Part shown: positions 1 to 64,000 of the stretch, piece after piece
How positions within the stretch are numbered: position 1 is the stretch's first letter
Layout: each line of letters starts with the position of its first letter
From: Tardiphaga sp. P9-11
GTDB taxonomy: Bacteria > Pseudomonadota > Alphaproteobacteria > Rhizobiales > Xanthobacteraceae
Length of the DNA: 64,000 nucleotides
Reading direction: 5' to 3'
Assembly: GCF_008329525.1 (NCBI RefSeq)
Contig: NZ_NPKQ01000005.1
Coordinates: forward strand, 1-64,000
The notes under the pieces: generated by a model
Seen by the model: the letters and a program-made list of their open reading frames with translations, nothing else
Database searches by the model: none
What the model was told of the DNA's origin: nothing
Made by a program: the position numbers and the translations under genes

Positions 1-47
1 TGGTACTATGGCTTAAGCCCTGGGAGAGTAGGTCGCTGCCAGGCCTG
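1..47 (+). rRNA. rrf: 5S ribosomal RNA, 3' end (partial)
   Basis: The first bases match the 3' third of bacterial 5S rRNA: the GAGAGTAGGTC loop-E/helix-IV segment followed by GCTGCCAGGCCT, the closing strand of helix I. The 5' part lies off the window. It is therefore the tail of an rrn operon read left to right, ended by the strong terminator at 86-117. The exact 3' end is set by analogy with other 5S molecules and may be off by a few bases. Confidence 0.9.
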
Positions 48-85
48 CAAAGGACAAAGTTATCCTCAATTACGATATCTCAAAC

Positions 86-117
86 AAAACGCCGCGCTCT
101 CATGAGCGCGGCGTTTT
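86..117 (+). terminator. Rho-independent terminator of the rRNA operon
   Basis: AAAACGCCGCGCTC, a 4-base loop TCAT and the exact complement give a 14-bp perfect stem whose 3' arm ends in TTTT. It lies about 40 bases after the 5S gene and is the expected rrn terminator. Confidence 0.9.
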
Positions 118-246
118 GCGTTTGTGCAACTCTCAGTGCTGCGTCTCCCCCAGCACGGCGATCTGTCTGGAAAATACTACCGCTATCGCTGAACTATCCT
201 GTCGATCGAGCGACTTACCGAGGACATCTACCAACAGGACCTCGGG

Positions 247-786
247 ATGAATCTGACCTTTCGTTGCGCTATCGCTCTGACATTCACCGCGACCGCCTTC
301 TGCGTCTCGTTGCCTGCCAGCGAAGTTGCCCTCGCGCAGGCGTCCAGGCAGCAGGCACCCGCTGCGAAGCAACTGGCGCTGACTGAAAAGCAGATCGTGG
401 CGCTACTGGCGGCCCAGAAAGATCTTGATGGATTCGTCGCCGCTGCCGGGTCGAACGCTGCGGTTCTCGCGCAGGTTAACGATGTCGCGAAGAAACACGG
501 CTTCGCAAACTATGGCGACTACACGATCACGCTCGACAATATCGGTCTCGTCATGGCGGGCATCGATCCGACGACGAAGACCTATGTAGGTCCCGCTGCC
601 GTGATCAAGCAGAAGATTGCCGCTGTTCAGGCGGACAAGAGCCTGTCGGCTGAAGACAAAAAAGAAGCGTTGGAGGAACTCAATGCCCGGATGGCATCGC
701 CGCTGCCAGCGGTCGAGAACAAGGGAAATATCGACCTCGCCATCAAGCATTACGACAAACTCGCCGTCGCGCTGAAGGACGAATGA
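247..786 (+). CDS. Secreted hypothetical protein, paralog 1 of a tandem pair
   Basis: This 179-aa protein of unknown function begins with a Sec signal peptide (hydrophobic core about residues 8-24, likely cleavage after the ALA near residue 30). The mature part is Lys/Ala-rich and mostly helical. Shared blocks with the next gene show that the two are paralogs: ALTxKQI, LAAQKDLD, DVAKKxGFANYGDY, KxYVGP, IAAVQADK and PAVENKGNIDL. The Pro/Ala linker after the signal peptide is shorter here than in paralog 2. A periplasmic location is inferred from the signal peptide. No enzymatic motif or metal site is evident. Confidence 0.8.
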   Translation: MNLTFRCAIALTFTATAFCVSLPASEVALAQASRQQAPAAKQLALTEKQIVALLAAQKDLDGFVAAAGSNAAVLAQVNDVAKKHGFANYGDYTITLDNIGLVMAGIDPTTKTYVGPAAVIKQKIAAVQADKSLSAEDKKEALEELNARMASPLPAVENKGNIDLAIKHYDKLAVALKDE

Positions 787-1012
787 CCCGGCGCGGAACG
801 CCGCGTGCTGAAGAACTGGTGCATTCTCGCCCCCGCCAGGGTGCGAGCCAGATGGAAAGCCAGGTTCGCTGGCTCAAGATCCGATCGGCTGTTGCGATCA
901 TTCAGCCACGATTCAGCTGCAGCATTCCATCCTCTGCCAACCGGGCTCGTTGAACCGGATTCGCTCCGCGATCGACATTCACCGGTCGCACCAATTTGCC
1001 GAGGAGATCTTC

Positions 1013-1621
1013 ATGCGTTCCATCCTTCGCCCTGCCATCGCCGCCCTGACCATCGCAGGCCTTGCGACGATTCCCGTCGCCGGCGCCGCATACGCGCAGG
1101 CGCAGAAACAGCCGGCCGTGAAACAGACCCCGCCCACGCCGGCACCCACTGCAGCACCCGCGCAAAATGCGCCGGCGCCAAAGCAGATTGCTCTGACGGA
1201 CAAGCAGATCGAGCAGGTGCTGGCCGCGCAGAAGGATCTCGACGCGGTTACCGCCAAGCTGCCGCAGCAGGCGCCCGACAAGCCCGATCCCAAGGTGGTC
1301 GCGCAGCTCGATGACGTCGCCAAGAAAAACGGCTTTGCGAATTACGGCGATTACAACGACGTTGTCGAAAACATCATGCTGGTGCTGGGTGGCTTCGATC
1401 CGCAGACCAAGAAATATGTTGGCCCGGAAGCGGTCTTCAAGCAGCAGATCGCGGCCGTGCAGGCGGACAAGAAAATGCCGGCCAAGGACAAGAAGGCCGC
1501 GCTTGCCGATCTCAATGCCGCGCTAAAATCACCGCCGCCGGCGGTCGAGAACAAGGGCAATATCGACCTCGTTGAGAAATATTACGACAAGCTGGCCGCA
1601 TCGATGCAGAACGACGAATAA
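1013..1621 (+). CDS. Secreted hypothetical protein, paralog 2 of a tandem pair
   Basis: This 202-aa protein is the second copy of the family at 247-786. The ATG at 1013 is chosen because GAGGAG lies at 1001-1006 and it places a clear signal peptide at the N terminus (core about residues 6-24, likely cleavage near AYA-Q at 28-29); an upstream in-frame ATG at 950 would bury that signal. A Pro/Ala/Gln-rich linker (about 30-60) precedes the conserved domain with FANYGDY, KKYVGPEAVFKQQIA and AVENKGNIDL. The two genes are about 225 bp apart, so each may have its own promoter. Function unknown; probably periplasmic. Confidence 0.85.
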   Translation: MRSILRPAIAALTIAGLATIPVAGAAYAQAQKQPAVKQTPPTPAPTAAPAQNAPAPKQIALTDKQIEQVLAAQKDLDAVTAKLPQQAPDKPDPKVVAQLDDVAKKNGFANYGDYNDVVENIMLVLGGFDPQTKKYVGPEAVFKQQIAAVQADKKMPAKDKKAALADLNAALKSPPPAVENKGNIDLVEKYYDKLAASMQNDE

Positions 1622-1799
1622 GTCCGCCATTGCGATCGCATGGTCTGGATTTTTGAAGATCGGGGCTGCCAACGCGGCCCCGATTGTCATTGGAAGCCAA
1701 ACCAGAGCTACGAAATAACGCCTTGGCGTCCCCCGAATTGTTGTCTAAGCCCTCGTTATTCCGGCTTTCACGAGCCTTTCACTGACGCGGGAGACCGAC

Positions 1800-2003
1800 A
1801 TGTCGAATCCGAAAGAAGTTCCCGCCCTCCCGCTGAAGGGCTACAGCCTGTTGGACTTCCAGCCTGATCCGACCGTGGTCGGCATCTCCTTCGACACCGA
1901 GGCGGGTGTGTTCATGTTCGTGGCCACCAAGGAAATCCTCGACGCTCTCGGCCAGGCCTTCATCCACAAGGCCGCCTCCATGCCGTCGCGCGAGCAGAGC
2001 TGA
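1800..2003 (+). CDS. Small hypothetical protein (67 aa)
   Basis: A short protein with a balanced, soluble composition: a conserved-looking LLDFQPDPTVVGISFDTEAGVFMFVATKE strand-rich core (written here as the segment about residues 18-45) followed by a helix rich in Ala. It carries no signal peptide or membrane segment. The reading frame is open over its whole length in a GC-rich region, which supports but does not prove coding. I do not recognise the family. Confidence 0.6.
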   Translation: MSNPKEVPALPLKGYSLLDFQPDPTVVGISFDTEAGVFMFVATKEILDALGQAFIHKAASMPSREQS

Positions 2004-2107
2004 GACAAAGCTGTTCGCCATTTCCGGAAACGGGTGGCGAACAGGTCTGGATCGTCGCAAACTGCGGCAACCTCATCGCATGTCATCGCGGGTGATGGAG
2101 GCTTCTC

Positions 2108-2650
2108 ATGACCGACGTTCAATATACATTGTTCGACACTGCCATTGGCCGCTGCGGAATCGCCTGGGCCAATCGCGGTATCATCGCCGTGCAACTGCCG
2201 CAGCCGGACGAAAAACAGACGCGCGTGCGCATCAAGCAGCGCCACGCCGATATCGTCGAAGCCGCACCGCCGCCGGCAGTGCAGGCCGCCATCGACGGCA
2301 TCGTTGAATTGATGAACGGTAAGCCGGTTGATCTTCTGGAGATCGATCTCGATCTCTCCGACGTCCCCGAATTCAATCGCAACGTCTATGCGATCGCGCG
2401 CCAGATTCCGCCAGGTGCGACGCTGACTTATGGCGATATCGCCAAGAAGCTCGGCGGCGTCGAGCTGTCACGCAATGTCGGTCAGGCGATGGGGCAGAAT
2501 CCGTGTCCGGTGATCGTGCCGTGTCACCGGGTGCTCGCCGCGGGCGGCAAGCCGGGTGGATTTTCGGCCAATGGCGGCGTCGAGACCAAGCTCAGGATGC
2601 TCGCCATCGAGGGCGCGTATGTGAATCACACGCCCTCGCTGTTCGATTAG
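2108..2650 (+). CDS. ogt: Methylated-DNA--protein-cysteine S-methyltransferase
   Basis: This 180-aa suicide repair protein transfers alkyl groups from O6-alkylguanine (and O4-alkylthymine) in DNA to its own cysteine. The C-terminal DNA-binding domain is complete: the Arg-finger helix SRNVGQAMGQNP (121-132), the active-site PCHRV at 138-142 with acceptor Cys139, then the typical GKPGGFSANGGVETK loop. The N-terminal part (1-85) matches the Ogt/AGT ribonuclease-like domain and lacks an Ada AraC extension, so it is a stand-alone enzyme. ATG 2108 follows GATGGAGG about 7 bases upstream. It is flanked by unrelated genes and is probably monocistronic. Confidence 0.95.
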   Translation: MTDVQYTLFDTAIGRCGIAWANRGIIAVQLPQPDEKQTRVRIKQRHADIVEAAPPPAVQAAIDGIVELMNGKPVDLLEIDLDLSDVPEFNRNVYAIARQIPPGATLTYGDIAKKLGGVELSRNVGQAMGQNPCPVIVPCHRVLAAGGKPGGFSANGGVETKLRMLAIEGAYVNHTPSLFD

Positions 2651-2729
2651 GCCCGCCGCAAGAATGCCGTAGGTCCGACGCAGGATTTTCGCAAGCTGAC
2701 GTGAAATTGCGTCAGGCCGCTTTTCGATC

Positions 2730-3347
2730 CTAACCCTTTGGCGGAACGGAGATCTTGACCGATTCCCGCTGCAGCATCTTGTTGTGGAAGGCGTCGAGTT
2801 TCGGAAACGCCTTGCGCCATCCACAATCCGGGAAGCGGAAGTCGGCATAGCCGAGCACGCAGACGAGCGCGATCTGCGCCGCATCCAGCGGACGCGTCAG
2901 GATGTCCGGATGATTTTCGAAGCGCGTGAGGCCCTCCCATGCACGATCCCACTGATCGTCATACCAAGCTTGCCACAGGAGTTCCTTCGGACGCACGCCG
3001 ACTTCGTAGCGGCATAGCAGCATCGCGTCCGTCATGCCTTGCAGCATCGAATGCTCGCTCTTCACTTTCCAGCGCGCCGGACCCGAGGCCGGGATCAGCT
3101 TGTTGCCGCCGGCGAGCTCGTCGAGATATTCGGTGATGACGTAGGAATCGACGATGACATTGCCATCGTCGAGGATCAGCGCGGGTAGTTTCCTGACCGG
3201 GCTGATGTCATGGGAATAAGCCTCGTTCTTCTGCGTCGGCGCGACTGAAGCCGCCACCAGTTCGATCTTGTCGATCAGTCCGAGTTCGATCGCCGCTATA
3301 CGCACCTTGCGTGCGAAGGGCGAACCCGGGGAGAAAGTGAGCTTCAT
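2730..3347 (-). CDS. Glutathione S-transferase family protein
   Basis: This 205-aa protein has the thioredoxin-like N domain of GSTs: SPGSPFARKVR at 6-16 carries the likely catalytic serine and the Arg-Lys pair, KLPAL at about 54-58 supplies the cis-proline, and the VDSY motif near 66-69 is the glutathione gamma-glutamyl site. The helical C domain runs from about residue 90. Length is normal for the family. It could conjugate or dehalogenate electrophiles; the substrate cannot be read from sequence. It lies downstream of an FAH-family gene on the same strand, but a terminator at 3369-3401 separates them, so it probably has its own promoter. Confidence 0.88.
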   Translation of the reverse strand: MKLTFSPGSPFARKVRIAAIELGLIDKIELVAASVAPTQKNEAYSHDISPVRKLPALILDDGNVIVDSYVITEYLDELAGGNKLIPASGPARWKVKSEHSMLQGMTDAMLLCRYEVGVRPKELLWQAWYDDQWDRAWEGLTRFENHPDILTRPLDAAQIALVCVLGYADFRFPDCGWRKAFPKLDAFHNKMLQRESVKISVPPKG

Positions 3348-3368
3348 GTTCAGTGTCTTTCATGAATG

Positions 3369-3401
3369 AAAAAGCGCGGACACGCCCCTGCATGTCCGCG
3401 C
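3369..3401 (-). terminator. Rho-independent terminator after the FAH-family gene
   Basis: On the minus strand GCGCGGACA and TGTCCGCGC form a 9-bp perfect stem around a 10-base loop and are followed at once by TTTTT (bases 3369-3373 on the plus strand are A5). It sits just after the stop of the gene at 3416-4258 and before the GST start. Confidence 0.8.
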
Positions 3402-3415
3402 GAGATGAAGGGCGC

Positions 3416-4258
3416 TTAAGCCGCAACCACTTTCTGCTTCTGCTCGCCAAGCTTCTCGATGCCGAGCGTCATGACGTCGCCGACTTCGAGGAACTTCGGC
3501 GGCTTCATGCCGAGGCCGACGCCGGGCGGCGTGCCTGTGGTGATGATGTCGCCGGGCATCAGCGTCATCATGCCGGATAGATAGGACACAATCTGCGGCA
3601 CATTGAAGATCATGGTCGCGGTCGAGCCGGTCTGGCAGCGCTTGCCGTTGACGTCGAGATACATGCTGAGCTTTTGCACGTCGCCGACTTCATCTGATGT
3701 GACCAGCCACGGGCCGAGCGGGCCGAACGTGTCGTGCGACTTGCCCTTGGTCCACTGGCCGCCGCGCTCGATCTGGAAGAAACGCTCGGAGACGTCGTTG
3801 CACACGCTGTAGCCTGCGACATGCTTGAGCGCGTCGGCTTCGGTCACGTATTTGGCTTTGGTGCCGATGATGATGGCGAGTTCGACTTCCCAGTCGAGCT
3901 TGGTGGAGCCGCGTGGCTTCTCCACGTCGTCATTCGGGCCGCACAGGCTGTTGAGAGCCTTCATGAAGACGATCGGCTCCGACGGAATCGGCATATTCGA
4001 TTCAGCGGCGTGGTCGGCATAGTTCAGGCCGATGGCAATGAATTTCGGTTTGCCGCCAACGGGCGAGCCAATGCGCGGCGAGCCGCTTACGGCAGGCAGC
4101 GACGCCGGATCGAGCGCAGCGAGCTTGGCGAGATTGGCGGGAGCGAATGCGTCGTCAGCCAGATCCTTGATCTGTCCGGAGAGGTCGCGCAGCTTGCCGT
4201 CCTTATCGATCAGTCCCGGCTTTTCGCTGCCGAACGCGCCGTATCTTACGAGCTTCAT
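3416..4258 (-). CDS. Fumarylacetoacetate hydrolase (FAH) family protein
   Basis: This 280-aa protein belongs to the FAH/HpcE superfamily, whose members cleave C-C bonds or isomerise or decarboxylate oxo-acids using a divalent metal. The N-terminal cap starts MKLVRYG; the catalytic fold carries FIAIGLNYADHAAE (about 73-86), the metal-binding acidic cluster around DWEVELAIIIG (about 125-135) and the C-terminal TTGTPPGVGLGMKPP loop near 240. These are the features of the FahA/2-hydroxyhepta-2,4-diene-1,7-dioate isomerase/ureidoglycolate lyase branch; which substrate is used is unknown. The MBL hydrolase gene upstream on the same strand is about 90 bp away, so co-transcription is possible. Confidence 0.9.
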   Translation of the reverse strand: MKLVRYGAFGSEKPGLIDKDGKLRDLSGQIKDLADDAFAPANLAKLAALDPASLPAVSGSPRIGSPVGGKPKFIAIGLNYADHAAESNMPIPSEPIVFMKALNSLCGPNDDVEKPRGSTKLDWEVELAIIIGTKAKYVTEADALKHVAGYSVCNDVSERFFQIERGGQWTKGKSHDTFGPLGPWLVTSDEVGDVQKLSMYLDVNGKRCQTGSTATMIFNVPQIVSYLSGMMTLMPGDIITTGTPPGVGLGMKPPKFLEVGDVMTLGIEKLGEQKQKVVAA

Positions 4259-4347
4259 TGTCGTCTCCCTTGGGGCTTGTCTGAAGGGTTGTGGAACAGG
4301 GCGCGAGGAAATTCAACCGCGGTACGGAAAGGTCAGAGCCGCAAAAA

Positions 4348-5199
4348 CTAGTGCTGCAGTGCGGTAAATTTAAAGGCGTCTCCCTCGCGTATAATGCGCC
4401 CGGCGCCGAAGTGACCGCCGATCACCAGCGTCGGCGTATCCGCGAACCGCGAGAACAATGCGCGCCGTGATACGGCAGATTGCACCTGGTCGGAATCCGC
4501 CGTCGATGACCAGTCGAGATGCGCCATCTGTACCGGGTGATGCGCGGCATCGCCGGTCAGCAGCGCTTCCTCGCCTGCGGACTTGATGTGCACACTCATA
4601 TGGCCGGGGCTGTGGCCCGGTGTCGGGATCAGCGTGATCTCATCCGAGAGCTGCGCGTCGCTGGCAACGAGATCCATCAGCCCGGCATCGGCGATCGGCT
4701 TCACGGAATCGTTGAACACGGCGAGATGCGCCGCTGTATCGCTATGGGCCTTCCAGCAATCATATTCGTTCCGGCCGAACACATAGCGTGCGTTCGGGAA
4801 TGTCGGCACCCATTGGCCGTCGACCAGTTTCGTGTTCCAGCCGACATGATCGACATGCAGATGGGTGCACAGCACCGTGTCGATGCTTTCGGGCGCGAAG
4901 CCGGCTGCCGTCATGTTTTCGAGGAATGGCGTGTGCAGGTTATTCCAGGTCGGCACCGAGCGGTCCTGCTTGTCATTGCCGAGACAGGTATCGACGATGA
5001 TCCTTTGCGTCGGCGTTTCCACGATCAGCGCATGGATCGACATTTTCAGCCGGCCTTCAGGGGATGCGAATTCCGGCATCAACCACGGCAGCGCCTGGAC
5101 GTCATCGGGGCCGACCTGCGGGAGAATGAAGCGCGTGCTGCCAATCGTCTGGCCTTCGATGATCTGCGTGATCCTGACCTTGCCGACCGTCCATTGCAT
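4348..5199 (-). CDS. MBL-fold metallo-hydrolase
   Basis: This 283-aa metallo-beta-lactamase-fold enzyme has the full dinuclear zinc set: HLHVDH at 113-118, His196 in TPGHSPGH, and Asp217 in LTGDAAH. Length and layout resemble the AHL-lactonase/AttM and YtnP branch, which hydrolyse lactones or esters, but the family is broad and no substrate can be assigned. There is no signal peptide, so it is cytoplasmic. It lies upstream of the FAH-family gene on the same strand. The two could act in one catabolic step series (lactone opening, then C-C cleavage), which is inference from neighbourhood only. Confidence 0.9.
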   Translation of the reverse strand: MQWTVGKVRITQIIEGQTIGSTRFILPQVGPDDVQALPWLMPEFASPEGRLKMSIHALIVETPTQRIIVDTCLGNDKQDRSVPTWNNLHTPFLENMTAAGFAPESIDTVLCTHLHVDHVGWNTKLVDGQWVPTFPNARYVFGRNEYDCWKAHSDTAAHLAVFNDSVKPIADAGLMDLVASDAQLSDEITLIPTPGHSPGHMSVHIKSAGEEALLTGDAAHHPVQMAHLDWSSTADSDQVQSAVSRRALFSRFADTPTLVIGGHFGAGRIIREGDAFKFTALQH

Positions 5200-5326
5200 C
5201 AGGCGTTCATCCTACTGTTTTTTGGGGCTGGAAGATGCGGGTTTCCGGCGTGGCGCGCAATGGATCATCTTGCGGAGCTGCGCGTTGTCTGAGTGGAACA
5301 CCAGGCCCTGCAGCAAGGAGCGTGCG

Positions 5327-5740
5327 ATGCCAGAACTCGCGATTTCATCCGAGAAAGTGGGCTTTCTGATCGAGAAGGCGCGGCAGTTCGATGCCAAGGA
5401 TATCGCCTCGGATCCCGATTCCGGCTCCAACGGCGCCGATGACGATATGATCGATGTGCTTGAGGACAATGGCGAGGATCCCGTGGCGCGGGAAATCGCG
5501 GGCTTCATCAGCGCGCTCACCGAGGACGAGCAGATCGATCTCGTCGCCCTGATGCGGCTGGGCCGCGGCGACGGCACCATCGAGGAATGGAGCGATTTGC
5601 GCCGCGAAGCCGCCGAAGGCCGTAATGGCCGCACCGCGCGCTATCTGCTGGGCGAGCCGTTGCTCGGCGATCTGCTCGCGGAAGGGCTGGAAGAATTCGG
5701 CGTGGATTGGTCAAGCGAACGCACCACGCCCGTCCACTGA
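5327..5740 (+). CDS. DUF3775 domain-containing protein
   Basis: This 137-aa acidic protein of unknown function matches the DUF3775 pattern: an N-terminal helix (KVGFLIEKARQFDAKD), an Asp/Gly-rich stretch around 27-45, the IAGFISALTEDEQIDLVALMRLGRGD core (about 57-82) and a C-terminal LLGEPLLGDLLAEGLEEFG helix. ATG 5327 is chosen because CAAGGAG lies 6-8 bases upstream; the open frame continues far 5' over the opposite-strand MBL gene but that part is a shadow. Small, soluble, no catalytic motif. It ends shortly before a bidirectional terminator. Confidence 0.85.
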   Translation: MPELAISSEKVGFLIEKARQFDAKDIASDPDSGSNGADDDMIDVLEDNGEDPVAREIAGFISALTEDEQIDLVALMRLGRGDGTIEEWSDLRREAAEGRNGRTARYLLGEPLLGDLLAEGLEEFGVDWSSERTTPVH

Positions 5741-5755
5741 TGACGTCGCGCAAAG

Positions 5756-5790
5756 AAAAGGCGATCGGCCGCGAAGCCGATCGCCTTTTT
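5756..5790. terminator. Bidirectional terminator between converging genes
   Basis: AAAAGGCGATCGGC and its exact complement pair over 14 bp around a short loop; A4 on the left and T5 on the right allow termination for both the DUF3775 gene (+) and the SDR gene (-). Confidence 0.88.
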
Positions 5791-5810
5791 GCGTCTTGAG
5801 ATATCGCCGC

Positions 5811-6593
5811 TTACATCGTGCCGGGGAAAGCGCCGCCGTCGAGCACGATGTTCTGGCCGGTGATGAAGCCGGACTTCGCGCTGCAAAGCCACGCGCAGGC
5901 CTGACCGAATTCATCGGCATCGCCGAAGCGACCCGCCGGGTTTTCCGCTGCGCGCTTGGCCAGGATCTCGTCGATCGACAGGCCCGTGGCCTTGACCTGG
6001 CCGGCGGCAACGCCCTTCAGGCGATCGGTGTTGAACGGGCCGGGCAGCAGGCCGTTGATAGTGACATTCGCACGCACCGTCTTGCGCGACAGGCCGGCGA
6101 TGAAGCCGGTGAGGCCGCTGCGCGCGCCGTTTGACAGGCCTAGCACGTCGATCGGTGCCTTCACGGCGGCCGAGGTGATGTTGACGATACGGCCGAACTT
6201 GCGCTCCATCATGCCGTCCACCGTCGCCTTGATCAGCTCGATCGGCGTCAGCATGTTGGCGTCGATAGCCTTGATCCAGTCGTCGCGGGTCCAGTTACGG
6301 AAATCGCCGGGTGGCGGGCCGCCGGCATTGTTGATGAGGATGTCGATCTGGCCGGCTGCCTTCAGCGCGGCTTCGCGGCCTTCGACCGTGGTGATGTCGC
6401 CGACGACTTCGGTGACCTCGACGCCCGGATAGGCCTTGCGGATATTGGCAGCGGCTGCCGCCAGCGCGTCGCCGCCCCGTGCGGTCATCGTGACATGCAC
6501 GCCTTCTGCCGCCAGCGCTTCGGCGCAGCCACGGCCTAGGCCCTTGCTGGATGCGCACACCAGCGCGCGGCGGCCTTTGATTCCAAGATCCAC
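5811..6593 (-). CDS. SDR-family oxidoreductase lacking the canonical YxxxK
   Basis: This 260-aa protein has the Rossmann fold of classical short-chain dehydrogenases: the dinucleotide loop ASSKGLGRG (14-22), NNAG at 88-91 and Ser141 in NITSAA. Where the catalytic Tyr-x3-Lys should follow, the sequence reads SNGAR (154-158), so both Tyr and Lys are replaced. A divergent branch of SDRs with LSN-type motifs at this point is known to me, but its chemistry is not settled. The C-terminal DGGAFPGTM end is typical of the family. It may be an altered-mechanism reductase or a binding protein; the annotation 3-oxoacyl-ACP reductase would over-state it. Confidence 0.85.
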   Translation of the reverse strand: MDLGIKGRRALVCASSKGLGRGCAEALAAEGVHVTMTARGGDALAAAAANIRKAYPGVEVTEVVGDITTVEGREAALKAAGQIDILINNAGGPPPGDFRNWTRDDWIKAIDANMLTPIELIKATVDGMMERKFGRIVNITSAAVKAPIDVLGLSNGARSGLTGFIAGLSRKTVRANVTINGLLPGPFNTDRLKGVAAGQVKATGLSIDEILAKRAAENPAGRFGDADEFGQACAWLCSAKSGFITGQNIVLDGGAFPGTM

Positions 6594-6683
6594 GATATCA
6601 CTCCTGACGTTGTCGAGATGGCGAAGAGAAGAAAGAGGCGGCCAGTCTAGCCCCTTGGATGCGGCCTGATAAGGGCGCTGATG

Positions 6684-7199
6684 TCAGAGCCGGTGCGCGC
6701 GTTTCCATTGCTCGATGGTAACGGTCACGTCCGGCGGCAGCGATTTGACGCCCTTCTGACCGGCCAACGACAGCAGCGGCCTCAAATGCGAGCCGGTCAT
6801 ATAGGCCGGCTGCATATTAGCCGGCACCAGCTGGTCGAAGATCAGCACCAATGTCACCGCGATCAGGCCGACGCGGACGGCCCCGAGCAGCGCGCCGCCG
6901 AGGCGGTCGCCGATTCCGATCTCGTGGCCGATCATGTCATTGATCGCCACGCGCAACAGCGAGCCGAGCACGATGCCGGACACCAGGAAGATCGCGAAGA
7001 ACAGCAGTGAGTTCTGCGTGGTCGGGGCGCTCGCGCTGCCCGACAGTTGCGGCGCGATCAGCCCGGTGATCCAAACCGCCATCGGCATCGCGACCAGATA
7101 GCCCAGGATGGTGACCGCGCTGCGCAGCAGGCCGGCGCGGAAGCCGATGACCATGGCGATGATCAGGCCGACATAAACGACGACATCGAAACTGTTCAT
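6684..7199 (-). CDS. cvpA: CvpA family membrane protein
   Basis: This 171-aa protein shows the CvpA layout: four hydrophobic segments (about 5-22, 27-48, 62-84, 98-125) starting with a FDVVVYVGLIIAMVIGFRAGLLRS block, then a cytosolic tail with a DQLVPANMQPAYM-like segment. CvpA is needed for colicin V production in E. coli and affects envelope functions; its biochemical role is unclear. The start at 7199 (MNSFDV) is preferred over 7223 because it places the first membrane segment at the N terminus. The gene is divergent from the SDR at 7311 with about 110 bp between them. Confidence 0.85.
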   Translation of the reverse strand: MNSFDVVVYVGLIIAMVIGFRAGLLRSAVTILGYLVAMPMAVWITGLIAPQLSGSASAPTTQNSLLFFAIFLVSGIVLGSLLRVAINDMIGHEIGIGDRLGGALLGAVRVGLIAVTLVLIFDQLVPANMQPAYMTGSHLRPLLSLAGQKGVKSLPPDVTVTIEQWKRAHRL

Positions 7200-7310
7200 C
7201 GCGGCTTCGTCCCCATGTGGCAATTCCGCGTCAAAGAAATCGGCGGAGCGCGCCGGTTTGCGATCGCGGCAAGGCCGGGTATCACTAGGGCAAAATCAAA
7301 GGGAAATGCC

Positions 7311-8087
7311 ATGTCTGCTAATGCGATGTCCGGGATATTCGACGTCAGTAAAGAAACCATCCTCATCACCGGAGCCTCGCAGGGCCTCGGCCGACAATTT
7401 GCGCGCGTGCTGTCCGCGCATGGCGCAGCTGTGGTGCTCGCAGCGCGGCAGATGGGCAAGCTGGAGAGCCTGCAGAAGGAAATCACGGACAAGGGAGGCC
7501 GCGCCGTCGCGGTGTCAATGGACGTCACCGACAATGCCTCGATCGCACAGGCGTTCGATGCCGCTGAAGCTGCGCTCGGGCCGGTCAGCGTGCTGATCAA
7601 CAATGCCGGCATCGCGGTGGAGAAGATGGCCATCGATCAGACTGAGGCGGATTGGGACGCGGTGATCGGGGCCAATCTCAAGGGCGCCTATTTTGCGGCG
7701 ACCGAAGCCGCGCGCCGCATGATCGCGCATAAAGTGGAAGGCAATATCGTCAATATCGCTTCGGTCCTCGGATTCGGGTTGACCAAGGCGGTGTCGCCTT
7801 ATGCGATCTCCAAGGCCGGCATCGTGCAGGCGACCAGGGCACTGGCGCTGGAACTCGCCGCGCACCGCATTCGCGTCAATGCGCTGGCGCCAGGCTATAT
7901 CGATACCGACATCAACCACGCCGCTTGGGACACGCCGGTAGGCGAGAAGCTGGTCAAGCGCATCGCGCAGCGCCGGGTCGGTCATGAATCCGACCTTGAC
8001 GGTGCCATCCTGCTGCTGGCCTCGCAGGCCTCGCGTTACATGACCGGCAGCACCGTGACCGTCGATGGCGGCTTTCTGCTGAACTAG
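7311..8087 (+). CDS. SDR-family NAD(P)-dependent oxidoreductase
   Basis: This 258-aa classical short-chain dehydrogenase/reductase carries TGASQGLG (20-27), NNAG (97-100) and a complete catalytic triad: Ser151, Tyr164 and Lys168 (PYAISK). The C terminus MTGSTVTVDGGFLL is typical. ATG 7311 is chosen because it gives the usual short N-terminal lead-in; the open frame extends upstream over the divergent cvpA gene and is not coding there. Cofactor preference and substrate are not readable. A second SDR in the neighbourhood (5811-6593) has lost the catalytic pair, in contrast to this one. Confidence 0.9.
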   Translation: MSANAMSGIFDVSKETILITGASQGLGRQFARVLSAHGAAVVLAARQMGKLESLQKEITDKGGRAVAVSMDVTDNASIAQAFDAAEAALGPVSVLINNAGIAVEKMAIDQTEADWDAVIGANLKGAYFAATEAARRMIAHKVEGNIVNIASVLGFGLTKAVSPYAISKAGIVQATRALALELAAHRIRVNALAPGYIDTDINHAAWDTPVGEKLVKRIAQRRVGHESDLDGAILLLASQASRYMTGSTVTVDGGFLLN

Positions 8088-8371
8088 GGTGCCAGAGCCC
8101 GTCCAGCAGGCCTGAAAAGCCGTTTTCGGCGGTTGCATCCGTGCCGCGCCGGGTTGTGCCGACACAGGGCAGACTGGCGCGTTGCCGCACCGTCATAAAA
8201 GCGCAAAAAGATCGTCGCTGCCCCTTTCCAAAGCAGGCGGGCATTGGTACATACCCCTCGCACCGAGGGCTTTGCCCCGGTTGCCTTCTCAGGAAGCCTC
8301 CGGACTGGGATCGATCGACGCCTTGGCGTTGGCCGACTTCGTTTCGTTCTCCGGTTTTCCGAAAGGTTTGG

Positions 8372-8448
<77 letters not shown>

Positions 8449-8466
8449 AACATTCTAAAAGAAATC

Positions 8467-8500
8467 AAAGGGTTGGACGCTAGTCCGACCCTTTCTTTTT
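8467..8500 (+). terminator. Terminator after tRNA-fMet
   Basis: AAAGGGTTGGAC and GTCCGACCCTTT pair over 12 bp (one G-T pair) around GCTA, followed by CTTTTT. It starts 18 bases after the tRNA. Confidence 0.88.
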
Positions 8501-8526
8501 GATCAAAACCCCTCAAGACGACCCAG

Positions 8527-8684
8527 TGACCTGCCGGGGCTTTTTGGAACAAGCTTTGTGAACAACTGAGCTTGGAAAAAAGTTTTGGGGATGCCGAAAA
8601 GGACGTTCACGACAGAGCAGATCGCGCTGCTGCTGCGCCAGATCGAAGTATTGATGTCGCAAGGCAAGGCAACGCCTGTCGCGA
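8527..8684 (+). mobile_element. Remnant of an IS3-family insertion sequence (left end and start of orfA)
   Basis: From ATG 8591 the frame reads MPKRTFTTEQIALLLRQI and continues to about residue 31; this is the N terminus of IS3-group OrfA transposases (helix-turn-helix region, EQI...LRQIEVL...GKA). The similarity stops near 8684, before the second helix, so the gene is truncated. About 64 bp upstream, TGACCTGCCGGGGC at 8527 begins with TG and could be the left inverted-repeat end. No orfB, right end or target duplication is seen. The scar lies between tRNA-fMet and the metal-efflux operon. Confidence 0.65.
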
Positions 8685-8811
8685 AGCGAGTATTTTGCCG
8701 CCTACCCTGTCGATCGGCAATTGAATGCGGCGCCTTAACCATATCGCTCGCTGGCAAAGTCGTGAACAGGCTGCACTTTTCGATCGGGGCAGGATGTGAG
8801 ACCTTGGAATC

Positions 8812-9174
8812 GTGAAAAGGTCCGTTGTCCTTCGCTGTCTGCTCGCGCTGCTCGTAGTGTCCAGTCTGGTCACCGCGCCCTTGGCTGCGCCTGCCGCCGC
8901 TTCAGTGATGGCCGCCACGCAGATGGGCGATATGGCGGCGGACATGCCGTGCTGTCCGGACATGGCGGGCGACACGGCCCCTCACAAGAATGACTGCAAG
9001 GACTGCCCGTTGATGACGGTCTGCATCCTCAAGAGCATGCAGGGTGTCCCGGTTGCCGTTGAACGATCCCTGTTTGCTCCGGACATTTCGACCTTGATGG
9101 CGCCTTTCAGCGATGCCGTGGCGGACAGCCTCGGTTCCTCGCCTCCCGCGCGACCTCCTCGAAGCTTGGTGTAG
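8812..9174 (+). CDS. Small secreted Cys/Met-rich protein of a metal-efflux operon
   Basis: This 120-aa protein starts with GTG at 8812 and has a clear signal peptide (core about 5-20, cleavage near AAA at 28-31). The mature N part is rich in potential soft-metal ligands: Cys47-Cys48 in MPCCPDM, Cys62, Cys65 (CKDC), Cys71, several Met and one His. I do not know a named family, but position ahead of a FixH-like protein, a CusB-type adaptor and a CusA-type pump, with the next gene about 90 bp on, argues for a periplasmic copper or silver binding role. That role is inference. The C-terminal part is low-complexity and Pro-rich. Confidence 0.75.
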   Translation: MKRSVVLRCLLALLVVSSLVTAPLAAPAAASVMAATQMGDMAADMPCCPDMAGDTAPHKNDCKDCPLMTVCILKSMQGVPVAVERSLFAPDISTLMAPFSDAVADSLGSSPPARPPRSLV

Positions 9175-9266
9175 CGGCTCACGCCGTTGTTGCCGCATGG
9201 CCATAGGCCTGCGGCGATACGCATGCCGCCGTCTGGCGGACCCCAAGCTTAAGAGGAAGATTCCAA

Positions 9267-9674
9267 ATGAAGACGATCACATCCGCGCGCGCCATGACGG
9301 CTGCGTTCACCGGCCTTGCGATGGCTGGCCTTATCTCGACCGTTCGTGCCGACGTCAAGGACTACGAGTTCCAGCTCGTCGAACCTGCTGTCACCGTCGG
9401 ACCGCAAGCCGTGTTCACAGTGCGGCTGCTCAACAAGAAGACCAACAAGGCCGTGCCTGATGCGGTGGTGTTCGCCACCCGTCTCGACATGGCGCCTGAT
9501 GGCATGGGCGAAATGGTGACCAAGGTCACGCCGGTAAAGGGCGCCGAACCCGGCGTCTACAAGTTCACGGCCAATGTAAGCATGGCCGGTCGCTGGCAGC
9601 TGTCGCTCGGCGCCAAGGTGCAGGGTGAGACTGGCACCGTCGAAAATAAACTCGTTATCCCGGCGCAGAAATGA
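9267..9674 (+). CDS. FixH/YtkA-like periplasmic protein
   Basis: This 135-aa secreted protein has a signal peptide (cleavage near VRA-D, about residue 28) and a single beta-sandwich domain with KDYEFQLVEP at the start, LLNKKTNKAVPDAVV, the Met-rich RLDMAPDGMGEM (about 78-89) and a C-terminal AGRWQLSLGAKV strand. This is the FixH/YtkA-like domain often found with RND metal pumps. The start ATG 9267 follows AGAGGAAG. The stop overlaps the next gene start (ATGA-type overlap, 9671-9674), so it is translationally coupled to the adaptor. A metal-binding or chaperone role in the periplasm is likely but unproven. Confidence 0.82.
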   Translation: MKTITSARAMTAAFTGLAMAGLISTVRADVKDYEFQLVEPAVTVGPQAVFTVRLLNKKTNKAVPDAVVFATRLDMAPDGMGEMVTKVTPVKGAEPGVYKFTANVSMAGRWQLSLGAKVQGETGTVENKLVIPAQK

Positions 9675-11065
9675 AACGCGTCTCTGTGACGATGGGCGTC
9701 CTCGCCGCCGTGACGGCGGCAGGGATCGGAGGGCTTTGGCTTACGCGACCTGACTTGCTGCCATTCTCCTCAAAGAAAATGGAGATGGAGCACCAGGTCC
9801 GTGCAGGCCAGCGGCCGCTCTACTATCAAGACCCCGATGGCAAACCTGCGTATGCGCTGGATGCCAGGTCGACGGCAGGTGGCCGTGCTTATCGGCCGGT
9901 CTATTCCAGCGAAGATAAAGTGAGTTTTGATACTGGCGAGGAGAGTGAGGTCCCTCAGGCCAGTAAAATCAAGTTCTACCGCAACCCGATGGGGCTGGCG
10001 GACACTTCGCCGGTGCCGAAGAAGGATTCGATGGGGATGGATTACATCCCCGTCTATGAGGGCGACGCCGCGGACGATGGTTCGGTCAGGCTGACGCTCG
10101 GCAAGCTCCAGCGCTCGGGTGTGAAATCCGTCGTCGCCGGGATGCGCGTCATCCGTACGGTGATCCGCGCACCGGGGACCATCCAGCTCGACGAGCGGCG
10201 CGTGTCGGTGATCTCGATGCGCTCGGAAAGTTGGCTGCAGAAAGTATCCGACGTCACCACCGGCAGCCATGTACGCAAGGGCGAGCCGCTGATGGAAATC
10301 TACAGTCCGGCCATCACGTCAGCCGCCGCGGAATATCTGGCGGTCAGAGGTTCGGGGTCCGTCAGCGATACGTTGAATGCGGGGGCACGCCAGCGGCTGA
10401 TGAACCTCAACGTGCCGGAATCTGCCTTGGCCGCAATTGAAAAGGGAAAGGCTGCGCCTTTGGCGATCGCCTGGACCGCGCCACGGGACGGCATCGTGCT
10501 TGAACGCAATGCCACCGAGGGCATGCGGGTCGGACCAGGTGATGTGCTGTTTCGGCTGGCCGATACTTCCGTCGTGTGGACGATGATTGATGTGGCGGAG
10601 CGCGATTTGTCACTCGTCAAGGCAGGGCAGGCTGCGACGATGAGCGCCCGTGGTTTTCCGGGCCGGACTTTCGAGGGAAAGGTTGCGGTGGTCTATCCGC
10701 AACTGAACAAGGAAACGCGTACGGTTCGTGTTCGCATCGAATTGCCGAATGCTGACCTCGCACTGCTGCCGGACATGTATGTCGATGCCGAGATCGATGT
10801 CGGCAGTGGTCAAGCGGTGCTTGCCGTGCCCGACTCGGCGGTGCTGGATTCCGGCGAGCGGCAGGCCGTGTTCGTCGACAAGGGCAACGGCAGGCTTGAA
10901 CCGCGACCGGTGAAACTCGGCGCGCGGGGAGGGGGCTATACCGAGATCCGTGATGGCGTCGTCGATGGCGAGGCGGTGGTCACTTCCGCCAATTTCCTGA
11001 TCGATGCGGAAAGCAACATCAATGCAGCGCTGAAAGGCTACTCTGACGCAGGAAGCCAGCCATGA
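9671..11065 (+). CDS. cusB: RND efflux periplasmic adaptor (CusB/CzcB-like)
   Basis: This 464-aa membrane-fusion protein links an inner-membrane RND pump to an outer-membrane channel. It has an N-terminal membrane anchor (about 8-26), then two copies of a short heavy-metal-binding segment: a degenerate one at about 47-80 and a well-conserved one at about 100-132 (FYRNPMG, TSPVPKKDSMGMDYIPVY). The barrel-sandwich and beta-barrel domains follow (LQKVSDVTTGSHVRKGEPL, then AVPDSAVLDSGERQAVFV). The Met-rich second segment is of the CusB Cu/Ag type. Start and stop overlap both neighbours by 4 bases, so the operon is tightly coupled. Confidence 0.92.
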   Translation: MKRVSVTMGVLAAVTAAGIGGLWLTRPDLLPFSSKKMEMEHQVRAGQRPLYYQDPDGKPAYALDARSTAGGRAYRPVYSSEDKVSFDTGEESEVPQASKIKFYRNPMGLADTSPVPKKDSMGMDYIPVYEGDAADDGSVRLTLGKLQRSGVKSVVAGMRVIRTVIRAPGTIQLDERRVSVISMRSESWLQKVSDVTTGSHVRKGEPLMEIYSPAITSAAAEYLAVRGSGSVSDTLNAGARQRLMNLNVPESALAAIEKGKAAPLAIAWTAPRDGIVLERNATEGMRVGPGDVLFRLADTSVVWTMIDVAERDLSLVKAGQAATMSARGFPGRTFEGKVAVVYPQLNKETRTVRVRIELPNADLALLPDMYVDAEIDVGSGQAVLAVPDSAVLDSGERQAVFVDKGNGRLEPRPVKLGARGGGYTEIRDGVVDGEAVVTSANFLIDAESNINAALKGYSDAGSQP

Positions 11066-14000
11066 TCGCGCGCCTGATCGCATGGTCCTCGCGAAACATC
11101 ATGCTGGTGATGGTCGGCGTCGTGTTCGCCGTCGCCGGCGGTCTGTACGCGCTTCGCCATCTTCCACTTGATGCGATTCCCGACCTCTCCGACACCCAGG
11201 TCATTGTCTACACCGAATATCCGGGGCAGGCGCCGCAGGTGGTCGAGGACCAGGTCACCTATCCATTGACCACGGCGATGCTGACGGTGCCCAAGTCGAA
11301 GGTCGTCCGTGGGTTCTCGTTTTTTGGCGTGTCGTTCGTCTACATCATCTTCGAAGATGGCACTGATATCTATTGGGCGCGGTCGCGCGTGCTGGAGTTC
11401 CTCAACGGTGCGGCGACACGTTTGCCAGCGGGCGTCACTCCCTCGTTAGGGCCGGACGCTACAGGCGTGGGTTGGATCTACCAGTATGCCCTCAAGTCAA
11501 AAGACCTGAGTCTCGCCGACACCAGGACCTTACAGGACTGGACCATGCGTTTTGGGTTGGCCAAGGCGGAGGGCGTTGCGGAAGTCGCGCCGGTGGGTGG
11601 CTTCGTCCGCCAGTACAACGTGATCCTAGATCCCCAGCGCATGCGTGACCTCGGCATCACCATGCAGAAAGTGCGCGAGGCTATCCGCGCCAGCAACGCA
11701 GACGTCGGTGGTCGCACCGTCGAGCTCTCCGAGTTCGAATATGTCATCCGCGGTCGTGGTTACCTCAGGGGTATCGGCGACATCGGCGACGTGGTCCTGA
11801 AAAGTAATAGCGGCACGCCGGTGCTGGTGCGTGATATTGCGCGCGTGGAGCCCGGCCCCGATGAGCGGCGCGGCATCGCCGAGCTTAACGGAGAAGGGGA
11901 GGTCGCCAGTGGCATCGTGTTGCAGCGTTTCGGCGCCAACGCGTTGGATGTCATTGAGAGCGTCAAGAAGCGGATCGCGGAGCTTGCGGGCAGTCTTCCG
12001 GCATCGGTTGAGATCATCCCGGTCTATGACCGTTCAGGGCTGATCAATGCTGCCATCGAGACCTTGAAGAGCACGCTGTTCGAGGAAAGCGTGGTCGTCG
12101 CGCTGGTGTGCATTGTCTTCCTGCTGCATGTCCGCAGTGCGCTGGTGGCTATCCTGATGCTGCCGGTGGGTGTGCTGATGGCGTTTGGTGCCATGAAGAT
12201 GTTGGGGCTGGGCTCCAACATCATGAGTCTCGGCGGAATCGCGATCGCCATCGGTGCGATGGTGGATGCGGCAATCGTCATGATCGAGAACGCGCATAAG
12301 CACCTGGAGCGAGCCGGGCCGGACAAGAACCGGGTGGAGGTGTTGATCGAGGCTGCGTCCGAAGTGGGGCCAGCCCTGTTTTTCAGTCTGTTGATTATCA
12401 CCGTGTCCTTCCTGCCGATCTTCACCCTGGAATCCCAAGAAGGACGACTGTTCAGTCCGCTGGCTTTCACCAAGACGTTTGCCATGGCCGCGGCTGCGAT
12501 TCTGTCGATCACGCTGGTACCAGCGCTGATGATCATCTTTGTCAGGGGGCGGATCGTTCCCGAGCACAAGAACCCCATCAACCGCTTTCTGATCTGGGTC
12601 TATCGGCCGCTGATCAGGGGAGTATTGCAAGCCAAGGCATTGGTGATCGTCGCTGCGCTGGCGGTCCTGGTCGTGAGTGTCTGGCCCGCCCGCCAACTGG
12701 GCTCCGAGTTCATGCCCAACCTCAATGAAGGCACGTTGATGTACATGCCGACGACGTTGCCGGGCATTTCGGTGACGAAGGCGGCAGAACTGATGCAGAT
12801 GCAGGACCGCATCATCAAGTCATTCCCTGAAGTCGAGACGGTCTTCGGCAAGGCGGGGCGCGCGGCGACCGCGACCGATCCCGCGCCAAGCGAAATGTTC
12901 GAGACCATCATTGCATTGAAGCCCAAGGAAACATGGCGGCCGGGCGTGACCATCGACAGCCTCACAGCAAAAATGGACAAGGCGTTGCAGTTTCCCGGGG
13001 TGTCCAATGCGTGGACCATGCCGATCAAGGCACGCATCGACATGCTCTCGACGGGCATCCGCACACCGGTGGGCGTAAAGGTGATGGGGACTGACCTCGC
13101 AAGCATGGAGAAGACCGCCCGTCAGGTAGAGACGGTGCTCAAGGCGGTGCCCGGGACCTCGTCCGCCTATGCCGAGCGCGTAACCGGTGGTTATTATCTC
13201 GACATCATTCCCGACCGGGCGGCGATGGCGCGTTACGGCATCATGATCCAGGACGTGCAGGATATCATCGGCATGGCACTGGGCGGGCAGACCGTGACCA
13301 CGACGGTGGAAGGTCGCCAGCGTTTCGGTGTGAATGTGCGCTACCCCCGTGACCTGCGTGGCGATCCTCAGACCATAGCGCGTGACGTGCTGGTGCCGAT
13401 GCCTTCCGGCGGCGCGGTGCCGCTGGGCGAGATTACCAAAGTCAGCCTCGCGCGAGGGCCATCGTCCATTCGCACCGAGAACGGCCAGCTCGCGGTTTAT
13501 ATCTATGTCGATGTCCGCGATCGCGACATTGGCAGCTATGTGGCCGACGCCCAGGCGGCGGTAAAGGCCAGCGTGGTGTTTCCTCCAGGCACATACGTCA
13601 CGTGGAGTGGACAGTATGAATATCTGGAGCGTGCCACGGCCCGGCTCAAGGTGGTGGTGCCACTCACGCTGCTGATCATCTTCCTGCTGCTTTACCTGAA
13701 CTTCCGTTCTCTGACCGACACACTCATCGTGATGCTCTCACTACCGTTCGCCTTGGTTGGTGGGCTCTGGCTGATGTGGTGGCTTGGGTTCAATCTCTCC
13801 GTTGCGGTGGTCGTGGGGTTCATAGCGCTCGCGGGTGTCGCGGCAGAAACGGGGGTGGTCATGTTGATCTACCTCAACCACGCCCTGGAGGAGGTGAGGG
13901 CTGAGCGACTGGCTGCGAGCAAGCCCTTTACGGAGGAAGATCTCTACAGGGCCATCATGCTGGGCGCCGTCGAACGGGTGCGACCGAAGATGATGACCGT

Positions 14001-14217
14001 GGTGGCGATCATGGCGGGGCTGCTTCCCATCATGTGGAGCACAGGCACCGGTTCGGAAATCATGCAGCGGATTGCCGTGCCGATGATTGGCGGAATGGTG
14101 TCGTCCACCATTCTCACCCTGGTCGTGATTCCTGCCATTTATGCCGTGGTGAAGGTCGGCATGGCACGACGTTCCCCAGCAATTCATGCGGCAGCGGCTG
14201 CTCACATTGAGCGGTAA
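11062..14217 (+). CDS. cusA: Heavy-metal efflux RND transporter (CusA/CzcA family)
   Basis: This 1051-aa pump uses the proton gradient to expel metal ions. The HME-RND signature lies in TM4 at about 391-414 (GIAIAIGAMVDAAIVMIENAHKH) with the proton-relay Asp at about 402. The sequence has the two-fold repeat of six transmembrane helices plus large periplasmic loop, and ends after the twelfth helix. Full length, no frameshift. Pairing with a CusB-like adaptor suggests Cu(I)/Ag(I), though CzcA-type (Co/Zn/Cd) cannot be excluded from what I can see. No TolC-type channel gene lies in this operon; one encoded elsewhere would have to serve. Confidence 0.93.
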   Translation: MIARLIAWSSRNIMLVMVGVVFAVAGGLYALRHLPLDAIPDLSDTQVIVYTEYPGQAPQVVEDQVTYPLTTAMLTVPKSKVVRGFSFFGVSFVYIIFEDGTDIYWARSRVLEFLNGAATRLPAGVTPSLGPDATGVGWIYQYALKSKDLSLADTRTLQDWTMRFGLAKAEGVAEVAPVGGFVRQYNVILDPQRMRDLGITMQKVREAIRASNADVGGRTVELSEFEYVIRGRGYLRGIGDIGDVVLKSNSGTPVLVRDIARVEPGPDERRGIAELNGEGEVASGIVLQRFGANALDVIESVKKRIAELAGSLPASVEIIPVYDRSGLINAAIETLKSTLFEESVVVALVCIVFLLHVRSALVAILMLPVGVLMAFGAMKMLGLGSNIMSLGGIAIAIGAMVDAAIVMIENAHKHLERAGPDKNRVEVLIEAASEVGPALFFSLLIITVSFLPIFTLESQEGRLFSPLAFTKTFAMAAAAILSITLVPALMIIFVRGRIVPEHKNPINRFLIWVYRPLIRGVLQAKALVIVAALAVLVVSVWPARQLGSEFMPNLNEGTLMYMPTTLPGISVTKAAELMQMQDRIIKSFPEVETVFGKAGRAATATDPAPSEMFETIIALKPKETWRPGVTIDSLTAKMDKALQFPGVSNAWTMPIKARIDMLSTGIRTPVGVKVMGTDLASMEKTARQVETVLKAVPGTSSAYAERVTGGYYLDIIPDRAAMARYGIMIQDVQDIIGMALGGQTVTTTVEGRQRFGVNVRYPRDLRGDPQTIARDVLVPMPSGGAVPLGEITKVSLARGPSSIRTENGQLAVYIYVDVRDRDIGSYVADAQAAVKASVVFPPGTYVTWSGQYEYLERATARLKVVVPLTLLIIFLLLYLNFRSLTDTLIVMLSLPFALVGGLWLMWWLGFNLSVAVVVGFIALAGVAAETGVVMLIYLNHALEEVRAERLAASKPFTEEDLYRAIMLGAVERVRPKMMTVVAIMAGLLPIMWSTGTGSEIMQRIAVPMIGGMVSSTILTLVVIPAIYAVVKVGMARRSPAIHAAAAAHIER

Positions 14218-14295
14218 AGCTCCTGGTGGACTACACCGACCTGTCGGGGCGTTCCGAATACTCGATCCAAGTTTGCCGGCGAAGATCTCGCAGGT

Positions 14296-15846
14296 TTATT
14301 GGCGGATTGTCGTGGTGGTGCGCTGGCCGTTCTCGGTGCTCGACCGGCCACGGCGACGCAGCACGTAGAGCGTGCCGAGGGCAGGGCGCCCGGCTTCGAG
14401 GCGTAGCTCTGAATTATTCTTGCTCACGATTTCGAAGCCTTTTGCGGCGCAGGCCTCGAAATATGTCTCGCTATGCGCGAACCGGCCCGACGTGAGTAAC
14501 GCGAAGTCGCCGTTTTCTACGCGCTCGATGCTCGCGGCGAAAAGACCACCCGCGGGCAGCACCCGAGCGATCAGCTCAAAGAGCTCGTCCAGCCGGCCGA
14601 GATAGATCAGAAGATCGGCGGCGAAGACGAGATCGAAGCTGCGTGGGCTGTCCGCGAGATAGCTCGTGACGTCGGCCTTGATGAGGTCGTGATAGGCATT
14701 CCGCCCTGCCGCAACTGCGAGCATCTTCTCCGACAGGTCGATGCCGGTCAGTCGTGCGGCGAATTGTCGGAGCGGCTCGGCTGCGAGCCCGGTGCCACAG
14801 CCGAGATCAAGGATGGTCGCGAGTGTCGGCCGGCAGGATGCGACCATATCGGCGAGTTGCTGTGGCACCTTGTAGCCGAGAACATCGACCAGCTTGCTGT
14901 CGAAGCCCTCGGCGAATTCGTCGAAATGCGCTTCGACATAGGCCGCCGGTGCGCGGTCATGACTCTGTCCGCCAACGGCATCCAGCAAGTAGCGCTGGAC
15001 AGGATCGTCCGGCTGGGTTTCCAGCCGCAGGCGCCCGACAGTGGCTGCGGCATCGTGCATGCCATAGGCGCTGAATAACGCGAATGCGGTGCGCAAGACC
15101 TCGTCCAGGGACTCGCTCTCTTGTCCTGCAAGCGTCGGGTAGCGGGCGATGGCGCCTCGAATGTCGCCGTCCAGCATCGCGGCAAAGGTCCGTGCACGGG
15201 CGTAGAGACGCAGCGTCACGCCTTCCAGCGGCACAAAGCCGTTTGCCGCTGCCAAGGCATCGGCGCTCTCGCCGAAACGGCCGGCCATGTAGAACGCCTG
15301 TCCGAGGCAGAGATGCGTGACCGCGTCGAGGCCGCCCCAGGACAGCGCGTGTTGCAGATGGGCGATGGCCTGTTCGGGACGGCGGGAGCCGAGATACAGC
15401 ACGCCCAGGCCGAGATGCGCGTCGCCGAGCGCGGGATCGCGGGACAAAACCTGCAGATAGGCCGTTTCCGCATCGTCGATGCGCTGCAGCCGGTAGGCAA
15501 GACTCGCATATTGCAGCCGTGTCGCGGCGTGATCCGGATCGATAGCAAGTGCGCGCAGTGCACATGTTTCCGCCAGTTCGTCGCGGCCGCTGAGTTGGTA
15601 GTCCGTCGCAAGGTCACGCCAGGCGACAATATCGGCCGGCATCAGTGCAAGCGCAGCCAGCAGCGCGTCGATGGCGATGTCGCTCTGGCCATGCGCGCGG
15701 TTGATCGCTGCAAACTGCCGCAGCGCAGAATTGGTGCTGTCGGATTGTTCCATCAGCAGCGCAAACACCGCATGCTCCATGGCCCAGCGATCGATCTGAT
15801 CGGCGGCATACTGGGTATCGGGGACTGTGAGCGTGATCGAGTTCAT
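14296..15846 (-). CDS. TPR-repeat protein fused to a SAM-dependent methyltransferase
   Basis: This 516-aa protein combines an N-terminal array of tetratricopeptide repeats (about 30-290; typical 34-residue units with LALMPADIVAWRDLA, ALAIDPDHAATRLQYA, VLSRDPALGDAHLGLG) with a C-terminal class I methyltransferase. The SAM site is ILDLGCGTGLA at about 345-355, followed by GIDLSEKML and the post-I block KADVTSYL. No signal peptide, so cytosolic. The target is unknown; the repeats likely bind a protein substrate or scaffold. It faces the RND operon tail-to-tail with about 80 bp between them. Confidence 0.88.
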   Translation of the reverse strand: MNSITLTVPDTQYAADQIDRWAMEHAVFALLMEQSDSTNSALRQFAAINRAHGQSDIAIDALLAALALMPADIVAWRDLATDYQLSGRDELAETCALRALAIDPDHAATRLQYASLAYRLQRIDDAETAYLQVLSRDPALGDAHLGLGVLYLGSRRPEQAIAHLQHALSWGGLDAVTHLCLGQAFYMAGRFGESADALAAANGFVPLEGVTLRLYARARTFAAMLDGDIRGAIARYPTLAGQESESLDEVLRTAFALFSAYGMHDAAATVGRLRLETQPDDPVQRYLLDAVGGQSHDRAPAAYVEAHFDEFAEGFDSKLVDVLGYKVPQQLADMVASCRPTLATILDLGCGTGLAAEPLRQFAARLTGIDLSEKMLAVAAGRNAYHDLIKADVTSYLADSPRSFDLVFAADLLIYLGRLDELFELIARVLPAGGLFAASIERVENGDFALLTSGRFAHSETYFEACAAKGFEIVSKNNSELRLEAGRPALGTLYVLRRRGRSSTENGQRTTTTIRQ

Positions 15847-16080
15847 CGAGGCGGTCGGGAAATCTTGATCCGGAGTCGTGCGCTATCTTGCTTCTGCTCA
15901 ATGTGCGTCGCGAAAACAAGGTGGCGATTGTATCGCAGAGGTTGTGTTTCTGCTACCAGGTTGCGCGATGCGTAGTCGTCTAAGGTCGCATCATCTGATC
16001 TGTTGCCGCCGGTTCCAATCCGTATAAGCTGTCCTGAAAGCAAGACGACTACTGGGCGGAAATAAGATGGAGAGGGCGCG

Positions 16081-16317
16081 GTGAAATCACCCGTCGTAAA
16101 GCGATCGATCGTCGTCGCCGGACACAAGACGAGCGTCAGCCTCGAAGAGGCATTCTGGACGGCGCTGAAAGAGATCGCCGGCATGCGCCGGATCACGATG
16201 TCGCAGCTCGTCGGCGAGATCGACAAGAACCGCCAGCAGAATAACCTCTCCTCGGCGATCAGGCTTTACGCGCTGGCCCATTACCAGGCCCTCGTCCCGC
16301 AGCCCGCGTCGTCATAG
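16081..16317 (+). CDS. Ribbon-helix-helix domain protein (78 aa)
   Basis: A short protein with GTG start at 16081, reading MKSPVVKRSIVVAGHKTSVS then LEEAFWTALKEIAGMRRITMSQLVGEID, the strand-helix-helix pattern of the RHH_4 family seen in many alphaproteobacteria. Such proteins are presumed DNA-binding dimers; the regulated genes are unknown. GGAGAGGGCG just upstream supplies a plausible ribosome site. It lies divergent from the TPR-methyltransferase gene, with about 235 bp of shared upstream region, and about 95 bp before the aminopeptidase gene. Confidence 0.85.
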   Translation: MKSPVVKRSIVVAGHKTSVSLEEAFWTALKEIAGMRRITMSQLVGEIDKNRQQNNLSSAIRLYALAHYQALVPQPASS

Positions 16318-16411
16318 GCGCTCGGCAAGCCTTGCGGCGGACCGGCTGGCGGCAAGGCGCATCTGCGCCTACATTCGGATCAGCCACTTCCACACTAGCC
16401 AGGGCCTCTGC

Positions 16412-17668
16412 ATGACCGTTCACCACCGCAATATCTCCGCCCCCATCGATTCCGTGAAGCTCGACCGTCTGGCCGAAGTCGCCGTGAAAGTCGGGCTGCA
16501 ACTGGCGCCGGGACAGGATTTGCTGCTGACCGGCCCGGCCGCAGCGTTGCCGCTGGTGCGCAAGATCGCCGAACACGCCTACAAAGCCGGCGCAGGCCTG
16601 GTGACGCCGTTCTTCTCCGATGAAGAGATGACGCTGGCGCGCTATCGCTACGGCCATGATCTGTCGTTCGACCGCGCCGCCGGCTGGCTCTATGAGGGCA
16701 TGGCCAAGGCGCTCGGCAACAACACCGCACGCCTCGCCATCGTCGGCGATAATCCGATGCTGCTGTCCAACGAAGATCCGGCCAAGGTGTCGCGCGCGAG
16801 CAAGGCCAATTCCATCGCTTATCAGCCTGCGCTGCAGAAGATTGCCGGCTTCGACATCAACTGGAATATCATCGCCTATCCCACGCTCTCATGGGCCAAG
16901 CAGGTGTTTCCCGGCGATGAGGATGATGTCGCCGTGCAGAAGCTTGCGGACGCGATCTTTGCAGCGTCGCGCGTCGACAATGCCGATCCCATCGCCGCCT
17001 GGGCGAAGCACAATGCTGCTTTGCGCAGCCGCACCGAATGGCTGAACGCCCAGCGCTTCCACGCACTGCATTTCACCGGACCGGGTACCGATCTCGTGGT
17101 CGGCCTTGCCGATGGACATGAATGGGAAGGCGGCGCCTCCACCGCCAAGAACGGCATCATCTGCAATGCCAATATTCCGACCGAGGAAGTCTTCACCACG
17201 CCGCATGCAGCGCGGGTGAATGGCCATGTCCGCTCGACCAAGCCGCTGTCCTATCAGGGCACGCTGATCGACGATATCGCGGTGCGTTTCGAGGACGGCC
17301 GGATCGTCGAGGCCAAGGCGTCGCGCGGCGAGGAAGTGCTGAACAAGGTGCTCGACACCGATGAGGGCTCGCGCCGGCTCGGCGAAGTGGCGCTGGTGCC
17401 GCATTCGTCGCCGATCTCGGCCAGCGGTCTCCTGTTCTACAACACGCTGTTCGACGAGAACGCCGCCTGCCATATCGCGCTCGGCCAGTGCTATTCGAAG
17501 TGCTTCGTCAATGGCAGCGACCTGACGCCCGAGCAGATTGCGGCGCAGGGCGGCAACAAGAGCTTCATCCATATCGACTGGATGATCGGCTCAGGCGAGA
17601 TCGATATCGATGGCGTGCATAGTGATGGCCGCCGCGTGCCGGTGTTCCGCAAGGGCGAGTGGGCATAA
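16412..17668 (+). CDS. Aminopeptidase, M29 family
   Basis: This 418-aa enzyme resembles thermophilic aminopeptidases T/S (AmpS, PepS). It opens with DRLAEVAVKVGLQLAPGQDLLL and has the conserved GLADGHEWEGG block near 231-241 (the glycine-rich entry to the metal site), NIPTEEVFTTPH (about 252-263) with metal-binding Glu, and HIDWMIGSGEIDIDG near the C terminus, which carries further metal-site residues. Members use two Zn or Co ions to remove N-terminal residues from peptides in the cytosol. No signal peptide. It is about 50 bp from the next gene (glxA-type regulator), but the functional link is unclear. Confidence 0.92.
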   Translation: MTVHHRNISAPIDSVKLDRLAEVAVKVGLQLAPGQDLLLTGPAAALPLVRKIAEHAYKAGAGLVTPFFSDEEMTLARYRYGHDLSFDRAAGWLYEGMAKALGNNTARLAIVGDNPMLLSNEDPAKVSRASKANSIAYQPALQKIAGFDINWNIIAYPTLSWAKQVFPGDEDDVAVQKLADAIFAASRVDNADPIAAWAKHNAALRSRTEWLNAQRFHALHFTGPGTDLVVGLADGHEWEGGASTAKNGIICNANIPTEEVFTTPHAARVNGHVRSTKPLSYQGTLIDDIAVRFEDGRIVEAKASRGEEVLNKVLDTDEGSRRLGEVALVPHSSPISASGLLFYNTLFDENAACHIALGQCYSKCFVNGSDLTPEQIAAQGGNKSFIHIDWMIGSGEIDIDGVHSDGRRVPVFRKGEWA

Positions 17669-17719
17669 CGCTGCGACACGCATGACCTGAACCGGCGTGG
17701 AAACTGAGTCTTCAAATCT

Positions 17720-18682
17720 ATGGCCCAGCCCCACCGCGTCGGCTTTCTCCTGATCGACGGTTTCGCGCTGATGTCGTTTGCGTCGGCGATAGAGCCGCTG
17801 CGCGCGGCCAATGTGCTGGCCGGCAAGAAACTGTACCAATGGCTGCAGATCTCCACCGGCGCTGATGCGATCCTCGCCTCCAACGGATTGTCGGTGTCGT
17901 CCGATCACACCATTGCGGACAGCGTGCGTTACGACACCGTGCTGGTCTGTGCCGGTGGCAATCCTGCGACATTCACTGACACCAGGACGCTCGCGTGGCT
18001 GCGTCGTTTGGCGCGCTCGGGCTGCGCCATTGGCGGCGTCTCCGGTGGGCCCTTCATTCTCGCGAGAGCCGGCATTCTCAACGATGTTCGCTGCACGATC
18101 CATTGGGAGCATCTCGATGCGTTCATCGAAGCCTTTCCCGACATCGAGCCGACGCGGACCTTGTTCGAGATCGACGGCAACAGGCTAACCTGCGCCGGCG
18201 GTGTCGCCGCGCTCGACATGATGCATGCGATCATCCGCCGGGACCACGGCCAGGCGCTGGCGGCGAAGGTCAGCGACTGGTTCTTGCAGACCGCCGTGCG
18301 GCTCGGCGATGACAGCCAGCGCATTTCATTGCGCGAGCGTCTCGGTACCAGCAATCGCGCCGTGCTTTCGGCGATCACCGTGATGGAGCGGCGGCTGGCC
18401 AGCCCCGCGCCGCGCGACGAACTCGCAAAGGCGGCCGGTGTGTCTGTGCGGCAACTCGAGCGGTTGTTCACCGCGCATCTCGGCGTGACCATCGAGCAGC
18501 ATTACCTGACCCTGCGTCTCGCCAAGGCCCGCGCGCTGTTGCAGCAGACCAGTATGCCGGTGGTCGAGGTGTCAGCCGAATGCGGCTTCGCCAGCGCCAG
18601 CCATTTCGCGCGGATATATCGGCGGGCCTTCGATGTGGCGCCGTCTCAGGACCGGATGTCGGGGAAGAGCAAGGCGAAGTGA
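17720..18682 (+). CDS. glxA: GlxA-family AraC-type transcriptional regulator
   Basis: This 320-aa regulator has an N-terminal DJ-1/PfpI-like domain (about 5-175, with GFLLIDGFALMSFASAIEPLRAAN in pieces and CAGGNP) and a C-terminal AraC double helix-turn-helix (about 215-315: AAGVSVRQLERLF and VVEVSAECGFASASHFARIYRRAF). GlxA of Sinorhizobium belongs to the glxABCD set, and here the gene stands near glxBCD on the same strand, separated only by the divergent XRE-cupin gene. It is therefore a good candidate activator of the glx operon. The ligand is not known. The XRE gene ends 3 bp after its stop on the other strand. Confidence 0.88.
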   Translation: MAQPHRVGFLLIDGFALMSFASAIEPLRAANVLAGKKLYQWLQISTGADAILASNGLSVSSDHTIADSVRYDTVLVCAGGNPATFTDTRTLAWLRRLARSGCAIGGVSGGPFILARAGILNDVRCTIHWEHLDAFIEAFPDIEPTRTLFEIDGNRLTCAGGVAALDMMHAIIRRDHGQALAAKVSDWFLQTAVRLGDDSQRISLRERLGTSNRAVLSAITVMERRLASPAPRDELAKAAGVSVRQLERLFTAHLGVTIEQHYLTLRLAKARALLQQTSMPVVEVSAECGFASASHFARIYRRAFDVAPSQDRMSGKSKAK

Positions 18683-18685
18683 GAC

Positions 18686-19351
18686 CTAGCTCCGTCGCGG
18701 ATAAATGATCACCGACAGATACGTCATCGGTGCTTTCACCAGTTCTTCCGGTCCGTGCCGCGCGGCGGCATCGAAGAACAGTGTATCGCCGGGCTCCATC
18801 AGATAGCTCTGGTCGGCATGACGATAGCGCACCTTGCCTGACAGCATGTAGATCATCTCGACGCCGGCATGGCGGAAGTTGGTATAGGCCTCGGCGTCTT
18901 CGTTGAGCGTAATCAAATAGGGCTCGACGGCGAGCTCGCCGTGAACCGATTGCCCGAGCAGCTGATAATTGTGCCCGGACTTGGTGCCGCGCCGCTCGAT
19001 TTTGACGCCCGCGCCCGCCTTGACGAAGGAGCAATCGCGCTCTTCCTCTGTCTCGCGAAAGAATCTGGAGATTGGCACGTTCAGCGCTTTTGACAGTGCA
19101 TTCAGCGTGCCCAGCGATGCGGAGATGCTGCCGGTCTCGATCTTCGACAGCATGCCCGTGGAGATGCCCGCCGATGTGCTGAGCTCGGCCACCGTCAGCT
19201 CCAGCTCCTTGCGCAGCTGCCGCACTTCATTGCCGATCTTGGATTCCAGCGAGCCGCCGACTTCCAGCGGCGCGTTGGAGCCGGTGCGCAGCTCCTCCGG
19301 CTTCGGTCGCGCGGGTGGTGATGATTTGGTCTTCTTCGGTTTCGCTTTCAC
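18686..19351 (-). CDS. XRE-family regulator with C-terminal cupin domain
   Basis: This regulator (221 aa from GTG 19351) has a basic Lys/Pro-rich lead, an XRE helix-turn-helix at about 40-95 (VAELSTSAGISTGMLSKIETG) and a cupin sensor at about 145-215 (VEMIYMLSGKVRY, PGDTLFFDA, HGPEEL). This design is common in regulators of amine and amino-acid metabolism (PuuR-like). The frame is open to 19465, but that start would put coding sequence over the promoter region 19400-19431, so the GTG is preferred. It is divergent from glxB and probably represses that operon and itself; the palindrome at 19405-19419 is a candidate site. Confidence 0.83.
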   Translation of the reverse strand: MKAKPKKTKSSPPARPKPEELRTGSNAPLEVGGSLESKIGNEVRQLRKELELTVAELSTSAGISTGMLSKIETGSISASLGTLNALSKALNVPISRFFRETEEERDCSFVKAGAGVKIERRGTKSGHNYQLLGQSVHGELAVEPYLITLNEDAEAYTNFRHAGVEMIYMLSGKVRYRHADQSYLMEPGDTLFFDAAARHGPEELVKAPMTYLSVIIYPRRS

Positions 19352-19399
19352 GGTGGCGTTTCCTGCGTGCGGTGATTTCCCGACAATAGCGATATTTCC

Positions 19400-19431
19400 T
19401 GTCAAGAAAACTATTTTCTCTATGGTTGACA
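19400..19431. promoter_or_regulatory. Divergent promoter region with palindromic operator between XRE regulator and glxB
   Basis: Two TTGACA -35 hexamers point outward: TGTCAA at 19400-19405 (minus strand) and TTGACA at 19426-19431 (plus strand). Between them AGAAAA-CTA-TTTTCT (19405-19419) is a perfect 6-3-6 inverted repeat, in an AT-rich patch unlike its surroundings. Convincing -10 hexamers are not obvious on either strand. A regulator bound at the palindrome would touch both promoters. Confidence 0.55.
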
Positions 19432-19486
19432 TGGCGGTTTTGTTTCGGGCAAGGTCCACGCGCATTCAACGAGTGAGATGTTCCTC

Positions 19487-20380
19487 ATGTGCGGCATTGC
19501 AGGTCTGTTCCTGAAAGATCAAAAGTTGGCCCCCGAATTGGGCGGGCTGCTGTCCGGCATGCTGGAAGCGCTGAGCGATCGCGGTCCCGACTCTGCAGGC
19601 TTCGCGGTCTATGGCGATAGAGATAACGGCCAGATCAAGCTGACGCTGCGCGCTGCGCCGTCATTCGATTTCGCTGAACTGATGGCATCGCTGGGCAAAG
19701 TCGCCGGCGCGCCGATTTCCTATCAGGTACACGACACCCACGCCGTCATCAGCATTTCCACCGATCGCGAGGCTGCCGTCGCGTCTGCGCTCGTCGGCAT
19801 GAAAGACGTCGATATGGTCGCGCGCGGCAAGCGCATGGCCGTGTTCAAGGAAGTCGGCCTGCCTGCCGATGTGGCGAAGCGTTTCGGCCTGAACACGATG
19901 ACCGGCACCCACGCAGTCGGTCACACACGGATGGCAACCGAGTCAGCCGTGACGACCAACGGTGCGCATCCTTTCACGACCGGCACCGACCAGTGCCTGG
20001 TGCATAACGGCTCGCTGTCGAACCACAATGATGTGCGCCGCGAGCTGATCCGCCAGGGCATGACGTTCCGGACCGAAAACGATTCCGAAGTCGCCGCCGG
20101 CTATATCTCGTCGCAGATGGCCGCGGGTGCGTCGCTGCAGGATGCGATGACATCGTCGCTGTCCGCGCTGGACGGCTTCTACACATTCGTTATCGGCACC
20201 GAGACCGGGTTCGGCGTGCTGCGCGATCCCATCGCCTGCAAGCCGGCCGTGATGGCCGAGACTGATCGCTGGGTTGCGTTCGGTACCGAATATCGTGCGC
20301 TGGTGGATCTGCCGGGCATCGATAGCGCAAAAGTCTGGGAGCCGGAGCCGGCCCGCGTCTATCTGTGGGAGCGACACTGA
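19487..20380 (+). CDS. glxB: Class II glutamine amidotransferase-like protein GlxB
   Basis: The start at 19487 yields MCGIAGLF, putting the nucleophilic cysteine directly after the initiator Met as required for Ntn amidotransferases; ATG 19478 would bury it. This 297-aa protein matches the glutaminase domain of PurF/GltB (GPDSAGFAVYG, GTHAVGHTRMATES, HPFTTGTDQCLVHNGSLSNH, TENDSEVAAGYI). In S. meliloti glxBCD, and in the related N-methylglutamate synthase (mgsABC), this subunit corresponds to the amidotransferase part of glutamate synthase split into its own gene. Its stop overlaps the glxC start (ATGA at 20380). Confidence 0.9.
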   Translation: MCGIAGLFLKDQKLAPELGGLLSGMLEALSDRGPDSAGFAVYGDRDNGQIKLTLRAAPSFDFAELMASLGKVAGAPISYQVHDTHAVISISTDREAAVASALVGMKDVDMVARGKRMAVFKEVGLPADVAKRFGLNTMTGTHAVGHTRMATESAVTTNGAHPFTTGTDQCLVHNGSLSNHNDVRRELIRQGMTFRTENDSEVAAGYISSQMAAGASLQDAMTSSLSALDGFYTFVIGTETGFGVLRDPIACKPAVMAETDRWVAFGTEYRALVDLPGIDSAKVWEPEPARVYLWERH

Positions 20381-21066
20381 TGCCCACAGTCGATATTGCA
20401 TCATCGCCGTTGCGTGAGCTCAATAGCGCGCTCCACAAGCTCACGCCGAATACCAACGAGACGCACTGGACCGTCAGCAACCCGCGTGGCCAGCATAATA
20501 TCGCGGTGGGTCTCGACTTTCCCGTGGAGATCGAGATCGACGGTCACGTCGGCTATTACTGCGCAGGCATGAACAAGCAGGCGCGCGTCACCGTGCGCGG
20601 CAATGCCGGGCAGGGCGTTGCGGAGAATATGATGTCGGGCCGTGTGCATGTCACTGGCGATGCGTCGCAGGCGGCGGGCGCGTCAGGCAATGGCGGTCTG
20701 CTGGTGATCGACGGCAATGCGTCCGCGCGTTGCGGCATCTCCATGAAGGGCATCGATATCGTCGTGAAGGGCTCAGTCGGCCATCTCTCCGCCTTTATGG
20801 CGCAGGCCGGCAAGCTCGTGGTGCTCGGCGATGCCGGCGAGGCGCTCGGCGACTCCATCTATGAAGCGCAGCTCTTTGTGCGCGGCACGGTCACGAGCCT
20901 CGGCGCCGATTGCATCGAGAAGCCGCTCAAGGACGAACACAAGGTTGAGCTGAAAAAGCTGCTGGATGATGCGGGCGTCGAAGGTGTCAGCCCCGATGAG
21001 TTCAAGCGCTATGGTTCAGCGCGCAAACTCTATCACTTCCACATCGACAACGTCGGATCATACTGA
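20380..21066 (+). CDS. glxC: GltB C-terminal/FwdC-like beta-helix subunit GlxC
   Basis: This 228-aa protein is made largely of Gly-rich repeats typical of the GXGXG right-handed beta-helix of glutamate synthase and FwdC (VTVRGNAGQGVAENMMSGR, VTGDASQAAGASGNGGLLV, DGNASARCGISMKG, VKGSVGHLSAFMAQAG, VLGDAGEALGDS). The helix holds the catalytic parts together in the large GltS subunit and presumably does so here with GlxB and GlxD. ATG 20380 overlaps the glxB stop; its own stop overlaps glxD (21066). A longer frame starting at 20365 is not needed. Confidence 0.9.
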   Translation: MPTVDIASSPLRELNSALHKLTPNTNETHWTVSNPRGQHNIAVGLDFPVEIEIDGHVGYYCAGMNKQARVTVRGNAGQGVAENMMSGRVHVTGDASQAAGASGNGGLLVIDGNASARCGISMKGIDIVVKGSVGHLSAFMAQAGKLVVLGDAGEALGDSIYEAQLFVRGTVTSLGADCIEKPLKDEHKVELKKLLDDAGVEGVSPDEFKRYGSARKLYHFHIDNVGSY

Positions 21067-22397
21067 TGAGCGCGCAAGACCGCTGGATCCACACGCCGCC
21101 GCGCAAGTCGGCGACCTTCGATGACGCTGCGATCGCGGAAATCCGCCGCGCCGCCGCGACGGGCATCTATGACATTCGCGGCGCCGGCGCCAAGCGTAAG
21201 CTGCCGCATTTCGACGATCTGCTGTTTCTCGGCGCCTCGATCAGCCGCTATCCACTCGAAGGCTACCGCGAGAAATGCGCCACCGATGTCGTGATCGGTG
21301 CGCGCTTCGCCAAGAAGCCGATCCATCTGAAGATTCCGATCACTATCGCCGGCATGAGCTTCGGTGCGCTGTCCGGCCCGGCCAAGGAAGCCCTCGGCCG
21401 CGGGGCGTCCTCGGTGGGCACGTCGACGACGACGGGCGACGGCGGCATGACGCCGGAAGAGCGTGGTCATTCCGATCTGTTGGTCTATCAGGTGCTGCCA
21501 TCACGCTATGGCATGAATCCGGATGACCTGCGCAAGGCCGATGCGATCGAGGTCGTGGTCGGGCAAGGCGCCAAGCCCGGCGGCGGCGGCATGCTGCTGG
21601 GCCAGAAGATCACCGAGCGTGTCGCCGGCATGCGCCGTTTGCCGGTGGGGATCGACCAGCGCTCGGCGTGCCGACATCCGGACTGGACCGGGCCCGACGA
21701 TCTCGAAATCAAGATCCAGGAGCTGCGCGAGATCACCGACTGGCAGATCCCGATCTATGTGAAGGTCGGTGCCTCACGCCCGTATTACGACATCGCGCTT
21801 GCCGTGAAATCCGGCGCCGATGCCATTGTGCTCGATGGCATGCAAGGCGGGACGGCTGCGACGCAGGACGTATTCATCGAGAATGTCGGCCTGCCCACCA
21901 TGTGCGCGATTCCGCCCGCGGTGAAGGCGCTGCAGGATCTGGGCATGCATCGCAAGGTACAGCTCATCGTCTCCGGCGGCATCCGCAACGGCGCTGACGT
22001 GGCCAAGTGTCTTGCGCTCGGCGCAGATGCTGTCGCGATCGGCACGGCAGCCTTGATCGCGCTCGGCGATAACGATCCCGCGCTGGAAGCGGAGTACCAG
22101 AAGCTCGGCACCACCGCCGGCGCCTATGACGACTGGCACGAAGGCCGCGATCCCGCAGGCATCACCACGCAGGATCCGGTGCTTGCTGCGCGGCTCGATC
22201 CGGTGATCGCGGGCCGCAAGCTGGCGAACTACCTGTCGGTGATGACGCTGGAAGCGCAGACCATCGCGCGTGCCTGCGGCAAGAGCCATGTCCACAATCT
22301 CGAACCGGAAGATCTGGTGGCGCTGACAATGGAGTCGGCGGCCATGGCGAGGGTCCCTCTCGCCGGAACGAACTGGATTCCCGGCAGCAATATCTAA
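21066..22397 (+). CDS. glxD: FMN-binding glutamate synthase-family protein GlxD
   Basis: This 443-aa protein corresponds to the central FMN domain of the glutamate synthase large subunit. Visible blocks are ITIAGMSFGALSGPAKEALGRGA, GTSTTTGDGGMTPEER, KPGGGGMLLGQKI, the phosphate-binding IVLDGMQGGTAATQ, and VSGGIRNGADVAKCLALGADAVAIGTAALIALG (in pieces). Together with GlxB (ammonia from glutamine) and GlxC it would transfer an amine to a 2-oxo acid. The related MgsABC makes N-methylglutamate from methylamine-derived substrate; which reaction applies here is not known. glnT follows after about 36 bp. Confidence 0.92.
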   Translation: MSAQDRWIHTPPRKSATFDDAAIAEIRRAAATGIYDIRGAGAKRKLPHFDDLLFLGASISRYPLEGYREKCATDVVIGARFAKKPIHLKIPITIAGMSFGALSGPAKEALGRGASSVGTSTTTGDGGMTPEERGHSDLLVYQVLPSRYGMNPDDLRKADAIEVVVGQGAKPGGGGMLLGQKITERVAGMRRLPVGIDQRSACRHPDWTGPDDLEIKIQELREITDWQIPIYVKVGASRPYYDIALAVKSGADAIVLDGMQGGTAATQDVFIENVGLPTMCAIPPAVKALQDLGMHRKVQLIVSGGIRNGADVAKCLALGADAVAIGTAALIALGDNDPALEAEYQKLGTTAGAYDDWHEGRDPAGITTQDPVLAARLDPVIAGRKLANYLSVMTLEAQTIARACGKSHVHNLEPEDLVALTMESAAMARVPLAGTNWIPGSNI

Positions 22398-22433
22398 CAG
22401 GCCGTAATGGCTGGTTTACTTTCGGAGATGTCA

Positions 22434-23738
22434 ATGACGACCTGGACCGAACTAGCCAAACAACACGACCTCAAATACTTCCTCATCGCCTTCGTCGACC
22501 TGTTCGGCGGCATGCGCGCCAAGCTGGTGCCGGCGACGGCGATGGACGGCGTGGCAAAGGCCGGTGCGGGTTTTGCGGGATTTGCAGCCTGGTTCGATAT
22601 GACGCCGGCCGATCCCGATGTGCTTGTTATGCCGGACATGGACACGCTGACGCTGCTGCCATGGAAGCCCGGCGTCGCGTGGGTCACCGGCGATCTCTAT
22701 ATGGGCGGCAAGCCGGTCGCGCAGAATCCACGCCAGGTGCTGAAAGGCCTGATTGCCAAGGCCGCCGAACAGGGCGTTGAACTCAAGACCGGCGTCGAAT
22801 GCGAGTACTTTTTGATTTCGCCGGACGGCACTGCGATTTCCGATCCAGCCGATCAGCAAGCGAAGCCGTGTTACGACCAGCAGGCGCTGATGCGCCGCTA
22901 CGAAATCGTCGCCGAAATCTGCGATGCGATGATTACGCTCGGCTGGAAGCCGTATCAAAACGATCACGAAGACGCCAACGGCCAGTTCGAGATGAACTGG
23001 GAGTTCGATACGGCGCTGAAGACCGCCGATCGTCACGCCTTCTTCAAGTTCATGGTGAAGTCGATCGCCGAGAAGCACGGTTACAAGGCGACCTTCATGC
23101 CGAAGCCCTTCGCCAATCTCACCGGCAACGGCTGCCACGTCCATGCATCGCTATGGTCGATCAAGGACGGCTCGAATGTGTTCGAGGACGAGGCCGGCGA
23201 ACTCGGTCTGTCCAAGGCCGCCTATCACTTCATCGGCGGCCTCGTGCATTCGGCCGAGGCGGTCTGCGCCATCACCAATCCCACGGTGAATTCCTACAAG
23301 CGCATCAATGCGCCGCGCACGCTCTCCGGCGCCACCTGGTCGCCGAATACGGTGACCCATGGCGGCAACAACCGCACCCATATGATCCGCATTCCCGATG
23401 CCGGCCGTTTTGAATTCCGCTTGCCCGACGGTGCGGTGAATCCGTATCTGTTGCCAGCCGCTCTGCTGGCCGCCGGGCTTGACGGCATGGCCAATAGCCG
23501 CGACCCCGGTCCGCGGCTCGACATCAACATGTATACCGAGCGCGATGCGACCACGAAGGTGAAGCAACTACCGCTGAATCTGCTCGATGCGCTGCGTGCG
23601 CTTGAGGCGTCCGAGGTGCTGAAGACGCAGCTCGGCGAGGTGGTCGTGTCGTCCTATCTCAAGCTCAAGCATGGCGACTGGAACGAGCACTGCCGCCAGC
23701 TCACGGAGTGGGAGCGACAGACGACTTTGGATTGCTGA
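22434..23738 (+). CDS. glnT: Type III glutamine synthetase-like ligase GlnT
   Basis: This 434-aa ATP-dependent glutamate-amine ligase starts at ATG 22434, with GGAG at 22424-22427; two ATGs upstream in frame are less well placed. It shows glutamine synthetase blocks: beta-grasp start LAKQHDLKYFLIAFVDLFGGMRAK, metal site GVECEYF, DHEDANGQFEMNW, GNGCHVHASLW, PTVNSYKR and RIPDAGRFEFRLPDGAVNPY. The family includes GlnT and gamma-glutamylmethylamide synthetase (GMAS), which have the same length and fold. Neighbouring glxBCD would use its amide product, so the four genes can be read as a two-step amine assimilation unit. Substrate (ammonia or an alkylamine) is undecided. Confidence 0.92.
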   Translation: MTTWTELAKQHDLKYFLIAFVDLFGGMRAKLVPATAMDGVAKAGAGFAGFAAWFDMTPADPDVLVMPDMDTLTLLPWKPGVAWVTGDLYMGGKPVAQNPRQVLKGLIAKAAEQGVELKTGVECEYFLISPDGTAISDPADQQAKPCYDQQALMRRYEIVAEICDAMITLGWKPYQNDHEDANGQFEMNWEFDTALKTADRHAFFKFMVKSIAEKHGYKATFMPKPFANLTGNGCHVHASLWSIKDGSNVFEDEAGELGLSKAAYHFIGGLVHSAEAVCAITNPTVNSYKRINAPRTLSGATWSPNTVTHGGNNRTHMIRIPDAGRFEFRLPDGAVNPYLLPAALLAAGLDGMANSRDPGPRLDINMYTERDATTKVKQLPLNLLDALRALEASEVLKTQLGEVVVSSYLKLKHGDWNEHCRQLTEWERQTTLDC

Positions 23739-23830
23739 TATCGCGCGTCCATCGAAATTGCATGCTATGAGTCCGGGCTCAGGGGCGTCATTGGGTTGAC
23801 GCAACGCTGCCGCAGGATCATTTTCGCATC

Positions 23831-24982
23831 ATGACAACCGGTGCCAGTGCGTTTTATAGCGGCATTTCAATATTTTACGGCTTCGACCGGGTGATGGACC
23901 CGGCGCTCTACGCGGCTTTGCCGGATGACTGGATCATCGGTGTCGCCGATATCGTCGAATCCACCAAGGCGATCGCCGAACAGCGCTACAAGGCCGTCAA
24001 CATGGCCGGCGCCGCCGTCATCGCTGCCGTGACCAATGCATTGGACGGTCGTGAATTTCCCTTCGTGTTCGGCGGCGATGGCGCCAGTTTCGCAGTCCCG
24101 CCGGATGATCGCGAACGCGCATGCGAAGCGTTGGCGGCGACCGCGACATGGGTCAAGCACGATCTTGATCTCGTGATGCGCGTGGCCCTGGTGCCTATCA
24201 GGGATATCCGCGCGCAGGGTCTGGATGTGCGCGTGGCGCGCTTCGGTCCGTCGAAGAACGTGTCCTATGCGATGTTTTCCGGTGGTGGGTTGGGCTGGGC
24301 GGAAGCTGCGATGAAGCGCGGCGAATTCGTTGTGGCGCCAGCGCCCGTCGGGACCTATCCCGATCTCTCCGGGCTCTCATGTCGCTTCGAGGAAATCCCA
24401 TCGGCGCGCGGTTTGATCCTGTCGGTGCTGGTGACGGCTGCAGCGGGCGCCGACACATCCGCTTTTCGTCGCGTCATCGAAGACATTATCGCGCTGGTCG
24501 AACGCAGTCCAAATGCGGCGCGGCCCGTGCCTGCCGGCGGTCCTGCGATGACATGGCCGCCCGCGGGGCTCGGCTATGAAATCCGGGCCGGCCGCGGCGC
24601 GAAATCGCTGTCGCGCTTTCGTATCTGGGTGACGACGCGAACGCTGTTTGTTTTTGTGTTGATGCGTTTTGGTATCAGCGTGGGCGGCTTTGTGCCGAAG
24701 ACCTATGTGCAGCAGTTGGTCGAGAACTCGGATTTCCGCAAATACGACGACAGCCTGCGCATGATCCTGGACTGCACACCCGATCTCGAACACGCGCTGG
24801 AGCAACGCCTTGTTGCGGCGGCTTCGGAAGGAACGGTGCGCTATGGTCTGCACCGGCAGGATGCGGCGATGATGACGTGCTTCACACCGTCAGCCATTCG
24901 CAGCGATCACGTCCATTTCATCGACGGCGCGCGCGGTGGTTATGCCTCGGCGGCCACCGCGTTGAAAGCCATGTCAGTCTGA
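23831..24982 (+). CDS. DUF3095 family protein (cyclase-homology domain)
   Basis: This 383-aa protein fits DUF3095: GVADIVESTKAIAEQRYKAVNMAGAAVI at about 35-62 and FPFVFGGDGASFAVP at about 77-91 resemble the two metal-binding Asp regions and core strands of class III nucleotide cyclases, while the remainder is family-specific. Whether it makes cAMP or cGMP is unknown. A short hydrophobic stretch (TTRTLFVFVLMRFGISVGGFV in pieces, about 270-290) could be membrane-associated. It follows glnT after about 90 bp on the same strand and may be part of its transcript, but a functional link is not apparent. Confidence 0.85.
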   Translation: MTTGASAFYSGISIFYGFDRVMDPALYAALPDDWIIGVADIVESTKAIAEQRYKAVNMAGAAVIAAVTNALDGREFPFVFGGDGASFAVPPDDRERACEALAATATWVKHDLDLVMRVALVPIRDIRAQGLDVRVARFGPSKNVSYAMFSGGGLGWAEAAMKRGEFVVAPAPVGTYPDLSGLSCRFEEIPSARGLILSVLVTAAAGADTSAFRRVIEDIIALVERSPNAARPVPAGGPAMTWPPAGLGYEIRAGRGAKSLSRFRIWVTTRTLFVFVLMRFGISVGGFVPKTYVQQLVENSDFRKYDDSLRMILDCTPDLEHALEQRLVAAASEGTVRYGLHRQDAAMMTCFTPSAIRSDHVHFIDGARGGYASAATALKAMSV

Positions 24983-24997
24983 GAGAAGCGAACTGGG

Positions 24998-25441
24998 TTA
25001 CCGGCCGACGCGGGTCCAGTTTTCGCCGCCGCAGAACGCGCCGACGCAGCCCTCGACCTTCAGCGTGTTAGGGCCGGTCAGCGCGACATTGCTGGTATAG
25101 ATCTTCCCGTCATCGGCATTGTAGATCCGGCCCGACCATGTGTTCGCTCCGGTGGGGCGCATGTCGTAGAACAGGTGAACGCCGATCATCGAGCGCTTGG
25201 CCAGCGCGGGATCGGGATTCTTGTCGTCGATCGCCGGCTTGCCGGTCTGCGGGTCGATCTTGTCACGCAGCGAGACGATGGTGCCGCACAGGATGGTGCC
25301 GCATTTGCTGACGCGCACTTGCGCATCGCCGGCCTGGGTCTGCCAGACGCCTGTTGCTTCGCCACCTGATTGGGCTTGCGCAGCAGAACCTGCAAACACC
25401 GCACCCAGCAATGCGATCATAACAGTGAATCTGGCGGCCAT
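24998..25441 (-). CDS. DUF2147 family secreted protein
   Basis: This 147-aa protein has a signal peptide (cleavage near AQA-Q at 22-24) and the DUF2147 signature: GVWQTQAGDAQVRVSKCG near the start, CGTIVSLRD, PQTGKPAIDDKNPDP, GRIYNADDGKIYTSNV and the C-terminal LKVEGCVGAFCGGENWTR. It resembles a small lipocalin-like beta barrel with two Cys in the final GCVGAFCGG segment. Function unknown; periplasmic. It converges with the DUF3095 gene, only 15 bp apart. Confidence 0.9.
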   Translation of the reverse strand: MAARFTVMIALLGAVFAGSAAQAQSGGEATGVWQTQAGDAQVRVSKCGTILCGTIVSLRDKIDPQTGKPAIDDKNPDPALAKRSMIGVHLFYDMRPTGANTWSGRIYNADDGKIYTSNVALTGPNTLKVEGCVGAFCGGENWTRVGR

Positions 25442-25584
25442 GCGTGTCTCCTCGGATCAGGCGGTCTGCATAACAAGAAATGGGATTTGTGCAATGCCGC
25501 GGCGATGCGTTGGGTTTATCCAGCGTCTCAAATGAATATGATCGATTCAATTTGACGCAGTTTGCCAAGGTCCACCGGTGCTGT

Positions 25585-26109
25585 TCACCATGGCAATCCG
25601 CATAGGTCCATCTCGCCTTCATGCGGCGCGCGCTTCAGGTAGGAGACCAACGGGGTCATGACATCGAAGCGCACCCGCTCACCATGCTGTTCGGCATAGA
25701 CCTCACCGATGAACGGCTTCCAGTTGCGGCGGGTGTAGAAGTCCAGATTGTGCGGCTCGCAGAACAGCAGCGCAAAATCTGTGGCGCGTTCATCCTTCAG
25801 CGTATGCAATGCTGCGGTCAGGGCTACACTGGCGAGGCCACGCTTGCGATAGTCAGGGTGGGTGATGACGCCGCCGACGCCGCCAATCCGTGTCGCGCGG
25901 CCCTTCCACATGCCTTCGCGCCGATACAGGCCGACATGGCAGACCGGCTGCCCGTCGTCCTCCACGATGACGCGCAATTCCGGGTAGGCGAAGACTGTGT
26001 GACGCCAGGCCAGCTTGTCGATGACCTCCGGCGGCCAGACCAGGTCGAACAGCGGCTTGACGCTCGGCCATGAGGCGTCGCCGGTCACGATCTCGATTTC
26101 GATGCTCAT
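25585..26109 (-). CDS. GNAT-family N-acetyltransferase
   Basis: This protein (174 aa from ATG 26109; a GTG at 26121 is an alternative) has the acetyl-CoA site of the GNAT fold: GGVGGVITHPDYRKRGLASVALTAALH in the middle, with the R-x-x-G-x-A pyrophosphate loop. The N part (WPSVKPLFDLVWPPEVIDKLAWRH) and C-terminal DLCGLPW recall the NodA-like branch of acyltransferases found in rhizobia, but it is not NodA. The acceptor is unknown. Divergent from the MFS gene at 26226. Confidence 0.82.
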   Translation of the reverse strand: MSIEIEIVTGDASWPSVKPLFDLVWPPEVIDKLAWRHTVFAYPELRVIVEDDGQPVCHVGLYRREGMWKGRATRIGGVGGVITHPDYRKRGLASVALTAALHTLKDERATDFALLFCEPHNLDFYTRRNWKPFIGEVYAEQHGERVRFDVMTPLVSYLKRAPHEGEMDLCGLPW

Positions 26110-26191
26110 TTCGGTCGCCACCTCTGCGCTTTGTGCAGCCCTTATAGGTCGGTCCGAGGGTAGTAAACCTGTCGAATCCCATGCTTATCTC

Positions 26192-26204
26192 AGAATAATA
26201 TTCT
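26192..26204. promoter_or_regulatory. Perfect palindrome in the GNAT/MFS divergent region
   Basis: AGAATA-A-TATTCT is a 6-1-6 perfect inverted repeat in an AT-rich patch 22 bp before the MFS start and about 80 bp before the GNAT start. Its place suggests an operator; no regulator gene is adjacent. Confidence 0.4.
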
Positions 26205-26225
26205 AGGAATTGGGGAAATGCTGGA

Positions 26226-27467
26226 ATGACCGAGGCGGAGCTTACCAAATACCAGCGTTGGGCGATTTTGGCCGGCGCGGCGACGCTGCTCAGCCTGGCC
26301 ATGGGCATGCGCCAGAGCTTCGGGCTGTTTCAGCCCTCGATCCTGCGTGACACTGCTATCACGACCGCGGACTTCTCATTGGCCACGGCTCTGCAGAACG
26401 TCATCTGGGGCATCTCGCAGCCCTTCATTGGCGCCATCGCCGATCGTTTCGGTACTCGCCACGTGATGATGTCAGGCGTTTTGATCTATGCGGCCGGTCT
26501 CGTCTTCATGATGTTCGCGACCACGCCGCTGGTGTTCACCCTTGGCGCCGGCCTTTGCGTCGGCCTCGCGCTGTCCTGCACGGCCTCGAGCATGACCATG
26601 ACGGTGGCCTCGCGCAGCGTGTCCGCCGCCAAGCGCAGCGTCACCATGGGAGCGGTTTCGGCCGCCGGGTCGCTTGGCCTCGTGATCGCGTCGCCCCTGG
26701 CGCAGACGCTGATCTCGACCGCCGGCTGGCAGGTCGCGTTGATCGGCTTCTTGGGTCTTGCCGCTGTCATGATCCCTGCCGCGCTGTTTGCCGGCCAATC
26801 CGACAAGCTCGAACGCGCTCCGAGCGACGAGCCGCAGCAGTCGCTGGGCGAAGTGGTGCAATCCGCTCTCGGCCATTCCGGCTATATCGTACTGGCGCTG
26901 TCGTTCTTCGTTTGCGGTCTGCAGCTCGTCTTCATCACCACGCATCTGCCAAATTATCTGGCCATCTGCGGGCTCGACGCGTCGCTCGGCGCCACTGCGC
27001 TGGCGCTGGTCGGCTTGTTCAACGTGTTCGGCTCCTACGCCTTTGGCTGGCTCGGTGGCCGTTATCCGAAGCAGATTTTGCTCGGCGGAATTTACATCGT
27101 TCGCTCGCTGGCGCTCGCCACCTATTTCTATTTTCCGGCAACGCCGACCACGACCATGATTTTCGCGGCCGTGCTGGGCTCGCTATGGCTTGGCGTGGTG
27201 CCGCTGGTGAACGGCCTCGTCGCACAACTGTTCGGCCTGCGCTTTATGGCAACGCTCACCGGCATCGCCTTTCTCAGCCATCAGGCAGGATCTTTCCTCG
27301 GCGCCTGGGGCGGTGGCATGATCTTCGCGCATCTCGGCAATTACGACCGCGCCTGGCAGTTCGCCGTGGTGATCGGGATGATCGCTGGCTGCTTCCAGAT
27401 GCTGATGAATGTGAAGCCGCCGGTGCGACGCGATGCCGTCCCCGCCGCCATGCCAAGTGCGGCCTGA
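26226..27467 (+). CDS. Major facilitator superfamily transporter
   Basis: This 413-aa protein has twelve predicted membrane helices in two bundles joined by a charged loop (about 190-210, QSDKLERAPSDEPQQ). The MFS motif A between helices 2 and 3 reads GAIADRFGTRHVM (about 68-80). The substrate is unknown; the general type (MRQSFGLFQP, GQSFMA-like features) is close to transporters of small organic acids or nitrogen compounds. It lies divergent from a GNAT gene and about 125 bp before sodB, which has its own promoter. Confidence 0.88.
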   Translation: MTEAELTKYQRWAILAGAATLLSLAMGMRQSFGLFQPSILRDTAITTADFSLATALQNVIWGISQPFIGAIADRFGTRHVMMSGVLIYAAGLVFMMFATTPLVFTLGAGLCVGLALSCTASSMTMTVASRSVSAAKRSVTMGAVSAAGSLGLVIASPLAQTLISTAGWQVALIGFLGLAAVMIPAALFAGQSDKLERAPSDEPQQSLGEVVQSALGHSGYIVLALSFFVCGLQLVFITTHLPNYLAICGLDASLGATALALVGLFNVFGSYAFGWLGGRYPKQILLGGIYIVRSLALATYFYFPATPTTTMIFAAVLGSLWLGVVPLVNGLVAQLFGLRFMATLTGIAFLSHQAGSFLGAWGGGMIFAHLGNYDRAWQFAVVIGMIAGCFQMLMNVKPPVRRDAVPAAMPSAA

Positions 27468-27535
27468 TCGCGCAGCGATCGGGATTGCAAAGAGAAGCGA
27501 TCGGGATCGCGAAGATGGGAGTGTCGGAGCCGGAC

Positions 27536-27560
27536 GGAACCTTCTATAAGGGTCCCCGTT
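27536..27560 (+). promoter_or_regulatory. EcfG-type general stress promoter of the superoxide dismutase gene
   Basis: GGAAC at 27536-27540, a 16-base spacer and CGTT at 27557-27560 reproduce the alphaproteobacterial EcfG consensus exactly. The -10 element lies 34 bp before the sodB ATG, giving a 5' UTR of roughly 28 nt. Confidence 0.75.
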
Positions 27561-27594
27561 AAGCCAACTCTCCCATTATTGCGGATCTGGACCC

Positions 27595-28194
27595 ATGACC
27601 TTCACGCTTCCCAACCTACCTTACGCCTATGACGCGCTCGCGCCGCATATGTCGAAGGAAACGCTGGAATTCCATCACGATAAGCACCATCAGGCTTACG
27701 TGACCAACGGCAACAACCTGCTGAAGGGCACCGAATTCGAAGGCAAATCGCTTGAAGAAATCGTGAAGGGCTCGTTCGGCAAGAATGCCGCGCTCTTCAA
27801 CAATGCCGGCCAGCACTACAACCATCTCCACTTCTGGAACTGGATGAAGCCGAATGGCGGCGGCTCCAAGCTTCCGGGACGTCTGGAGAAGAAGATCACC
27901 GAGGATCTCGGCGGTCTCGAGAAGTTCAAGACCGACTTCGCAGCGGCAGGCGTCGGCCAGTTCGGCTCCGGCTGGGCCTGGCTCTCGGTCAAGAACGGCA
28001 AGCTGGAGATTTCCAAGACCGCGAATGGCGAAAGCCCGCTGGTCCATGGCGCGACCCCGATCCTCGGCGTCGACGTCTGGGAGCACTCCTACTACATCGA
28101 CTATCGCAACCGTCGCCCCGACTATCTCAAGGCGTTTGTCGATCACCTCGTGAACTGGGAATATGTCGACGAGCAGTTCGGCAAGGCTGTCTGA
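27595..28194 (+). CDS. sodB: Superoxide dismutase, Fe-type
   Basis: This 199-aa enzyme converts superoxide to hydrogen peroxide and oxygen in the cytosol. All four metal ligands are present: His27 (EFHHDKHH), His77 (QHYNH), Asp160 and His164 (DVWEHSYYIDY). Gln73 in NNAGQHYNH occupies the second-sphere position used by Fe-SODs, whereas Mn-SODs place Gln elsewhere, so iron is favoured, though cambialistic use cannot be excluded. No signal peptide. The EcfG-type promoter upstream and the GCAA-tetraloop terminator downstream define a monocistronic unit. Confidence 0.95.
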   Translation: MTFTLPNLPYAYDALAPHMSKETLEFHHDKHHQAYVTNGNNLLKGTEFEGKSLEEIVKGSFGKNAALFNNAGQHYNHLHFWNWMKPNGGGSKLPGRLEKKITEDLGGLEKFKTDFAAAGVGQFGSGWAWLSVKNGKLEISKTANGESPLVHGATPILGVDVWEHSYYIDYRNRRPDYLKAFVDHLVNWEYVDEQFGKAV

Positions 28195-28226
28195 TCGCAT
28201 TCGATCTGCGCTTCATGGCGCGCGGG

Positions 28227-28257
28227 AAGGGCGGTGGCGCAAGCTGCCGCCCTTTTT
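28227..28257 (+). terminator. Terminator of sodB
   Basis: AAGGGCGG and CCGCCCTT form the lower stem, extended by two wobble and two G-C pairs to a GCAA tetraloop; TTTTT follows. Confidence 0.88.
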
Positions 28258-28364
28258 CGTTGTCGTGACGTTTTCGTGTCTTGGTCGGCCTGCTGCGACT
28301 TGCCGCCGCAGACGCGCTGCGGCAGAACGAAATGACGTGAGCTACCAAGCGCAGTGGGTGTTCG

Positions 28365-28739
28365 ATGAATTATGTTCTGGTTTTTCTCGGCGGCGGCCTT
28401 GGCGCCACCTTGCGCTATGTCATCAACATGACCTGTGCCCGCTGCATGGGAACGGCGTTCCCATGGGGTACCTTCATTATCAACGTCACCGGCTCTACGG
28501 TGATGGGCCTGATTGCCGGCTATCTCGCGTTCAAGGGCGAGGCGTCGCAGCCCTGGCGCCTGTTCCTGATGACCGGCATTCTCGGCGGCTACACGACCTT
28601 TTCGGCCTTTTCACTGGATACGGCATTGCTCTATGAGCGCGGCGAACTGGGTCTCGCTCTGGCCTATGTGCTGGGGTCGGTGGTGCTGTCGATTGCCGGG
28701 CTTTTTGCCGGTCTTGCGCTGGTGCGCCACTTCGCCTGA
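28365..28739 (+). CDS. crcB: Fluoride exporter CrcB (Fluc family)
   Basis: This 124-aa four-helix membrane protein forms dual-topology fluoride channels in its family. Diagnostic motifs are GGGLGATLRYVIN (9-21), TFIINVTGSTVMG (35-47) with the conserved Asn, and GGYTTFSAFSLDT (73-85) with the Phe-box and the T-x-S/T sodium-site region. Length is normal. No fluoride riboswitch could be recognised in the 107 bp between the sodB terminator and the start. The next signal downstream is the Zur box. Confidence 0.93.
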   Translation: MNYVLVFLGGGLGATLRYVINMTCARCMGTAFPWGTFIINVTGSTVMGLIAGYLAFKGEASQPWRLFLMTGILGGYTTFSAFSLDTALLYERGELGLALAYVLGSVVLSIAGLFAGLALVRHFA

Positions 28740-28759
28740 GTTCCTCCCGGGCTTGCAGA

Positions 28760-28776
28760 ATGTTATAATATAACAT
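28760..28776 (+). promoter_or_regulatory. Zur box (zinc-responsive operator)
   Basis: ATGTTATAATATAACAT is a perfect 8-1-8 palindrome matching the proteobacterial Zur site (TGTTATA-n-TATAACA core). It lies 54 bp before the His-rich peptide start and heads the znu genes, so Zur with zinc would repress the operon. Confidence 0.92.
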
Positions 28777-28830
28777 AAATGGATATGAGGCGTTTTGGCG
28801 CCGGATCTTCATTGGCCAGGCCCCGAATTC

Positions 28831-29049
28831 ATGGCGCATTCCCATTCCCACGATCATGACCACTCTCATGGTCACGCGCACGATCACACCCACAGCCACG
28901 TTCACACCCATGGGCCGACAAGCCCGCATCCGGCCCAGCCAGCGCCGTGGTCGATCCTGCGCATGACATTGCCGGCACGGCTTGGCGCCGCGCTGGCGGT
29001 CTCTGCAGCGCTCTGGGCGGTGGTTCTGCTGGCTATGAGGCCGTCATGA
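28831..29049 (+). CDS. Small His-rich membrane protein of the zinc operon
   Basis: This 72-aa protein has a His/Asp-rich cytosolic or periplasmic head (residues 3-31, about fourteen His in HxH/HxD repeats), a Pro-rich spacer and one hydrophobic helix (about 47-68). ATG 28831 is chosen; an in-frame TTG at 28795 has a good GAGG site and would add 12 residues, so the start is uncertain. The stop overlaps znuC (ATGA at 29046). It is the first gene after the Zur box, so a role in capturing or buffering zinc for the ZnuCBA importer is inferred. I know no named family for it. Confidence 0.75.
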   Translation: MAHSHSHDHDHSHGHAHDHTHSHVHTHGPTSPHPAQPAPWSILRMTLPARLGAALAVSAALWAVVLLAMRPS

Positions 29050-29804
29050 GCGCGCAGCTGTCATTTCGCGATGTCACGCTGGGTTATGACCGGCATCCGG
29101 CCGTGCATCACCTCAATGGCGAGATCGCGGCGGGCAGCTTGCTGGCGGTAGTCGGGCCGAATGGCGCCGGCAAGTCGACGCTGTTTCGCGGCATCGTTGG
29201 CATTCTGAAGCCGCTGACGGGGGCGATCGCGCTTGGCGGGCTCAAGCCGCGCGATATCGCCTACCTGCCGCAGAGCGTCGATATCGACCGTACATTCCCC
29301 ATTTCGGTGTTCGATTTCGTCGGCACCGGGCTTTGGCGCACGACGGGCATCTTCGGCGGCCTTGGCAAGAAGGCGCGCGCGCAGATCGGACAGGCGCTCG
29401 CTGCGGTCGGCCTCAATGGATTCGAGAATCGCAATATCGGCACGCTGTCCGGCGGCCAGATGCAGCGCATGCTATTCGCGCGCGTCCTGCTGCAGGATGC
29501 GCGTGTGATCGTGCTCGACGAGCCGTTCAATGCGATTGACACCAAGACGTCGGCGGATCTGATCGCGCTGGTTCGTCACTGGCATGCCGAGAAGCGCACG
29601 GTGTTGGCGGCGCTGCACGATATGGAGATGGTGCGCGCGCATTTCCCGGAGGCGCTGCTGCTCGCCCGCGGCTCTGTGGCCTGGGGGCCAACCCAGCAGG
29701 TGCTGACATCAGATAATCTGCTCGAAGCACGGCGCATGTGCGAGGCCTTTGACGATGGCGCCGGCACCTGCGTCGTCGATGCCACGCAGTCGCGGGCGGC
29801 CTGA
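29046..29804 (+). CDS. znuC: Zinc ABC transporter ATP-binding protein
   Basis: This 252-aa ABC ATPase powers zinc import. Walker A is GPNGAGKST (37-45), Q-loop YLPQ (73-76), signature LSGGQ (134-138), Walker B VIVLDEP (154-160) and the H-loop His at about 192 (ALHDMEM). It belongs to the manganese/zinc/iron chelate importer branch. ATG 29046 overlaps the stop of the His-rich gene; znuB begins 5 bp after its stop. A longer upstream frame overlaps the His-rich gene and is rejected. Confidence 0.93.
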   Translation: MSAQLSFRDVTLGYDRHPAVHHLNGEIAAGSLLAVVGPNGAGKSTLFRGIVGILKPLTGAIALGGLKPRDIAYLPQSVDIDRTFPISVFDFVGTGLWRTTGIFGGLGKKARAQIGQALAAVGLNGFENRNIGTLSGGQMQRMLFARVLLQDARVIVLDEPFNAIDTKTSADLIALVRHWHAEKRTVLAALHDMEMVRAHFPEALLLARGSVAWGPTQQVLTSDNLLEARRMCEAFDDGAGTCVVDATQSRAA

Positions 29805-29809
29805 TCGAC

Positions 29810-30679
29810 ATGCTTTACGATGCGCTGATCGCACCTTTTCTCGAATTCGAATTCATGCGCCGTGCATTGGCCGGCGTGGTGGCGCTGGCGCTGGGCGGCG
29901 CGCCGATCGGCGTGTTCCTGATGCTGCGGCGGATGAGCCTTGTCGGCGATGCCATGGCGCATGCGATCCTGCCGGGCGCTGCGATCGGCTTCCTGTTCTC
30001 GGGGCTCAACCTGTTTGCGATGACGTTTGGTGGCCTGATTGCAGGCTTTTCGGTCGCACTGCTGGCGGGCCTCGTCTCGCGCGTCACAGTTATCAAGGAA
30101 GATGCGTCGCTTGCTGCCTTCTATCTTGTCTCGCTGGCAGTCGGCGTCACCATCGTCTCGATGCGCGGCACCAATATCGATCTGCTGCATGTGCTGTTCG
30201 GCAATATTCTCGCGCTCGACGACCAGACGCTGTTGGTGATCGCGTTCAACGCGACGATCACGCTGGTGGTGATGGCGGTGATCTATCGGCCGCTGGTGAT
30301 CGAATGCGTCGATCCGGTCTTCTTGCGGACGGTGTCGCGCGCCGGTGCACCCGCGCATCTGGCGTTTCTCGCGCTCGTCGTCGTCAATCTCGTCAACGGC
30401 TTTCACGCGCTTGGCACGCTGCTCGCGGTGGGGCTGATGATCCTGCCGGCGGGCATCGCGCGGTTCTGGTCGCGCGATATCACGGGGATGATGATGATCT
30501 CTGTCGCGAGCGCGATGGTCTCCGGTTACTTCGGTCTGGTGCTGTCGTTCCAGACCAAGGTGCCATCCGGCCCGGCGATCATCCTGGTCGCTGCGGTGCT
30601 GTATGTATTTTCGGTTTTGTTCGGCAATGTCAGTGGCTTGGTGAGGCAGTTGTTTCCCGGCCGGCATCTTGAGGCGTAG
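29810..30679 (+). CDS. znuB: Zinc ABC transporter permease
   Basis: This 289-aa inner-membrane protein has eight or so hydrophobic segments and the conserved start of ABC-3 family permeases (RRALAGVVALALGGAPIGVFLMLRRMSLVGDAMAHAILPG, in parts), where the SLVGDAMAH loop contacts the ATPase. Further typical blocks are NILALDDQTLL and GLMILPAGIARFW. It forms the channel with ZnuC and ZnuA. Gaps to both neighbours are a few bases. Confidence 0.93.
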   Translation: MLYDALIAPFLEFEFMRRALAGVVALALGGAPIGVFLMLRRMSLVGDAMAHAILPGAAIGFLFSGLNLFAMTFGGLIAGFSVALLAGLVSRVTVIKEDASLAAFYLVSLAVGVTIVSMRGTNIDLLHVLFGNILALDDQTLLVIAFNATITLVVMAVIYRPLVIECVDPVFLRTVSRAGAPAHLAFLALVVVNLVNGFHALGTLLAVGLMILPAGIARFWSRDITGMMMISVASAMVSGYFGLVLSFQTKVPSGPAIILVAAVLYVFSVLFGNVSGLVRQLFPGRHLEA

Positions 30680-30681
30680 GT

Positions 30682-31572
30682 GTGTCAGTCATGCGGAAAT
30701 CTTGCGTTTTGCTCCTTTGCGCCGTGACTTCACTGATCACTGCGATCCTTCCGGCGCATGCACAGGACAAGGTCGATGTCGTCGCGAGTTTCTCCATCCT
30801 GGGTGACCTCGTGCGCAATGTCGGCGGCGAGCGGATAGCTGTCACGACCCTGGTCGGCCCGAATGGCGATGCGCATGTCTACACACCGACACCGCGTGAC
30901 GCTAAAAAGATCGCCGATGCGAAGCTCGTTGTCGTCAATGGTCTCGGCTTCGAGGGCTGGTTGCCGCGGCTGGTGAAATCATCCGGCGGCAAGGCTGTCA
31001 TCGTCACCGCAACCCAGGGCATTGCACCGCGCAAGCTCGACTCCCATGAAGATCCCCACGCCTGGCAATCGCTGGCCAATGCCAAGGTCTACGTCGCAAA
31101 CATTCGCGATGCGCTGGCCAAGGCCGATCCGGCCGGTGCCGACATCTACAAGGCGAATGCCGAGGCCTATCTCGCGAAGCTGGCGGCCCTCGACAGCGAT
31201 GTGAAGGCGGCCATCGCCACCATTCCCGCGGCACACCGCAAGGTGATCTCGACCCATGACGCCTTCGGCTATTTCGCGGCTGCCTATGGGATCGAATTTA
31301 TTGCGCCGCAGGGCGTTTCGACGGATTCAGAGCCCAGCGCGAAGGATATCGCGGTCATCATCACCCAGCTCAAGATCTCGAAAATTCCAGCGGTTTTTCT
31401 GGAAAACATCGCCGATCCCCGGCTGATGCGCCGGATTGCCGCCGAGACCGGGGCAAAAATCGGCGGAACGCTGTATTCCGACAGCCTGACACCCGAAAAC
31501 GGCGATGCACCCACTTACATTGATATGGTCAGGCACAATATAAAGGCGCTGACGAGCGCGCTGACCAGTTAG
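30682..31572 (+). CDS. znuA: Zinc ABC transporter substrate-binding protein
   Basis: This 296-aa periplasmic protein has a signal peptide (cleavage near AHA-Q at 26-28) and the cluster A-I metal site: His65 (DAHVYTP), His126 (EDPHAWQ), His192 (STHDAFGYF) and Asp267 (SDSL). A His rather than Glu in the third position favours zinc over manganese. The His/Asp-rich loop that many ZnuA proteins carry between the first and second ligands is reduced to HEDPH. Start may be GTG 30682 (GAGG 7 bases upstream) or ATG 30691. A perfect GCAGGGG-CA-CCCCTGC inverted repeat (31574-31589) lies just after its stop. Confidence 0.92.
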   Translation: MSVMRKSCVLLLCAVTSLITAILPAHAQDKVDVVASFSILGDLVRNVGGERIAVTTLVGPNGDAHVYTPTPRDAKKIADAKLVVVNGLGFEGWLPRLVKSSGGKAVIVTATQGIAPRKLDSHEDPHAWQSLANAKVYVANIRDALAKADPAGADIYKANAEAYLAKLAALDSDVKAAIATIPAAHRKVISTHDAFGYFAAAYGIEFIAPQGVSTDSEPSAKDIAVIITQLKISKIPAVFLENIADPRLMRRIAAETGAKIGGTLYSDSLTPENGDAPTYIDMVRHNIKALTSALTS

Positions 31573-31623
31573 CGCAGGGGCACCCCTGCTGCCGGCGCTG
31601 CCCAAGACCCCGCCGGAGTGATC

Positions 31624-32679
31624 ATGTCTGAAGCGACTGCCAACAAAATTCCCGTGACCGTGCTGACCGGCTATCTCGGCGCCGGCAAGACCACGCTGCT
31701 GAACCGCATCCTGTCGGAAAAACACGGCAAGAAATACGCCGTGATCGTCAACGAATTCGGCGAGATCGGCATCGACAACGATCTCATCATCGGTGCGGAC
31801 GAAGAAGTGTTCGAGATGAACAACGGCTGCGTCTGCTGCACCGTGCGCGGCGACCTCGTGCGCATTCTCGACGGTCTCATGAAGCGCAAGGGCAAGTTCG
31901 ACGCCATCATCGTCGAGACCACGGGGCTCGCCGATCCGGCGCCTGTCGCGCAAACCTTCTTCGTCGACGAGGACGTGCAGGCCCATGCGCGGCTCGATGC
32001 GGTGGTGACCGTTGCCGACGCCAAGTGGCTGAGCGACCGCCTCAAGGATGCGCCGGAAGCCAAGAACCAGATCGCCTTTGCCGATGTCATCGTGCTCAAC
32101 AAGATCGATCTGGTCTCGAAGGCCGAACTGGCCGAAGTCGAGGCGCGCATCCGCGCGATCAATCCCTACGCCAAGCTGCACAAGACCGAACGCGCGCAGG
32201 TGAAGCTGTCCGACGTGCTGGAGCGTGGCGCCTTCGATCTCGATCGCATTCTGGAGATCGAGCCGGAATTCCTCAATGCGGATGACGGTCATGATCATCA
32301 CGGCCATGACCACGATCACGGCCATCATCATCACCACGATCATGACCACGGTCACGGCGGGCTGAAGCACTATCACGACGAGGACATGCATTCGATGTCG
32401 CTGCGCACCGACAAGGCGCTCGATGCCTCGACCTTCATGCCGTGGCTGCAGGACCTGATGGCCAAGGAGGGCGGCAAGATCCTGCGCTCCAAGGGCATCC
32501 TGTCCTTCTCCGGCGATGACGACCGCTATGTGTTCCAGGGCGTCCACATGATGCTGGAAGGCGATCACCAGCGGCCATGGAAGGACGGCGAGAAGCGCGA
32601 AAGCCGCCTCGTCTTCATTGGTCGCGATCTGCCCGAGCAGCTGATCCGCGACGGCTTCGAAAACGTCATTCCATCCTGA
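31624..32679 (+). CDS. COG0523/CobW-family GTPase, zinc metallochaperone type
   Basis: This 351-aa protein has Walker A GYLGAGKTT (16-24), the metal-binding GCVCC (68-72), switch-like ETTGLADP, NKID guanine motif and a His-rich loop of about 29 residues (roughly 219-247) before the CobW C-terminal domain. Placed behind znuA in a Zur operon, it is most likely a zinc chaperone of the ZagA/ZigA type that delivers zinc to client proteins when zinc is scarce, rather than a cobalamin-synthesis protein. ATG 31624 is set by GGAG at 31615-31618. Its stop overlaps the next gene. Confidence 0.92.
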   Translation: MSEATANKIPVTVLTGYLGAGKTTLLNRILSEKHGKKYAVIVNEFGEIGIDNDLIIGADEEVFEMNNGCVCCTVRGDLVRILDGLMKRKGKFDAIIVETTGLADPAPVAQTFFVDEDVQAHARLDAVVTVADAKWLSDRLKDAPEAKNQIAFADVIVLNKIDLVSKAELAEVEARIRAINPYAKLHKTERAQVKLSDVLERGAFDLDRILEIEPEFLNADDGHDHHGHDHDHGHHHHHDHDHGHGGLKHYHDEDMHSMSLRTDKALDASTFMPWLQDLMAKEGGKILRSKGILSFSGDDDRYVFQGVHMMLEGDHQRPWKDGEKRESRLVFIGRDLPEQLIRDGFENVIPS

Positions 32680-33698
32680 TGTCCGATTTCAATCCGCTGC
32701 AGGAGCAGGAATCCATCGTCTCGGTCACCGACCGCGTGCTGCCGGTAGCCATCGGTGCGTCGGTCACATCGGTGCATTTTCTCGGCGACAAGGCGGCCTT
32801 CGTCGGCGTCGAGGAGAAAGTCACGCTGGTCGATCCGGCAGGCGCGATGTCGCCGGTCGAGGTCGCGTTCGGCGGCATCCTGTGCTCGACCTCGGATGGC
32901 AAGCGCATCGTGATGGGCTGTGACGACGGCAAGGTCGTCGTGCTCGATCGCGACGGTGCCGTCTCGACCTTCGCGACCGATGCCAAACGGCGCTGGATCG
33001 ACAGTGTTGCGCTACATCCCGACGGCGCAGTGGCGTGGTCGGCAGGCAAGACGGCCTTCGTGCAGGCGCCAAAGGGTGAGGTGAAGAGCTTCGAGGTGCC
33101 GTCCACCGTTGGCGGCCTCGCTTTCGCCCCCAAGGGTCTGCGGCTCGCAATCGCCCACTACAACGGCGTGACGCTGTGGTTTCCCAACATGGCCGGCAAT
33201 GCCGAAGTGCTGGAATGGGCCGGCTCACATCTCGGCGTGACGTTCAGTCCGGACAACAAGTTTCTGGTCACCGCGATGCACGAGCCCGCGCTGCATGGCT
33301 GGCGTCTCGTCGACGGCAAGCACATGCGCATGACCGGCTATCCCGCGCGCGTGCGCTCGATCTCGTGGAGCGCCGGCGGCAAGGGCCTCGCGACCTCGGG
33401 CGCCGATACGGTCATCATCTGGCCGTTCGCCAGCAAGGACGGCCCGATGGGCAAGGAGCCGGCGATGCTGGCGCCGCTCAAGGCCAAGGTCACCATGGTC
33501 GCTTGCCATCCCAAGCAGGACATTCTCGCCGCCGGCTACAGCGATGGCACTATCCTGATGGTGCGGATGACCGATGGCGCGGAGATTCTGGTGCGCGCCA
33601 ACAAGGGCCAGCCGGTGACGGCGCTCGGCTGGAACGCCAAGGGGACGCTGCTGGCCTTTGCGGATCAGGATGGGGATGCGGGGTTGCTAGAACTCTAG
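32679..33698 (+). CDS. WD40-repeat protein of the zinc operon
   Basis: This 339-aa cytosolic protein has repeating four-strand blades typical of WD40 propellers (for example LRLAIAHYNGVTLWFPN, VRSISWSAGGKGLATSGADTVIIWPF, MVACHPKQDILAAGYSDGTILMVRM in part, ALGWNAKGTLLAFADQDGDAGLLEL in part). The start ATG overlaps the stop of the CobW-family gene, implying coupled synthesis and Zur control. It carries no His-rich stretch. Such propellers bind proteins, so it might be a client or partner of the GTPase; this is inference. Confidence 0.82.
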   Translation: MSDFNPLQEQESIVSVTDRVLPVAIGASVTSVHFLGDKAAFVGVEEKVTLVDPAGAMSPVEVAFGGILCSTSDGKRIVMGCDDGKVVVLDRDGAVSTFATDAKRRWIDSVALHPDGAVAWSAGKTAFVQAPKGEVKSFEVPSTVGGLAFAPKGLRLAIAHYNGVTLWFPNMAGNAEVLEWAGSHLGVTFSPDNKFLVTAMHEPALHGWRLVDGKHMRMTGYPARVRSISWSAGGKGLATSGADTVIIWPFASKDGPMGKEPAMLAPLKAKVTMVACHPKQDILAAGYSDGTILMVRMTDGAEILVRANKGQPVTALGWNAKGTLLAFADQDGDAGLLEL

Positions 33699-33768
33699 CT
33701 CTGTCCTCACCGGGAGGAGTGCGCTCTTCGCGCGTCCCGAAGGATGGCTACAGGCTCCAACCCCTCGG

Positions 33769-33814
33769 CCTCATGGTTCGAGGCGGCGCTGAAGAATGCT
33801 TTCTCACCATGAGG
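33769..33814. repeat. Short palindromic intergenic repeat
   Basis: CCTCATGGT (33769-33777) and ACCATGAGG (33806-33814) form a 9-bp perfect inverted repeat with a 28-base middle. The surrounding 33716-33840 also has phrases (GAAGGATGG, CTCACCATGAGG) typical of dispersed repeats in Bradyrhizobium-type genomes. The 160-bp gap between the WD40 and NTF2-like genes holds nothing else I can identify. Confidence 0.5.
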
Positions 33815-33858
33815 GGCCGGCAGCGGATCTGTCGTGCCTGGTCCGGAGGCGGTCGAGC

Positions 33859-34230
33859 TTACAGGCGCTGCTTCCGGAACGAGTTCTTCAACGCGATCTT
33901 GTCGCCGCGAAACCGAAACAGGTCACAGCCGGCGACTTCGATCGTCTTCCCGTCCCTGTCTGTCCCCTTGAAGATCCAGTCTGACGCGCCTCGGTCGCCG
34001 CTGACAAAGTGGCGCGCGTCATTCCAGCTTGCATCCGGGTAAAGCTGCCACGCGTACATGAAGCCGCGGCGAACGTCGTCGCGACCGCGAAAGCAGGTGC
34101 CGACCACATCTGGTCCGGCATTGGACTCGAACACGCAGTCGTCGGTCATGAACGACATCAGTGCATCGATGTCGTGCCTGTTCCAGGCGGCGGCGAAATC
34201 TTCCAGCGTCGTTACTGTAACGTGATCCAT
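33859..34230 (-). CDS. NTF2-like/SnoaL-type protein
   Basis: This 123-aa protein has the cone-shaped NTF2 fold signature: TLEDFAAAWNRHDIDALMSFMTDDCVFES (about 7-35), FRGRDDVRRGF and WIFKGTDRDGKTIEVAGCDLFRFRGDKI near the end. The family contains isomerases, dehydratases and non-enzymatic binders of small hydrophobic molecules. ATG 34230 is preferred over the 34299 frame start because it places the first helix normally. Last gene of a lacI-hydrolase-NTF2 run on the minus strand. Confidence 0.85.
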   Translation of the reverse strand: MDHVTVTTLEDFAAAWNRHDIDALMSFMTDDCVFESNAGPDVVGTCFRGRDDVRRGFMYAWQLYPDASWNDARHFVSGDRGASDWIFKGTDRDGKTIEVAGCDLFRFRGDKIALKNSFRKQRL

Positions 34231-34255
34231 TGTTTTCAAATTTCGGTCGTGAGCG

Positions 34256-35209
34256 TTAAGCGGCAGCTTCAGCGAGCGATGCGAGCGCGAGCTCGTCATA
34301 CAGGAAATCGGCGATCAGATCTTCCAACGTTGTCGTGCGACCATCGGCGACCGCAGCTACAGCGCTGCGTAAGTAGAAGTGATTGGCATTAGGGACGCGG
34401 ATGAATCGGTTGGCGACGCCGACCTTGTCGAAGTGAGCGTGCATCTCCTCGATGCCGCCGAGAATGACCGGAAGATCGTTGTCGCCATAGGAGACCAGTG
34501 CGGCAGGCAGGTTTGCGCGCGGCTTCAGATGCGCCTGCATCGTCATTCCGGCGATCCGGCCCGACAGGGCGATCACGGCAGCAACAGGCGCATGTTCGGC
34601 AAAGCCCGAATTCAGCGCGAGAGCTGCGCCGGCGGAGAAGCCGCCGATCACGATTCGCGAGACATCGACGCCAAACCGTCCAGATTGGCTGCGCACGAAA
34701 TTGACGGCCTTGGTCATATCATCGGTGGCGGCTTCCAGCGTGTCGTTCATCATCTCGAACGTGCTGGGCGGCATGCCGAGAATGCTGCGCACGAAGTCGA
34801 TGCGGTCGCGGTTTTGCGGCTGGCCGGGCAGCAAGAACGGCGTTACGCCGGGATCCGGAGCTTCCTGCATCAGGCGATAGTCGATCGAGAAGCAGACGTA
34901 GCCGCGGCGGGCGAATTCGCGGCAGTACTCCGCCATCGCCGTGCTCGGATTCTCGCCTTCGAACACCTCGACGCCCTTGGAGCCGCGATGAAACGCGCCA
35001 CCAAATGCAAGGATAAGCGCGGGTCGAGCCTCGTTGCGATCGTCGACCGGTTGATAGACATCGAGCTTGAGGTCGCGATATCGTGCCGACCCGCAACCGG
35101 CAACGTAACCGACGCCGCCGATGCCGTAGGTGACGTCTTCTGTCAGACTGACATCGTAGATTTTGCTCAAATAGGGCGCTGCTGTCTGCTGCACGGACTC
35201 GACGTTCAT
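34256..35209 (-). CDS. Alpha/beta-hydrolase
   Basis: This 317-aa hydrolase has the nucleophile elbow GGFSAGAA (Ser at about 193), an oxyanion-type ILAFGGAFHRGSKG loop (about 66-79) and the catalytic His near VPNANHFYL (about 280). It is of the lipase/esterase dienelactone-like type, with no signal peptide. ATG 35209 is set by GGAG six bases upstream. It follows lacI by 13 bp. Together with the divergent MFS gene the set looks like uptake and hydrolysis of one regulated compound, which I cannot name. Confidence 0.87.
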   Translation of the reverse strand: MNVESVQQTAAPYLSKIYDVSLTEDVTYGIGGVGYVAGCGSARYRDLKLDVYQPVDDRNEARPALILAFGGAFHRGSKGVEVFEGENPSTAMAEYCREFARRGYVCFSIDYRLMQEAPDPGVTPFLLPGQPQNRDRIDFVRSILGMPPSTFEMMNDTLEAATDDMTKAVNFVRSQSGRFGVDVSRIVIGGFSAGAALALNSGFAEHAPVAAVIALSGRIAGMTMQAHLKPRANLPAALVSYGDNDLPVILGGIEEMHAHFDKVGVANRFIRVPNANHFYLRSAVAAVADGRTTTLEDLIADFLYDELALASLAEAAA

Positions 35210-35222
35210 CGCTGTCTCCAAG

Positions 35223-36275
35223 TCAGTTTCGTTTTGGTCCGGTTGATTTTGCCGGGCCGGTGCTGCCGCGCACGATCAGTTCGGTCGTGAGTTCGATATG
35301 TTTGAGGCCGTCCTCCCCCGCGAGTGTCGTCAGCAGGGTGCTGGCCGCGAGACGTCCCATCTCGTGGGCCGGCGTGCGCACGGTCGTGATGGCCGGATTC
35401 ATCGCTGCCGCAATATCGAGATCGCCATAACCGACCACGGAAATGTCGCGCGGCACCGAGAGGCCGCGCGCTGCGCATTCCATCATGGTGCCGGCAGCCA
35501 GTAGGTCGTTGGCGCAGATGACGGCCGTAACATCGGGAAAACGCGCCAACGCGGTGCGGAAGGCGTTACGGCCGTCCTGCAGGCCGCTGTTGCCGGCATA
35601 GATCACGCGCTCCGCGGGAAACGGCAGGCCGCGCTGCGCGAACGCATCCTCGATACCTGCCAGTCGGTCGCGTTCGCGATCGCTGACATTCAGGAAGGCC
35701 ATCGTCGCGACCATGTCACGATGGCCAAGGTCGAGCAGATGATTGACCACCGGCTGGATCGCCTTGCGGTGATCGAAACCGACCGAAGCGACCGTCTCGT
35801 TATAGGACCAGGTGATGACGAATGGCTTGCCGAGATCGCGTAACAGCGGCAGTAGCGCCGCATCGTGCCGCATGCCGACCAGCACGAAACCATCGACGCC
35901 CTGGCGGATCATCGAGCGTACCGCAGCCAGCTCCGTCGCCTCGTCGAAATCCGAGATCGCAAGCAGCAGCGTGTAACCGCGCTTGGCTATTTCCGACTGT
36001 AGTCCTTCGACGGTGCTGGCGAAATAAGCGTGACGCAGCGCCGGCATGACGGCGCCGATCACCATGCTGCGGTTGCGGCGAAGCGAACGGGCGAGGCCGT
36101 CCGGAGTGTAGTTCAGCTGCGTCGCGGCTTCCGTCACCCGCCGTAACGTATCGGCGTTAAGCAGGTCGGGCGTGTTGAAGGCGCGCGACACCGTCGCCGG
36201 CGAAACCGAGGCCAGACGGGCGACTTCGGCCAATCGGGAGGTGCTACCCTGCGGTTTGCTTTTGACGGTGGTCAT
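35223..36275 (-). CDS. LacI-family transcriptional regulator
   Basis: This 350-aa repressor has the LacI helix-turn-helix at about 14-38 (RLAEVARLASVSPATVSRAFN), the hinge helix near 55-65 (YTPDGLARSL) and a periplasmic-binding-protein-like ligand domain to the end. The ligand type (sugar or other) is not clear. Candidate operators lie just before its start (36285-36298) and before the divergent MFS gene (36458-36473), so it likely controls both transcription units. Confidence 0.93.
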   Translation of the reverse strand: MTTVKSKPQGSTSRLAEVARLASVSPATVSRAFNTPDLLNADTLRRVTEAATQLNYTPDGLARSLRRNRSMVIGAVMPALRHAYFASTVEGLQSEIAKRGYTLLLAISDFDEATELAAVRSMIRQGVDGFVLVGMRHDAALLPLLRDLGKPFVITWSYNETVASVGFDHRKAIQPVVNHLLDLGHRDMVATMAFLNVSDRERDRLAGIEDAFAQRGLPFPAERVIYAGNSGLQDGRNAFRTALARFPDVTAVICANDLLAAGTMMECAARGLSVPRDISVVGYGDLDIAAAMNPAITTVRTPAHEMGRLAASTLLTTLAGEDGLKHIELTTELIVRGSTGPAKSTGPKRN

Positions 36276-36284
36276 GGCCGTTTC

Positions 36285-36298
36285 TGATATCTATTTCA
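36285..36298. promoter_or_regulatory. Candidate LacI-type operator O2 (at the lacI gene)
   Basis: TGATATCTATTTCA matches the operator at 36458-36473 in 11 of 14 central positions (compare TGAAATTGATTTCA). It lies 10 bp from the lacI start codon, a position suited to autorepression. Confidence 0.5.
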
Positions 36299-36457
36299 GT
36301 TAAAAAGATCAGTTTGGGTCGTGCGGGGTGTCAAGCGCCCAGCCCGAGAGATGCGGAAATGTATTAATCCTAGCGAGTTTTCATGCATTCTACGCGGATT
36401 GCTTGCGATTTGGTCGCCGTGGCCTCTTGACGAAATAATCAGCTTGGCGCTCTCTAT

Positions 36458-36473
36458 ATGAAATTGATTTCAT
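36458..36473. promoter_or_regulatory. Candidate LacI-type operator O1 (at the MFS gene)
   Basis: ATGAAAT-TG-ATTTCAT is a perfect 7-2-7 inverted repeat 17 bp before the MFS start, of the TGAAA-n-TTTCA shape used by many LacI-family regulators. Confidence 0.65.
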
Positions 36474-36489
36474 AAACAAGGTGGGGACC

Positions 36490-37767
36490 ATGTCGAAGCA
36501 GTCCTACTTCCCCGGCTGGAATGTCGTGATCGGATCCGGCGTCGGTATCGCCTTCGGATCGGTGCCGTTCTTCGCCGCGGGCTTTGCGCTGCTGGCAGGG
36601 GCGATGGCCAAGGATTACGGCTGGACCCAGTCGGACGTCGCCAAGGCGGCCTCAATCTATCTCCTGATGCAGACGATCGCCTATCCGTTGTGCGGGCCGC
36701 CGCTGGATCGCTGGGGCTCGCGCAAGTTCGCCATGCTCAGCATCGTGCTGTTCGCGGTGTCGCTGGTGATCCTCAGCCAGATCCAGGGATCGCTGTTGCA
36801 GCTCTATCTGGCTTTCGCGCTGATGGGTTTCATCGCGGCGGGCACCAATGTTGTGTCCTATGCCCGTGCCATTGCACTGTGGTTCAACCGTAAGCGCGGC
36901 CTCGCGCTGGGTCTTGCGGCAAGCGCCCAAGCGGTCGGTTCGTTCCTGATCCCGATTCTCGCGCACAAGTTCATCACGGCCTATGGCTGGTCCTGGAGCC
37001 TGATCGCGTTCGCGGCGTTTGAGATCATAGTGTGCCTGCCGCTGGTGGCGCTGCTGATCAAGGACAGTCCGAAACCTTACGGATTCTTGCCCGACGGGGA
37101 CATCGCCGTCACCGAAACGGCGGCGGCCGACGCTGCTGACGAGGGCATGAAGGTCGGCGAGATCCTACGCACCGGCGTATTCTGGAAACTGGCGATCTGC
37201 TTTGCGATCATGGGCATGTCATTCTACGCCATCGCGCCGAACATCGTGTACATCCTGACCAAGAAGGCCGGCATGAGCCTTGGCGATGTGGCGCTGATCC
37301 AGGCCATCTCCGGCGCCGCCGTGCTGTTCGGCCGGATCGGCTTCGGCTATCTGCTCGATCGCATTCATGCGCCGATCGTAGGACTGATGGCGCTGGCGCT
37401 GTCGGCGGCCTGCGCGGCGATCTATTCGATGACAGTGGTGCCTGCGCTGATCGTGATTGCAACGGTCCTCAACGGTCTGGCGATTGGCGGCGATACGGAT
37501 TTGATGCCCTATCTGGCGAGTCGCTATTTCGGCAACCGTGCGGTGTCGCGTATCTTCGGCTGGTTCCTGTTCGCATTTTTCCTCGGTGCCGCGGTCGGTC
37601 CGGTGGCCTTCGCGCAACTCAGTGCGAGCTATGGCGGCGCGGAAACCCCGCTGCTGATGCTGGCAGTGTTGCAGATCGTGCCAGCGGCGCTATTTCTCTC
37701 GATGGGGCGTTATCGCGCGACACCCACCGTGGGCGCAAAGCTCGGCGCGGCCGCGGTCTCGCAGTAA
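36490..37767 (+). CDS. Major facilitator superfamily transporter
   Basis: This 425-aa permease has twelve membrane helices; motif A-like PPLDRWGSRKFAM is at about 67-79 and a charged central loop (PDGDIAVTETAAADAADEG, about 197-215) joins the halves. The layout resembles the OFA/monocarboxylate-type MFS. ATG 36490 is chosen over GTG 36481, since AGGTGGGG just upstream serves as its ribosome site. An exact palindrome (36458-36473) lies in its promoter region, and the gene diverges from lacI, which probably controls it. The cargo is likely the substrate of the adjacent hydrolase. Confidence 0.88.
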   Translation: MSKQSYFPGWNVVIGSGVGIAFGSVPFFAAGFALLAGAMAKDYGWTQSDVAKAASIYLLMQTIAYPLCGPPLDRWGSRKFAMLSIVLFAVSLVILSQIQGSLLQLYLAFALMGFIAAGTNVVSYARAIALWFNRKRGLALGLAASAQAVGSFLIPILAHKFITAYGWSWSLIAFAAFEIIVCLPLVALLIKDSPKPYGFLPDGDIAVTETAAADAADEGMKVGEILRTGVFWKLAICFAIMGMSFYAIAPNIVYILTKKAGMSLGDVALIQAISGAAVLFGRIGFGYLLDRIHAPIVGLMALALSAACAAIYSMTVVPALIVIATVLNGLAIGGDTDLMPYLASRYFGNRAVSRIFGWFLFAFFLGAAVGPVAFAQLSASYGGAETPLLMLAVLQIVPAALFLSMGRYRATPTVGAKLGAAAVSQ

Positions 37768-37893
37768 CGCGCTCTTACGCTACGCCGAAGGGATGCCCAC
37801 GAGCCAGGCTCGGGGTGCGTTGCAGGTCTATCGCAGGGGCGGAAAAAGCTCTGCTGTCATCCGCCCGTCACTTCCTGTACGCATGCAGGTATC

Positions 37894-38610
37894 ATGCGAT
37901 TTCTGGCAACATTTCATTCATACGATTTCCTCGACACGTTGCTCAGCCTGGCGACTGCCTTTGTGCTGGGCACGCTGATCGGCGCCGAGCGGCAATATCG
38001 CCAGCGCACTGCGGGCCTGCGCACCAATGTTCTGGTGGCCGTGGGGGCGGCGGCCTTCGTCGATCTGGCCATGCAATTGGCCGGCGCGGATGGCGCCGTG
38101 CGCGTCATCGCTTATGTGGTCTCCGGCATCGGTTTCCTCGGCGCCGGCGTCATCATGAAGGAAGGCACCAATGTGCGCGGGCTCAACACCGCGGCGACGC
38201 TGTGGAGTTCGGCGGCCGTCGGGTCTTGCGCCGGCGCGGATATGATCGCGCAGGCGGCCGCGCTCACGGTGTTCGTGCTCGCCGGCAATACGCTGCTGCG
38301 GCCGCTGGTCAACGCAATCAACCGGGCTCCGCTCGACGCGAAGTCGTCGGAAGTGACCTATTACGTGCGGCTCACGGTCTCGCCCGAGGTGGTGCCCGAG
38401 ATGCGCGAGCGCCTGCAGGACGCGCTGGAAGCTGCGAAGTATCCGGTCGGCGATGTCGACGTCGTCGAATTGAGCGAGACCCAGCAGGAGATCGTGGCAA
38501 CGCTGGTCTCGACCGCGGTCGATCCCCGGGAATTGGACGCTGTCGTGGCAAAGCTCGAGGTGCTTCCTGGTGTGCGCAACGCGACCTGGGACGTGAGCAC
38601 GAAGGACTAG
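37894..38610 (+). CDS. MgtC/SapB family membrane protein
   Basis: This 238-aa protein has the MgtC N-terminal membrane domain: ATAFVLGTLIGAERQYRQRTAGLRTNVLVAVGAA (about 20-53), and GIGFLGAGVIMKEGTNVRGLNTAATLW (about 80-106), both hallmark blocks. A soluble ACT-like C-terminal domain runs from about 150. MgtC proteins inhibit ATP synthase or adapt cells to low magnesium and acid in pathogens; in soil bacteria the role is less clear. No magnesium riboswitch was recognised in the 126-bp upstream region. Confidence 0.9.
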   Translation: MRFLATFHSYDFLDTLLSLATAFVLGTLIGAERQYRQRTAGLRTNVLVAVGAAAFVDLAMQLAGADGAVRVIAYVVSGIGFLGAGVIMKEGTNVRGLNTAATLWSSAAVGSCAGADMIAQAAALTVFVLAGNTLLRPLVNAINRAPLDAKSSEVTYYVRLTVSPEVVPEMRERLQDALEAAKYPVGDVDVVELSETQQEIVATLVSTAVDPRELDAVVAKLEVLPGVRNATWDVSTKD

Positions 38611-38654
38611 GGTTTACCCTGCATCAGTGCCGGAACTCGCGACGTTCTGGCGCT

Positions 38655-38679
38655 GGAACCTTGCGGCCCGGGTCTCGTT
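38655..38679 (+). promoter_or_regulatory. EcfG-type general stress promoter of the Pro-rich secreted protein
   Basis: GGAAC at 38655-38659, a 16-base spacer and CGTT at 38676-38679 match the EcfG consensus exactly. The -10 ends 29 bp before the ATG at 38709. Confidence 0.72.
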
Positions 38680-38708
38680 GTTACCGCAGATCAATAGCGG
38701 TGGATGCC

Positions 38709-39047
38709 ATGACCCCAACGACCAAGATGACTGCGCCCCGGAAGCAATTCGCGATGGCGGCATTGGCGTTGGCTGTCATAACGGGCGCATCTACTTCGGC
38801 CATGGCGCGCCTGACCTTGACCCCGCATCCCACACGACTGGCACAGGCGACGCCGCCGCTGCAATCGACGCCGGGCGCCGAGAGCAAACCTTCTGTACCA
38901 TCGGAGCCGACCACGACCGGCCAGCGCCCGCAGGAAACTCCGCCGCAGCCGGCCCGCCCGGATGCAGAAGCGCGGGATGCAGGCGCGAAGCCCGCATTGC
39001 CGCCGGCACCGGCTGAAAAGGTCGCCCCGCCGATTACGGCGAAGTAG
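38709..39047 (+). CDS. Proline-rich secreted protein
   Basis: This 112-aa protein has a signal peptide (hydrophobic core about 15-28, cleavage near SAMA at 31-33) and a low-complexity mature part rich in Pro, Ala and Thr with no Cys and no recognisable domain. ATG 38709 gives the signal peptide; the open frame far upstream lies over mgtC in another frame. An exact EcfG promoter sits 30 bp upstream, so it looks like a stress-induced periplasmic or envelope protein. I do not recognise the family. Confidence 0.72.
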   Translation: MTPTTKMTAPRKQFAMAALALAVITGASTSAMARLTLTPHPTRLAQATPPLQSTPGAESKPSVPSEPTTTGQRPQETPPQPARPDAEARDAGAKPALPPAPAEKVAPPITAK

Positions 39048-39227
39048 TTGCGCGACCATTGGCGTGTATTTGACTGCATTCCTGTCGGGAACGGACATGC
39101 TATTCGCGACATTGCAGTTCGTCCCGGAATGAAGTTCCGAGTTTATTGACGTTGCCCGCAATCTGATCTCGCCAGTTTCATCGACCGCCCCCATACTCCC
39201 TGCCAACCAGATAAGAGGGGGCTGCTC

Positions 39228-39968
39228 ATGAAGATCGACGACGTTCGCCGCAATGCCTATTCCATGCCGCTGACCAATCCGTCGTTTCCGCGTGGCCCCT
39301 ATCGCTTCTACGACCGCGAATATTTCATCATCAGCTATCGTACCGATATGGAAGCGCTGCAGGCTGTGGTGCCGGAGCCGCTGGAGATCGTTGATAATAT
39401 CGTCAAATACGAATTCATCCGCATGCCGGATTCCACCGGCTTCGGCGATTACACCGAAACCGGGCAGGCGATCCCGGTGCGTCTCAATGGCGTCGAGGGA
39501 GTTTACATCCACTCCATGTATCTCGACGACGATGCGCCAATTGCCGGCGGCCGCGAGCTCTGGGGTTTTCCGAAGAAGCGCGCGACGCCGAAGATCGTGG
39601 TCGAAAGTGATGTGCTGGTCGGCACGCTGCATTACGGCTCTGTGCTCTGCGCGTCAGGCACCATGGGCTACAAGCACCGCCCGGTGGACCATGACACAGT
39701 GATGCACGCGCTGCAGGTACCGAACTTCATTTTGAAGATCATCCCGCATGTCGACGGCACACCGCGCATCTGCGAGCTGGTGCGCTATCACCTGGAAGAG
39801 ATCAATCTGAAGGAAGCCTGGACTGGCCCCGCCGCGCTCGGCCTGTTTCCGCATGCACTCGCGGACGTGGCGCGTTTGCCGGTGAAGGAAATCGTGTCAG
39901 CACTGCACTTCAAGTGCGACCTGACGCTGGGATTGGGCGAAGTGGCGTTTGATTATTTGGCGAAGTAG
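39228..39968 (+). CDS. adc: Acetoacetate decarboxylase
   Basis: This 246-aa enzyme converts acetoacetate to acetone and CO2 through a Schiff-base lysine. The active-site block [15 protein letters not shown] spans about 108-122, with the adjacent Lys pair (116-117) in which one Lys forms the Schiff base and the other lowers its pKa; Arg29/Glu residues ([10 protein letters not shown]) and EPLEI near 50-54 also fit. Length agrees with clostridial Adc (about 244). It starts after GAGGGGGC. It seems to be monocistronic; a dispersed repeat begins immediately after its stop. Confidence 0.93.
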
Positions 39969-39970
39969 AG

Positions 39971-40102
39971 CTCGTCATTCCGGGGCGCGTCGGAATCCCG
40001 AGATGAGTCCGCCTCTCACTCGCCCGGGATTGGCAGGTGATGAACATATCGGGATTCCGGATTCGCGGCCGGCTTGCGCTGGCCACGCCCCGGAATGACG
40101 AG
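39971..40102. repeat. Palindromic repeat element (REP/MITE-like)
   Basis: CTCGTCATTCCGGGGCG (39971-39987) and its exact complement (40086-40102) bound a 132-bp segment containing smaller complementary parts (GAATCCCGAGATG, GGGATTCCGGATT). Elements with CATTCCGGGGCGCG ends are abundant in Bradyrhizobium and Rhodopseudomonas genomes. It encodes nothing and sits between converging adc and hss. Confidence 0.75.
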
Positions 40103-40118
40103 TGTGGGTTCAAACACA

Positions 40119-40150
40119 AAAGGCGGCAGTGTCTGACACTGCCGCCTTCA
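40119..40150. terminator. Bidirectional terminator between adc and hss
   Basis: AAGGCGGCAGTGTC and GACACTGCCGCCTT pair perfectly over 14 bp around a single base, giving in practice a 12-bp stem with a small loop. A-rich bases precede it, so for the minus-strand hss gene a T-run follows. Works best for hss. Confidence 0.82.
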
Positions 40151-40179
40151 TTGTTATGCATTCAAGCTAAATGCGCGTT

Positions 40180-41628
40180 TCAGCGCACCAGCACGTTCTT
40201 GAACTGCCACGGATCTGACGTGTCGATATCTTCCGGGAACAGGCCCGGGCGGCCTTCCAGCGGAGTCCAGTCGGTGTAGTAGCCCTTCACCGGGCCGAGA
40301 TACGGTCCCTGGATTTCCAGCAGGCGGTGGAAATCCATTTCGTCGGCCTCGACGATACCTTCGGTCGGGTTCTCCAGCGCCCAGACCATGCCGCCGAGCA
40401 CGGCGGAGGTCACCTGCAAGGCGGTGGCGTTCTGATAGGGGGCCAGTTCACGTGTCTCCTCGATGGAAAGCTGCGAGCCGAACCAGTAGGCGTTTTTGCC
40501 GTGGCCATAGAGAAGGACACCTAGTTCGTCGATGCCATCGATGATCTCCTCCTCTTCGAGGATGTGATGCTTCTCCTGCATCTTGGCGGCGCGGCCGAAC
40601 ATTTCATGCAGCGACAGCACGGCGTCGTCAGCCGGATGGTAGGCGTAGTGGCAGGTCGGCCGGTAGACGGCGGTGCCCGATGCGTCGCGCACCGTGAAAT
40701 AATCGGAGATAGAGATCGACTCGTTATGGGTGACCAGGAAGCCGTATTGCGCGCCACGGGTCGGGCACCAGGTATGTACGCGCGTGTTGGCGCCGGGCTG
40801 CATCAGGTAGATCGCAGCACCACAGCCGGTCTCGTGGGTGTGCGCATTCGCTGGCATCCATTTTTCATGGGTGCCCCAGCCCAGTTCGGACGGCTGCACG
40901 CCTTCCGACAGGAAGCCTTCCACCGACCATGTGTTGACGAACACGTCCGGCTCTTTCGGGTTCTTGGAGCGCTGCGTGTCGCGCTCGGCGATGTGGATGC
41001 CCTTGACGCCGGTCTGGCGCATCAGATCGGCCCATTCGGCCTTGGTCTTCGGCTCCGGCGCATTGAGTTGCAAATCAGCAGCGACGTTCAAGAGCGCCTG
41101 CTTGACGAAGAAGGAGACCATGCCGGGATTGGCGCCGCAGCAGGAGACGGCTGTCGTCGAGCCGGGCGCGCGCGCCTTCTTGGCGGCCAGCGTCGCTTCG
41201 CGCAAAGCATAGTTGGAGCGTGCGGCGGCACCTTTCGAGGCGTCGAAATAGAAACCGAGCCACGGCTCGTTGACGGTGTCGATATAGAGCGCGCCGAGCT
41301 CGTTGCAGAGCTCCATGATGTCCTTCGAGCCGGTATCGACCGAGAGATTGACGCAGAAACCCTGGCCGCCGCCTTCGGTGAGCAGCGGCGTCAGCAGCTC
41401 GCGATAGTTCTCCTTGGTGACGCCCTGCTGGATGAAGCGCACATTGTGCTTCTCGCAATGCGCCTTGCGGCCCTCATCCTTGGGATCGAGCACGGTGATG
41501 CGCGACTTGTCGTAATCGAGGTGTCGCTCGATCAACGGCAGCGTGCCTTTGCCGATCGAGCCGAAGCCGACCATCACGATGGGGCCAGTGATCTTCGCGT
41601 AGATCGGCGAGGCGGGGGATGTGGACAT
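40180..41628 (-). CDS. hss: Homospermidine synthase
   Basis: This 482-aa enzyme joins two putrescine units (or putrescine and spermidine) into homospermidine using bound NAD. The Rossmann motif is MVGFGSIGKGTLPLI (about 19-33); SCCGANPGMVSFFVKQAL (about 162-179) and NEPWLGFYFD, HAYHPADDAVLSLHEMFGR (in parts) match the bacterial enzyme known from Blastochloris viridis. Homospermidine is the main triamine in many rhizobia. The putrescine source is the ornithine decarboxylase at 43633-44775 in the same region; genes between them are on the same strand but separated by gaps of 60 to 270 bp. Confidence 0.95.
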   Translation of the reverse strand: MSTSPASPIYAKITGPIVMVGFGSIGKGTLPLIERHLDYDKSRITVLDPKDEGRKAHCEKHNVRFIQQGVTKENYRELLTPLLTEGGGQGFCVNLSVDTGSKDIMELCNELGALYIDTVNEPWLGFYFDASKGAAARSNYALREATLAAKKARAPGSTTAVSCCGANPGMVSFFVKQALLNVAADLQLNAPEPKTKAEWADLMRQTGVKGIHIAERDTQRSKNPKEPDVFVNTWSVEGFLSEGVQPSELGWGTHEKWMPANAHTHETGCGAAIYLMQPGANTRVHTWCPTRGAQYGFLVTHNESISISDYFTVRDASGTAVYRPTCHYAYHPADDAVLSLHEMFGRAAKMQEKHHILEEEEIIDGIDELGVLLYGHGKNAYWFGSQLSIEETRELAPYQNATALQVTSAVLGGMVWALENPTEGIVEADEMDFHRLLEIQGPYLGPVKGYYTDWTPLEGRPGLFPEDIDTSDPWQFKNVLVR

Positions 41629-41769
41629 CAGCTTCTAACTCCGGACAGGGATCGAGATGAACGCGCTGCTTCGCGCGCGGTTGAGAATGGATAGTGACGA
41701 TGTGACATCGGAATGAAACCCGGGAATGAATCTTGGGACCGAAATCCCGATGTCAGTATTATCTTACGC

Positions 41770-42174
41770 TCAGCTCCGTTCGCTGACCGCGAGCACGGTT
41801 AGCGAACGTGGTTCCCCCGAGGGCGTCTCGAAAGTGATGGACTGCCCGGCAGAAAGGCCGATAAGCGCCGCTCCGATCGGGGTCAATACCGAAATTCGCC
41901 CGGCTTCCACGTCGGCGGAGGTCGGATAGACCAGTGTGACGTGCTTTTCCTGCCCGCTGATATCGTCGCGGAACGTCAGGTCGGACTCCATGCCGACGAT
42001 CCCGGGCAACGGGTCCGTGTCCGGCACGATGGTCGCGCGCTCGATTTCGTCGGCGAGAAAATCGGCGGTCGCTGGATACTTCGTTGCGGCGGCTTCGGCC
42101 AACACGCTGAGGCGTTCGCGGTCGCTGTATCGGAGGGTGATGGGCGGCAGCTCCGTGCGCGGGGAGTGGATCAT
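41770..42174 (-). CDS. rnk: Nucleoside diphosphate kinase regulator Rnk-like (GreA C-terminal domain)
   Basis: This 134-aa protein has a short coiled N part (RYSDRERLSVLAEAA) and a C-terminal GreA/GreB FKBP-like domain: VGMESDLTFRDD, HVTLVYPTSADVEAGRISVLTPIGAALIGLSAGQSITFETPSGEPRSLTVLAV (in pieces). This is the layout of Rnk, a binder of RNA polymerase without the long Gre coiled coil. The frame is open to 42384 but MIHSPR at 42174 is the normal family start. Confidence 0.88.
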   Translation of the reverse strand: MIHSPRTELPPITLRYSDRERLSVLAEAAATKYPATADFLADEIERATIVPDTDPLPGIVGMESDLTFRDDISGQEKHVTLVYPTSADVEAGRISVLTPIGAALIGLSAGQSITFETPSGEPRSLTVLAVSERS

Positions 42175-42446
42175 GAGTTTCACAGCCAAATGACGCCCGG
42201 TGCGCAGCGCGCACGAGCATGTCGGAAAATGATGAGAATGTTGAAATCGAACAAGCCCGGACCGCACGCGCGCGTGCGCCCGGGTCACATTCCTGCTTGA
42301 AGGTGACCGGCGCGGAGCAGTAAGCGGTTGCGGGGCAGGTTCGTCATGATGGCCGAAACCTATGTATCCTGCAGTGAAAGTCAACCGGCGATGGTGCCGT
42401 TGATAGCAGCGACGTCCAACGAGCTTATCTGATGCGCGGTTGACGA

Positions 42447-42833
42447 TCAGCTGCGCCGCTTGGCGGTCACTTCGATTTCGACTTTCATCTCGGGCTTGTA
42501 GAGCCCGGAGACCACGAGAAGCGTGGCAGCGGGCCTGATCTCGCCGAGATGGGCGCCAGTCACCGCGAACACCTTGTCGGCGTCGCCGGCGTCCGTAATG
42601 TAGTAGATCGCGCGCACGATATCGGCCATGGCAAAGCCGGCCTCCTTCAGTGCGGCTTCAATGGTCTTGAAGCAGTTCTGTGTCTGTGCCGTGACATCGG
42701 CCGGCAAGATCATGGTGGTGTAATCGTAGCCGGTGGTGCCGGACACGAAGCAGAAATCGCCGTCGACCACTGCACGGCTGTAGCCAGCGGTCTTTTCGAA
42801 TGGCGATCCGGTGGAAATCAGTTTGCGCGTCAT
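42447..42833 (-). CDS. RidA family protein
   Basis: This 128-aa protein belongs to the RidA/YjgF/UK114 family, which hydrolyses reactive enamine/imine intermediates from PLP enzymes. Blocks are GYSRAVVDGDFCFVSGTTGYD (in parts), QTQNCFKTIEAALKEAG, DADKVFAVTGAHLGEIRPAATLLVVSGL and the C-terminal EIEVTAKR; the conserved Arg of the RPA motif is present at about 104. ATG 42833 has GGAGAG upstream. Lying near a PLP-dependent decarboxylase it may protect against its by-products. Confidence 0.9.
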   Translation of the reverse strand: MTRKLISTGSPFEKTAGYSRAVVDGDFCFVSGTTGYDYTTMILPADVTAQTQNCFKTIEAALKEAGFAMADIVRAIYYITDAGDADKVFAVTGAHLGEIRPAATLLVVSGLYKPEMKVEIEVTAKRRS

Positions 42834-42887
42834 TACGGGGCTCTCCTGCAGAGGCGAGCCCCGCAATGCCGTGTCTTGGTGGTCAAA

Positions 42888-43484
42888 TCAAGCTGCGTGG
42901 GCCAGATCGGCAGGCTCAACAGCTTTGCGGACCCATTTACCGCTTCCGAAGATGATGCCGCGGGCGCCATCCAGCGCTCCGGGCTTCAGCTCGAGGCCGA
43001 GCAGGCGATCGCGCTCGAACGGCCCCGGCAGCGCCAGATCGGTCATTTTCCGGGGCATGAAGCCGAAGCGGGCGTAATAAGGCGCATCGCCGAGCAGCAC
43101 GATGGCGCCATGGCCGCGCGCCGAGGCCTCGGCGATCGCGTGATTCATCAACGCGGCGCCAAGGCCAAGGTCGCGGGCACCCGGATCGACCGCCAGGGGG
43201 CCGAGCATCAGTGCAGCTCGGCCCCCGGCGTCGACATGCCAAAGCCTGATCGTGCCGACCAGCCTGCCTTGCACCACCGCCGAGAAGGCCAGGCCTTCGG
43301 CGGGCAGTCGTCCGTCACGCAGTCGCTGGCAGGTGCGGGCATGGCGCGAAGCGCCGAAGCACACATCCAGCAGAGATTCACGGGCGGCGACGTCGGAGCC
43401 ACGTTCCGCACGGATCTCGTACGAAGGGGCTGCGATAGGCAGGGCAACAGTGTTGTTAGTGGCGGTCTCGTGCAGATTGGTCAT
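42888..43484 (-). CDS. GNAT-family N-acetyltransferase next to ornithine decarboxylase
   Basis: This 198-aa acetyltransferase has the acetyl-CoA loop LGPLAVDPGARDLGLGAALMNHAIAEA (in parts; about 92-117) and the C-terminal GDAPYYARFGF strand-helix of the YhbS-like branch. It follows the ornithine decarboxylase gene on the same strand after about 150 bp, in which ACTCCG and CGGAGT (43500-43520) form a hairpin near its start. A role in polyamine acetylation is possible from the context, but the acceptor is unknown. Confidence 0.85.
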   Translation of the reverse strand: MTNLHETATNNTVALPIAAPSYEIRAERGSDVAARESLLDVCFGASRHARTCQRLRDGRLPAEGLAFSAVVQGRLVGTIRLWHVDAGGRAALMLGPLAVDPGARDLGLGAALMNHAIAEASARGHGAIVLLGDAPYYARFGFMPRKMTDLALPGPFERDRLLGLELKPGALDGARGIIFGSGKWVRKAVEPADLAHAA

Positions 43485-43632
43485 GGCATGTCGGTCCCCA
43501 CTCCGTTTTTCACACGGAGTGTTGTCATCCAGAATTGGAAGGTGACGGGATGAGAGCCGGCAGACCGGCTCTCCGATTAGTCATATCCGGGGTGGATGCC
43601 GGATATAGTGAGCGAAATCAGATATGCAACGC

Positions 43633-44775
43633 TCAGATATGGAAGGTGCGGAGCGGCGGGAAGCCGTTGAACGCCACTGCCGAGTAGGTCGACGTATAGG
43701 CACCGGTGCCTTCGATCAGCAGCTTGTCGCCGATCTCGAGAGTCACGGGCAGCGGATACGGCAGCTTCTCATACATCACATCGGCCGAATCGCAGGTCGG
43801 GCCGGCGAGCACGCAGGGCGTCATCTCGGCGCCGTCATGCGGCGTCTTGATGGCGTAGCGGATCGACTCGTCCATCGTCTCGGCGAGACCGCCGAACTTG
43901 CCGATGTCCAGGTACACCCAGCGCACTTCGTCCTCGTCGCTCTTCTTCGATATCAGCACGACTTCGGCTTCGATGATGCCGGCATTGCCGACCATGCCGC
44001 GACCCGGCTCGATGATGGTCTCCGGGATCGCGTTGCCGAAGTGCTTGCGCAGCGCACGGAAGATCGAACGGCCGTACTGCACGACCGCCGGGACCTCCTT
44101 GAGGTACTTGGTTGGGAAGCCGCCGCCCATGTTGACCATGGACAGGTTGATCCCGCGCTCGGCGCAGTCACGGAACACCGACGAGGCCATCGCCAGCGCA
44201 CGGTCCCATGCCTTCACCTTGCGCTGCTGCGAGCCGACATGGAACGAAATGCCATAGGGCTCCAGGCCAAGACGCTTGGCGAGGTCGAGCACGTCGACAG
44301 CCATTTCCGGATCGCAGCCGAACTTGCGCGACAGCGGCCACTCGGCGCCGGCGCAATCGTAGAGGATGCGGCAGAACACGCGGGCGCCAGGAGCAGCGCG
44401 CGCGATCTTCTCGACCTCAGCGGCGCAGTCGACCGAGAACAGGCCGATGCCGAGCGCGTGGGCGCGCGCGATGTCGCGTTCCTTCTTGATGGTGTTGCCG
44501 AAGGAGATGCGGTCCGGCGTGGCGCCAGCAGCGAGCGCCATCTGGATTTCCTGCACCGACGCGCAGTCGAAGCACGAGCCCATCGAGGCCAGCAGCGACA
44601 GCACTTCCGGCGCCGGGTTTGCCTTCACCGCGTAGAACACGCGGCTGTCGGGCAAAGCCTTCGCAAAGCTCTGGAAGTTGTCGCGCACGACTTCGAGATC
44701 GACGACGAGGCACGGCTCGATGTCGCTGCCCTCGTTGCGGCGGGCGCGGAGGAATTCCTGAATACGTTCGGTCAT
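43633..44775 (-). CDS. Ornithine (or lysine/ornithine) decarboxylase, alanine-racemase fold
   Basis: This 380-aa PLP enzyme makes putrescine from ornithine. It has the eukaryotic-like group IV fold: YAVKANP with PLP Lys51, the glycine-rich phosphate site VNMGGGFP, EPGRGMVG, and the second active-site block CDSAD near 325. Start ATG 44775 (MTERIQEFL) has GGGAG upstream; the longer frame to 44835 runs into the leader. Substrate range may include lysine. Product feeds homospermidine synthase nearby. The long conserved-looking leader upstream implies control at the RNA level. Confidence 0.95.
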   Translation of the reverse strand: MTERIQEFLRARRNEGSDIEPCLVVDLEVVRDNFQSFAKALPDSRVFYAVKANPAPEVLSLLASMGSCFDCASVQEIQMALAAGATPDRISFGNTIKKERDIARAHALGIGLFSVDCAAEVEKIARAAPGARVFCRILYDCAGAEWPLSRKFGCDPEMAVDVLDLAKRLGLEPYGISFHVGSQQRKVKAWDRALAMASSVFRDCAERGINLSMVNMGGGFPTKYLKEVPAVVQYGRSIFRALRKHFGNAIPETIIEPGRGMVGNAGIIEAEVVLISKKSDEDEVRWVYLDIGKFGGLAETMDESIRYAIKTPHDGAEMTPCVLAGPTCDSADVMYEKLPYPLPVTLEIGDKLLIEGTGAYTSTYSAVAFNGFPPLRTFHI

Positions 44776-45262
44776 AGCACTCTCCCAAACGGCCCGGCTG
44801 AGGGACACGTTCAAAAAATGATGACGGTTCAGCACTTCCGGACCCAGACACGCGATGGAGGCGTGACAAAGCCAAAAGTACAGACCGTAAGTGCTGCCGT
44901 GGATTGGTTGGGAGTGACCCTACCGCACACCTGGCAATGAAGGACAAGCCTCTTCGGTATTCGCGCTGGCTGTTGGAAAGCCAGCAGAGACCAAAAAAGC
45001 CCGCTCCGTCGTTGCTTTAAGTCGCGTCCCCCGTTGAGAACGAGGTGCGCCGGTTCGCCTCCGGCTGCCAGTCACGGTTGCAAAGAACAAAGTCACCTTC
45101 AACGGCATCTCTGGAGAGAGATGCTGGCCTTTCGCAATATCTCCTTGAACAAGAGATTGGCGAACGACCCTCGGCTTCTTCATCCCTTGGCGGCTGTCCG
45201 GCCTCTTGTCCGGATACCTACCGACTGACACACGACCACAGGCACGTGCGAAATTGGGCAAG
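44776..45262 (-). ncRNA. Structured 5' leader of ornithine decarboxylase (speF-motif-like)
   Basis: Between the probable promoter and the decarboxylase start lies a leader of about 485 nt rich in complementary segments: hairpin GCATCTCT/AGAGATGC (45105-45124), a long-range pair CCGTTGA/TCAACGG (45031-45037 with 45099-45105), and CAGCACTT/AAGTGCTG (44830-44837 with 44889-44896) followed on the minus strand by T6 at 44818-44813. A conserved RNA called the speF motif is known upstream of ornithine decarboxylase genes in Alphaproteobacteria, and place, length and gene fit; I could not align it to the covariance model here. Confidence 0.7.
44920..45183 (-). CDS. Possible leader ORF in the ornithine decarboxylase 5' region
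   Basis: An open frame of 87 codons starts MKKPRVVRQSL at 45183 (AAGGG directly before it) with an internal ATG at 45108 giving a 62-codon version that begins MPLKVTLFF. It contains an Arg cluster (GSRRRTGAPRSQRGTR). The internal ATG lies inside the hairpin 45105-45124. In enterobacteria a leader peptide (SpeFL) senses ornithine to control speF; by analogy this frame might be translated, but codon and ribosome-site support is weak and the RNA structure alone could explain the conservation. Low confidence. Confidence 0.3.
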   Translation of the reverse strand: MKKPRVVRQSLVQGDIAKGQHLSPEMPLKVTLFFATVTGSRRRTGAPRSQRGTRLKATTERAFLVSAGFPTASANTEEACPSLPGVR

Positions 45263-45266
45263 ACCG

Positions 45267-45295
45267 GAAATAGGTTCTTTGACCCTGGGGTGCAA
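45267..45295 (-). promoter_or_regulatory. Candidate promoter of the ornithine decarboxylase leader
   Basis: On the minus strand TTGCAC (45295-45290), a 17-base spacer and TATTTC (45272-45267) make a reasonable housekeeping promoter, with a start site near 45260. Confidence 0.45.
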
Positions 45296-45478
45296 CAACT
45301 TTTTTGGACTGTGAGGTGATTAATTCAACACACGCCCGCAACGTTGCAAACGAGACGCACTCAGCGCGTTCAACATGAACGGATGTTAAGCTCGGTTAAT
45401 GAATTGGAGTGGGTTGAGGCCGACTCCGAGCGCTGAACTACACCAGAGTCATGGTTCTGTAATCGTCCTCTCGTCCTG

Positions 45479-45619
45479 CTGTCATCTCACCCTCGTTGTC
45501 GTCCTTCGCGAAGGCGGAGAATCCAGTAGAGGCTGTAGCCAGCAACGAATCGCGAGCCGCGCCGGTAACTGGGGCGCCCAATCCAAGCACGCAATTGCGC
45601 GCCCGGCAGGCGATGACAG
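45479..45619. repeat. Degenerate palindromic repeat in a gene-poor gap
   Basis: CTGTCATC (45479-45486) and GATGACAG (45612-45619) bound a 141-bp segment that also holds the palindromes CCTTCGCGAAGG (45503-45514) and CGCAATTGCG (45590-45599). Phrases such as GCGAAGGCGGAGAATCCAGTA are typical of dispersed repeats in this bacterial family. The rest of the gap 45296-45668 shows nothing coding; the short frames there are translations of the repeat. Confidence 0.5.
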
Positions 45620-45668
45620 TTGAGGTGAGGAAGCCGGAGAGTGAAACAGCTGTGCGATCGCGCAGCGA

Positions 45669-45920
45669 TCAGCCGCGGCGCGTGAACGGCTCGATCCGTG
45701 AGGCAGTGCGCAGGAAGGCCACCATGATGGCAACGCCGCACAGGAACAGGCAGACCTGCAGGATGTGCTCGCCGGTGGTGGAGAGGCCGAACAGGATCGA
45801 CAGCGCCCAGCCGCCTGCGAAGGCAGCGCCGAACACTTCCGCGCCGATCAGGATCGCCGCCGAGATGACGGTGATGACGCTGGGCCAGTGGATGCGGCGA
45901 GGGGCGGTGGAGGTGGTCAT
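45669..45920 (-). CDS. Small two-helix membrane protein
   Basis: This 83-aa protein has two hydrophobic helices (about 14-36 SVITVISAAILIGAEVFGAAFAG in pieces and 53-71 HILQVCLFLCGVAIMVAFL) separated by a short loop, with a basic C terminus. No known family is recognised. Clean hydrophobic segments on the minus strand support that it is real. It is divergent from the M3 peptidase gene at 46052. Confidence 0.7.
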   Translation of the reverse strand: MTTSTAPRRIHWPSVITVISAAILIGAEVFGAAFAGGWALSILFGLSTTGEHILQVCLFLCGVAIMVAFLRTASRIEPFTRRG

Positions 45921-46051
45921 AATCTCAAGGTCCTGTTTCGGGCCGCAATCTCTCCGAAAAAGCCTGCTGCGGCAAGCACTAAAGGGCCCAAAAAAGCCCC
46001 ATCGCGTGGTATAGATCGGCGCATTCTATGGGCTTCAAAGCAGGATTTCTT

Positions 46052-48160
46052 ATGTCAGAAACGTCGGTCTCGCCGGTTGCGTCGAAAGGTCTCGAAAATC
46101 CGCTTCTGAAGGCGAATCCTTTGTTGAAGGCATGGCAGACCCCGTTCGAGACCCCGCCATTCGACGAGATTAAGCCCGAGCACTTCATGCCGGCCTTCGA
46201 ACAGGCATTTTTCGACCATTCGGCCGAGATCGCGGCAATCGTGAACGATCCGACCGTGCCCGACTTCGCCAACACGATCACGGCGCTGGAGCGCTCCGGC
46301 AAGCTGCTCTCGCGGGTCGCGTCGGTGTTCTACGATCTGGTGTCGGCGCATTCGAACCCGGCGATTCTCGAGATCGACAAGGACGTGTCGTCGCGGATGG
46401 CGCGGCACTGGAATCCGATCATGATGAATGCCGTGCTGTTCGGCCGCATCGTGGCGCTGCACGACAGGCGCGCCGAGCTTGGCCTTACCACAGAGCAGAT
46501 GCGCCTGCTGGAGCGTACCTATACCCGCTTCCACCGCTCCGGCGCTGGCCTCGACGAGGCTGCCAAGGCGCGGATGGCCGAGATCAATGAGCGCCTGGCG
46601 CATCTCGGCACCAGCTTTAGTCATCATCTGCTCGGCGACGAGCAGGAGTGGTTCATGGAGTTGGGCGAGGGCGATCTGGACGGGCTTGCGGAGAGCTTCG
46701 TCGCTTCGGCCAAAGCCTCGGCCGATGAGCGCGGCTTGACCGGCAAGGCCATCATCACCACCTCGCGCTCCTCGATGGAGCCGTTCCTGAAGAGCTCGGC
46801 GCGGCGCGACCTGCGCGAGAAGGCCTACAAGGCCTTCATCCAGCGCGGCAACAACGGCAATGCCAATGACAACAACGAGACCATCGTCGAGATCCTGAGG
46901 CTGCGCGAGGAGACTGCGAAGATACTGGGTTTCCCGACCTTCGCGGCCTATCGCCTCGAAGATTCCATGGCGAAGACGCCGGAGGCGGTACGTGGGTTGC
47001 TGGAGCGGGTCTGGAAGCCGGCACGGGCTCGGGCGCTGGCCGATCGCGACGCATTGCAGGAGCTGATCGCGGAGGAGGGCGGCAACTTCAAGCTCGCCGC
47101 CTGGGATTGGCGCTATTACGCCGAAAAGCTGCGCCAGCGCCGCGCCAATTTCGACGACGCCGCGATCAAGCCGTATCTGACCCTCGATAACATGATTGCC
47201 GCGCAGTTCGACACCGCGACCCGGCTGTTCGGCATCACTTTCGCCGAACGCAAGGACGTCCCGGTCTGGCATCCGGATGTGCGCGTCTGGGAGGTCAAGG
47301 ATGCCTCGGGCGCGCTCAAGGCCATCTTCTATGGTGATTACTTTGCCCGACCCTCGAAGCGCTCCGGCGCCTGGATGACCTCGCTGCGCGACCAGCAGAA
47401 ACTTGACGGCGACGTGGCGCCGCTGGTGCTGAACATCTGTAACTTTGCCAAGGGCACCGACGGTCAGCCATCGCTGCTGTCGCCGGACGATGCGCGCACG
47501 CTGTTCCATGAATTCGGCCATGGCCTGCACGGCATGCTGTCCAACGTCACCTACCCCTCGCTGTCGGGCACGTCGGTATTCACCGACTTCGTCGAACTGC
47601 CGTCGCAGCTATACGAGCACTGGCAGGAACAGCCGCAGGTGCTGCAGACCTTTGCCAAGCATTACCAGACTGGTGAGCCGCTGCCGAACGATCTCCTCAA
47701 GCGCTTCATCGCCGCGCGCAAATTCAATCAGGGCTTTGCCACGGTGGAATTCGTCTCTTCGGCGCTGATCGATCTCGAATTCCACACCCAGCCGGCCTTG
47801 GCTTCGGCGGATGTCGCAGCCTTCGAGAAGAAGGAGCTGGAGAAGATCGGCATGCCCGAGGAAATCGCGTTGCGGCACCGGCCGACGCAGTTCGGACACA
47901 TCTTCTCCGGCGATCACTATGCATCGGGCTATTACAGCTACATGTGGTCGGAAGTGATGGATGCCGACGCCTTCGGCGCCTTCGAGGAAGCCGGCAATAT
48001 CTTCGATCCTGCGACGGCCAAGCGGCTGCATGACGACATCTATTCGTCGGGCGGTTCGGTCGATCCGGAAGCGGCCTATATCGCGTTCCGCGGCCGTGCC
48101 CCGGCGCCGGATGCGCTGTTGCGGCGGCGCGGGTTGCTGGAAGAGCCGGAAGCGGCGTGA
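46052..48160 (+). CDS. M3-family oligopeptidase (Dcp/OpdA-like)
   Basis: This 702-aa zinc metallopeptidase degrades short peptides in the cytosol. The zinc motif HEFGH is at 486-490 (LFHEFGHGLHGML) and the third ligand Glu lies in FTDFVELPSQ about 28 residues on. The N-terminal helical region starts NPLLKAWQTPFETPPFDEIKPEHFMPAFE, typical of peptidyl-dipeptidase Dcp and oligopeptidase A; the length (about 680-710) suits both. ATG 46052 (after AGGA) is preferred to 46028. A very long minus-strand open frame over it is a GC-bias shadow. Confidence 0.93.
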   Translation: MSETSVSPVASKGLENPLLKANPLLKAWQTPFETPPFDEIKPEHFMPAFEQAFFDHSAEIAAIVNDPTVPDFANTITALERSGKLLSRVASVFYDLVSAHSNPAILEIDKDVSSRMARHWNPIMMNAVLFGRIVALHDRRAELGLTTEQMRLLERTYTRFHRSGAGLDEAAKARMAEINERLAHLGTSFSHHLLGDEQEWFMELGEGDLDGLAESFVASAKASADERGLTGKAIITTSRSSMEPFLKSSARRDLREKAYKAFIQRGNNGNANDNNETIVEILRLREETAKILGFPTFAAYRLEDSMAKTPEAVRGLLERVWKPARARALADRDALQELIAEEGGNFKLAAWDWRYYAEKLRQRRANFDDAAIKPYLTLDNMIAAQFDTATRLFGITFAERKDVPVWHPDVRVWEVKDASGALKAIFYGDYFARPSKRSGAWMTSLRDQQKLDGDVAPLVLNICNFAKGTDGQPSLLSPDDARTLFHEFGHGLHGMLSNVTYPSLSGTSVFTDFVELPSQLYEHWQEQPQVLQTFAKHYQTGEPLPNDLLKRFIAARKFNQGFATVEFVSSALIDLEFHTQPALASADVAAFEKKELEKIGMPEEIALRHRPTQFGHIFSGDHYASGYYSYMWSEVMDADAFGAFEEAGNIFDPATAKRLHDDIYSSGGSVDPEAAYIAFRGRAPAPDALLRRRGLLEEPEAA

Positions 48161-48173
48161 GGTAATGCTTCTG

Positions 48174-48809
48174 ATGAACCGCTTTTTCGGTCTGATCGCG
48201 ATCGTTGTTGCGCTGGCTGGCAATGTGGGTGCCGCTTCCGCCCACCCGCATGTCTTCGTCACGGCGTCGAGCGAATTGATGTACGCGCCGGACGGCACCA
48301 TCACCGGCGTGCGCCACGCCTGGGTGTTCGACGACATGTTCTCGACCTATGCGCTGCAGGGTATCGAGAGCAAGACGAAGGGCGTCTATACCCGTGAGGA
48401 ACTGGCGCCGCTGGCCCAGACCAATGTGGAGTCGCTGAAGGAGTTTGCCTTCTTCACCTTCGCCAAGGTGGAGGGCAAGAAGCAGCGCTTCAACGATCCC
48501 GTCGACTACTATCTGGAGAAGCGCGACGCGGCTCTGGTGCTGCACTTCACGCTGCCGTTCAAGACGCCGTTCAAGGCCAGGAAGATGGAGCTCGAAATCT
48601 TCGATCCGAGCTTCTTCGTCGATTTCGGTCTGGAGAAGAAAGACCCGATCAAGCTGGCCGGCGCACCGGCCACTTGCACGATGGCGATCCAGCGTCCCTC
48701 GGACGGCGCCGCCAAGGCGCAGACCATGAATGAAGATACTTTCATGAATGGCGAGAACAGTAATTACGGCGCCATGTTCGCCAACAAGATCACGGTCGAT
48801 TGCCCATGA
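48174..48809 (+). CDS. DUF1007 family periplasmic protein
   Basis: This 211-aa protein has a signal peptide (cleavage near ASA-H at 22-24) so that the mature chain begins HPHVFV, the diagnostic DUF1007 start and a possible metal-binding N terminus. Typical blocks WVFDDMFSTYALQG and DPSFFVDFGLE follow. ATG 48174 is chosen because GAGG at 48159-48162 is too close to ATG 48165. Its stop overlaps the NicO-family gene (ATGA), and DUF1007-NicO pairs are common, so it probably helps metal export from the periplasmic side. Confidence 0.88.
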   Translation: MNRFFGLIAIVVALAGNVGAASAHPHVFVTASSELMYAPDGTITGVRHAWVFDDMFSTYALQGIESKTKGVYTREELAPLAQTNVESLKEFAFFTFAKVEGKKQRFNDPVDYYLEKRDAALVLHFTLPFKTPFKARKMELEIFDPSFFVDFGLEKKDPIKLAGAPATCTMAIQRPSDGAAKAQTMNEDTFMNGENSNYGAMFANKITVDCP

Positions 48810-49966
48810 TGATCGAGAAGACGACGATGCGCCGCCTGCTGTGGGCCAGCGCCGCGCTGGTGGCGGTGTCGTTGATCGCGGATGGCGCGCTGCATGACAC
48901 ATTGGCGCAGAATCCGTTCGGGGCGCCGAAGGGCGTGCCGGACTCGCAGGTCGGCGGCATTATCGGCTGGCTGCTCACCAAACAGTCCGAATTCTACCGG
49001 GCGATGTCATCCACCATCCGCGCCGCAAAATCCGACGGCAGCGCCGTCTGGACGCTGCTGGCGATCTCATTTGCCTACGGCATTTTTCACGCCGCCGGAC
49101 CGGGCCACGGCAAGGCGGTGATCTCGTCCTATCTGGTCGCCAATGAAGAGACCGCCAGGCGCGGCATCGCGCTGTCCTTTGTTTCGGCACTGATGCAGGC
49201 GCTGGTGGCGGTGCTGATCGTCGGCATCGGCGCATGGCTGCTGAATGTCACGGCCAAGACCATGTGCAGCACCGAACGCTGGGTAGAGATCGCCAGCTAC
49301 GGCCTGATCGCGGCCTTCGGCGCACGGCTGGTCTGGAGCAAGGGGCGTGGCCTTGTCCGTGCCTTGCGGCCGGCTGTTCCTACTGCGGGGCCGCAGCTCG
49401 CGATGGCGCATGCCAGCGCGTCCGCACACGATCATGGCCATGACCACCATCACCATGACCACCATCATGGCCACGGACATGCTCATGCGCACGCCCATGC
49501 GGCTCACGCGGAGGCTTCAGCCTCGGCGCATGCGCATCACGATCACAGCCATCACGACCATGGCCACGTCCACGACGAGCATTGCGGCCATTCCCACGGC
49601 CCGACACCGGATCAGCTCGCGGGCCCCGGCGGCTGGGCGCGCGGATTGTCGGCGGTATTCACCGTGGGCATCCGCCCGTGTTCCGGCGCGATCCTGGTGC
49701 TGGTATTCGCGCTGGCGCAGGGCATGTTTTGGGCCGGCATTGCCGCCACCTTTGTGATGGGTCTCGGAACCGCAATTACGGTTGCGACCATCGCCGTCAT
49801 CGCCGTTTCCGCCAAGGGCCTCGCCGGCCGTTTGGCCGGTGGCCGAGACGGCAGCGGTGCGCTGGTCATGCGCGGGATCGAATTCGGCGCGGCCGCGCTG
49901 GTGATGCTGTTCGGCGTCGGCCTGCTGCTGGGCTATGTCGCTGCCGAACGCGTCACCTGTTTCTGA
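48806..49966 (+). CDS. Nickel/cobalt transporter, NicO/RcnA-like
   Basis: This 386-aa inner-membrane protein has six or more helices, including AYGIFHAAGPGHGKAVISSYLVA (about 88-110; the HxxxGPGHGKA motif of the NicO family) and FTVGIRPCSGAILVLVFALAQGMFWAG (in parts). Between the halves lies a very His-rich cytosolic loop (about 200-265, dozens of His in HDH/HGH repeats) expected to bind Ni or Co. It probably exports these metals. It is coupled to the DUF1007 gene. Confidence 0.9.
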   Translation: MMIEKTTMRRLLWASAALVAVSLIADGALHDTLAQNPFGAPKGVPDSQVGGIIGWLLTKQSEFYRAMSSTIRAAKSDGSAVWTLLAISFAYGIFHAAGPGHGKAVISSYLVANEETARRGIALSFVSALMQALVAVLIVGIGAWLLNVTAKTMCSTERWVEIASYGLIAAFGARLVWSKGRGLVRALRPAVPTAGPQLAMAHASASAHDHGHDHHHHDHHHGHGHAHAHAHAAHAEASASAHAHHDHSHHDHGHVHDEHCGHSHGPTPDQLAGPGGWARGLSAVFTVGIRPCSGAILVLVFALAQGMFWAGIAATFVMGLGTAITVATIAVIAVSAKGLAGRLAGGRDGSGALVMRGIEFGAAALVMLFGVGLLLGYVAAERVTCF

Positions 49967-50038
49967 TCGCTGCCCGGCCCCTGATGGACGGTCCGTCGTC
50001 TTGACAAGGTCCAGACAAAGCGCGAAGCCACCGGCATC

Positions 50039-51076
50039 ATGACAAATGTTGTTTCCTTCGAACAGCCACCGGCCTCCGTCGCAGAGACGCCGGAGCGCGT
50101 CGGTGTTCTGCTGGTCAATCTGGGAACACCCGACACCGCGGACACCCGCGGCGTGCGCGTCTATCTGCGCGAGTTCCTGTCCGATCCGCGCGTGATCGAG
50201 AACCAGGGCCTGCTGTGGAAGCTGATCCTCAACGGCATCATCCTGACTACGCGGCCACGCCGCAAGGCCAAGGACTATCTCAAGATCTGGAACACGGAGA
50301 AGAACGAGTCTCCGCTGAAGACGATCACTCGCGCGCAGTCCGACAAGCTGGCGGCGTCATTGGGCAGTCACACCCATCTCACTGTCGACTGGGCGATGCG
50401 CTACGGCAATCCATCGATCCGCTCCCGTATTGCTGACCTGACCGCAAAGGGCTGTGACCGGATTCTGGTCGTGCCGCTCTATCCGCAATATTCGGCGGCG
50501 ACCTCTGCGACCGTCTGCGACGAAGTGTTCCGCGTGCTCGGCACGATGCGCGCACAGCCGACGCTGCGTGTTACGCCACCTTATTATGACGAGCCGGAAT
50601 ATATCAGCGCGCTGGCGATCTCGATCGAGAAGCACCTGGCGACGCTGTCATTCGTGCCGGAAATGATCGTGGCGTCGTTCCACGGCATGCCGCAGAAATA
50701 CATCGATAAGGGCGACCCCTATCAGGCGCAATGCGTGGCCACGACCGAAGCGCTGCGCAAGCGGCTCGGGCCGGATGCGCCAAAACTGCTGCTGACCTTC
50801 CAGTCGCGTTTCGGCTTCGACGCCTGGCTGCAGCCCTACACGGACAAGACCATCGAGCAACTGGCCAAGGATGGCGTCCGGCGCATCGCCGTGGTGATGC
50901 CCGGCTTCTCGGCGGACTGCCTGGAGACGCTGGAAGAGATCGCGCAGGAGAATTGCGAGATCTTCATGCATAATGGCGGCGAGCAGTTCTCCGCGATCCC
51001 CTGCCTCAATGACAGCGACGAGGGCATGGATACGATCCGTCAGCTGGTGCTGCGTGAGCTGCAGGGCTGGATCTAG
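50039..51076 (+). CDS. hemH: Ferrochelatase
   Basis: This 345-aa enzyme inserts ferrous iron into protoporphyrin IX, the last step of protoheme synthesis. Family blocks: VGVLLVNLGTPD (21-32), YLREFLSDPRVIE, VPLYPQYSAATSAT (145-158) and SFHGMPQKYIDKGDPY with active-site His215. The second acidic site EEIAQENCEIFMHNGGEQF near 302-320 carries the catalytic Glu region. Length is normal and the N terminus lacks a transit signal. It stands alone between the NicO gene and the SPFH gene. Confidence 0.95.
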   Translation: MTNVVSFEQPPASVAETPERVGVLLVNLGTPDTADTRGVRVYLREFLSDPRVIENQGLLWKLILNGIILTTRPRRKAKDYLKIWNTEKNESPLKTITRAQSDKLAASLGSHTHLTVDWAMRYGNPSIRSRIADLTAKGCDRILVVPLYPQYSAATSATVCDEVFRVLGTMRAQPTLRVTPPYYDEPEYISALAISIEKHLATLSFVPEMIVASFHGMPQKYIDKGDPYQAQCVATTEALRKRLGPDAPKLLLTFQSRFGFDAWLQPYTDKTIEQLAKDGVRRIAVVMPGFSADCLETLEEIAQENCEIFMHNGGEQFSAIPCLNDSDEGMDTIRQLVLRELQGWI

Positions 51077-51228
51077 AAGACTGGATTTAACGGCCTGATT
51101 TAGAGAGCTTCCGGGCAGCGCTCCGGCGTGCTCTCGCTTTTCCCGGTTTCGAACCTTAAAATCCGCCACGCCGACAAAACAACGAGGCGCCATGTGTTGC
51201 GCGTCCATTTTGCCGCAGGGAGACTTTG

Positions 51229-52224
51229 ATGTCCGGTTTCGACATTTTCGCCATTGCCGTTGTGCTGCTGATTATCTTCACCCTGTTTGCCGGCGTGAAG
51301 ACCGTGCCGCAGGGCTATGACTGGACCATCGAGCGCTTCGGCAAGTTCACGCGTACGCTGTCGCCGGGCCTCAACCTCATCATCCCGTATTTCGACCGCG
51401 TCGGTCGCAAGATGAACATGATGGAACAGGTGATCAGCATTCCCGAGCAGGAAGTGATCACCAAGGACAACGCCACGGTGACGGTGGACGGCGTCGCGTT
51501 CTATCAGGTGTTCGATGCGGCCAAGGCGAGCTACGAGGTGTCGGATCTCAATCAGGCGATCATCGTGCTGACCATGACCAATATCCGTTCGGTGATGGGC
51601 TCGATGGATCTCGACCAGGTGCTGTCACATCGTGATGAGATCAATGAGCGTCTGCTGCGCGTCGTCGATGCCGCTGTCTCCCCATGGGGCCTCAAGGTTA
51701 ACCGGATCGAGATCAAGGACATCGTGCCGCCGGCGGATCTGGTCGAGGCCATGGGCCGGCAGATGAAGGCCGAGCGCGTCAAGCGCGCAGATATTCTGCA
51801 GGCTGAAGGCCAGCGCCAGTCGGAAATTCTTCGTGCCGAAGGCGCCAAGCAGGGCCAGATCCTGCAGGCCGAAGGCCGCCGCGAGGCTGCGTTCCGTGAC
51901 GCAGAAGCGCGCGAGCGCGCCGCAGAGGCCGAAGCCAACGCAACGCGGGTGGTATCGGAAGCGATTTCCAAGGGCGACGTTGCGGCGCTGAATTACTTTA
52001 TTGCCGATAAATACATCAAGGCCTTCGGTCAGCTCGCGGAATCGCCGAACCAGAAGGTCATCATGCTGCCGGTGGAAGCGATGAGCATGCTTGGCTCGCT
52101 GGCGGGCATCGGCGAGATCGCCAAGGCGACCTTTGGCGAAAGCGCAGCGTCGGCGCAGGCTGCGGCTCGCCGCGGCGGCTCGGTGCCGCCGGCTGGTTCG
52201 ACACCGCCGTCACCGCAACGCTGA
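51229..52224 (+). CDS. SPFH/band-7 stomatin-like protein (QmcA type)
   Basis: This 331-aa protein has one N-terminal membrane helix (about 4-24), the SPFH domain (about 25-200, with [34 protein letters not shown] in parts) and a coiled coil of repeating AEGxRxxxIL units (about 190-245), then a Gly/Pro-rich tail. Such proteins form membrane microdomain rings. ATG 51229 is preferred over TTG 51226. The downstream NfeD partner follows after 11 bp; SPFH-NfeD pairs are a well-known conserved unit. Confidence 0.92.
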
Positions 52225-52235
52225 GGGACGAACGA

Positions 52236-52679
52236 ATGGCCGAGATGTTCGTCACTTTGGGCACCTGGAACTGGCTGATCTTCGGCGTGCTGCTGATGGC
52301 GCTGGAGCTGCTGGCGCCCGGCGTCTTCATGTTCTGGCTCGGGCTGTCAGCGTTTCTCGTCGGTGTGCTCTCGTTCATCGTCACGCCGTCCTGGCAGGTG
52401 CAGATCCTGCTGTTCGGATTGTTCGCGCTCGCTGCCGTCCCGCTGTGGCGGCGGATCGCGCGTCAGAAGCCCGGCGTCAACCCCAACCCGTTCCTCAACA
52501 AGCGCAGCGATGCGCTGGTCGGCCGCGTCTGCACGCTGGACCGGCCGATCATCGACGGCGAGGGTATCGTGCGGGTCGACGACACGGTCTGGCGCGTCAG
52601 CGGTCCGGACGCGCCGGCGGGAACCAAGGTGAAGATCGTCAAGGCGGATGGCGCAAGTCTGACGGTAGCGGTGGCCTGA
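52236..52679 (+). CDS. NfeD family protein
   Basis: This 147-aa protein has three or so hydrophobic helices (about 10-70) and a C-terminal OB-fold (about 85-147, VGRVCTLDRPIIDGEGIVRVDDTVWRVSG in parts). It is of the short NfeD type, without the ClpP-like protease domain, and partners the stomatin-like protein directly upstream. Its stop abuts the stop of the HxlR gene on the other strand. Confidence 0.9.
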   Translation: MAEMFVTLGTWNWLIFGVLLMALELLAPGVFMFWLGLSAFLVGVLSFIVTPSWQVQILLFGLFALAAVPLWRRIARQKPGVNPNPFLNKRSDALVGRVCTLDRPIIDGEGIVRVDDTVWRVSGPDAPAGTKVKIVKADGASLTVAVA

Positions 52680-53021
52680 TCAATCAGCCGCGAGCGATTT
52701 GCTCCACCGCTCCGCGAAACGATGCAGCGGCAGGAACGTGTCCTTCAACTCCCGTCCTGTATCCGTTAGTCCGTAGCCGTCCGGCTGCAGCGCAATCAGA
52801 CCCGCATCTCTGAGATCGCTCAGGCGGGCCTGCAGCACGGTCGGCGAGGCATCGTCACAGGCTTCGCGCAGCGCCCGCGAGGTCAGGGACCGCTCCCGCA
52901 ACTCCCAGAGAATGCGCAATGTCCAGCGCCGGCCGAGCAGGTCGAGCAGCGCCATGATCGGTCGGCCGGATGTCGAGCCGCGCACGACGCGTTTGGGCGG
53001 CTTGGAAACCGACTTTGCCAT
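52680..53021 (-). CDS. HxlR-family winged-helix regulator
   Basis: This 113-aa regulator has the HxlR fold: LLGRRWTLRILWELRERSLTSRALREACDDASPTVLQARLSDLRDAGLI (about 27-75 in pieces) and a C-terminal LTDTGRELKDTFLPLHRFAERW helix. One Cys (about 58) could be redox-sensitive, though HxlR members with Cys sensors usually have it near the N terminus. ATG 53021 is preferred, with GAGGG upstream. It is divergent from the CMD-family gene at 53094 over two similar palindromes, its probable sites. Confidence 0.88.
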   Translation of the reverse strand: MAKSVSKPPKRVVRGSTSGRPIMALLDLLGRRWTLRILWELRERSLTSRALREACDDASPTVLQARLSDLRDAGLIALQPDGYGLTDTGRELKDTFLPLHRFAERWSKSLAAD

Positions 53022-53040
53022 CACATTCCCTCTTGCTGGT

Positions 53041-53059
53041 TGCTACATAATATGTAGCA
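53041..53059. promoter_or_regulatory. HxlR-type operator 1
   Basis: TGCTACATAATATGTAGCA is a perfect 9-1-9 palindrome in the divergent promoter region, 20 bp from the regulator start codon. Confidence 0.75.
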
Positions 53060-53062
53060 TGT

Positions 53063-53081
53063 CGCTACGATTATTGTAGCG
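53063..53081. promoter_or_regulatory. HxlR-type operator 2
   Basis: CGCTACGATTATTGTAGCG has the same GCTAC-n-GTAGC arms as operator 1 with one mismatch between half-sites; the centres of the two operators are 22 bp apart, so dimers could bind side by side on one face of the helix. Confidence 0.68.
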
Positions 53082-53093
53082 CAGGAGTTGGCT

Positions 53094-53642
53094 ATGTCAC
53101 GTATCGCGCCGCTGCAGCCGCCTTATGATCCTGACATTCAGGCGCAATTCGATGCGATCATGCGCGGCGCGCCGCCGCTGACGTTGTTCCGCGTGATTGC
53201 AGGGCATCCGAGGGCATGGAGCAAGTTTCGTGCGGCGGGCCTGCTCGATCGCGGGCCGCTTTCGCTACGGGAGCGCGAGATCGTCATCGATAGAACCTGC
53301 GCACTGACCGGCTGCGAATACGAATGGGGCGTCCATGTTGCGGTTTTTGCAGACGCGGCGAAATTGACGGATGCAGAGGTGAGGGCGACCGTCGATGACA
53401 ACGCACAAGGGGCCTGCTGGTCGGCAGCCGAACAGGCTCTGATCGCTGCAGTCGATGCGCTGCATCACCGCGCCACGCTGAGCGGTGAGGAATTCAAGGT
53501 GCTGGCCACTCACTACGATGACGCGAAGATCTTCGAGATCATCCTGCTTTGCGGGTTCTATCGCACGGTCTCATACATCGCGAACGGGTTAGCGTTGCCG
53601 CTCGAAGCGAATGCGGCAAGGTTCCCGCGGGTTGCGAGCTGA
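53094..53642 (+). CDS. Carboxymuconolactone decarboxylase-family protein
   Basis: This 182-aa protein has the AhpD/CMD helical fold with PLSLREREIVIDRTCALTGCEYEWGVHVAVF (about 57-87 in pieces). The spacing Cys-x4-Cys differs from the redox CxxC of AhpD, and only the second Cys matches the common GCEYEWGxH pattern, so peroxidase-type activity is doubtful. GCAGGAG at 53081-53087 sets the ATG at 53094. It is divergent from an HxlR regulator that probably represses it until a reactive compound is present. Confidence 0.88.
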   Translation: MSRIAPLQPPYDPDIQAQFDAIMRGAPPLTLFRVIAGHPRAWSKFRAAGLLDRGPLSLREREIVIDRTCALTGCEYEWGVHVAVFADAAKLTDAEVRATVDDNAQGACWSAAEQALIAAVDALHHRATLSGEEFKVLATHYDDAKIFEIILLCGFYRTVSYIANGLALPLEANAARFPRVAS

Positions 53643-53648
53643 CGTTGC

Positions 53649-54674
53649 TTAGGCCACGCCTGCCCGCAGCAGATCATGTAGATGCACGATGCCAACGGGC
53701 TTCCGCGCATCCGTCACCAGCAGCGCGGTGATCTTCGACGAGTTGAGGATTTCCAACGCCTCGCCAGCGAGCAGGTCGCGGCTGATGGTCTTGGGGTTTC
53801 TGGTCATGACGTCGTCCACCGACACGGTCATGAGATCGGCGCGCATGTGACGGCGGAGGTCGCCGTCGGTGACGATGCCGACCACATGGCCGTTGCCGTC
53901 GACGATGCCGACGCAGCCAAAGCCTTTCGACGACATTTCCACCAGCGCATCGGACATCTTGGTGCCGAGCGGCTTCAGTGGTACGGCGTCGCCTGAATGC
54001 ATGAGGTCGCGGGTGTATTTGAGCATCGCGCCCAGCTTGCCGCCGGGATGCAGCACGCTGAAATCCACCGAGGTGAAGCCGCGGCCTTCCAGGAGGGCGA
54101 TCGCCAGCGCGTCGCCCATCGCCAGCATCATCAGCGACGAGGTCGTGGGGGCGAGATTGTGTGGACAGGCCTCGCGCGCCTTCGGCAGCGTCAGCGCGAC
54201 ATCGGCGGCCTCGGCCAGTGTCGAGGTAGCTTCGGAGGTGATCGCGACCACGCCGATCTTGAACCGCTTGGCATAGGTGATGAGGTTCTTCATCTCCGGC
54301 TGCTCGCCGGACCACGACAGCGCCATGATGACGTCGTCGGGCGTGATCATGCCGAGATCGCCATGGCTGGCTTCAGCGGCGTGGACGAAGAAAGCCGGCG
54401 TGCCGGTTGAGGCGAAAGTCGCGGCGATCTTGCGGCCGATATGGCCGGATTTGCCCAGACCCGTGATGATCAGGCGGCCTTTGGCTTTGAGGATCAGGTC
54501 GGCGGCCGCAACGAAGGCCGGGCCAAGGTCCGACTGGAGTGCGGCGGCCAGCGCGGTAACGCCGCTGGCTTCAGCCTCCAGCGTACGGAGCGCCGAGGCA
54601 ATCGCTTCAATGGCCTGATCGCTCATCGCTGCCGTCGTTTTCGTCGGAAGGCCGGGTGTCTTGGAGAGGGGCAT
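53649..54674 (-). CDS. kpsF: KpsF/GutQ family sugar-phosphate isomerase
   Basis: This 341-aa enzyme interconverts ribulose-5-phosphate and arabinose-5-phosphate, precursor of KDO in lipopolysaccharide. The SIS domain holds GKGRLIITGLGKSGHIGRKIAATFASTGTPAFFVHAAEASHGDLGMI (in parts; about 62-110) and SWSGEQPEMKN; two CBS motifs occupy about 210-341. The frame extends to 54728, but ATG 54674, preceded by AGGA eight bases upstream, gives the normal length. Orthologs usually lie beside LPS genes; here it sits alone next to a CMD gene. Confidence 0.92.
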   Translation of the reverse strand: MPLSKTPGLPTKTTAAMSDQAIEAIASALRTLEAEASGVTALAAALQSDLGPAFVAAADLILKAKGRLIITGLGKSGHIGRKIAATFASTGTPAFFVHAAEASHGDLGMITPDDVIMALSWSGEQPEMKNLITYAKRFKIGVVAITSEATSTLAEAADVALTLPKAREACPHNLAPTTSSLMMLAMGDALAIALLEGRGFTSVDFSVLHPGGKLGAMLKYTRDLMHSGDAVPLKPLGTKMSDALVEMSSKGFGCVGIVDGNGHVVGIVTDGDLRRHMRADLMTVSVDDVMTRNPKTISRDLLAGEALEILNSSKITALLVTDARKPVGIVHLHDLLRAGVA

Positions 54675-54776
54675 CAATCGCATCCTGGGGCCGGAAATTG
54701 TCCGGCTGTGTTGCTCCCCTCTTAGCACGGCTGGGTCTGCCTGGCGAAACCCCGCCGACGCGATCTCAACGGGCCA

Positions 54777-54812
54777 TTAACCATAAGTGTTTTAACTCCC
54801 TTAACCATGAGT
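54777..54812 (+). promoter_or_regulatory. Direct repeat TTAACCAT-rich segment before the beta-barrel gene
   Basis: TTAACCATAAGT (54777-54788) and TTAACCATGAGT (54801-54812) differ at one of 12 positions and lie 24 bp apart, with a third TTAAC at 54792. They recall CtrA half-sites, but the canonical TTAA-N7-TTAA spacing is absent. Confidence 0.35.
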
Positions 54813-54885
54813 TGTCGTGCGCGCCTCCAGCGTTGCTCTCGGTGTTCTTTGGTAAGATTTTGATAATGTTGGAGTTTTTCTGATC

Positions 54886-56574
54886 GTGAGGACAGGTCGA
54901 GTACGCGACCGCCGCAACCGCGCCTGGCCCAACGGCGTGGTTTCAGCATGTCTGTGCCTGAGCCTCCTCGCACCATCTCCGGCATTCTCGCAAGCATTGA
55001 CATCAGACCTCCTGGCGCCGGTCCCGGGTGGTTTCGTCTCACCGCAAAATCTGCCGACGCGCCGGACGACGGATGCGCCGCTCCAGCCAACTGGAACGCT
55101 GCAGACCAGCCAGTTGTCGCCGGATCGCATTCCGCAATCGATCATCACGCCGCCGGTGCCCGCTGCATCGGGCGCCGCCGGCACTGGGTTCGATGCGCTC
55201 AACCGCAAGCGCAAGCAGATCAAATATTATCCGGGCGCGAAGAAGCCAAAGCCGCCGGTGGGGCCTGGCAGTCCGCCGCCGCCGCTGGTGCCCGAAACGC
55301 GGCCAGCGCCGCCATCGGCCAAGGCTGCCAAGCCTCCCGTCGCTCCATCGGTTGCCGGCACGGTGGTCGGTCAGCCGACGCGCCGGCGATTGCCGGTGGA
55401 TCCGGATCCTTACGCGCCGACCGGCGTGCGCGTCGGCAGCTTCCTCGTGAAGTCGGCCGTGGAAATCTATGGCGGCTATGACAACAACCCGGCGCGCTTC
55501 GTGCAACCGAGGGGATCGGCGTTCTACAAGGTCGCGCCGGAATTGCTGGCCGCGACCGACTGGACGCGGCATTCGATCATCGTTGATCTGCGCGGCTCCT
55601 TCACCGGCTACGAGAAGGAGTTTCCGGCGGCACCATTCCAGATTTCACCGGCGCCCGAGAATGTCGACCGCACCGAGTTCAACGGCAAGATCTCCGGCCG
55701 CCTTGACGTCGCGCGCGATCTGCGCGTCAACAGCGAGGCGCGCATGCGCGTCGGTGCGGATAATCCAGGCAGTCCGAACATTCAGGCCGGATTGAAGGAT
55801 TTCCCGCTGTTCACGACCACCGGCGGTTCGCTGGGAGTCGAGAAGGACTTCAATCGCCTTCAGATCAAGGTCGACGGCCTCGTCGATCGCACCGTCTATC
55901 AGGATTCCAAACTGACCGACGGCACCCAGACCAACAACAACGACCGTAATTTCAACCAGTATGGTGGCGTGGGCCGCGCCACCTATGAAGTGCTGCCGGG
56001 TCTGAAGCCCTTCGCCGAAGTCCAGGGCGATGTCCGCGTGCACGACGATCGGGCGGATCGCTTCGGCTATCTCCGCGACTCCAGTGGTGGCTATATCAAG
56101 GCCGGCACCACGTTCGAATTCACGCGGCTGCTGACGGGCGAAGCCTCGATCGGCTATGCGGCGCGCAGCTATACGGATACGCGGCTGGAGGTTCTCAAGG
56201 GTCTGCTGACGTCAGCGTCGCTGATCTGGTCGGTCTCGCCGCTGACAACGGCCAAGTTCGTTTCGACGACATCGATCGATGAGACCACCGTGCCCGGCGT
56301 TCCCGGTATTCTGACGCGCACTTACACCGTGGAAGCCAGCCACGATTTCCGGCGCTGGCTCACGGCCGTGGGCAAGTTCACTTATGTCACGCAGGATTAT
56401 CAGGAGAACTTCCGCTTCGATAAGATCTACTCGCTGCAGGGTGATCTCGTTTACAAGCTGAACCGTGAGATCCAGCTCAAGGCGCAGGTGCGCCGGGATA
56501 TCCTGAATTCGAATGTCATTGGCGCGAGCACTGCGTCGACGGTGGTGATGCTGGGCGTGAGACTGCAGCGATAG
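54886..56574 (+). CDS. Outer-membrane beta-barrel protein (BBP2-like)
   Basis: This 562-aa protein starts with GTG 54886 and a signal peptide (core about 18-32, cleavage near FSQ-A at 33-36). A Pro-rich segment follows (about 85-150), then a C-terminal half of alternating aromatic strands ending in VVMLGVRLQR, with arginine rather than the usual terminal Phe. VGSFLVKSAVEIYGGYDNNPAR and the repeated RDLRVNSEARMRVG/FNRLQIKVDG strands fit DUF2320-type outer-membrane barrels. It is probably a surface porin or an exopolysaccharide-related barrel. The upstream region has TTAACCAT direct repeats. Confidence 0.85.
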   Translation: MRTGRVRDRRNRAWPNGVVSACLCLSLLAPSPAFSQALTSDLLAPVPGGFVSPQNLPTRRTTDAPLQPTGTLQTSQLSPDRIPQSIITPPVPAASGAAGTGFDALNRKRKQIKYYPGAKKPKPPVGPGSPPPPLVPETRPAPPSAKAAKPPVAPSVAGTVVGQPTRRRLPVDPDPYAPTGVRVGSFLVKSAVEIYGGYDNNPARFVQPRGSAFYKVAPELLAATDWTRHSIIVDLRGSFTGYEKEFPAAPFQISPAPENVDRTEFNGKISGRLDVARDLRVNSEARMRVGADNPGSPNIQAGLKDFPLFTTTGGSLGVEKDFNRLQIKVDGLVDRTVYQDSKLTDGTQTNNNDRNFNQYGGVGRATYEVLPGLKPFAEVQGDVRVHDDRADRFGYLRDSSGGYIKAGTTFEFTRLLTGEASIGYAARSYTDTRLEVLKGLLTSASLIWSVSPLTTAKFVSTTSIDETTVPGVPGILTRTYTVEASHDFRRWLTAVGKFTYVTQDYQENFRFDKIYSLQGDLVYKLNREIQLKAQVRRDILNSNVIGASTASTVVMLGVRLQR

Positions 56575-56608
56575 TGGTCAGAAATCGCTGGGAGCTACGC
56601 CGCTCGTT

Positions 56609-56881
56609 CTAATTCCACTTCCGCATGAACTTGGCCGTCTTCCGGCGAAATTTCACGCCGGAGCCATCCGGCAACCGCGTGGCGATGAAGCCGGCTGCGA
56701 TACAGGCCTCGCGTTGCGGCATGTGCTCATCGGGCGCGCGTTCGGTTTCCCACCACGAGGCCCGGTGCGATGCGCGCGGCAGTGCATCGTCGATGATTTC
56801 CTCGATCGCATCCATAGTAAGTACGCATTCATCCTTGGTCTGGCTGGCCAGGTAGGCGCGGAGCAGGTCGTAGTCAGGCAC
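56609..56881 (-). CDS. DUF7662-like small protein
   Basis: This 90-aa protein begins PDYDLLRAYLASQTKDECVLTMDAIEEIIDDALPRAS and has WWETE near the middle and a basic end (GSGVKFRRKTAKFMRKWN). This pattern of Y-x-L-x-x-Y-L...LT-x-x-x-IEEII...LP...WW is what I know from DUF7662-type small proteins. GTG 56881 is chosen because GAGG lies eight bases upstream; a TTG at 56908 lacks this. Function unknown. It lies tail-to-tail with the beta-barrel gene. Confidence 0.65.
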   Translation of the reverse strand: MPDYDLLRAYLASQTKDECVLTMDAIEEIIDDALPRASHRASWWETERAPDEHMPQREACIAAGFIATRLPDGSGVKFRRKTAKFMRKWN

Positions 56882-57083
56882 GGAATTGTCCTCGGAATAA
56901 TCTCGCAATCGTCTTACGCGCCCGCGCGATCCGGCGCTACAGCGCGGATTCGGTAAATAAGCACCGGGAGCGCCTCATCCGAGCATTTTCTGCAACCGTT
57001 CGTTAACGCCGTGTGGAACCCAAAGCCGGTATTTAAGCGCTCGGCAAGCATTCGCATGCGATCCGTGGGGCACGGAGCACGTG

Positions 57084-58577
57084 ATGAAGTTGGGGAATAC
57101 AGGCACGGGAATTCGACGCTGGCCGCTATCGGCCAAGCTGTTGATTCTGTCGTCGCTGGTCACGATCCTCGGTTTCTCTGCCGTTTGCGGCAGCGTGATG
57201 CTCGATATGCGCCGCGGCGAGGAAGCGCTGGCGCGGCAGACCGCGGAGAACCTCGCCACCTCCATCGATTCCGATATCGGCCGCACCATCGAACAATATG
57301 ATCTTTCGCTTCGTGCCGTTGTCTCCGGCGTCAACACGCCCGAGATCGGACAGCTCAGCAAGAAAATGCGCCACTTGATCCTGTTCGACAACGCGGCGGC
57401 GTCGCGCCAGTTCGCCGCCATTCAAGTGTTCGATGCCTATGGCGATCTCACCATCGATGCGGCGTCGCTCGATCCGGTCAAGCAGAACAGCGCCGACGAA
57501 GAGTTCTTCCAGGTGCACAAGCTCGATGGCGAGCGCGGGCTGTATATCAGCAAACCGATGCTGCATCGGGGGGCCTATTCCGTCGTGCTCAGCCGCCGCA
57601 TCACCGACAGTGACGGCAATTTTGCCGGCGTCGTCGTGGGCGCGATCCGGTTCGCCTATTTTCACGACTTGTTCAGCCGTCTCAGGCTGAACAAGGACGA
57701 CAACATCACGGTGATCCGCCGCGACGGCGTCGTCATCATGCGCACGCCGTTCGATCTCGATGTGATCGGTAGGGATCTGAGCAAGACCGCGGGCGTGATG
57801 CGTGTGTTGACGCGCGCCAACGGGTCGTATTCAGGCGTCGGTGTCGTCGACAAGATCGAGCGTCTTTATGTCTGGCGCGACAGCGGTCGGCCGCTGCTCG
57901 TGATCGTCGGCCGGCCGTGGTCAGGCATCTACAGCCTCTGGTATCAGCAGGCGATCAAGATCGGCGGCATCATACTGGCGCTCATCGTCTTCATCATGGC
58001 AGTGACGCTGTTCCTGGCTCGCGAAATCGGTCGTCGCGCGCGGGCCGAGCACAAGCTTGAAGAACTGGCCACTACCGACGGTCTCACCGGATTGCGCAAT
58101 CGCCGTAAGCTCGATACGGCAATGGAGTTGGAGTGGCGTCGTGCCATCAGGCATTCGCGCTCGATGGCGCTGCTGCTGATCGACGCCGACCATTTTAAGG
58201 TTTTCAACGACAGCTTCGGTCATCAATCCGGAGACACGGCCTTGATAGCGATCGCGAACTGCATCGCCGGAGCGGCGAAGCGTGCCGGCGATTGCGCTGC
58301 GCGCTATGGCGGCGAGGAGTTCGCCGTGCTGCTGCCCGGTGCAACGGCGCAAGATGCCTACAAGGTTGCCGAGGCCATTCGGCGTCGCGTCGAGCAGGTA
58401 CCGGCCGATCCTGCGATGCTCACGGTTAGTATCGGCGTAGCCAGCGTGAAGCCGTTGGTGACGATGGAGTGGACGGAACTGGTAGAGGCCGCCGACAAGG
58501 CGCTCTATGCGGCGAAAGCCGCAGGTCGCAACCAGTGCGTCATCGCAGGCGATGCGCATCAGGCGATCGCGGCCTAG
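57084..58577 (+). CDS. Membrane diguanylate cyclase with periplasmic sensor domain
   Basis: This 497-aa protein has one helix near 16-36, a periplasmic PDC/Cache-type sensor (about 40-285), a second helix (about 295-318) and a C-terminal GGDEF domain. The active-site motif is GGEEF at 409-413; upstream RAGD at 400-403, five residues before it, forms the inhibitory I-site, so the enzyme is likely active and product-inhibited. It makes the second messenger c-di-GMP. ATG 57084 has GGAG six bases upstream. The sensed signal is unknown. Confidence 0.93.
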   Translation: MKLGNTGTGIRRWPLSAKLLILSSLVTILGFSAVCGSVMLDMRRGEEALARQTAENLATSIDSDIGRTIEQYDLSLRAVVSGVNTPEIGQLSKKMRHLILFDNAAASRQFAAIQVFDAYGDLTIDAASLDPVKQNSADEEFFQVHKLDGERGLYISKPMLHRGAYSVVLSRRITDSDGNFAGVVVGAIRFAYFHDLFSRLRLNKDDNITVIRRDGVVIMRTPFDLDVIGRDLSKTAGVMRVLTRANGSYSGVGVVDKIERLYVWRDSGRPLLVIVGRPWSGIYSLWYQQAIKIGGIILALIVFIMAVTLFLAREIGRRARAEHKLEELATTDGLTGLRNRRKLDTAMELEWRRAIRHSRSMALLLIDADHFKVFNDSFGHQSGDTALIAIANCIAGAAKRAGDCAARYGGEEFAVLLPGATAQDAYKVAEAIRRRVEQVPADPAMLTVSIGVASVKPLVTMEWTELVEAADKALYAAKAAGRNQCVIAGDAHQAIAA

Positions 58578-58580
58578 CGC

Positions 58581-59465
58581 TTATTCTCCGAGATAACGTA
58601 GCATTTCGGCGCGCAGGCCTTCGCGCAGGTCGGGACGCTGCAGGCCGAAGGCGATGTTGGCGCGCAGGAAGCCCGACTTCGAACCGCAGTCGTGCCGCTC
58701 GCCTTCGAATTCCACGCCGTAGAACGACTGGCTCCTGGCGAGGCCGATCATGGCATCGGTGAGCTGGATTTCGCCGCCGGCGCCGCGCTCCTGGGTCTCC
58801 AGGATCTTGAAGATTTCCGGCTGGAGAATGTAGCGGCCAGTGATCGACAGGTTGGACGGTGCCGTGCCCTTCGGCGGCTTCTCGACCATGCCGTCGATAC
58901 TGAAGGCGGCCTTGTTGGTCGGGTGACGCTCGCCGACACCGCAGATACCGTATTGATGCGTCATGTCCATCGGGACTTCCTCGACAGCGACGAGGTTGGA
59001 CTTGTCGCCGAGGCTATTGGCAATATCGACCATCTGCTTCAGGCAGCCCGGCGAATTCAGCACCAGCTCGTCCGGCAGCACCACGGCGAAGGGCTCATTG
59101 CCAACGATGTCGCGGGCACACCAGACAGCGTGGCCAAGGCCGAGCGGCGCCTGCTGGCGCGTGAAGCTCATGGCGCCGGCGGCTGGCTGGGACAGCGCCA
59201 GCTGTTCGATCTCGGCAGACTTGTTGCGGCTCTTCAGTGTCTCGTCGAGCTCGAACATACGGTCGAAGTGATCTTCGATGATGCCCTTGTTGCGGCCGGT
59301 GACGAAGATGAAGTGTTCGATGCCAGCCTCGCGGGCTTCGTCGACCACATACTGGATCAACGGCCGGTCGACGATGGTCAGCATTTCCTTCGGCATTGCC
59401 TTGGTGGCGGGAAGAACGCGGGTGCCAAGACCGGCGACCGGGAAGACGGCTTTGCGAATTTTCAT
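58581..59465 (-). CDS. galU: UTP--glucose-1-phosphate uridylyltransferase
   Basis: This 294-aa enzyme makes UDP-glucose from UTP and glucose-1-phosphate for exopolysaccharide, trehalose and cell-envelope sugars. Family blocks are [40 protein letters not shown] (in parts), [24 protein letters not shown] (about 107-115) and the [21 protein letters not shown]-terminal region. The start at 59465 ([12 protein letters not shown]) is the normal family start; an upstream frame to 59588 is not. An EcfG-type promoter lies 46 bp upstream of it. Ends 4 bp from the diguanylate cyclase stop. Confidence 0.95.
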
Positions 59466-59510
59466 CGGGGACTTTGCAATGACCTTGGAGGGGAGCGACG
59501 CAGGCAAGCA

Positions 59511-59535
59511 AACGAAGATTGCGCTTGCTGGTTCC
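59511..59535 (-). promoter_or_regulatory. EcfG-type general stress promoter of galU
   Basis: On the minus strand GGAAC (59535-59531), a 16-base spacer and CGTT (59514-59511) match the EcfG consensus exactly. The -10 element ends 46 bp before the galU ATG at 59465. Confidence 0.7.
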
Positions 59536-59724
59536 GTTTGCAACCGGGAACAACGGCGGATGTGTGGTGCCGGGCTACATGGCAGCAATTATCCGGTCCG
59601 GCGGCGATGCCGCATTCGCCGGGATGGCTGAAATTGGGTAGTGTTAAGTGGATGGAAACCCCGACCGGGCCTCCTGTCATCGCACAGTCATGGCTGGGTT
59701 CCGGCCGGCTTCTTGAGATGGATA

Positions 59725-61125
59725 ATGATGAAATCTGCGACGAAGATGGCGCGTAGCCTGACATGCGGTGTAGCTGCGTTCGGCGTGGTTTTGCTCGTCG
59801 GTGGGTGGCCCGATGCGGCGCAGGCGCAGGGCAAGAGCGGCCCTTTCAGCCTGTTCGACAACATCTTCACGGGATCGTCCCAGACCCAGGATCCGCCGCC
59901 GCAGGCGGCCGTGCCCGGCGCGCAGGGTGCGCAACCGTGGAGCGGCGAGGACGGCGCATCCGGCCATCCGCTGATGACTGCACAGGCGATCCGCGAAGCT
60001 GCCAATAATTTCGACAACTGCATTGCCGGGCTGTGGCCTGATGCCGCACGCCGCGGCATCTCGCAGGACAGCTACCAGCGCTTCACGGCCGGGCTGACGC
60101 CGGATCTCCGAATCATGGACCTGATGGATTCGCAGCCGGAATTCACCAAGGCGATCTGGGAATATCTCGACATTCTGGTGAACGACAACCGCATGGCCAA
60201 GGGTCGTGAGGTGCTGGCGAAATACAAGACGATCTTCGATGCGGCCGAGAAGGCTTATGGCGTCGATCGCTACATCGTCGCGTCGATCTGGGGCATCGAG
60301 TCGAACTACTCGACGATGATCGGCGATCGCAGCGTTCTGCGCTCGACGGCGACGCTGGCCTGCGTTGGCCGCCGCCAGGCCTATTTCAAGGATGAGTTTC
60401 TGGTTGCTCTGGAAATCCTGCATCGCGGCGACCTGCGGGTCGAACAGATGCGCGGCTCTTGGGCTGGCGCATTCGGTCCGACCCAGTTCATGCCGACCGC
60501 TTTCAAGCGCTTCGCGGTGGACGGCGATGGCGATGGCCGCCGCGACGTGGTCGACAACCCGACCGATCTGATTTTCTCGACCGCCAACAATCTCAAGAAG
60601 GACGGCTGGCAGAGTGGTCAGACCTGGGGCTACGAGGTCGTGGTGCCACAGGGCTTCAACTACATGCTGGCCGACAAGGCAAAGGCAATGACGCTGCCGC
60701 AATGGGAGCAACTCGGCCTCAAGCGCGCCAACAACCAGCCGTTTCCGCGCATGACGGAGAAGGCCTATCTGCTCGCACCCGCCGGCGCCCAGGGGCCGGG
60801 CTTCCTGATGCTGACGAATTTTCGCGTCATCATGAAATACAATCCCGCCGAGGCCTATGCGATGGCCATCGGCCATTTCGCCGATCGGCTGCGCGGCGGT
60901 TCGCCTTTCGTGCAGCCATGGCCGCGTCAGGAGCGCGTGCTGTCTCGCGCCGAGCGGCTGGAGCTGCAGCAGATGCTGGCGCAGCGCGGCCTCTATAAGG
61001 GCACGCCGGACGGCCAGTTCGGCGGCCAGACCCGTGAAGCCTTGCGCAACTTCCAGGCCTCCGTCGGCGCGCCGGCCGACGGCTTCGCGTCGTCGGAGAT
61101 GCTGGATCGTCTCAGGGCGAGATAA
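59725..61125 (+). CDS. Lytic murein transglycosylase (MltB-like) with peptidoglycan-binding domain
   Basis: This protein (466 aa from ATG 59725; 59728 is also possible) cleaves peptidoglycan glycan strands. After an N-terminal signal peptide (core about 12-25), the SLT_2 domain holds the catalytic Glu in SIWGIESNYS (about 192-201), then GPTQFMPTAFKRFAVDGDGDGRRD and ANNLKKDGW. A C-terminal PG_binding_1 module runs from about 405 (LQQMLAQRGLYKG, DGQFGGQTREALRNFQ). The open frame extends to 59641 but lacks a signal there. A long minus-strand frame over it is a shadow. Confidence 0.92.
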   Translation: MMKSATKMARSLTCGVAAFGVVLLVGGWPDAAQAQGKSGPFSLFDNIFTGSSQTQDPPPQAAVPGAQGAQPWSGEDGASGHPLMTAQAIREAANNFDNCIAGLWPDAARRGISQDSYQRFTAGLTPDLRIMDLMDSQPEFTKAIWEYLDILVNDNRMAKGREVLAKYKTIFDAAEKAYGVDRYIVASIWGIESNYSTMIGDRSVLRSTATLACVGRRQAYFKDEFLVALEILHRGDLRVEQMRGSWAGAFGPTQFMPTAFKRFAVDGDGDGRRDVVDNPTDLIFSTANNLKKDGWQSGQTWGYEVVVPQGFNYMLADKAKAMTLPQWEQLGLKRANNQPFPRMTEKAYLLAPAGAQGPGFLMLTNFRVIMKYNPAEAYAMAIGHFADRLRGGSPFVQPWPRQERVLSRAERLELQQMLAQRGLYKGTPDGQFGGQTREALRNFQASVGAPADGFASSEMLDRLRAR

Positions 61126-61194
61126 GCGCCCTGAGCTGAGGTTTACGGCGCGTAATATTATACCGTAGCGCTGGAGCGAGTGCTGGGAAACACA

Positions 61195-61227
61195 AACGGG
61201 CGCGCTGCATCGCGCAGCGCACCCGTT
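61195..61227. terminator. Hairpin between converging transglycosylase and dioxygenase genes
   Basis: AACGGG/CCCGTT and GCGCTGC/GCAGCGC form a 13-bp stem with one C-A mismatch. On the minus strand TTTGTGTTT follows, so it may end the dioxygenase transcript; a clear T-run is lacking on the plus side. Confidence 0.5.
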
Positions 61228-61240
61228 CCTGAATCCAGGG

Positions 61241-62128
61241 CTATTCCGCGGCCTGCTGCGCCACGGTCGGCGCATTGCCTGCGACTGTGGCCCGTCGCAT
61301 GTCGCGCGGCTGCGACTGGTCGTAGCGGCGGACGCGATGCATGGTCTGGCGATTGTCCCATATCACGAGGTCATGCAGCGTCCATTTGTGGACATAAACG
61401 AATTGCGGCTGCGTCGCGTGCTCGTTGAGATCGCGCAATAGTACGCGGGCTTCCGGCACCGACATGCCATGGATCGCGCCGGCGTGGGATGAAAGATATA
61501 GCGACTTGCGGCCATGCACCGGATGCGTGCGCACCAGCCGTTGCAGCACCGGTTTGAACATCTCCTTCTCTTCGTCGGTGTAGTCGAGAAAGCCGAGCGC
61601 GCCGCGCGAGGTCATCAGCGAATGCTCGCAGATCATGTCCTCGATCTCGGCCTTGGTATCGCTGTCGAGGGCATCATAGGCGGCGCGCATGTCGGCGAAT
61701 TCGGTATTGCCGCCTTTCGGATTGACGACGCGCGCCGACAGCAGCGAGAATTTTGCCGGGATCGGCCGGAAGGAACTGTCGGAATGCCACAGGCAGTTGC
61801 CGAGATTGAACAGGTGTGTCCGGCTGTCTTTCGGCAGCGGTTTGCCGTCCTTGCCGAGATTGGATACGTCGGCGAGCCCCGATGTCAGCCGGTAGTCTTC
61901 CTTCTTGGTGACGGAGCCGCCTTTTCGATTTTCGCGCTCGCCGAAATTCTGCGCGAAAGCGAGTTGCTGCTCGTCGGTGATATCCTGCTTCGGGAATATC
62001 AGGACGGCATAGTCATCCATACCGCGCTCGATGGCTTCGGCGTCGTCGGGGCTGATTGGTCTGGTCAGATCGATGCCGGTCACTTCGCCGACGAACAGGG
62101 GATGCAGTTTGCGGATCGTCACGGGCAT
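61241..62128 (-). CDS. TauD/TfdA-family alpha-ketoglutarate dioxygenase
   Basis: This 295-aa Fe(II)/2-oxoglutarate oxygenase has the facial triad: His115-x-Asp117 (WHSDSSF) and a distal His near 262 (TMHRVRRYD), with the 2-oxoglutarate Arg about 10 residues later. Similar enzymes open with TauD-like TGIDLTRPIS (about 17-26). Substrates in the family include taurine, 2,4-D and other alkyl or aryloxy acids, which cannot be told apart here. It lies near an SDR gene pair and may act on a xenobiotic or natural acid. Confidence 0.9.
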   Translation of the reverse strand: MPVTIRKLHPLFVGEVTGIDLTRPISPDDAEAIERGMDDYAVLIFPKQDITDEQQLAFAQNFGERENRKGGSVTKKEDYRLTSGLADVSNLGKDGKPLPKDSRTHLFNLGNCLWHSDSSFRPIPAKFSLLSARVVNPKGGNTEFADMRAAYDALDSDTKAEIEDMICEHSLMTSRGALGFLDYTDEEKEMFKPVLQRLVRTHPVHGRKSLYLSSHAGAIHGMSVPEARVLLRDLNEHATQPQFVYVHKWTLHDLVIWDNRQTMHRVRRYDQSQPRDMRRATVAGNAPTVAQQAAE

Positions 62129-62257
62129 TGCAAATTTCCTCCGTGTGGAATGGTTGACCCATTCGATTGCGGCTTCCGGTCATCAATTCCAGTGACTTCG
62201 GCCGCTTGAGAAAAATGCTACGCCCGCAAAGTGTGAAGTCAACCGGCGCAAACGCCG

Positions 62258-63052
62258 TCATGCATTGCGGGCCATCAGGCCTCCGTCGACGGGAATGATT
62301 GCGCCGGTGATGTAGGACGCCGCCGGCAAGCAAAGGCTCAGCGTCATGTGTGCGACCTCTTCCGGATCTCCGTAGCGGCGCAGCACGGTGCGGCGTTTGG
62401 CGAAGATCACCTTGTGCTCGTCGCTGATACGCTCGGTGATTCCCGTCGTGATCGGGCCGGGACAGATGCAGTTGACTGTAATGCCATCGCGGCCGAGTTC
62501 CACTGCGAGCGAACGCGTGAGGCCGGTGACGCCGGCTTTCGCTGCGGAATAGGGACTGTGCAGTGCAGTGGCGCCAAGCGCTTCGGTGGAGGCGATATTC
62601 ACGATCCGCGGCGAGGGCGATTTGCGCAAGTGCGGCAGCGCCGCGCGGATGATGCGCTGGTGCGAGGTCAGCATCACGGCGATGGCACGATCCCATGCGG
62701 CGTCATAACCATCCTGGTCGATCGCGGTGCTCACCGAGATGCCGGCATTGTTGACGATGATATCGAGGCCGCCGAAATGCGCGGCGACGTCGCTGACCAC
62801 TGTGCGGATGCGATCGGGATCGGCAACGTCGAGCGTCCATGCATGCGCACTGCCGCCGCCCGATGTGATCGCATCCGACACTGCGGCAATCCCGTCCGCC
62901 GAAATATCCGTGACGGCAACATTAGCGCCTTCGTCGCCGAATACGCGTGCCGTCGCGCGGCCCATGCCGCTTGCAGCGCCGGTGACGAGGACTGTAAGGC
63001 CGCGCACCGAGCGGCTGAGTTGTTTGAAATCCGGCTGTTTGAAATCCGACAA
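62258..63052 (-). CDS. SDR-family oxidoreductase
   Basis: This protein (264 aa from TTG 63052) is a classical short-chain dehydrogenase: VLVTGAASGMGRATA (about 19-33), NNAG near 96-99, catalytic Ser in NIASTEA, and Tyr-Lys in PYSAAKAG. TTG 63052 is preferred because GGAGG lies five bases upstream, and the length then fits the family; the frame reaches 63127 without a good site. The C terminus YITGAIIPVDGGLMARNA is typical. Divergent from the second SDR at 63159. Substrate unknown; it might work with the neighbouring dioxygenase. Confidence 0.85.
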   Translation of the reverse strand: MSDFKQPDFKQLSRSVRGLTVLVTGAASGMGRATARVFGDEGANVAVTDISADGIAAVSDAITSGGGSAHAWTLDVADPDRIRTVVSDVAAHFGGLDIIVNNAGISVSTAIDQDGYDAAWDRAIAVMLTSHQRIIRAALPHLRKSPSPRIVNIASTEALGATALHSPYSAAKAGVTGLTRSLAVELGRDGITVNCICPGPITTGITERISDEHKVIFAKRRTVLRRYGDPEEVAHMTLSLCLPAASYITGAIIPVDGGLMARNA

Positions 63053-63158
63053 GGCATCCTCCGAATGTGCGCCTTCATGATGAGGCTTGATTGAAGGCTT
63101 GCACCGATCGACGGCGCGGTCAAACATGCGCTGATAAAATCAAGAAGGACAATCAGGG

Positions 63159-63893
63159 ATGAACGAACTCGATTTCAGCGGCCAGCAGGTGCTCATCGTC
63201 GGCGGATCCAGCGGCATCGGCAACGGCATGGCGCAGGCGTTTCGTGCGCGCGGCGCAAGCGTGCATGTGTGCGGTACGCGCGCGAAGGCCAGCGACTACA
63301 CGGTCGATGAGGGTTCCGATCTCGACGGGCTCGGCTACAGCCAGCTCGATGTGAGCAGTGCAGCGGCCATCGAGGTATTCGATCCGAAGCTCGCGCGGGT
63401 CGATGTGCTGATCCTCGCGCAGGGTGCGGTGATCTATCGTCGCGGCGAGTTCGAGATGGATGGCTTTCGCAAGGTGATGGAAGTCAACCTGATGAGCCTG
63501 ATGGGCTGCGCGACGAAGTTTCATGCACAGTTGAAGGCGAGCAAGGGGCGATTGATCATCGTCAGCTCGACCGCGGCCTATCACGCCACCAAGGGCAATC
63601 CCTCCTACAACGCATCGAAGACCGGCGCGGTTGGTCTCACGCGCACATTGGCGCAGGCGTGGTCGGAAGACGGCATTCGCGTCAACGGCATCGCGCCGGG
63701 GCTCGTTGACACCAAGATGACAAAGGTCACGACAGCGAATCCGAAGCGGTTGGAAGGTGCGATTGCCAGGATCCCGCTGCAGCGTCTTGGCACGCCTGCC
63801 GATATGGCCGGCGCCGCATTGTTCCTGGCGTCGCCGTTGTCATCCTATGTTTGCGGTCACACGCTCGTCGTCGATGGCGGTTTGATCCTTTAA
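63159..63893 (+). CDS. SDR-family oxidoreductase
   Basis: This 244-aa short-chain dehydrogenase has GGSSGIGNGMAQAFRARGA (15-33), LDVSS, a replaced NNAG region (LILAQGAV, about 84-91), catalytic Ser in IVSSTAAY and the Tyr-x3-Lys in SYNASKTGAVG (about 149-159). The normal NNAG is thus changed to AQGA here, a variation seen in some members. C terminus CGHTLVVDGGLIL is typical. It is divergent from the SDR at 62258-63052, so the two may share a promoter region of about 105 bp. Confidence 0.88.
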   Translation: MNELDFSGQQVLIVGGSSGIGNGMAQAFRARGASVHVCGTRAKASDYTVDEGSDLDGLGYSQLDVSSAAAIEVFDPKLARVDVLILAQGAVIYRRGEFEMDGFRKVMEVNLMSLMGCATKFHAQLKASKGRLIIVSSTAAYHATKGNPSYNASKTGAVGLTRTLAQAWSEDGIRVNGIAPGLVDTKMTKVTTANPKRLEGAIARIPLQRLGTPADMAGAALFLASPLSSYVCGHTLVVDGGLIL

Positions 63894-63916
63894 ATTCGCG
63901 GCGCCTACATCGCGAC

Positions 63917-63941
63917 GGAACCAGTACTGGCTTCAGGCATT
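63917..63941 (+). promoter_or_regulatory. Possible EcfG-type promoter of the CsbD-like gene
   Basis: GGAAC at 63917-63921, a 16-base spacer and CATT at 63938-63941 differ from the EcfG consensus (CGTT) at one position. The distance to the ATG at 63976 (34 bp) equals that at sodB. CsbD genes are typical general-stress genes. Confidence 0.4.
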
Positions 63942-63975
63942 ACACCGGCGAGAATTTCCTCACGGAGTAATGGAC

Positions 63976-64000
63976 ATGGACAAGGACCGTATTGCGGGCG
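63976..64000 (+). CDS. CsbD-like stress protein, N terminus (partial)
   Basis: Only the first eight codons are present: MDKDRIAG, preceded by GGAG eight bases before the ATG. CsbD-family proteins often begin MDKDRVxG, so this is a likely small stress-response protein; the right window edge cuts it. An ATG at 63970 is in frame but its ribosome site is too close. Confidence 0.5.

Follow-up and report, generated by a model that had tools for sequence, protein, structure and literature searches.

A combined ar45-like and speF leader of an ornithine decarboxylase gene in Tardiphaga: a putative transcription attenuator from a family reaching homospermidine synthase genes

What does the long, structured leader of an ornithine decarboxylase-like gene in Tardiphaga sp. 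P9-11 do, and how far does its family extend? The window analyzed here is a stretch of 64,000 nt (contig NZ_NPKQ01000005.1, positions 1 to 64,000). The decarboxylase ATG is at 44775, and the leader upstream of it covers about 485 nt, counted from a transcription start that is likely to lie near 45260 as predicted from the promoter hexamers (Table 1). The decarboxylase is 99% identical to that of Tardiphaga robiniae, the nearest named relative found, and in two annotated relatives the gene is labelled odc2, ornithine/lysine decarboxylase. The next gene encodes a GNAT protein, and an N-acetyltransferase is found 3′ of the decarboxylase in all three annotated records of relatives. Two further ORFs and then a homospermidine synthase follow. 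The window synthase is 57% identical over residues 8-468 (E 4e-172) to a synthase encoded at a distant locus, L281, which itself matches homospermidine synthases in the PDB (E 9e-177).

Table 1. Features of the decarboxylase locus and its leader, in window coordinates.
Feature	Position	Strand	Remarks
Promoter	45267..45295	-	-35 TTGCAC 45295-45290, 17 nt, -10 TATTTC 45272-45267
ar45-like 5′ domain	44993..45259	-	Several stems, closed by the 5′ end of the RNA itself; U6 at the 3′ end; proposed intrinsic terminator
Conserved 5′ strand, GCCCAAUUUCGCACGUGCC	45241..45259	-	GCCC predicted to pair with GGGC 45002-44999
87-codon ORF, judged a chance frame	44920..45183	-	Not conserved as a whole, no codon signature
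Conserved 3′ strand	44993..45015	-	GCAACGACG 45015-45007, GGGC 45002-44999, U6 44998-44993
Rfam speF motif RF00518	44841..44986	-	cmscan 71 bits, cut-off 37, E 2.5e-15, model 1-153 of 153
Late stem, overlapping the end of the speF motif	44813..44900	-	Folds at -30.4 kcal/mol; five letters separate it from U6 44818-44813
Ornithine decarboxylase-like gene, 380 aa	43633..44775	-	Pfam PF02784 and PF00278
GNAT N-acetyltransferase, gene next to the decarboxylase	42888..43484	-	Pfam PF00583
Homospermidine synthase	40180..41628	-	About 2 kb past the decarboxylase end, same strand

One part of the leader belongs to a known RNA family. The speF motif, RF00518, is the sole family of Rfam release 15 above its cut-off in the leader. 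An earlier note on this DNA had suggested that the leader fits the alphaproteobacterial speF motif and had called for a covariance scan; the scan bears the suggestion out with a match to the full model (71 bits, 44986-44841, E 2.5e-15). The local element has two marks of membership in RF00518: its covariance score exceeds the cut-off, and a gene of the ornithine decarboxylase type lies downstream. Under strict filters, matches to RF00518 at E ≤ 0.001 are found in 275/296 genomes of the same family, 205/397 of the order and 15/385 of the class. The passages available from Corbino et al. (2005; PMC1273637) describe an 'extended speF element' before a decarboxylase of the same type. It is conserved from the start site onwards and has a stem whose large insertion possibly makes up a four-stem junction; a conserved block of about 80 nt follows. 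Compared with that element, the Rfam match in the window spans only the second part of the leader. The same passages do not term the first part a terminator, and distant homologs and homospermidine synthase are absent from them (PMC1273637).

That first part is a separate ar45-like domain that runs for 267 nt, GCCC and U6 included. The earlier reading of the leader had overlooked it; the speF part of that reading stood, and its SpeFL-type ORF was not supported (see below). The terminal strands of ar45 (RF02347), GCCC...CGCACGUGCC and GCAACGACG...GGGC with a U tract, are both present in the window, where the conserved strands span 19 nt (5′) and 23 nt (3′). RF02347 matches the domain with 16.6 and 23.4 bits against a cut-off of 40. 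The match is weak because the conserved ends match but the filling between them is far longer. We therefore treat the local 5′ domain as a relative of ar45 and do not file it as a member of RF02347, given its score below the cut-off.

We gathered 222 sequences, the window and loci L001-L221, of which 220 have a decarboxylase downstream; L068 and L159 are cut short by contig ends and hence lie outside the 220. Eighty of the loci (L074-L153) were fetched via the decarboxylase itself and are thus uninformative on gene association, and some other loci are copies of one site. Both conserved strands occur in 215/220 loci. The remaining five comprise four contig ends and L196, which by reading has a variant 5′ strand. 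The speF block follows the strands in all 215: a pattern finds it in 211, and inspection finds it in the remaining four with one letter changed. The ar45 and speF matches are 6-9 nt apart in the five further genomes, from the order or the family, for which both places were listed. The gap between the two strands ranges from 17 to 268 nt, so it is the paired strands that are conserved and not the filling. The tract after GGGC is TTTTTT in 181/215 loci, CTTTCT in 17, and another T- or C-rich tract in the rest. Within Bradyrhizobium, Rhodopseudomonas, Afipia and Tardiphaga the 5′ half is nearly letter-identical save one variable arm, in an alignment that holds only the rows that aligned (L075 left out, L078 misplaced).

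The 5′ domain begins directly behind a conserved promoter. The promoter reported in the earlier note, about 485 nt before the decarboxylase, has both hexamers, and TTG-N15-19-TA is kept at its place in 188/189 distinct upstream regions of relatives. The same test shifted by 60, 120 and 180 nt gives 1, 4 and 0 of 213. A generic promoter scan of the window did not detect the promoter at 45295-45267. The GCCC of the relatives starts 3-8 nt past the -10 hexamer, which places it near the 5′ end of the RNA.

The segment 45265-44990 folds with -110.1 kcal/mol (z = -2.03), and 3 of 200 shuffles were equally good. When 25 sequences of the window's form are folded together by RNAalifold, 54 pairs result, and 15 of them have both sides changed with pairing kept. 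This structure bears out the nested complementary segments pointed out earlier, and the hairpin said to enclose an internal ATG (45108) exists. The changed pairs adjoin or lie within the filling (columns 25-255, UA/CG/AU; 34-205, AU/GC; 46-63, UA/GC/CG; and 231-248 to 234-245), and the outer stem is nearly invariant among these 25 sequences. Covariation of the closing stem is found at pair 3-107 (CG 10, AU 8) and pair 5-105 (GC 9, CG 7), with a score of 0.187 vs 0.048 shuffled and at most 0.073 slid. Over 141 distinct sequences the best closing stem is GCCC:GGGC in 66, GACGC:GCGUC in 42, CCGUC:GACGG in one, and others in the rest. In the distant forms described below it is mostly GACGC:GCGUC and once CCGUC:GACGG; because these replace GCCC:GGGC, the difference in the outer stem is compensatory. 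The leaders have one mark of an intrinsic-terminator attenuator, a stem directly before a U tract that is kept by compensatory change; the change lies between groups and hardly within the window's own group.

Swapping the 3′ strands lowers the pairing score from 12.81 to 10.95 over the 141 sequences, where 82.5% of swaps reach the all-native level, and from 13.26 to 12.65 over 58 distant leaders. The swaps discriminate less than the slid and shuffled controls, so that support for the stem lies in the differences between groups, which may rest on few events. Across 44 Rhizobiales-type leaders (of 45 chosen, one was skipped), the closing stem is predicted with a mean probability of 0.96. For these 44, the 5′ strand is predicted to be unpaired at 0.64 in RNA lacking the 3′ strand vs 0.42 on average. 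No conserved competing structure or antiterminator was noticed, the openness of the 5′ strand being what was computed for this. The inner letters of the conserved strands are invariant, and the inner stem as drawn has a mean probability of only 0.08; covariation backs the filling's own stems and the outer GCCC:GGGC stem, and no others. A terminator scan of the window, limited to local hairpins (no more than two letters from stem to tract, loops of 3-8), found no terminator at the 5′ domain. A short GCCC...GGGC-TTTTTT stem like the outer stem of the element also occurs elsewhere in the window (45980-46033, minus strand; 15.5 bits, E 0.012). It lacks the inner conserved strands and is perhaps an ordinary terminator.

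The 5′ domain occurs well beyond the genomes with RF00518 matches. A core model built from 16 short forms (R1) matches 32/385 genomes of the class at E ≤ 0.01, including places before ornithine decarboxylase genes without an RF00518 match; weak R1 matches at L246, L248, L251, L256 and L257 were judged to be chance by inspection. A second core model (R2), in which nine distant forms were included, matches 74/385 class genomes at E ≤ 0.05 and, by count of the matches listed, 64/385 at E ≤ 0.001; the E-values of both models are rough. The same 385 genomes thus hold 15 with RF00518 vs 64 with the R2 core, and 10 of the 64 are among those 15. The five RF00518 genomes outside the 64, the window's own included, have longer fillings. 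On longer fillings R2 is weak for G361, G070 and G189 (E 0.014-0.031) and misses G000 and G283. Rfam models run on 20 of the distant loci gave no leader match at E ≤ 0.1.

We read 63 distinct leaders that have both conserved strands among loci L238-L319; they come from 52 genomes, 51 of them in the 64. The leader precedes ornithine-decarboxylase-type genes or homospermidine synthase in 59/63 cases. A decarboxylase like that of the window is found downstream of 35 leaders and a second decarboxylase type downstream of nine. Eight more have the second type followed by homospermidine synthase, three have homospermidine synthase followed by a decarboxylase, two have a decarboxylase followed by homospermidine synthase, and two have homospermidine synthase alone within the flank. 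Homospermidine synthases other than that of L281 were placed by tblastn with the L281 protein (63-89% identical). The four leaders with none of these genes include L287 and L299, which stop at contig ends. At L311 the leader, which is of the distant type, is followed by an ORF (404-1288) that looks on inspection like a class-I glutamine amidotransferase; neither a decarboxylase nor a homospermidine synthase lies in the 2.6 kb read. The leader at L290 precedes a 136-aa ORF without an assigned name. Judged from these matches, the family extends past what Rfam records and includes leaders of homospermidine synthase genes. Two single loci are worth recording. A weak R1 match at L255 (861-1000, genome G036) just before an ornithine decarboxylase gene carries GCAACGACGTAGAGGGC and a GCGTGCC strand, and is possibly a further divergent member of the family. 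An RNase P RNA (RF00010, 304.7 bits; L305 766-1172, minus strand, genome G380) lies in the stretch around a distant leader.

What follows the 5′ domain varies. In Rhizobiales and some others it is the speF motif, and a speF-like motif follows the leaders of L238, L239, L265 and L268 in the distant set. Distant forms typically have a hairpin and then a ribosome site (e.g., GAGAGGGAGGU) with an ATG, which opens a short ORF where the speF motif is missing. The frame is a separate ORF in 44 leaders and runs in frame into the decarboxylase in ten; the 44 exclude these ten fusions, the four speF-like leaders, and L244, L290, L291, L299 and L311. The rule for picking start codons required a ribosome-site-like string, so the ribosome sites at these ORFs are partly there by construction. 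This module is absent from the window leader, which has the speF motif at that place.

An Arg-stop ending is not enriched among the ORFs of the distant leaders (13/44 vs a background of 66/287, 23%; p 0.19). It occurs in 11/17 ORFs of up to 16 codons (p = 3e-4), with a cut chosen post hoc and several close kin among them, and the excess is only a lead. These Arg-stop ORFs of 11-16 codons (L245, L254, L281, L283, L284, L287, L292, L295, L297, L314, L316) sit past the terminator and a ribosome-site-like string, before decarboxylase-type or homospermidine synthase genes; L287 ends before any gene. SpeFL, the leader peptide of the enterobacterial speF leader, also ends in Arg. Longer leader ORFs at L269, L272, L274-L277, L280 and L317 have common C-terminal patterns, SSMRAPD or GR-x-NPLSS, which may reflect conservation of peptide or of RNA. 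At L271, L273, L278, L282, L288, L289, L304, L305, L313 and L319 the start codon picked in the leader is in frame with the decarboxylase and would give it an N-terminal extension, often Arg-rich.

Conservation, architecture, compensatory changes in the closing stem and gene association are observed in these leaders, and we think that the ar45-speF leader is probably one cis-acting transcription attenuator of the decarboxylase operon. Transcription would start just before GCCC. The RNA would fold into the multi-stem domain, with its 5′ strand more open until its partner is made. When the polymerase reaches the end of the domain, the 5′ GCCC would pair with the GGGC before U6 and form an intrinsic terminator, so that the 5′ end of the RNA would build the terminator of its own transcript. 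On modelling, the terminator looks set to form either by default or with help. The RNA set free by termination there would be about 267 nt long and represent the local 'ar45 sRNA', and read-through would enter the speF motif and then the decarboxylase. A signal of polyamine sufficiency would strengthen termination, polyamine being suggested by the downstream genes. The conserved strands within the stem are the likely site for the signal, which at its simplest could be homospermidine or another polyamine on CGCACGUGCC and GCAACGACG inside the stem. Putrescine and homospermidine are the only soluble polyamines of most nitrogen-fixing rhizobia, according to the passages available from PMC13293326. 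We regard it as a conceivable, if unlikely, extension that the 5′ domain is the common part of an unrecognised, class-wide family of polyamine-responsive attenuators, possibly a new homospermidine riboswitch class with its sensing site inside the terminator stem formed by the two ends of the leader's 5′ domain. The family would control decarboxylase and homospermidine synthase genes across Alphaproteobacteria and carry interchangeable downstream modules, either the speF motif, as in Rhizobiales, or a short leader ORF with its ribosome site.

Published data on related RNAs bear on this proposal, and for each paper we draw on the passages available. In S. meliloti strain Ak57, the stretch that begins with GCCC and closes with the T tract measures 150 nt. 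This length fits the 148 nt of the deep-sequenced S. meliloti RNA SmelC706, which is listed with RF00518 (PMC2873474), and not the 181 nt given in 2007, for which the start was mapped and the U run assumed (PMC2780559). Also in favor of the proposal, a short RNA of its own represents ar45 in Bartonella, and a speF probe detects a transcript of more than 700 nt (PMC7717549). Corbino et al. found no binding when they tested ornithine, lysine, meso-diaminopimelate, putrescine, cadaverine and spermidine, and homospermidine is absent from the compounds that the passages list (PMC1273637). Their in-line-probing construct, of A. tumefaciens, spans -400 to +3 (PMC1273637). GCCC lies 408-436 nt before the aligned decarboxylase start in the 19 listed loci of family f196 (Rhizobiaceae by inference), where the true ATG may sit a few letters upstream of the aligned start. 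From these distances the construct might lack part of the 5′ strand; a S. meliloti record with GCCC only 394 nt before the annotated start speaks against this.

Against an attenuator stands the co-precipitation of S. meliloti SmrC45 with Hfq (PMC2848018), a finding also compatible with an sRNA that acts in trans. ar45 might then be an independent Hfq-bound sRNA with its own promoter and a constitutive terminator, the speF motif being a separate leader and the decarboxylase being read by leakage past ar45 or from another promoter. Expression and Hfq binding of ar45 in S. meliloti (PMC2873474, PMC2848018) and its description in Bartonella as expressed independently of the speF leader (PMC7717549), all from passages of these papers, agree with such an sRNA. 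We consider it rather unlikely: the ar45-like and speF elements are contiguous in 215/220 loci, and relatives of the 5′ domain stand before decarboxylase or homospermidine synthase genes in 59/63 leaders despite a differing downstream module. The window scan also found no promoter between the elements, although it missed the conserved upstream promoter as well. A variant of the attenuator in which termination is set by a protein, a tRNA or some other trans factor on the conserved strands, in place of a small molecule, is doubtful but a real possibility. Conserved strands of 19 and 23 nt are in keeping with such a partner, as is the absence of binding by six small molecules in the passages of PMC1273637; the gene association instead points to a metabolic signal.

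Two further explanations involve translation. The earlier note had proposed that an ORF nested in the leader is translated and senses ornithine or polyamine through ribosome stalling, as with SpeFL. Its 87-codon frame, Arg-rich in part, does exist (45183-44920). In 72 of 120 entries whose decarboxylase is at least 85% identical (the window and L001, its copy, among them), the frame that starts at ATG 45108 stays open as far as the conserved 3′ strand. Distant relatives of the 5′ domain also have short ORFs with good ribosome sites, which lends the idea some color. The proposal did not hold up in the same 120 entries, where the stop is common to only five (the window, L001, and the near-identical loci L040, L073 and L074). 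Among the 25 closest relatives only the window and its copy have ATG 45183 in an open frame, and the inner-ATG frames of the 72 entries end at many differing places. Variable columns number 6, 11 and 12 at codon positions 1, 2 and 3 (70 ungapped relatives), so second-position changes are about as frequent as third, and paired stems account for the conserved letters. The RNA is structured, and the 87-codon ORF in it appears to have arisen by chance; we rejected it as a leader peptide, and sensing by a stalled ribosome is very improbable here. The other explanation is that the speF motif pairs with the decarboxylase ribosome site and hides it. CUCCCAA in the window motif could indeed pair with UUGGGAG before the start, but over 197 leaders native motif and site pairs (-22.67 kcal/mol) are no more stable than swapped ones (-22.46 kcal/mol). 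We set this pairing aside and regard translational control by it as improbable.

A second terminator was also considered and left out. The late stem followed by U6 that the earlier note described is present (-30.4 kcal/mol), with five letters between stem and tract. The terminator scan of the window did not report it, and a run of at least five T occurs at its place in 49/120 close relatives.

The speF motif has been without a known mechanism since 2005 in the literature examined, which was seen in part. Reading the leader as one attenuator, together with the wider core and the link to homospermidine synthase, turns an orphan motif into a testable proposal, in which the triamine usual in rhizobia would feed back on the pathway that makes it. 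A further implication is that an annotated 'sRNA' may be a terminated leader. In a literature search of titles, the starts of abstracts and passages, with preprints and most subscription papers outside it, we recognised none proposing that ar45 is the attenuated leader of the decarboxylase and none placing an ar45 or speF RNA before homospermidine synthase.

Several known systems resemble the one proposed. The enterobacterial speF leader with SpeFL is a long leader controlling ornithine decarboxylase. The window shares the gene and the long leader, and differs in that no leader ORF is conserved among its relatives. The spermidine riboswitch, a variant of SAM-I (PMC10853860), would be a further case of RNA-based control of polyamine synthesis if the window element senses a polyamine. 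It is a different RNA, no SAM family being above its cut-off in the window, and the words speF and homospermidine were not found in the available text of that paper. With rnTrpL and RZ/RA1 of S. meliloti, a leader bearing a terminator yields an sRNA (passages of PMC10117765 and PMC9373788). An attenuator-derived sRNA from a leader is likewise proposed for the window, which differs in having neither a conserved leader ORF nor a match to a SAM family in Rfam. A further relative is ar45/SmrC45 (RF02347) itself, with the same 5′ strand, the same 3′ strand and U tract, and the same place before a speF motif. The window form is 267 nt long with a large multi-stem filling, compared with 148 for the Rfam model, and is read here as a terminated leader, not as a separate gene. 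A 2008 paper reports in the passages available that the speF element was also found as the candidate independent sRNA smrC45 (PMC2573895), and passages of later papers either keep ar45 and speF apart or describe ar45 as an sRNA whose role is unclear (PMC7717549, PMC12403871). Thus, the leader belongs to a known family and is given a new reading, with ar45 and speF as one attenuator and the local form as an expanded variant.
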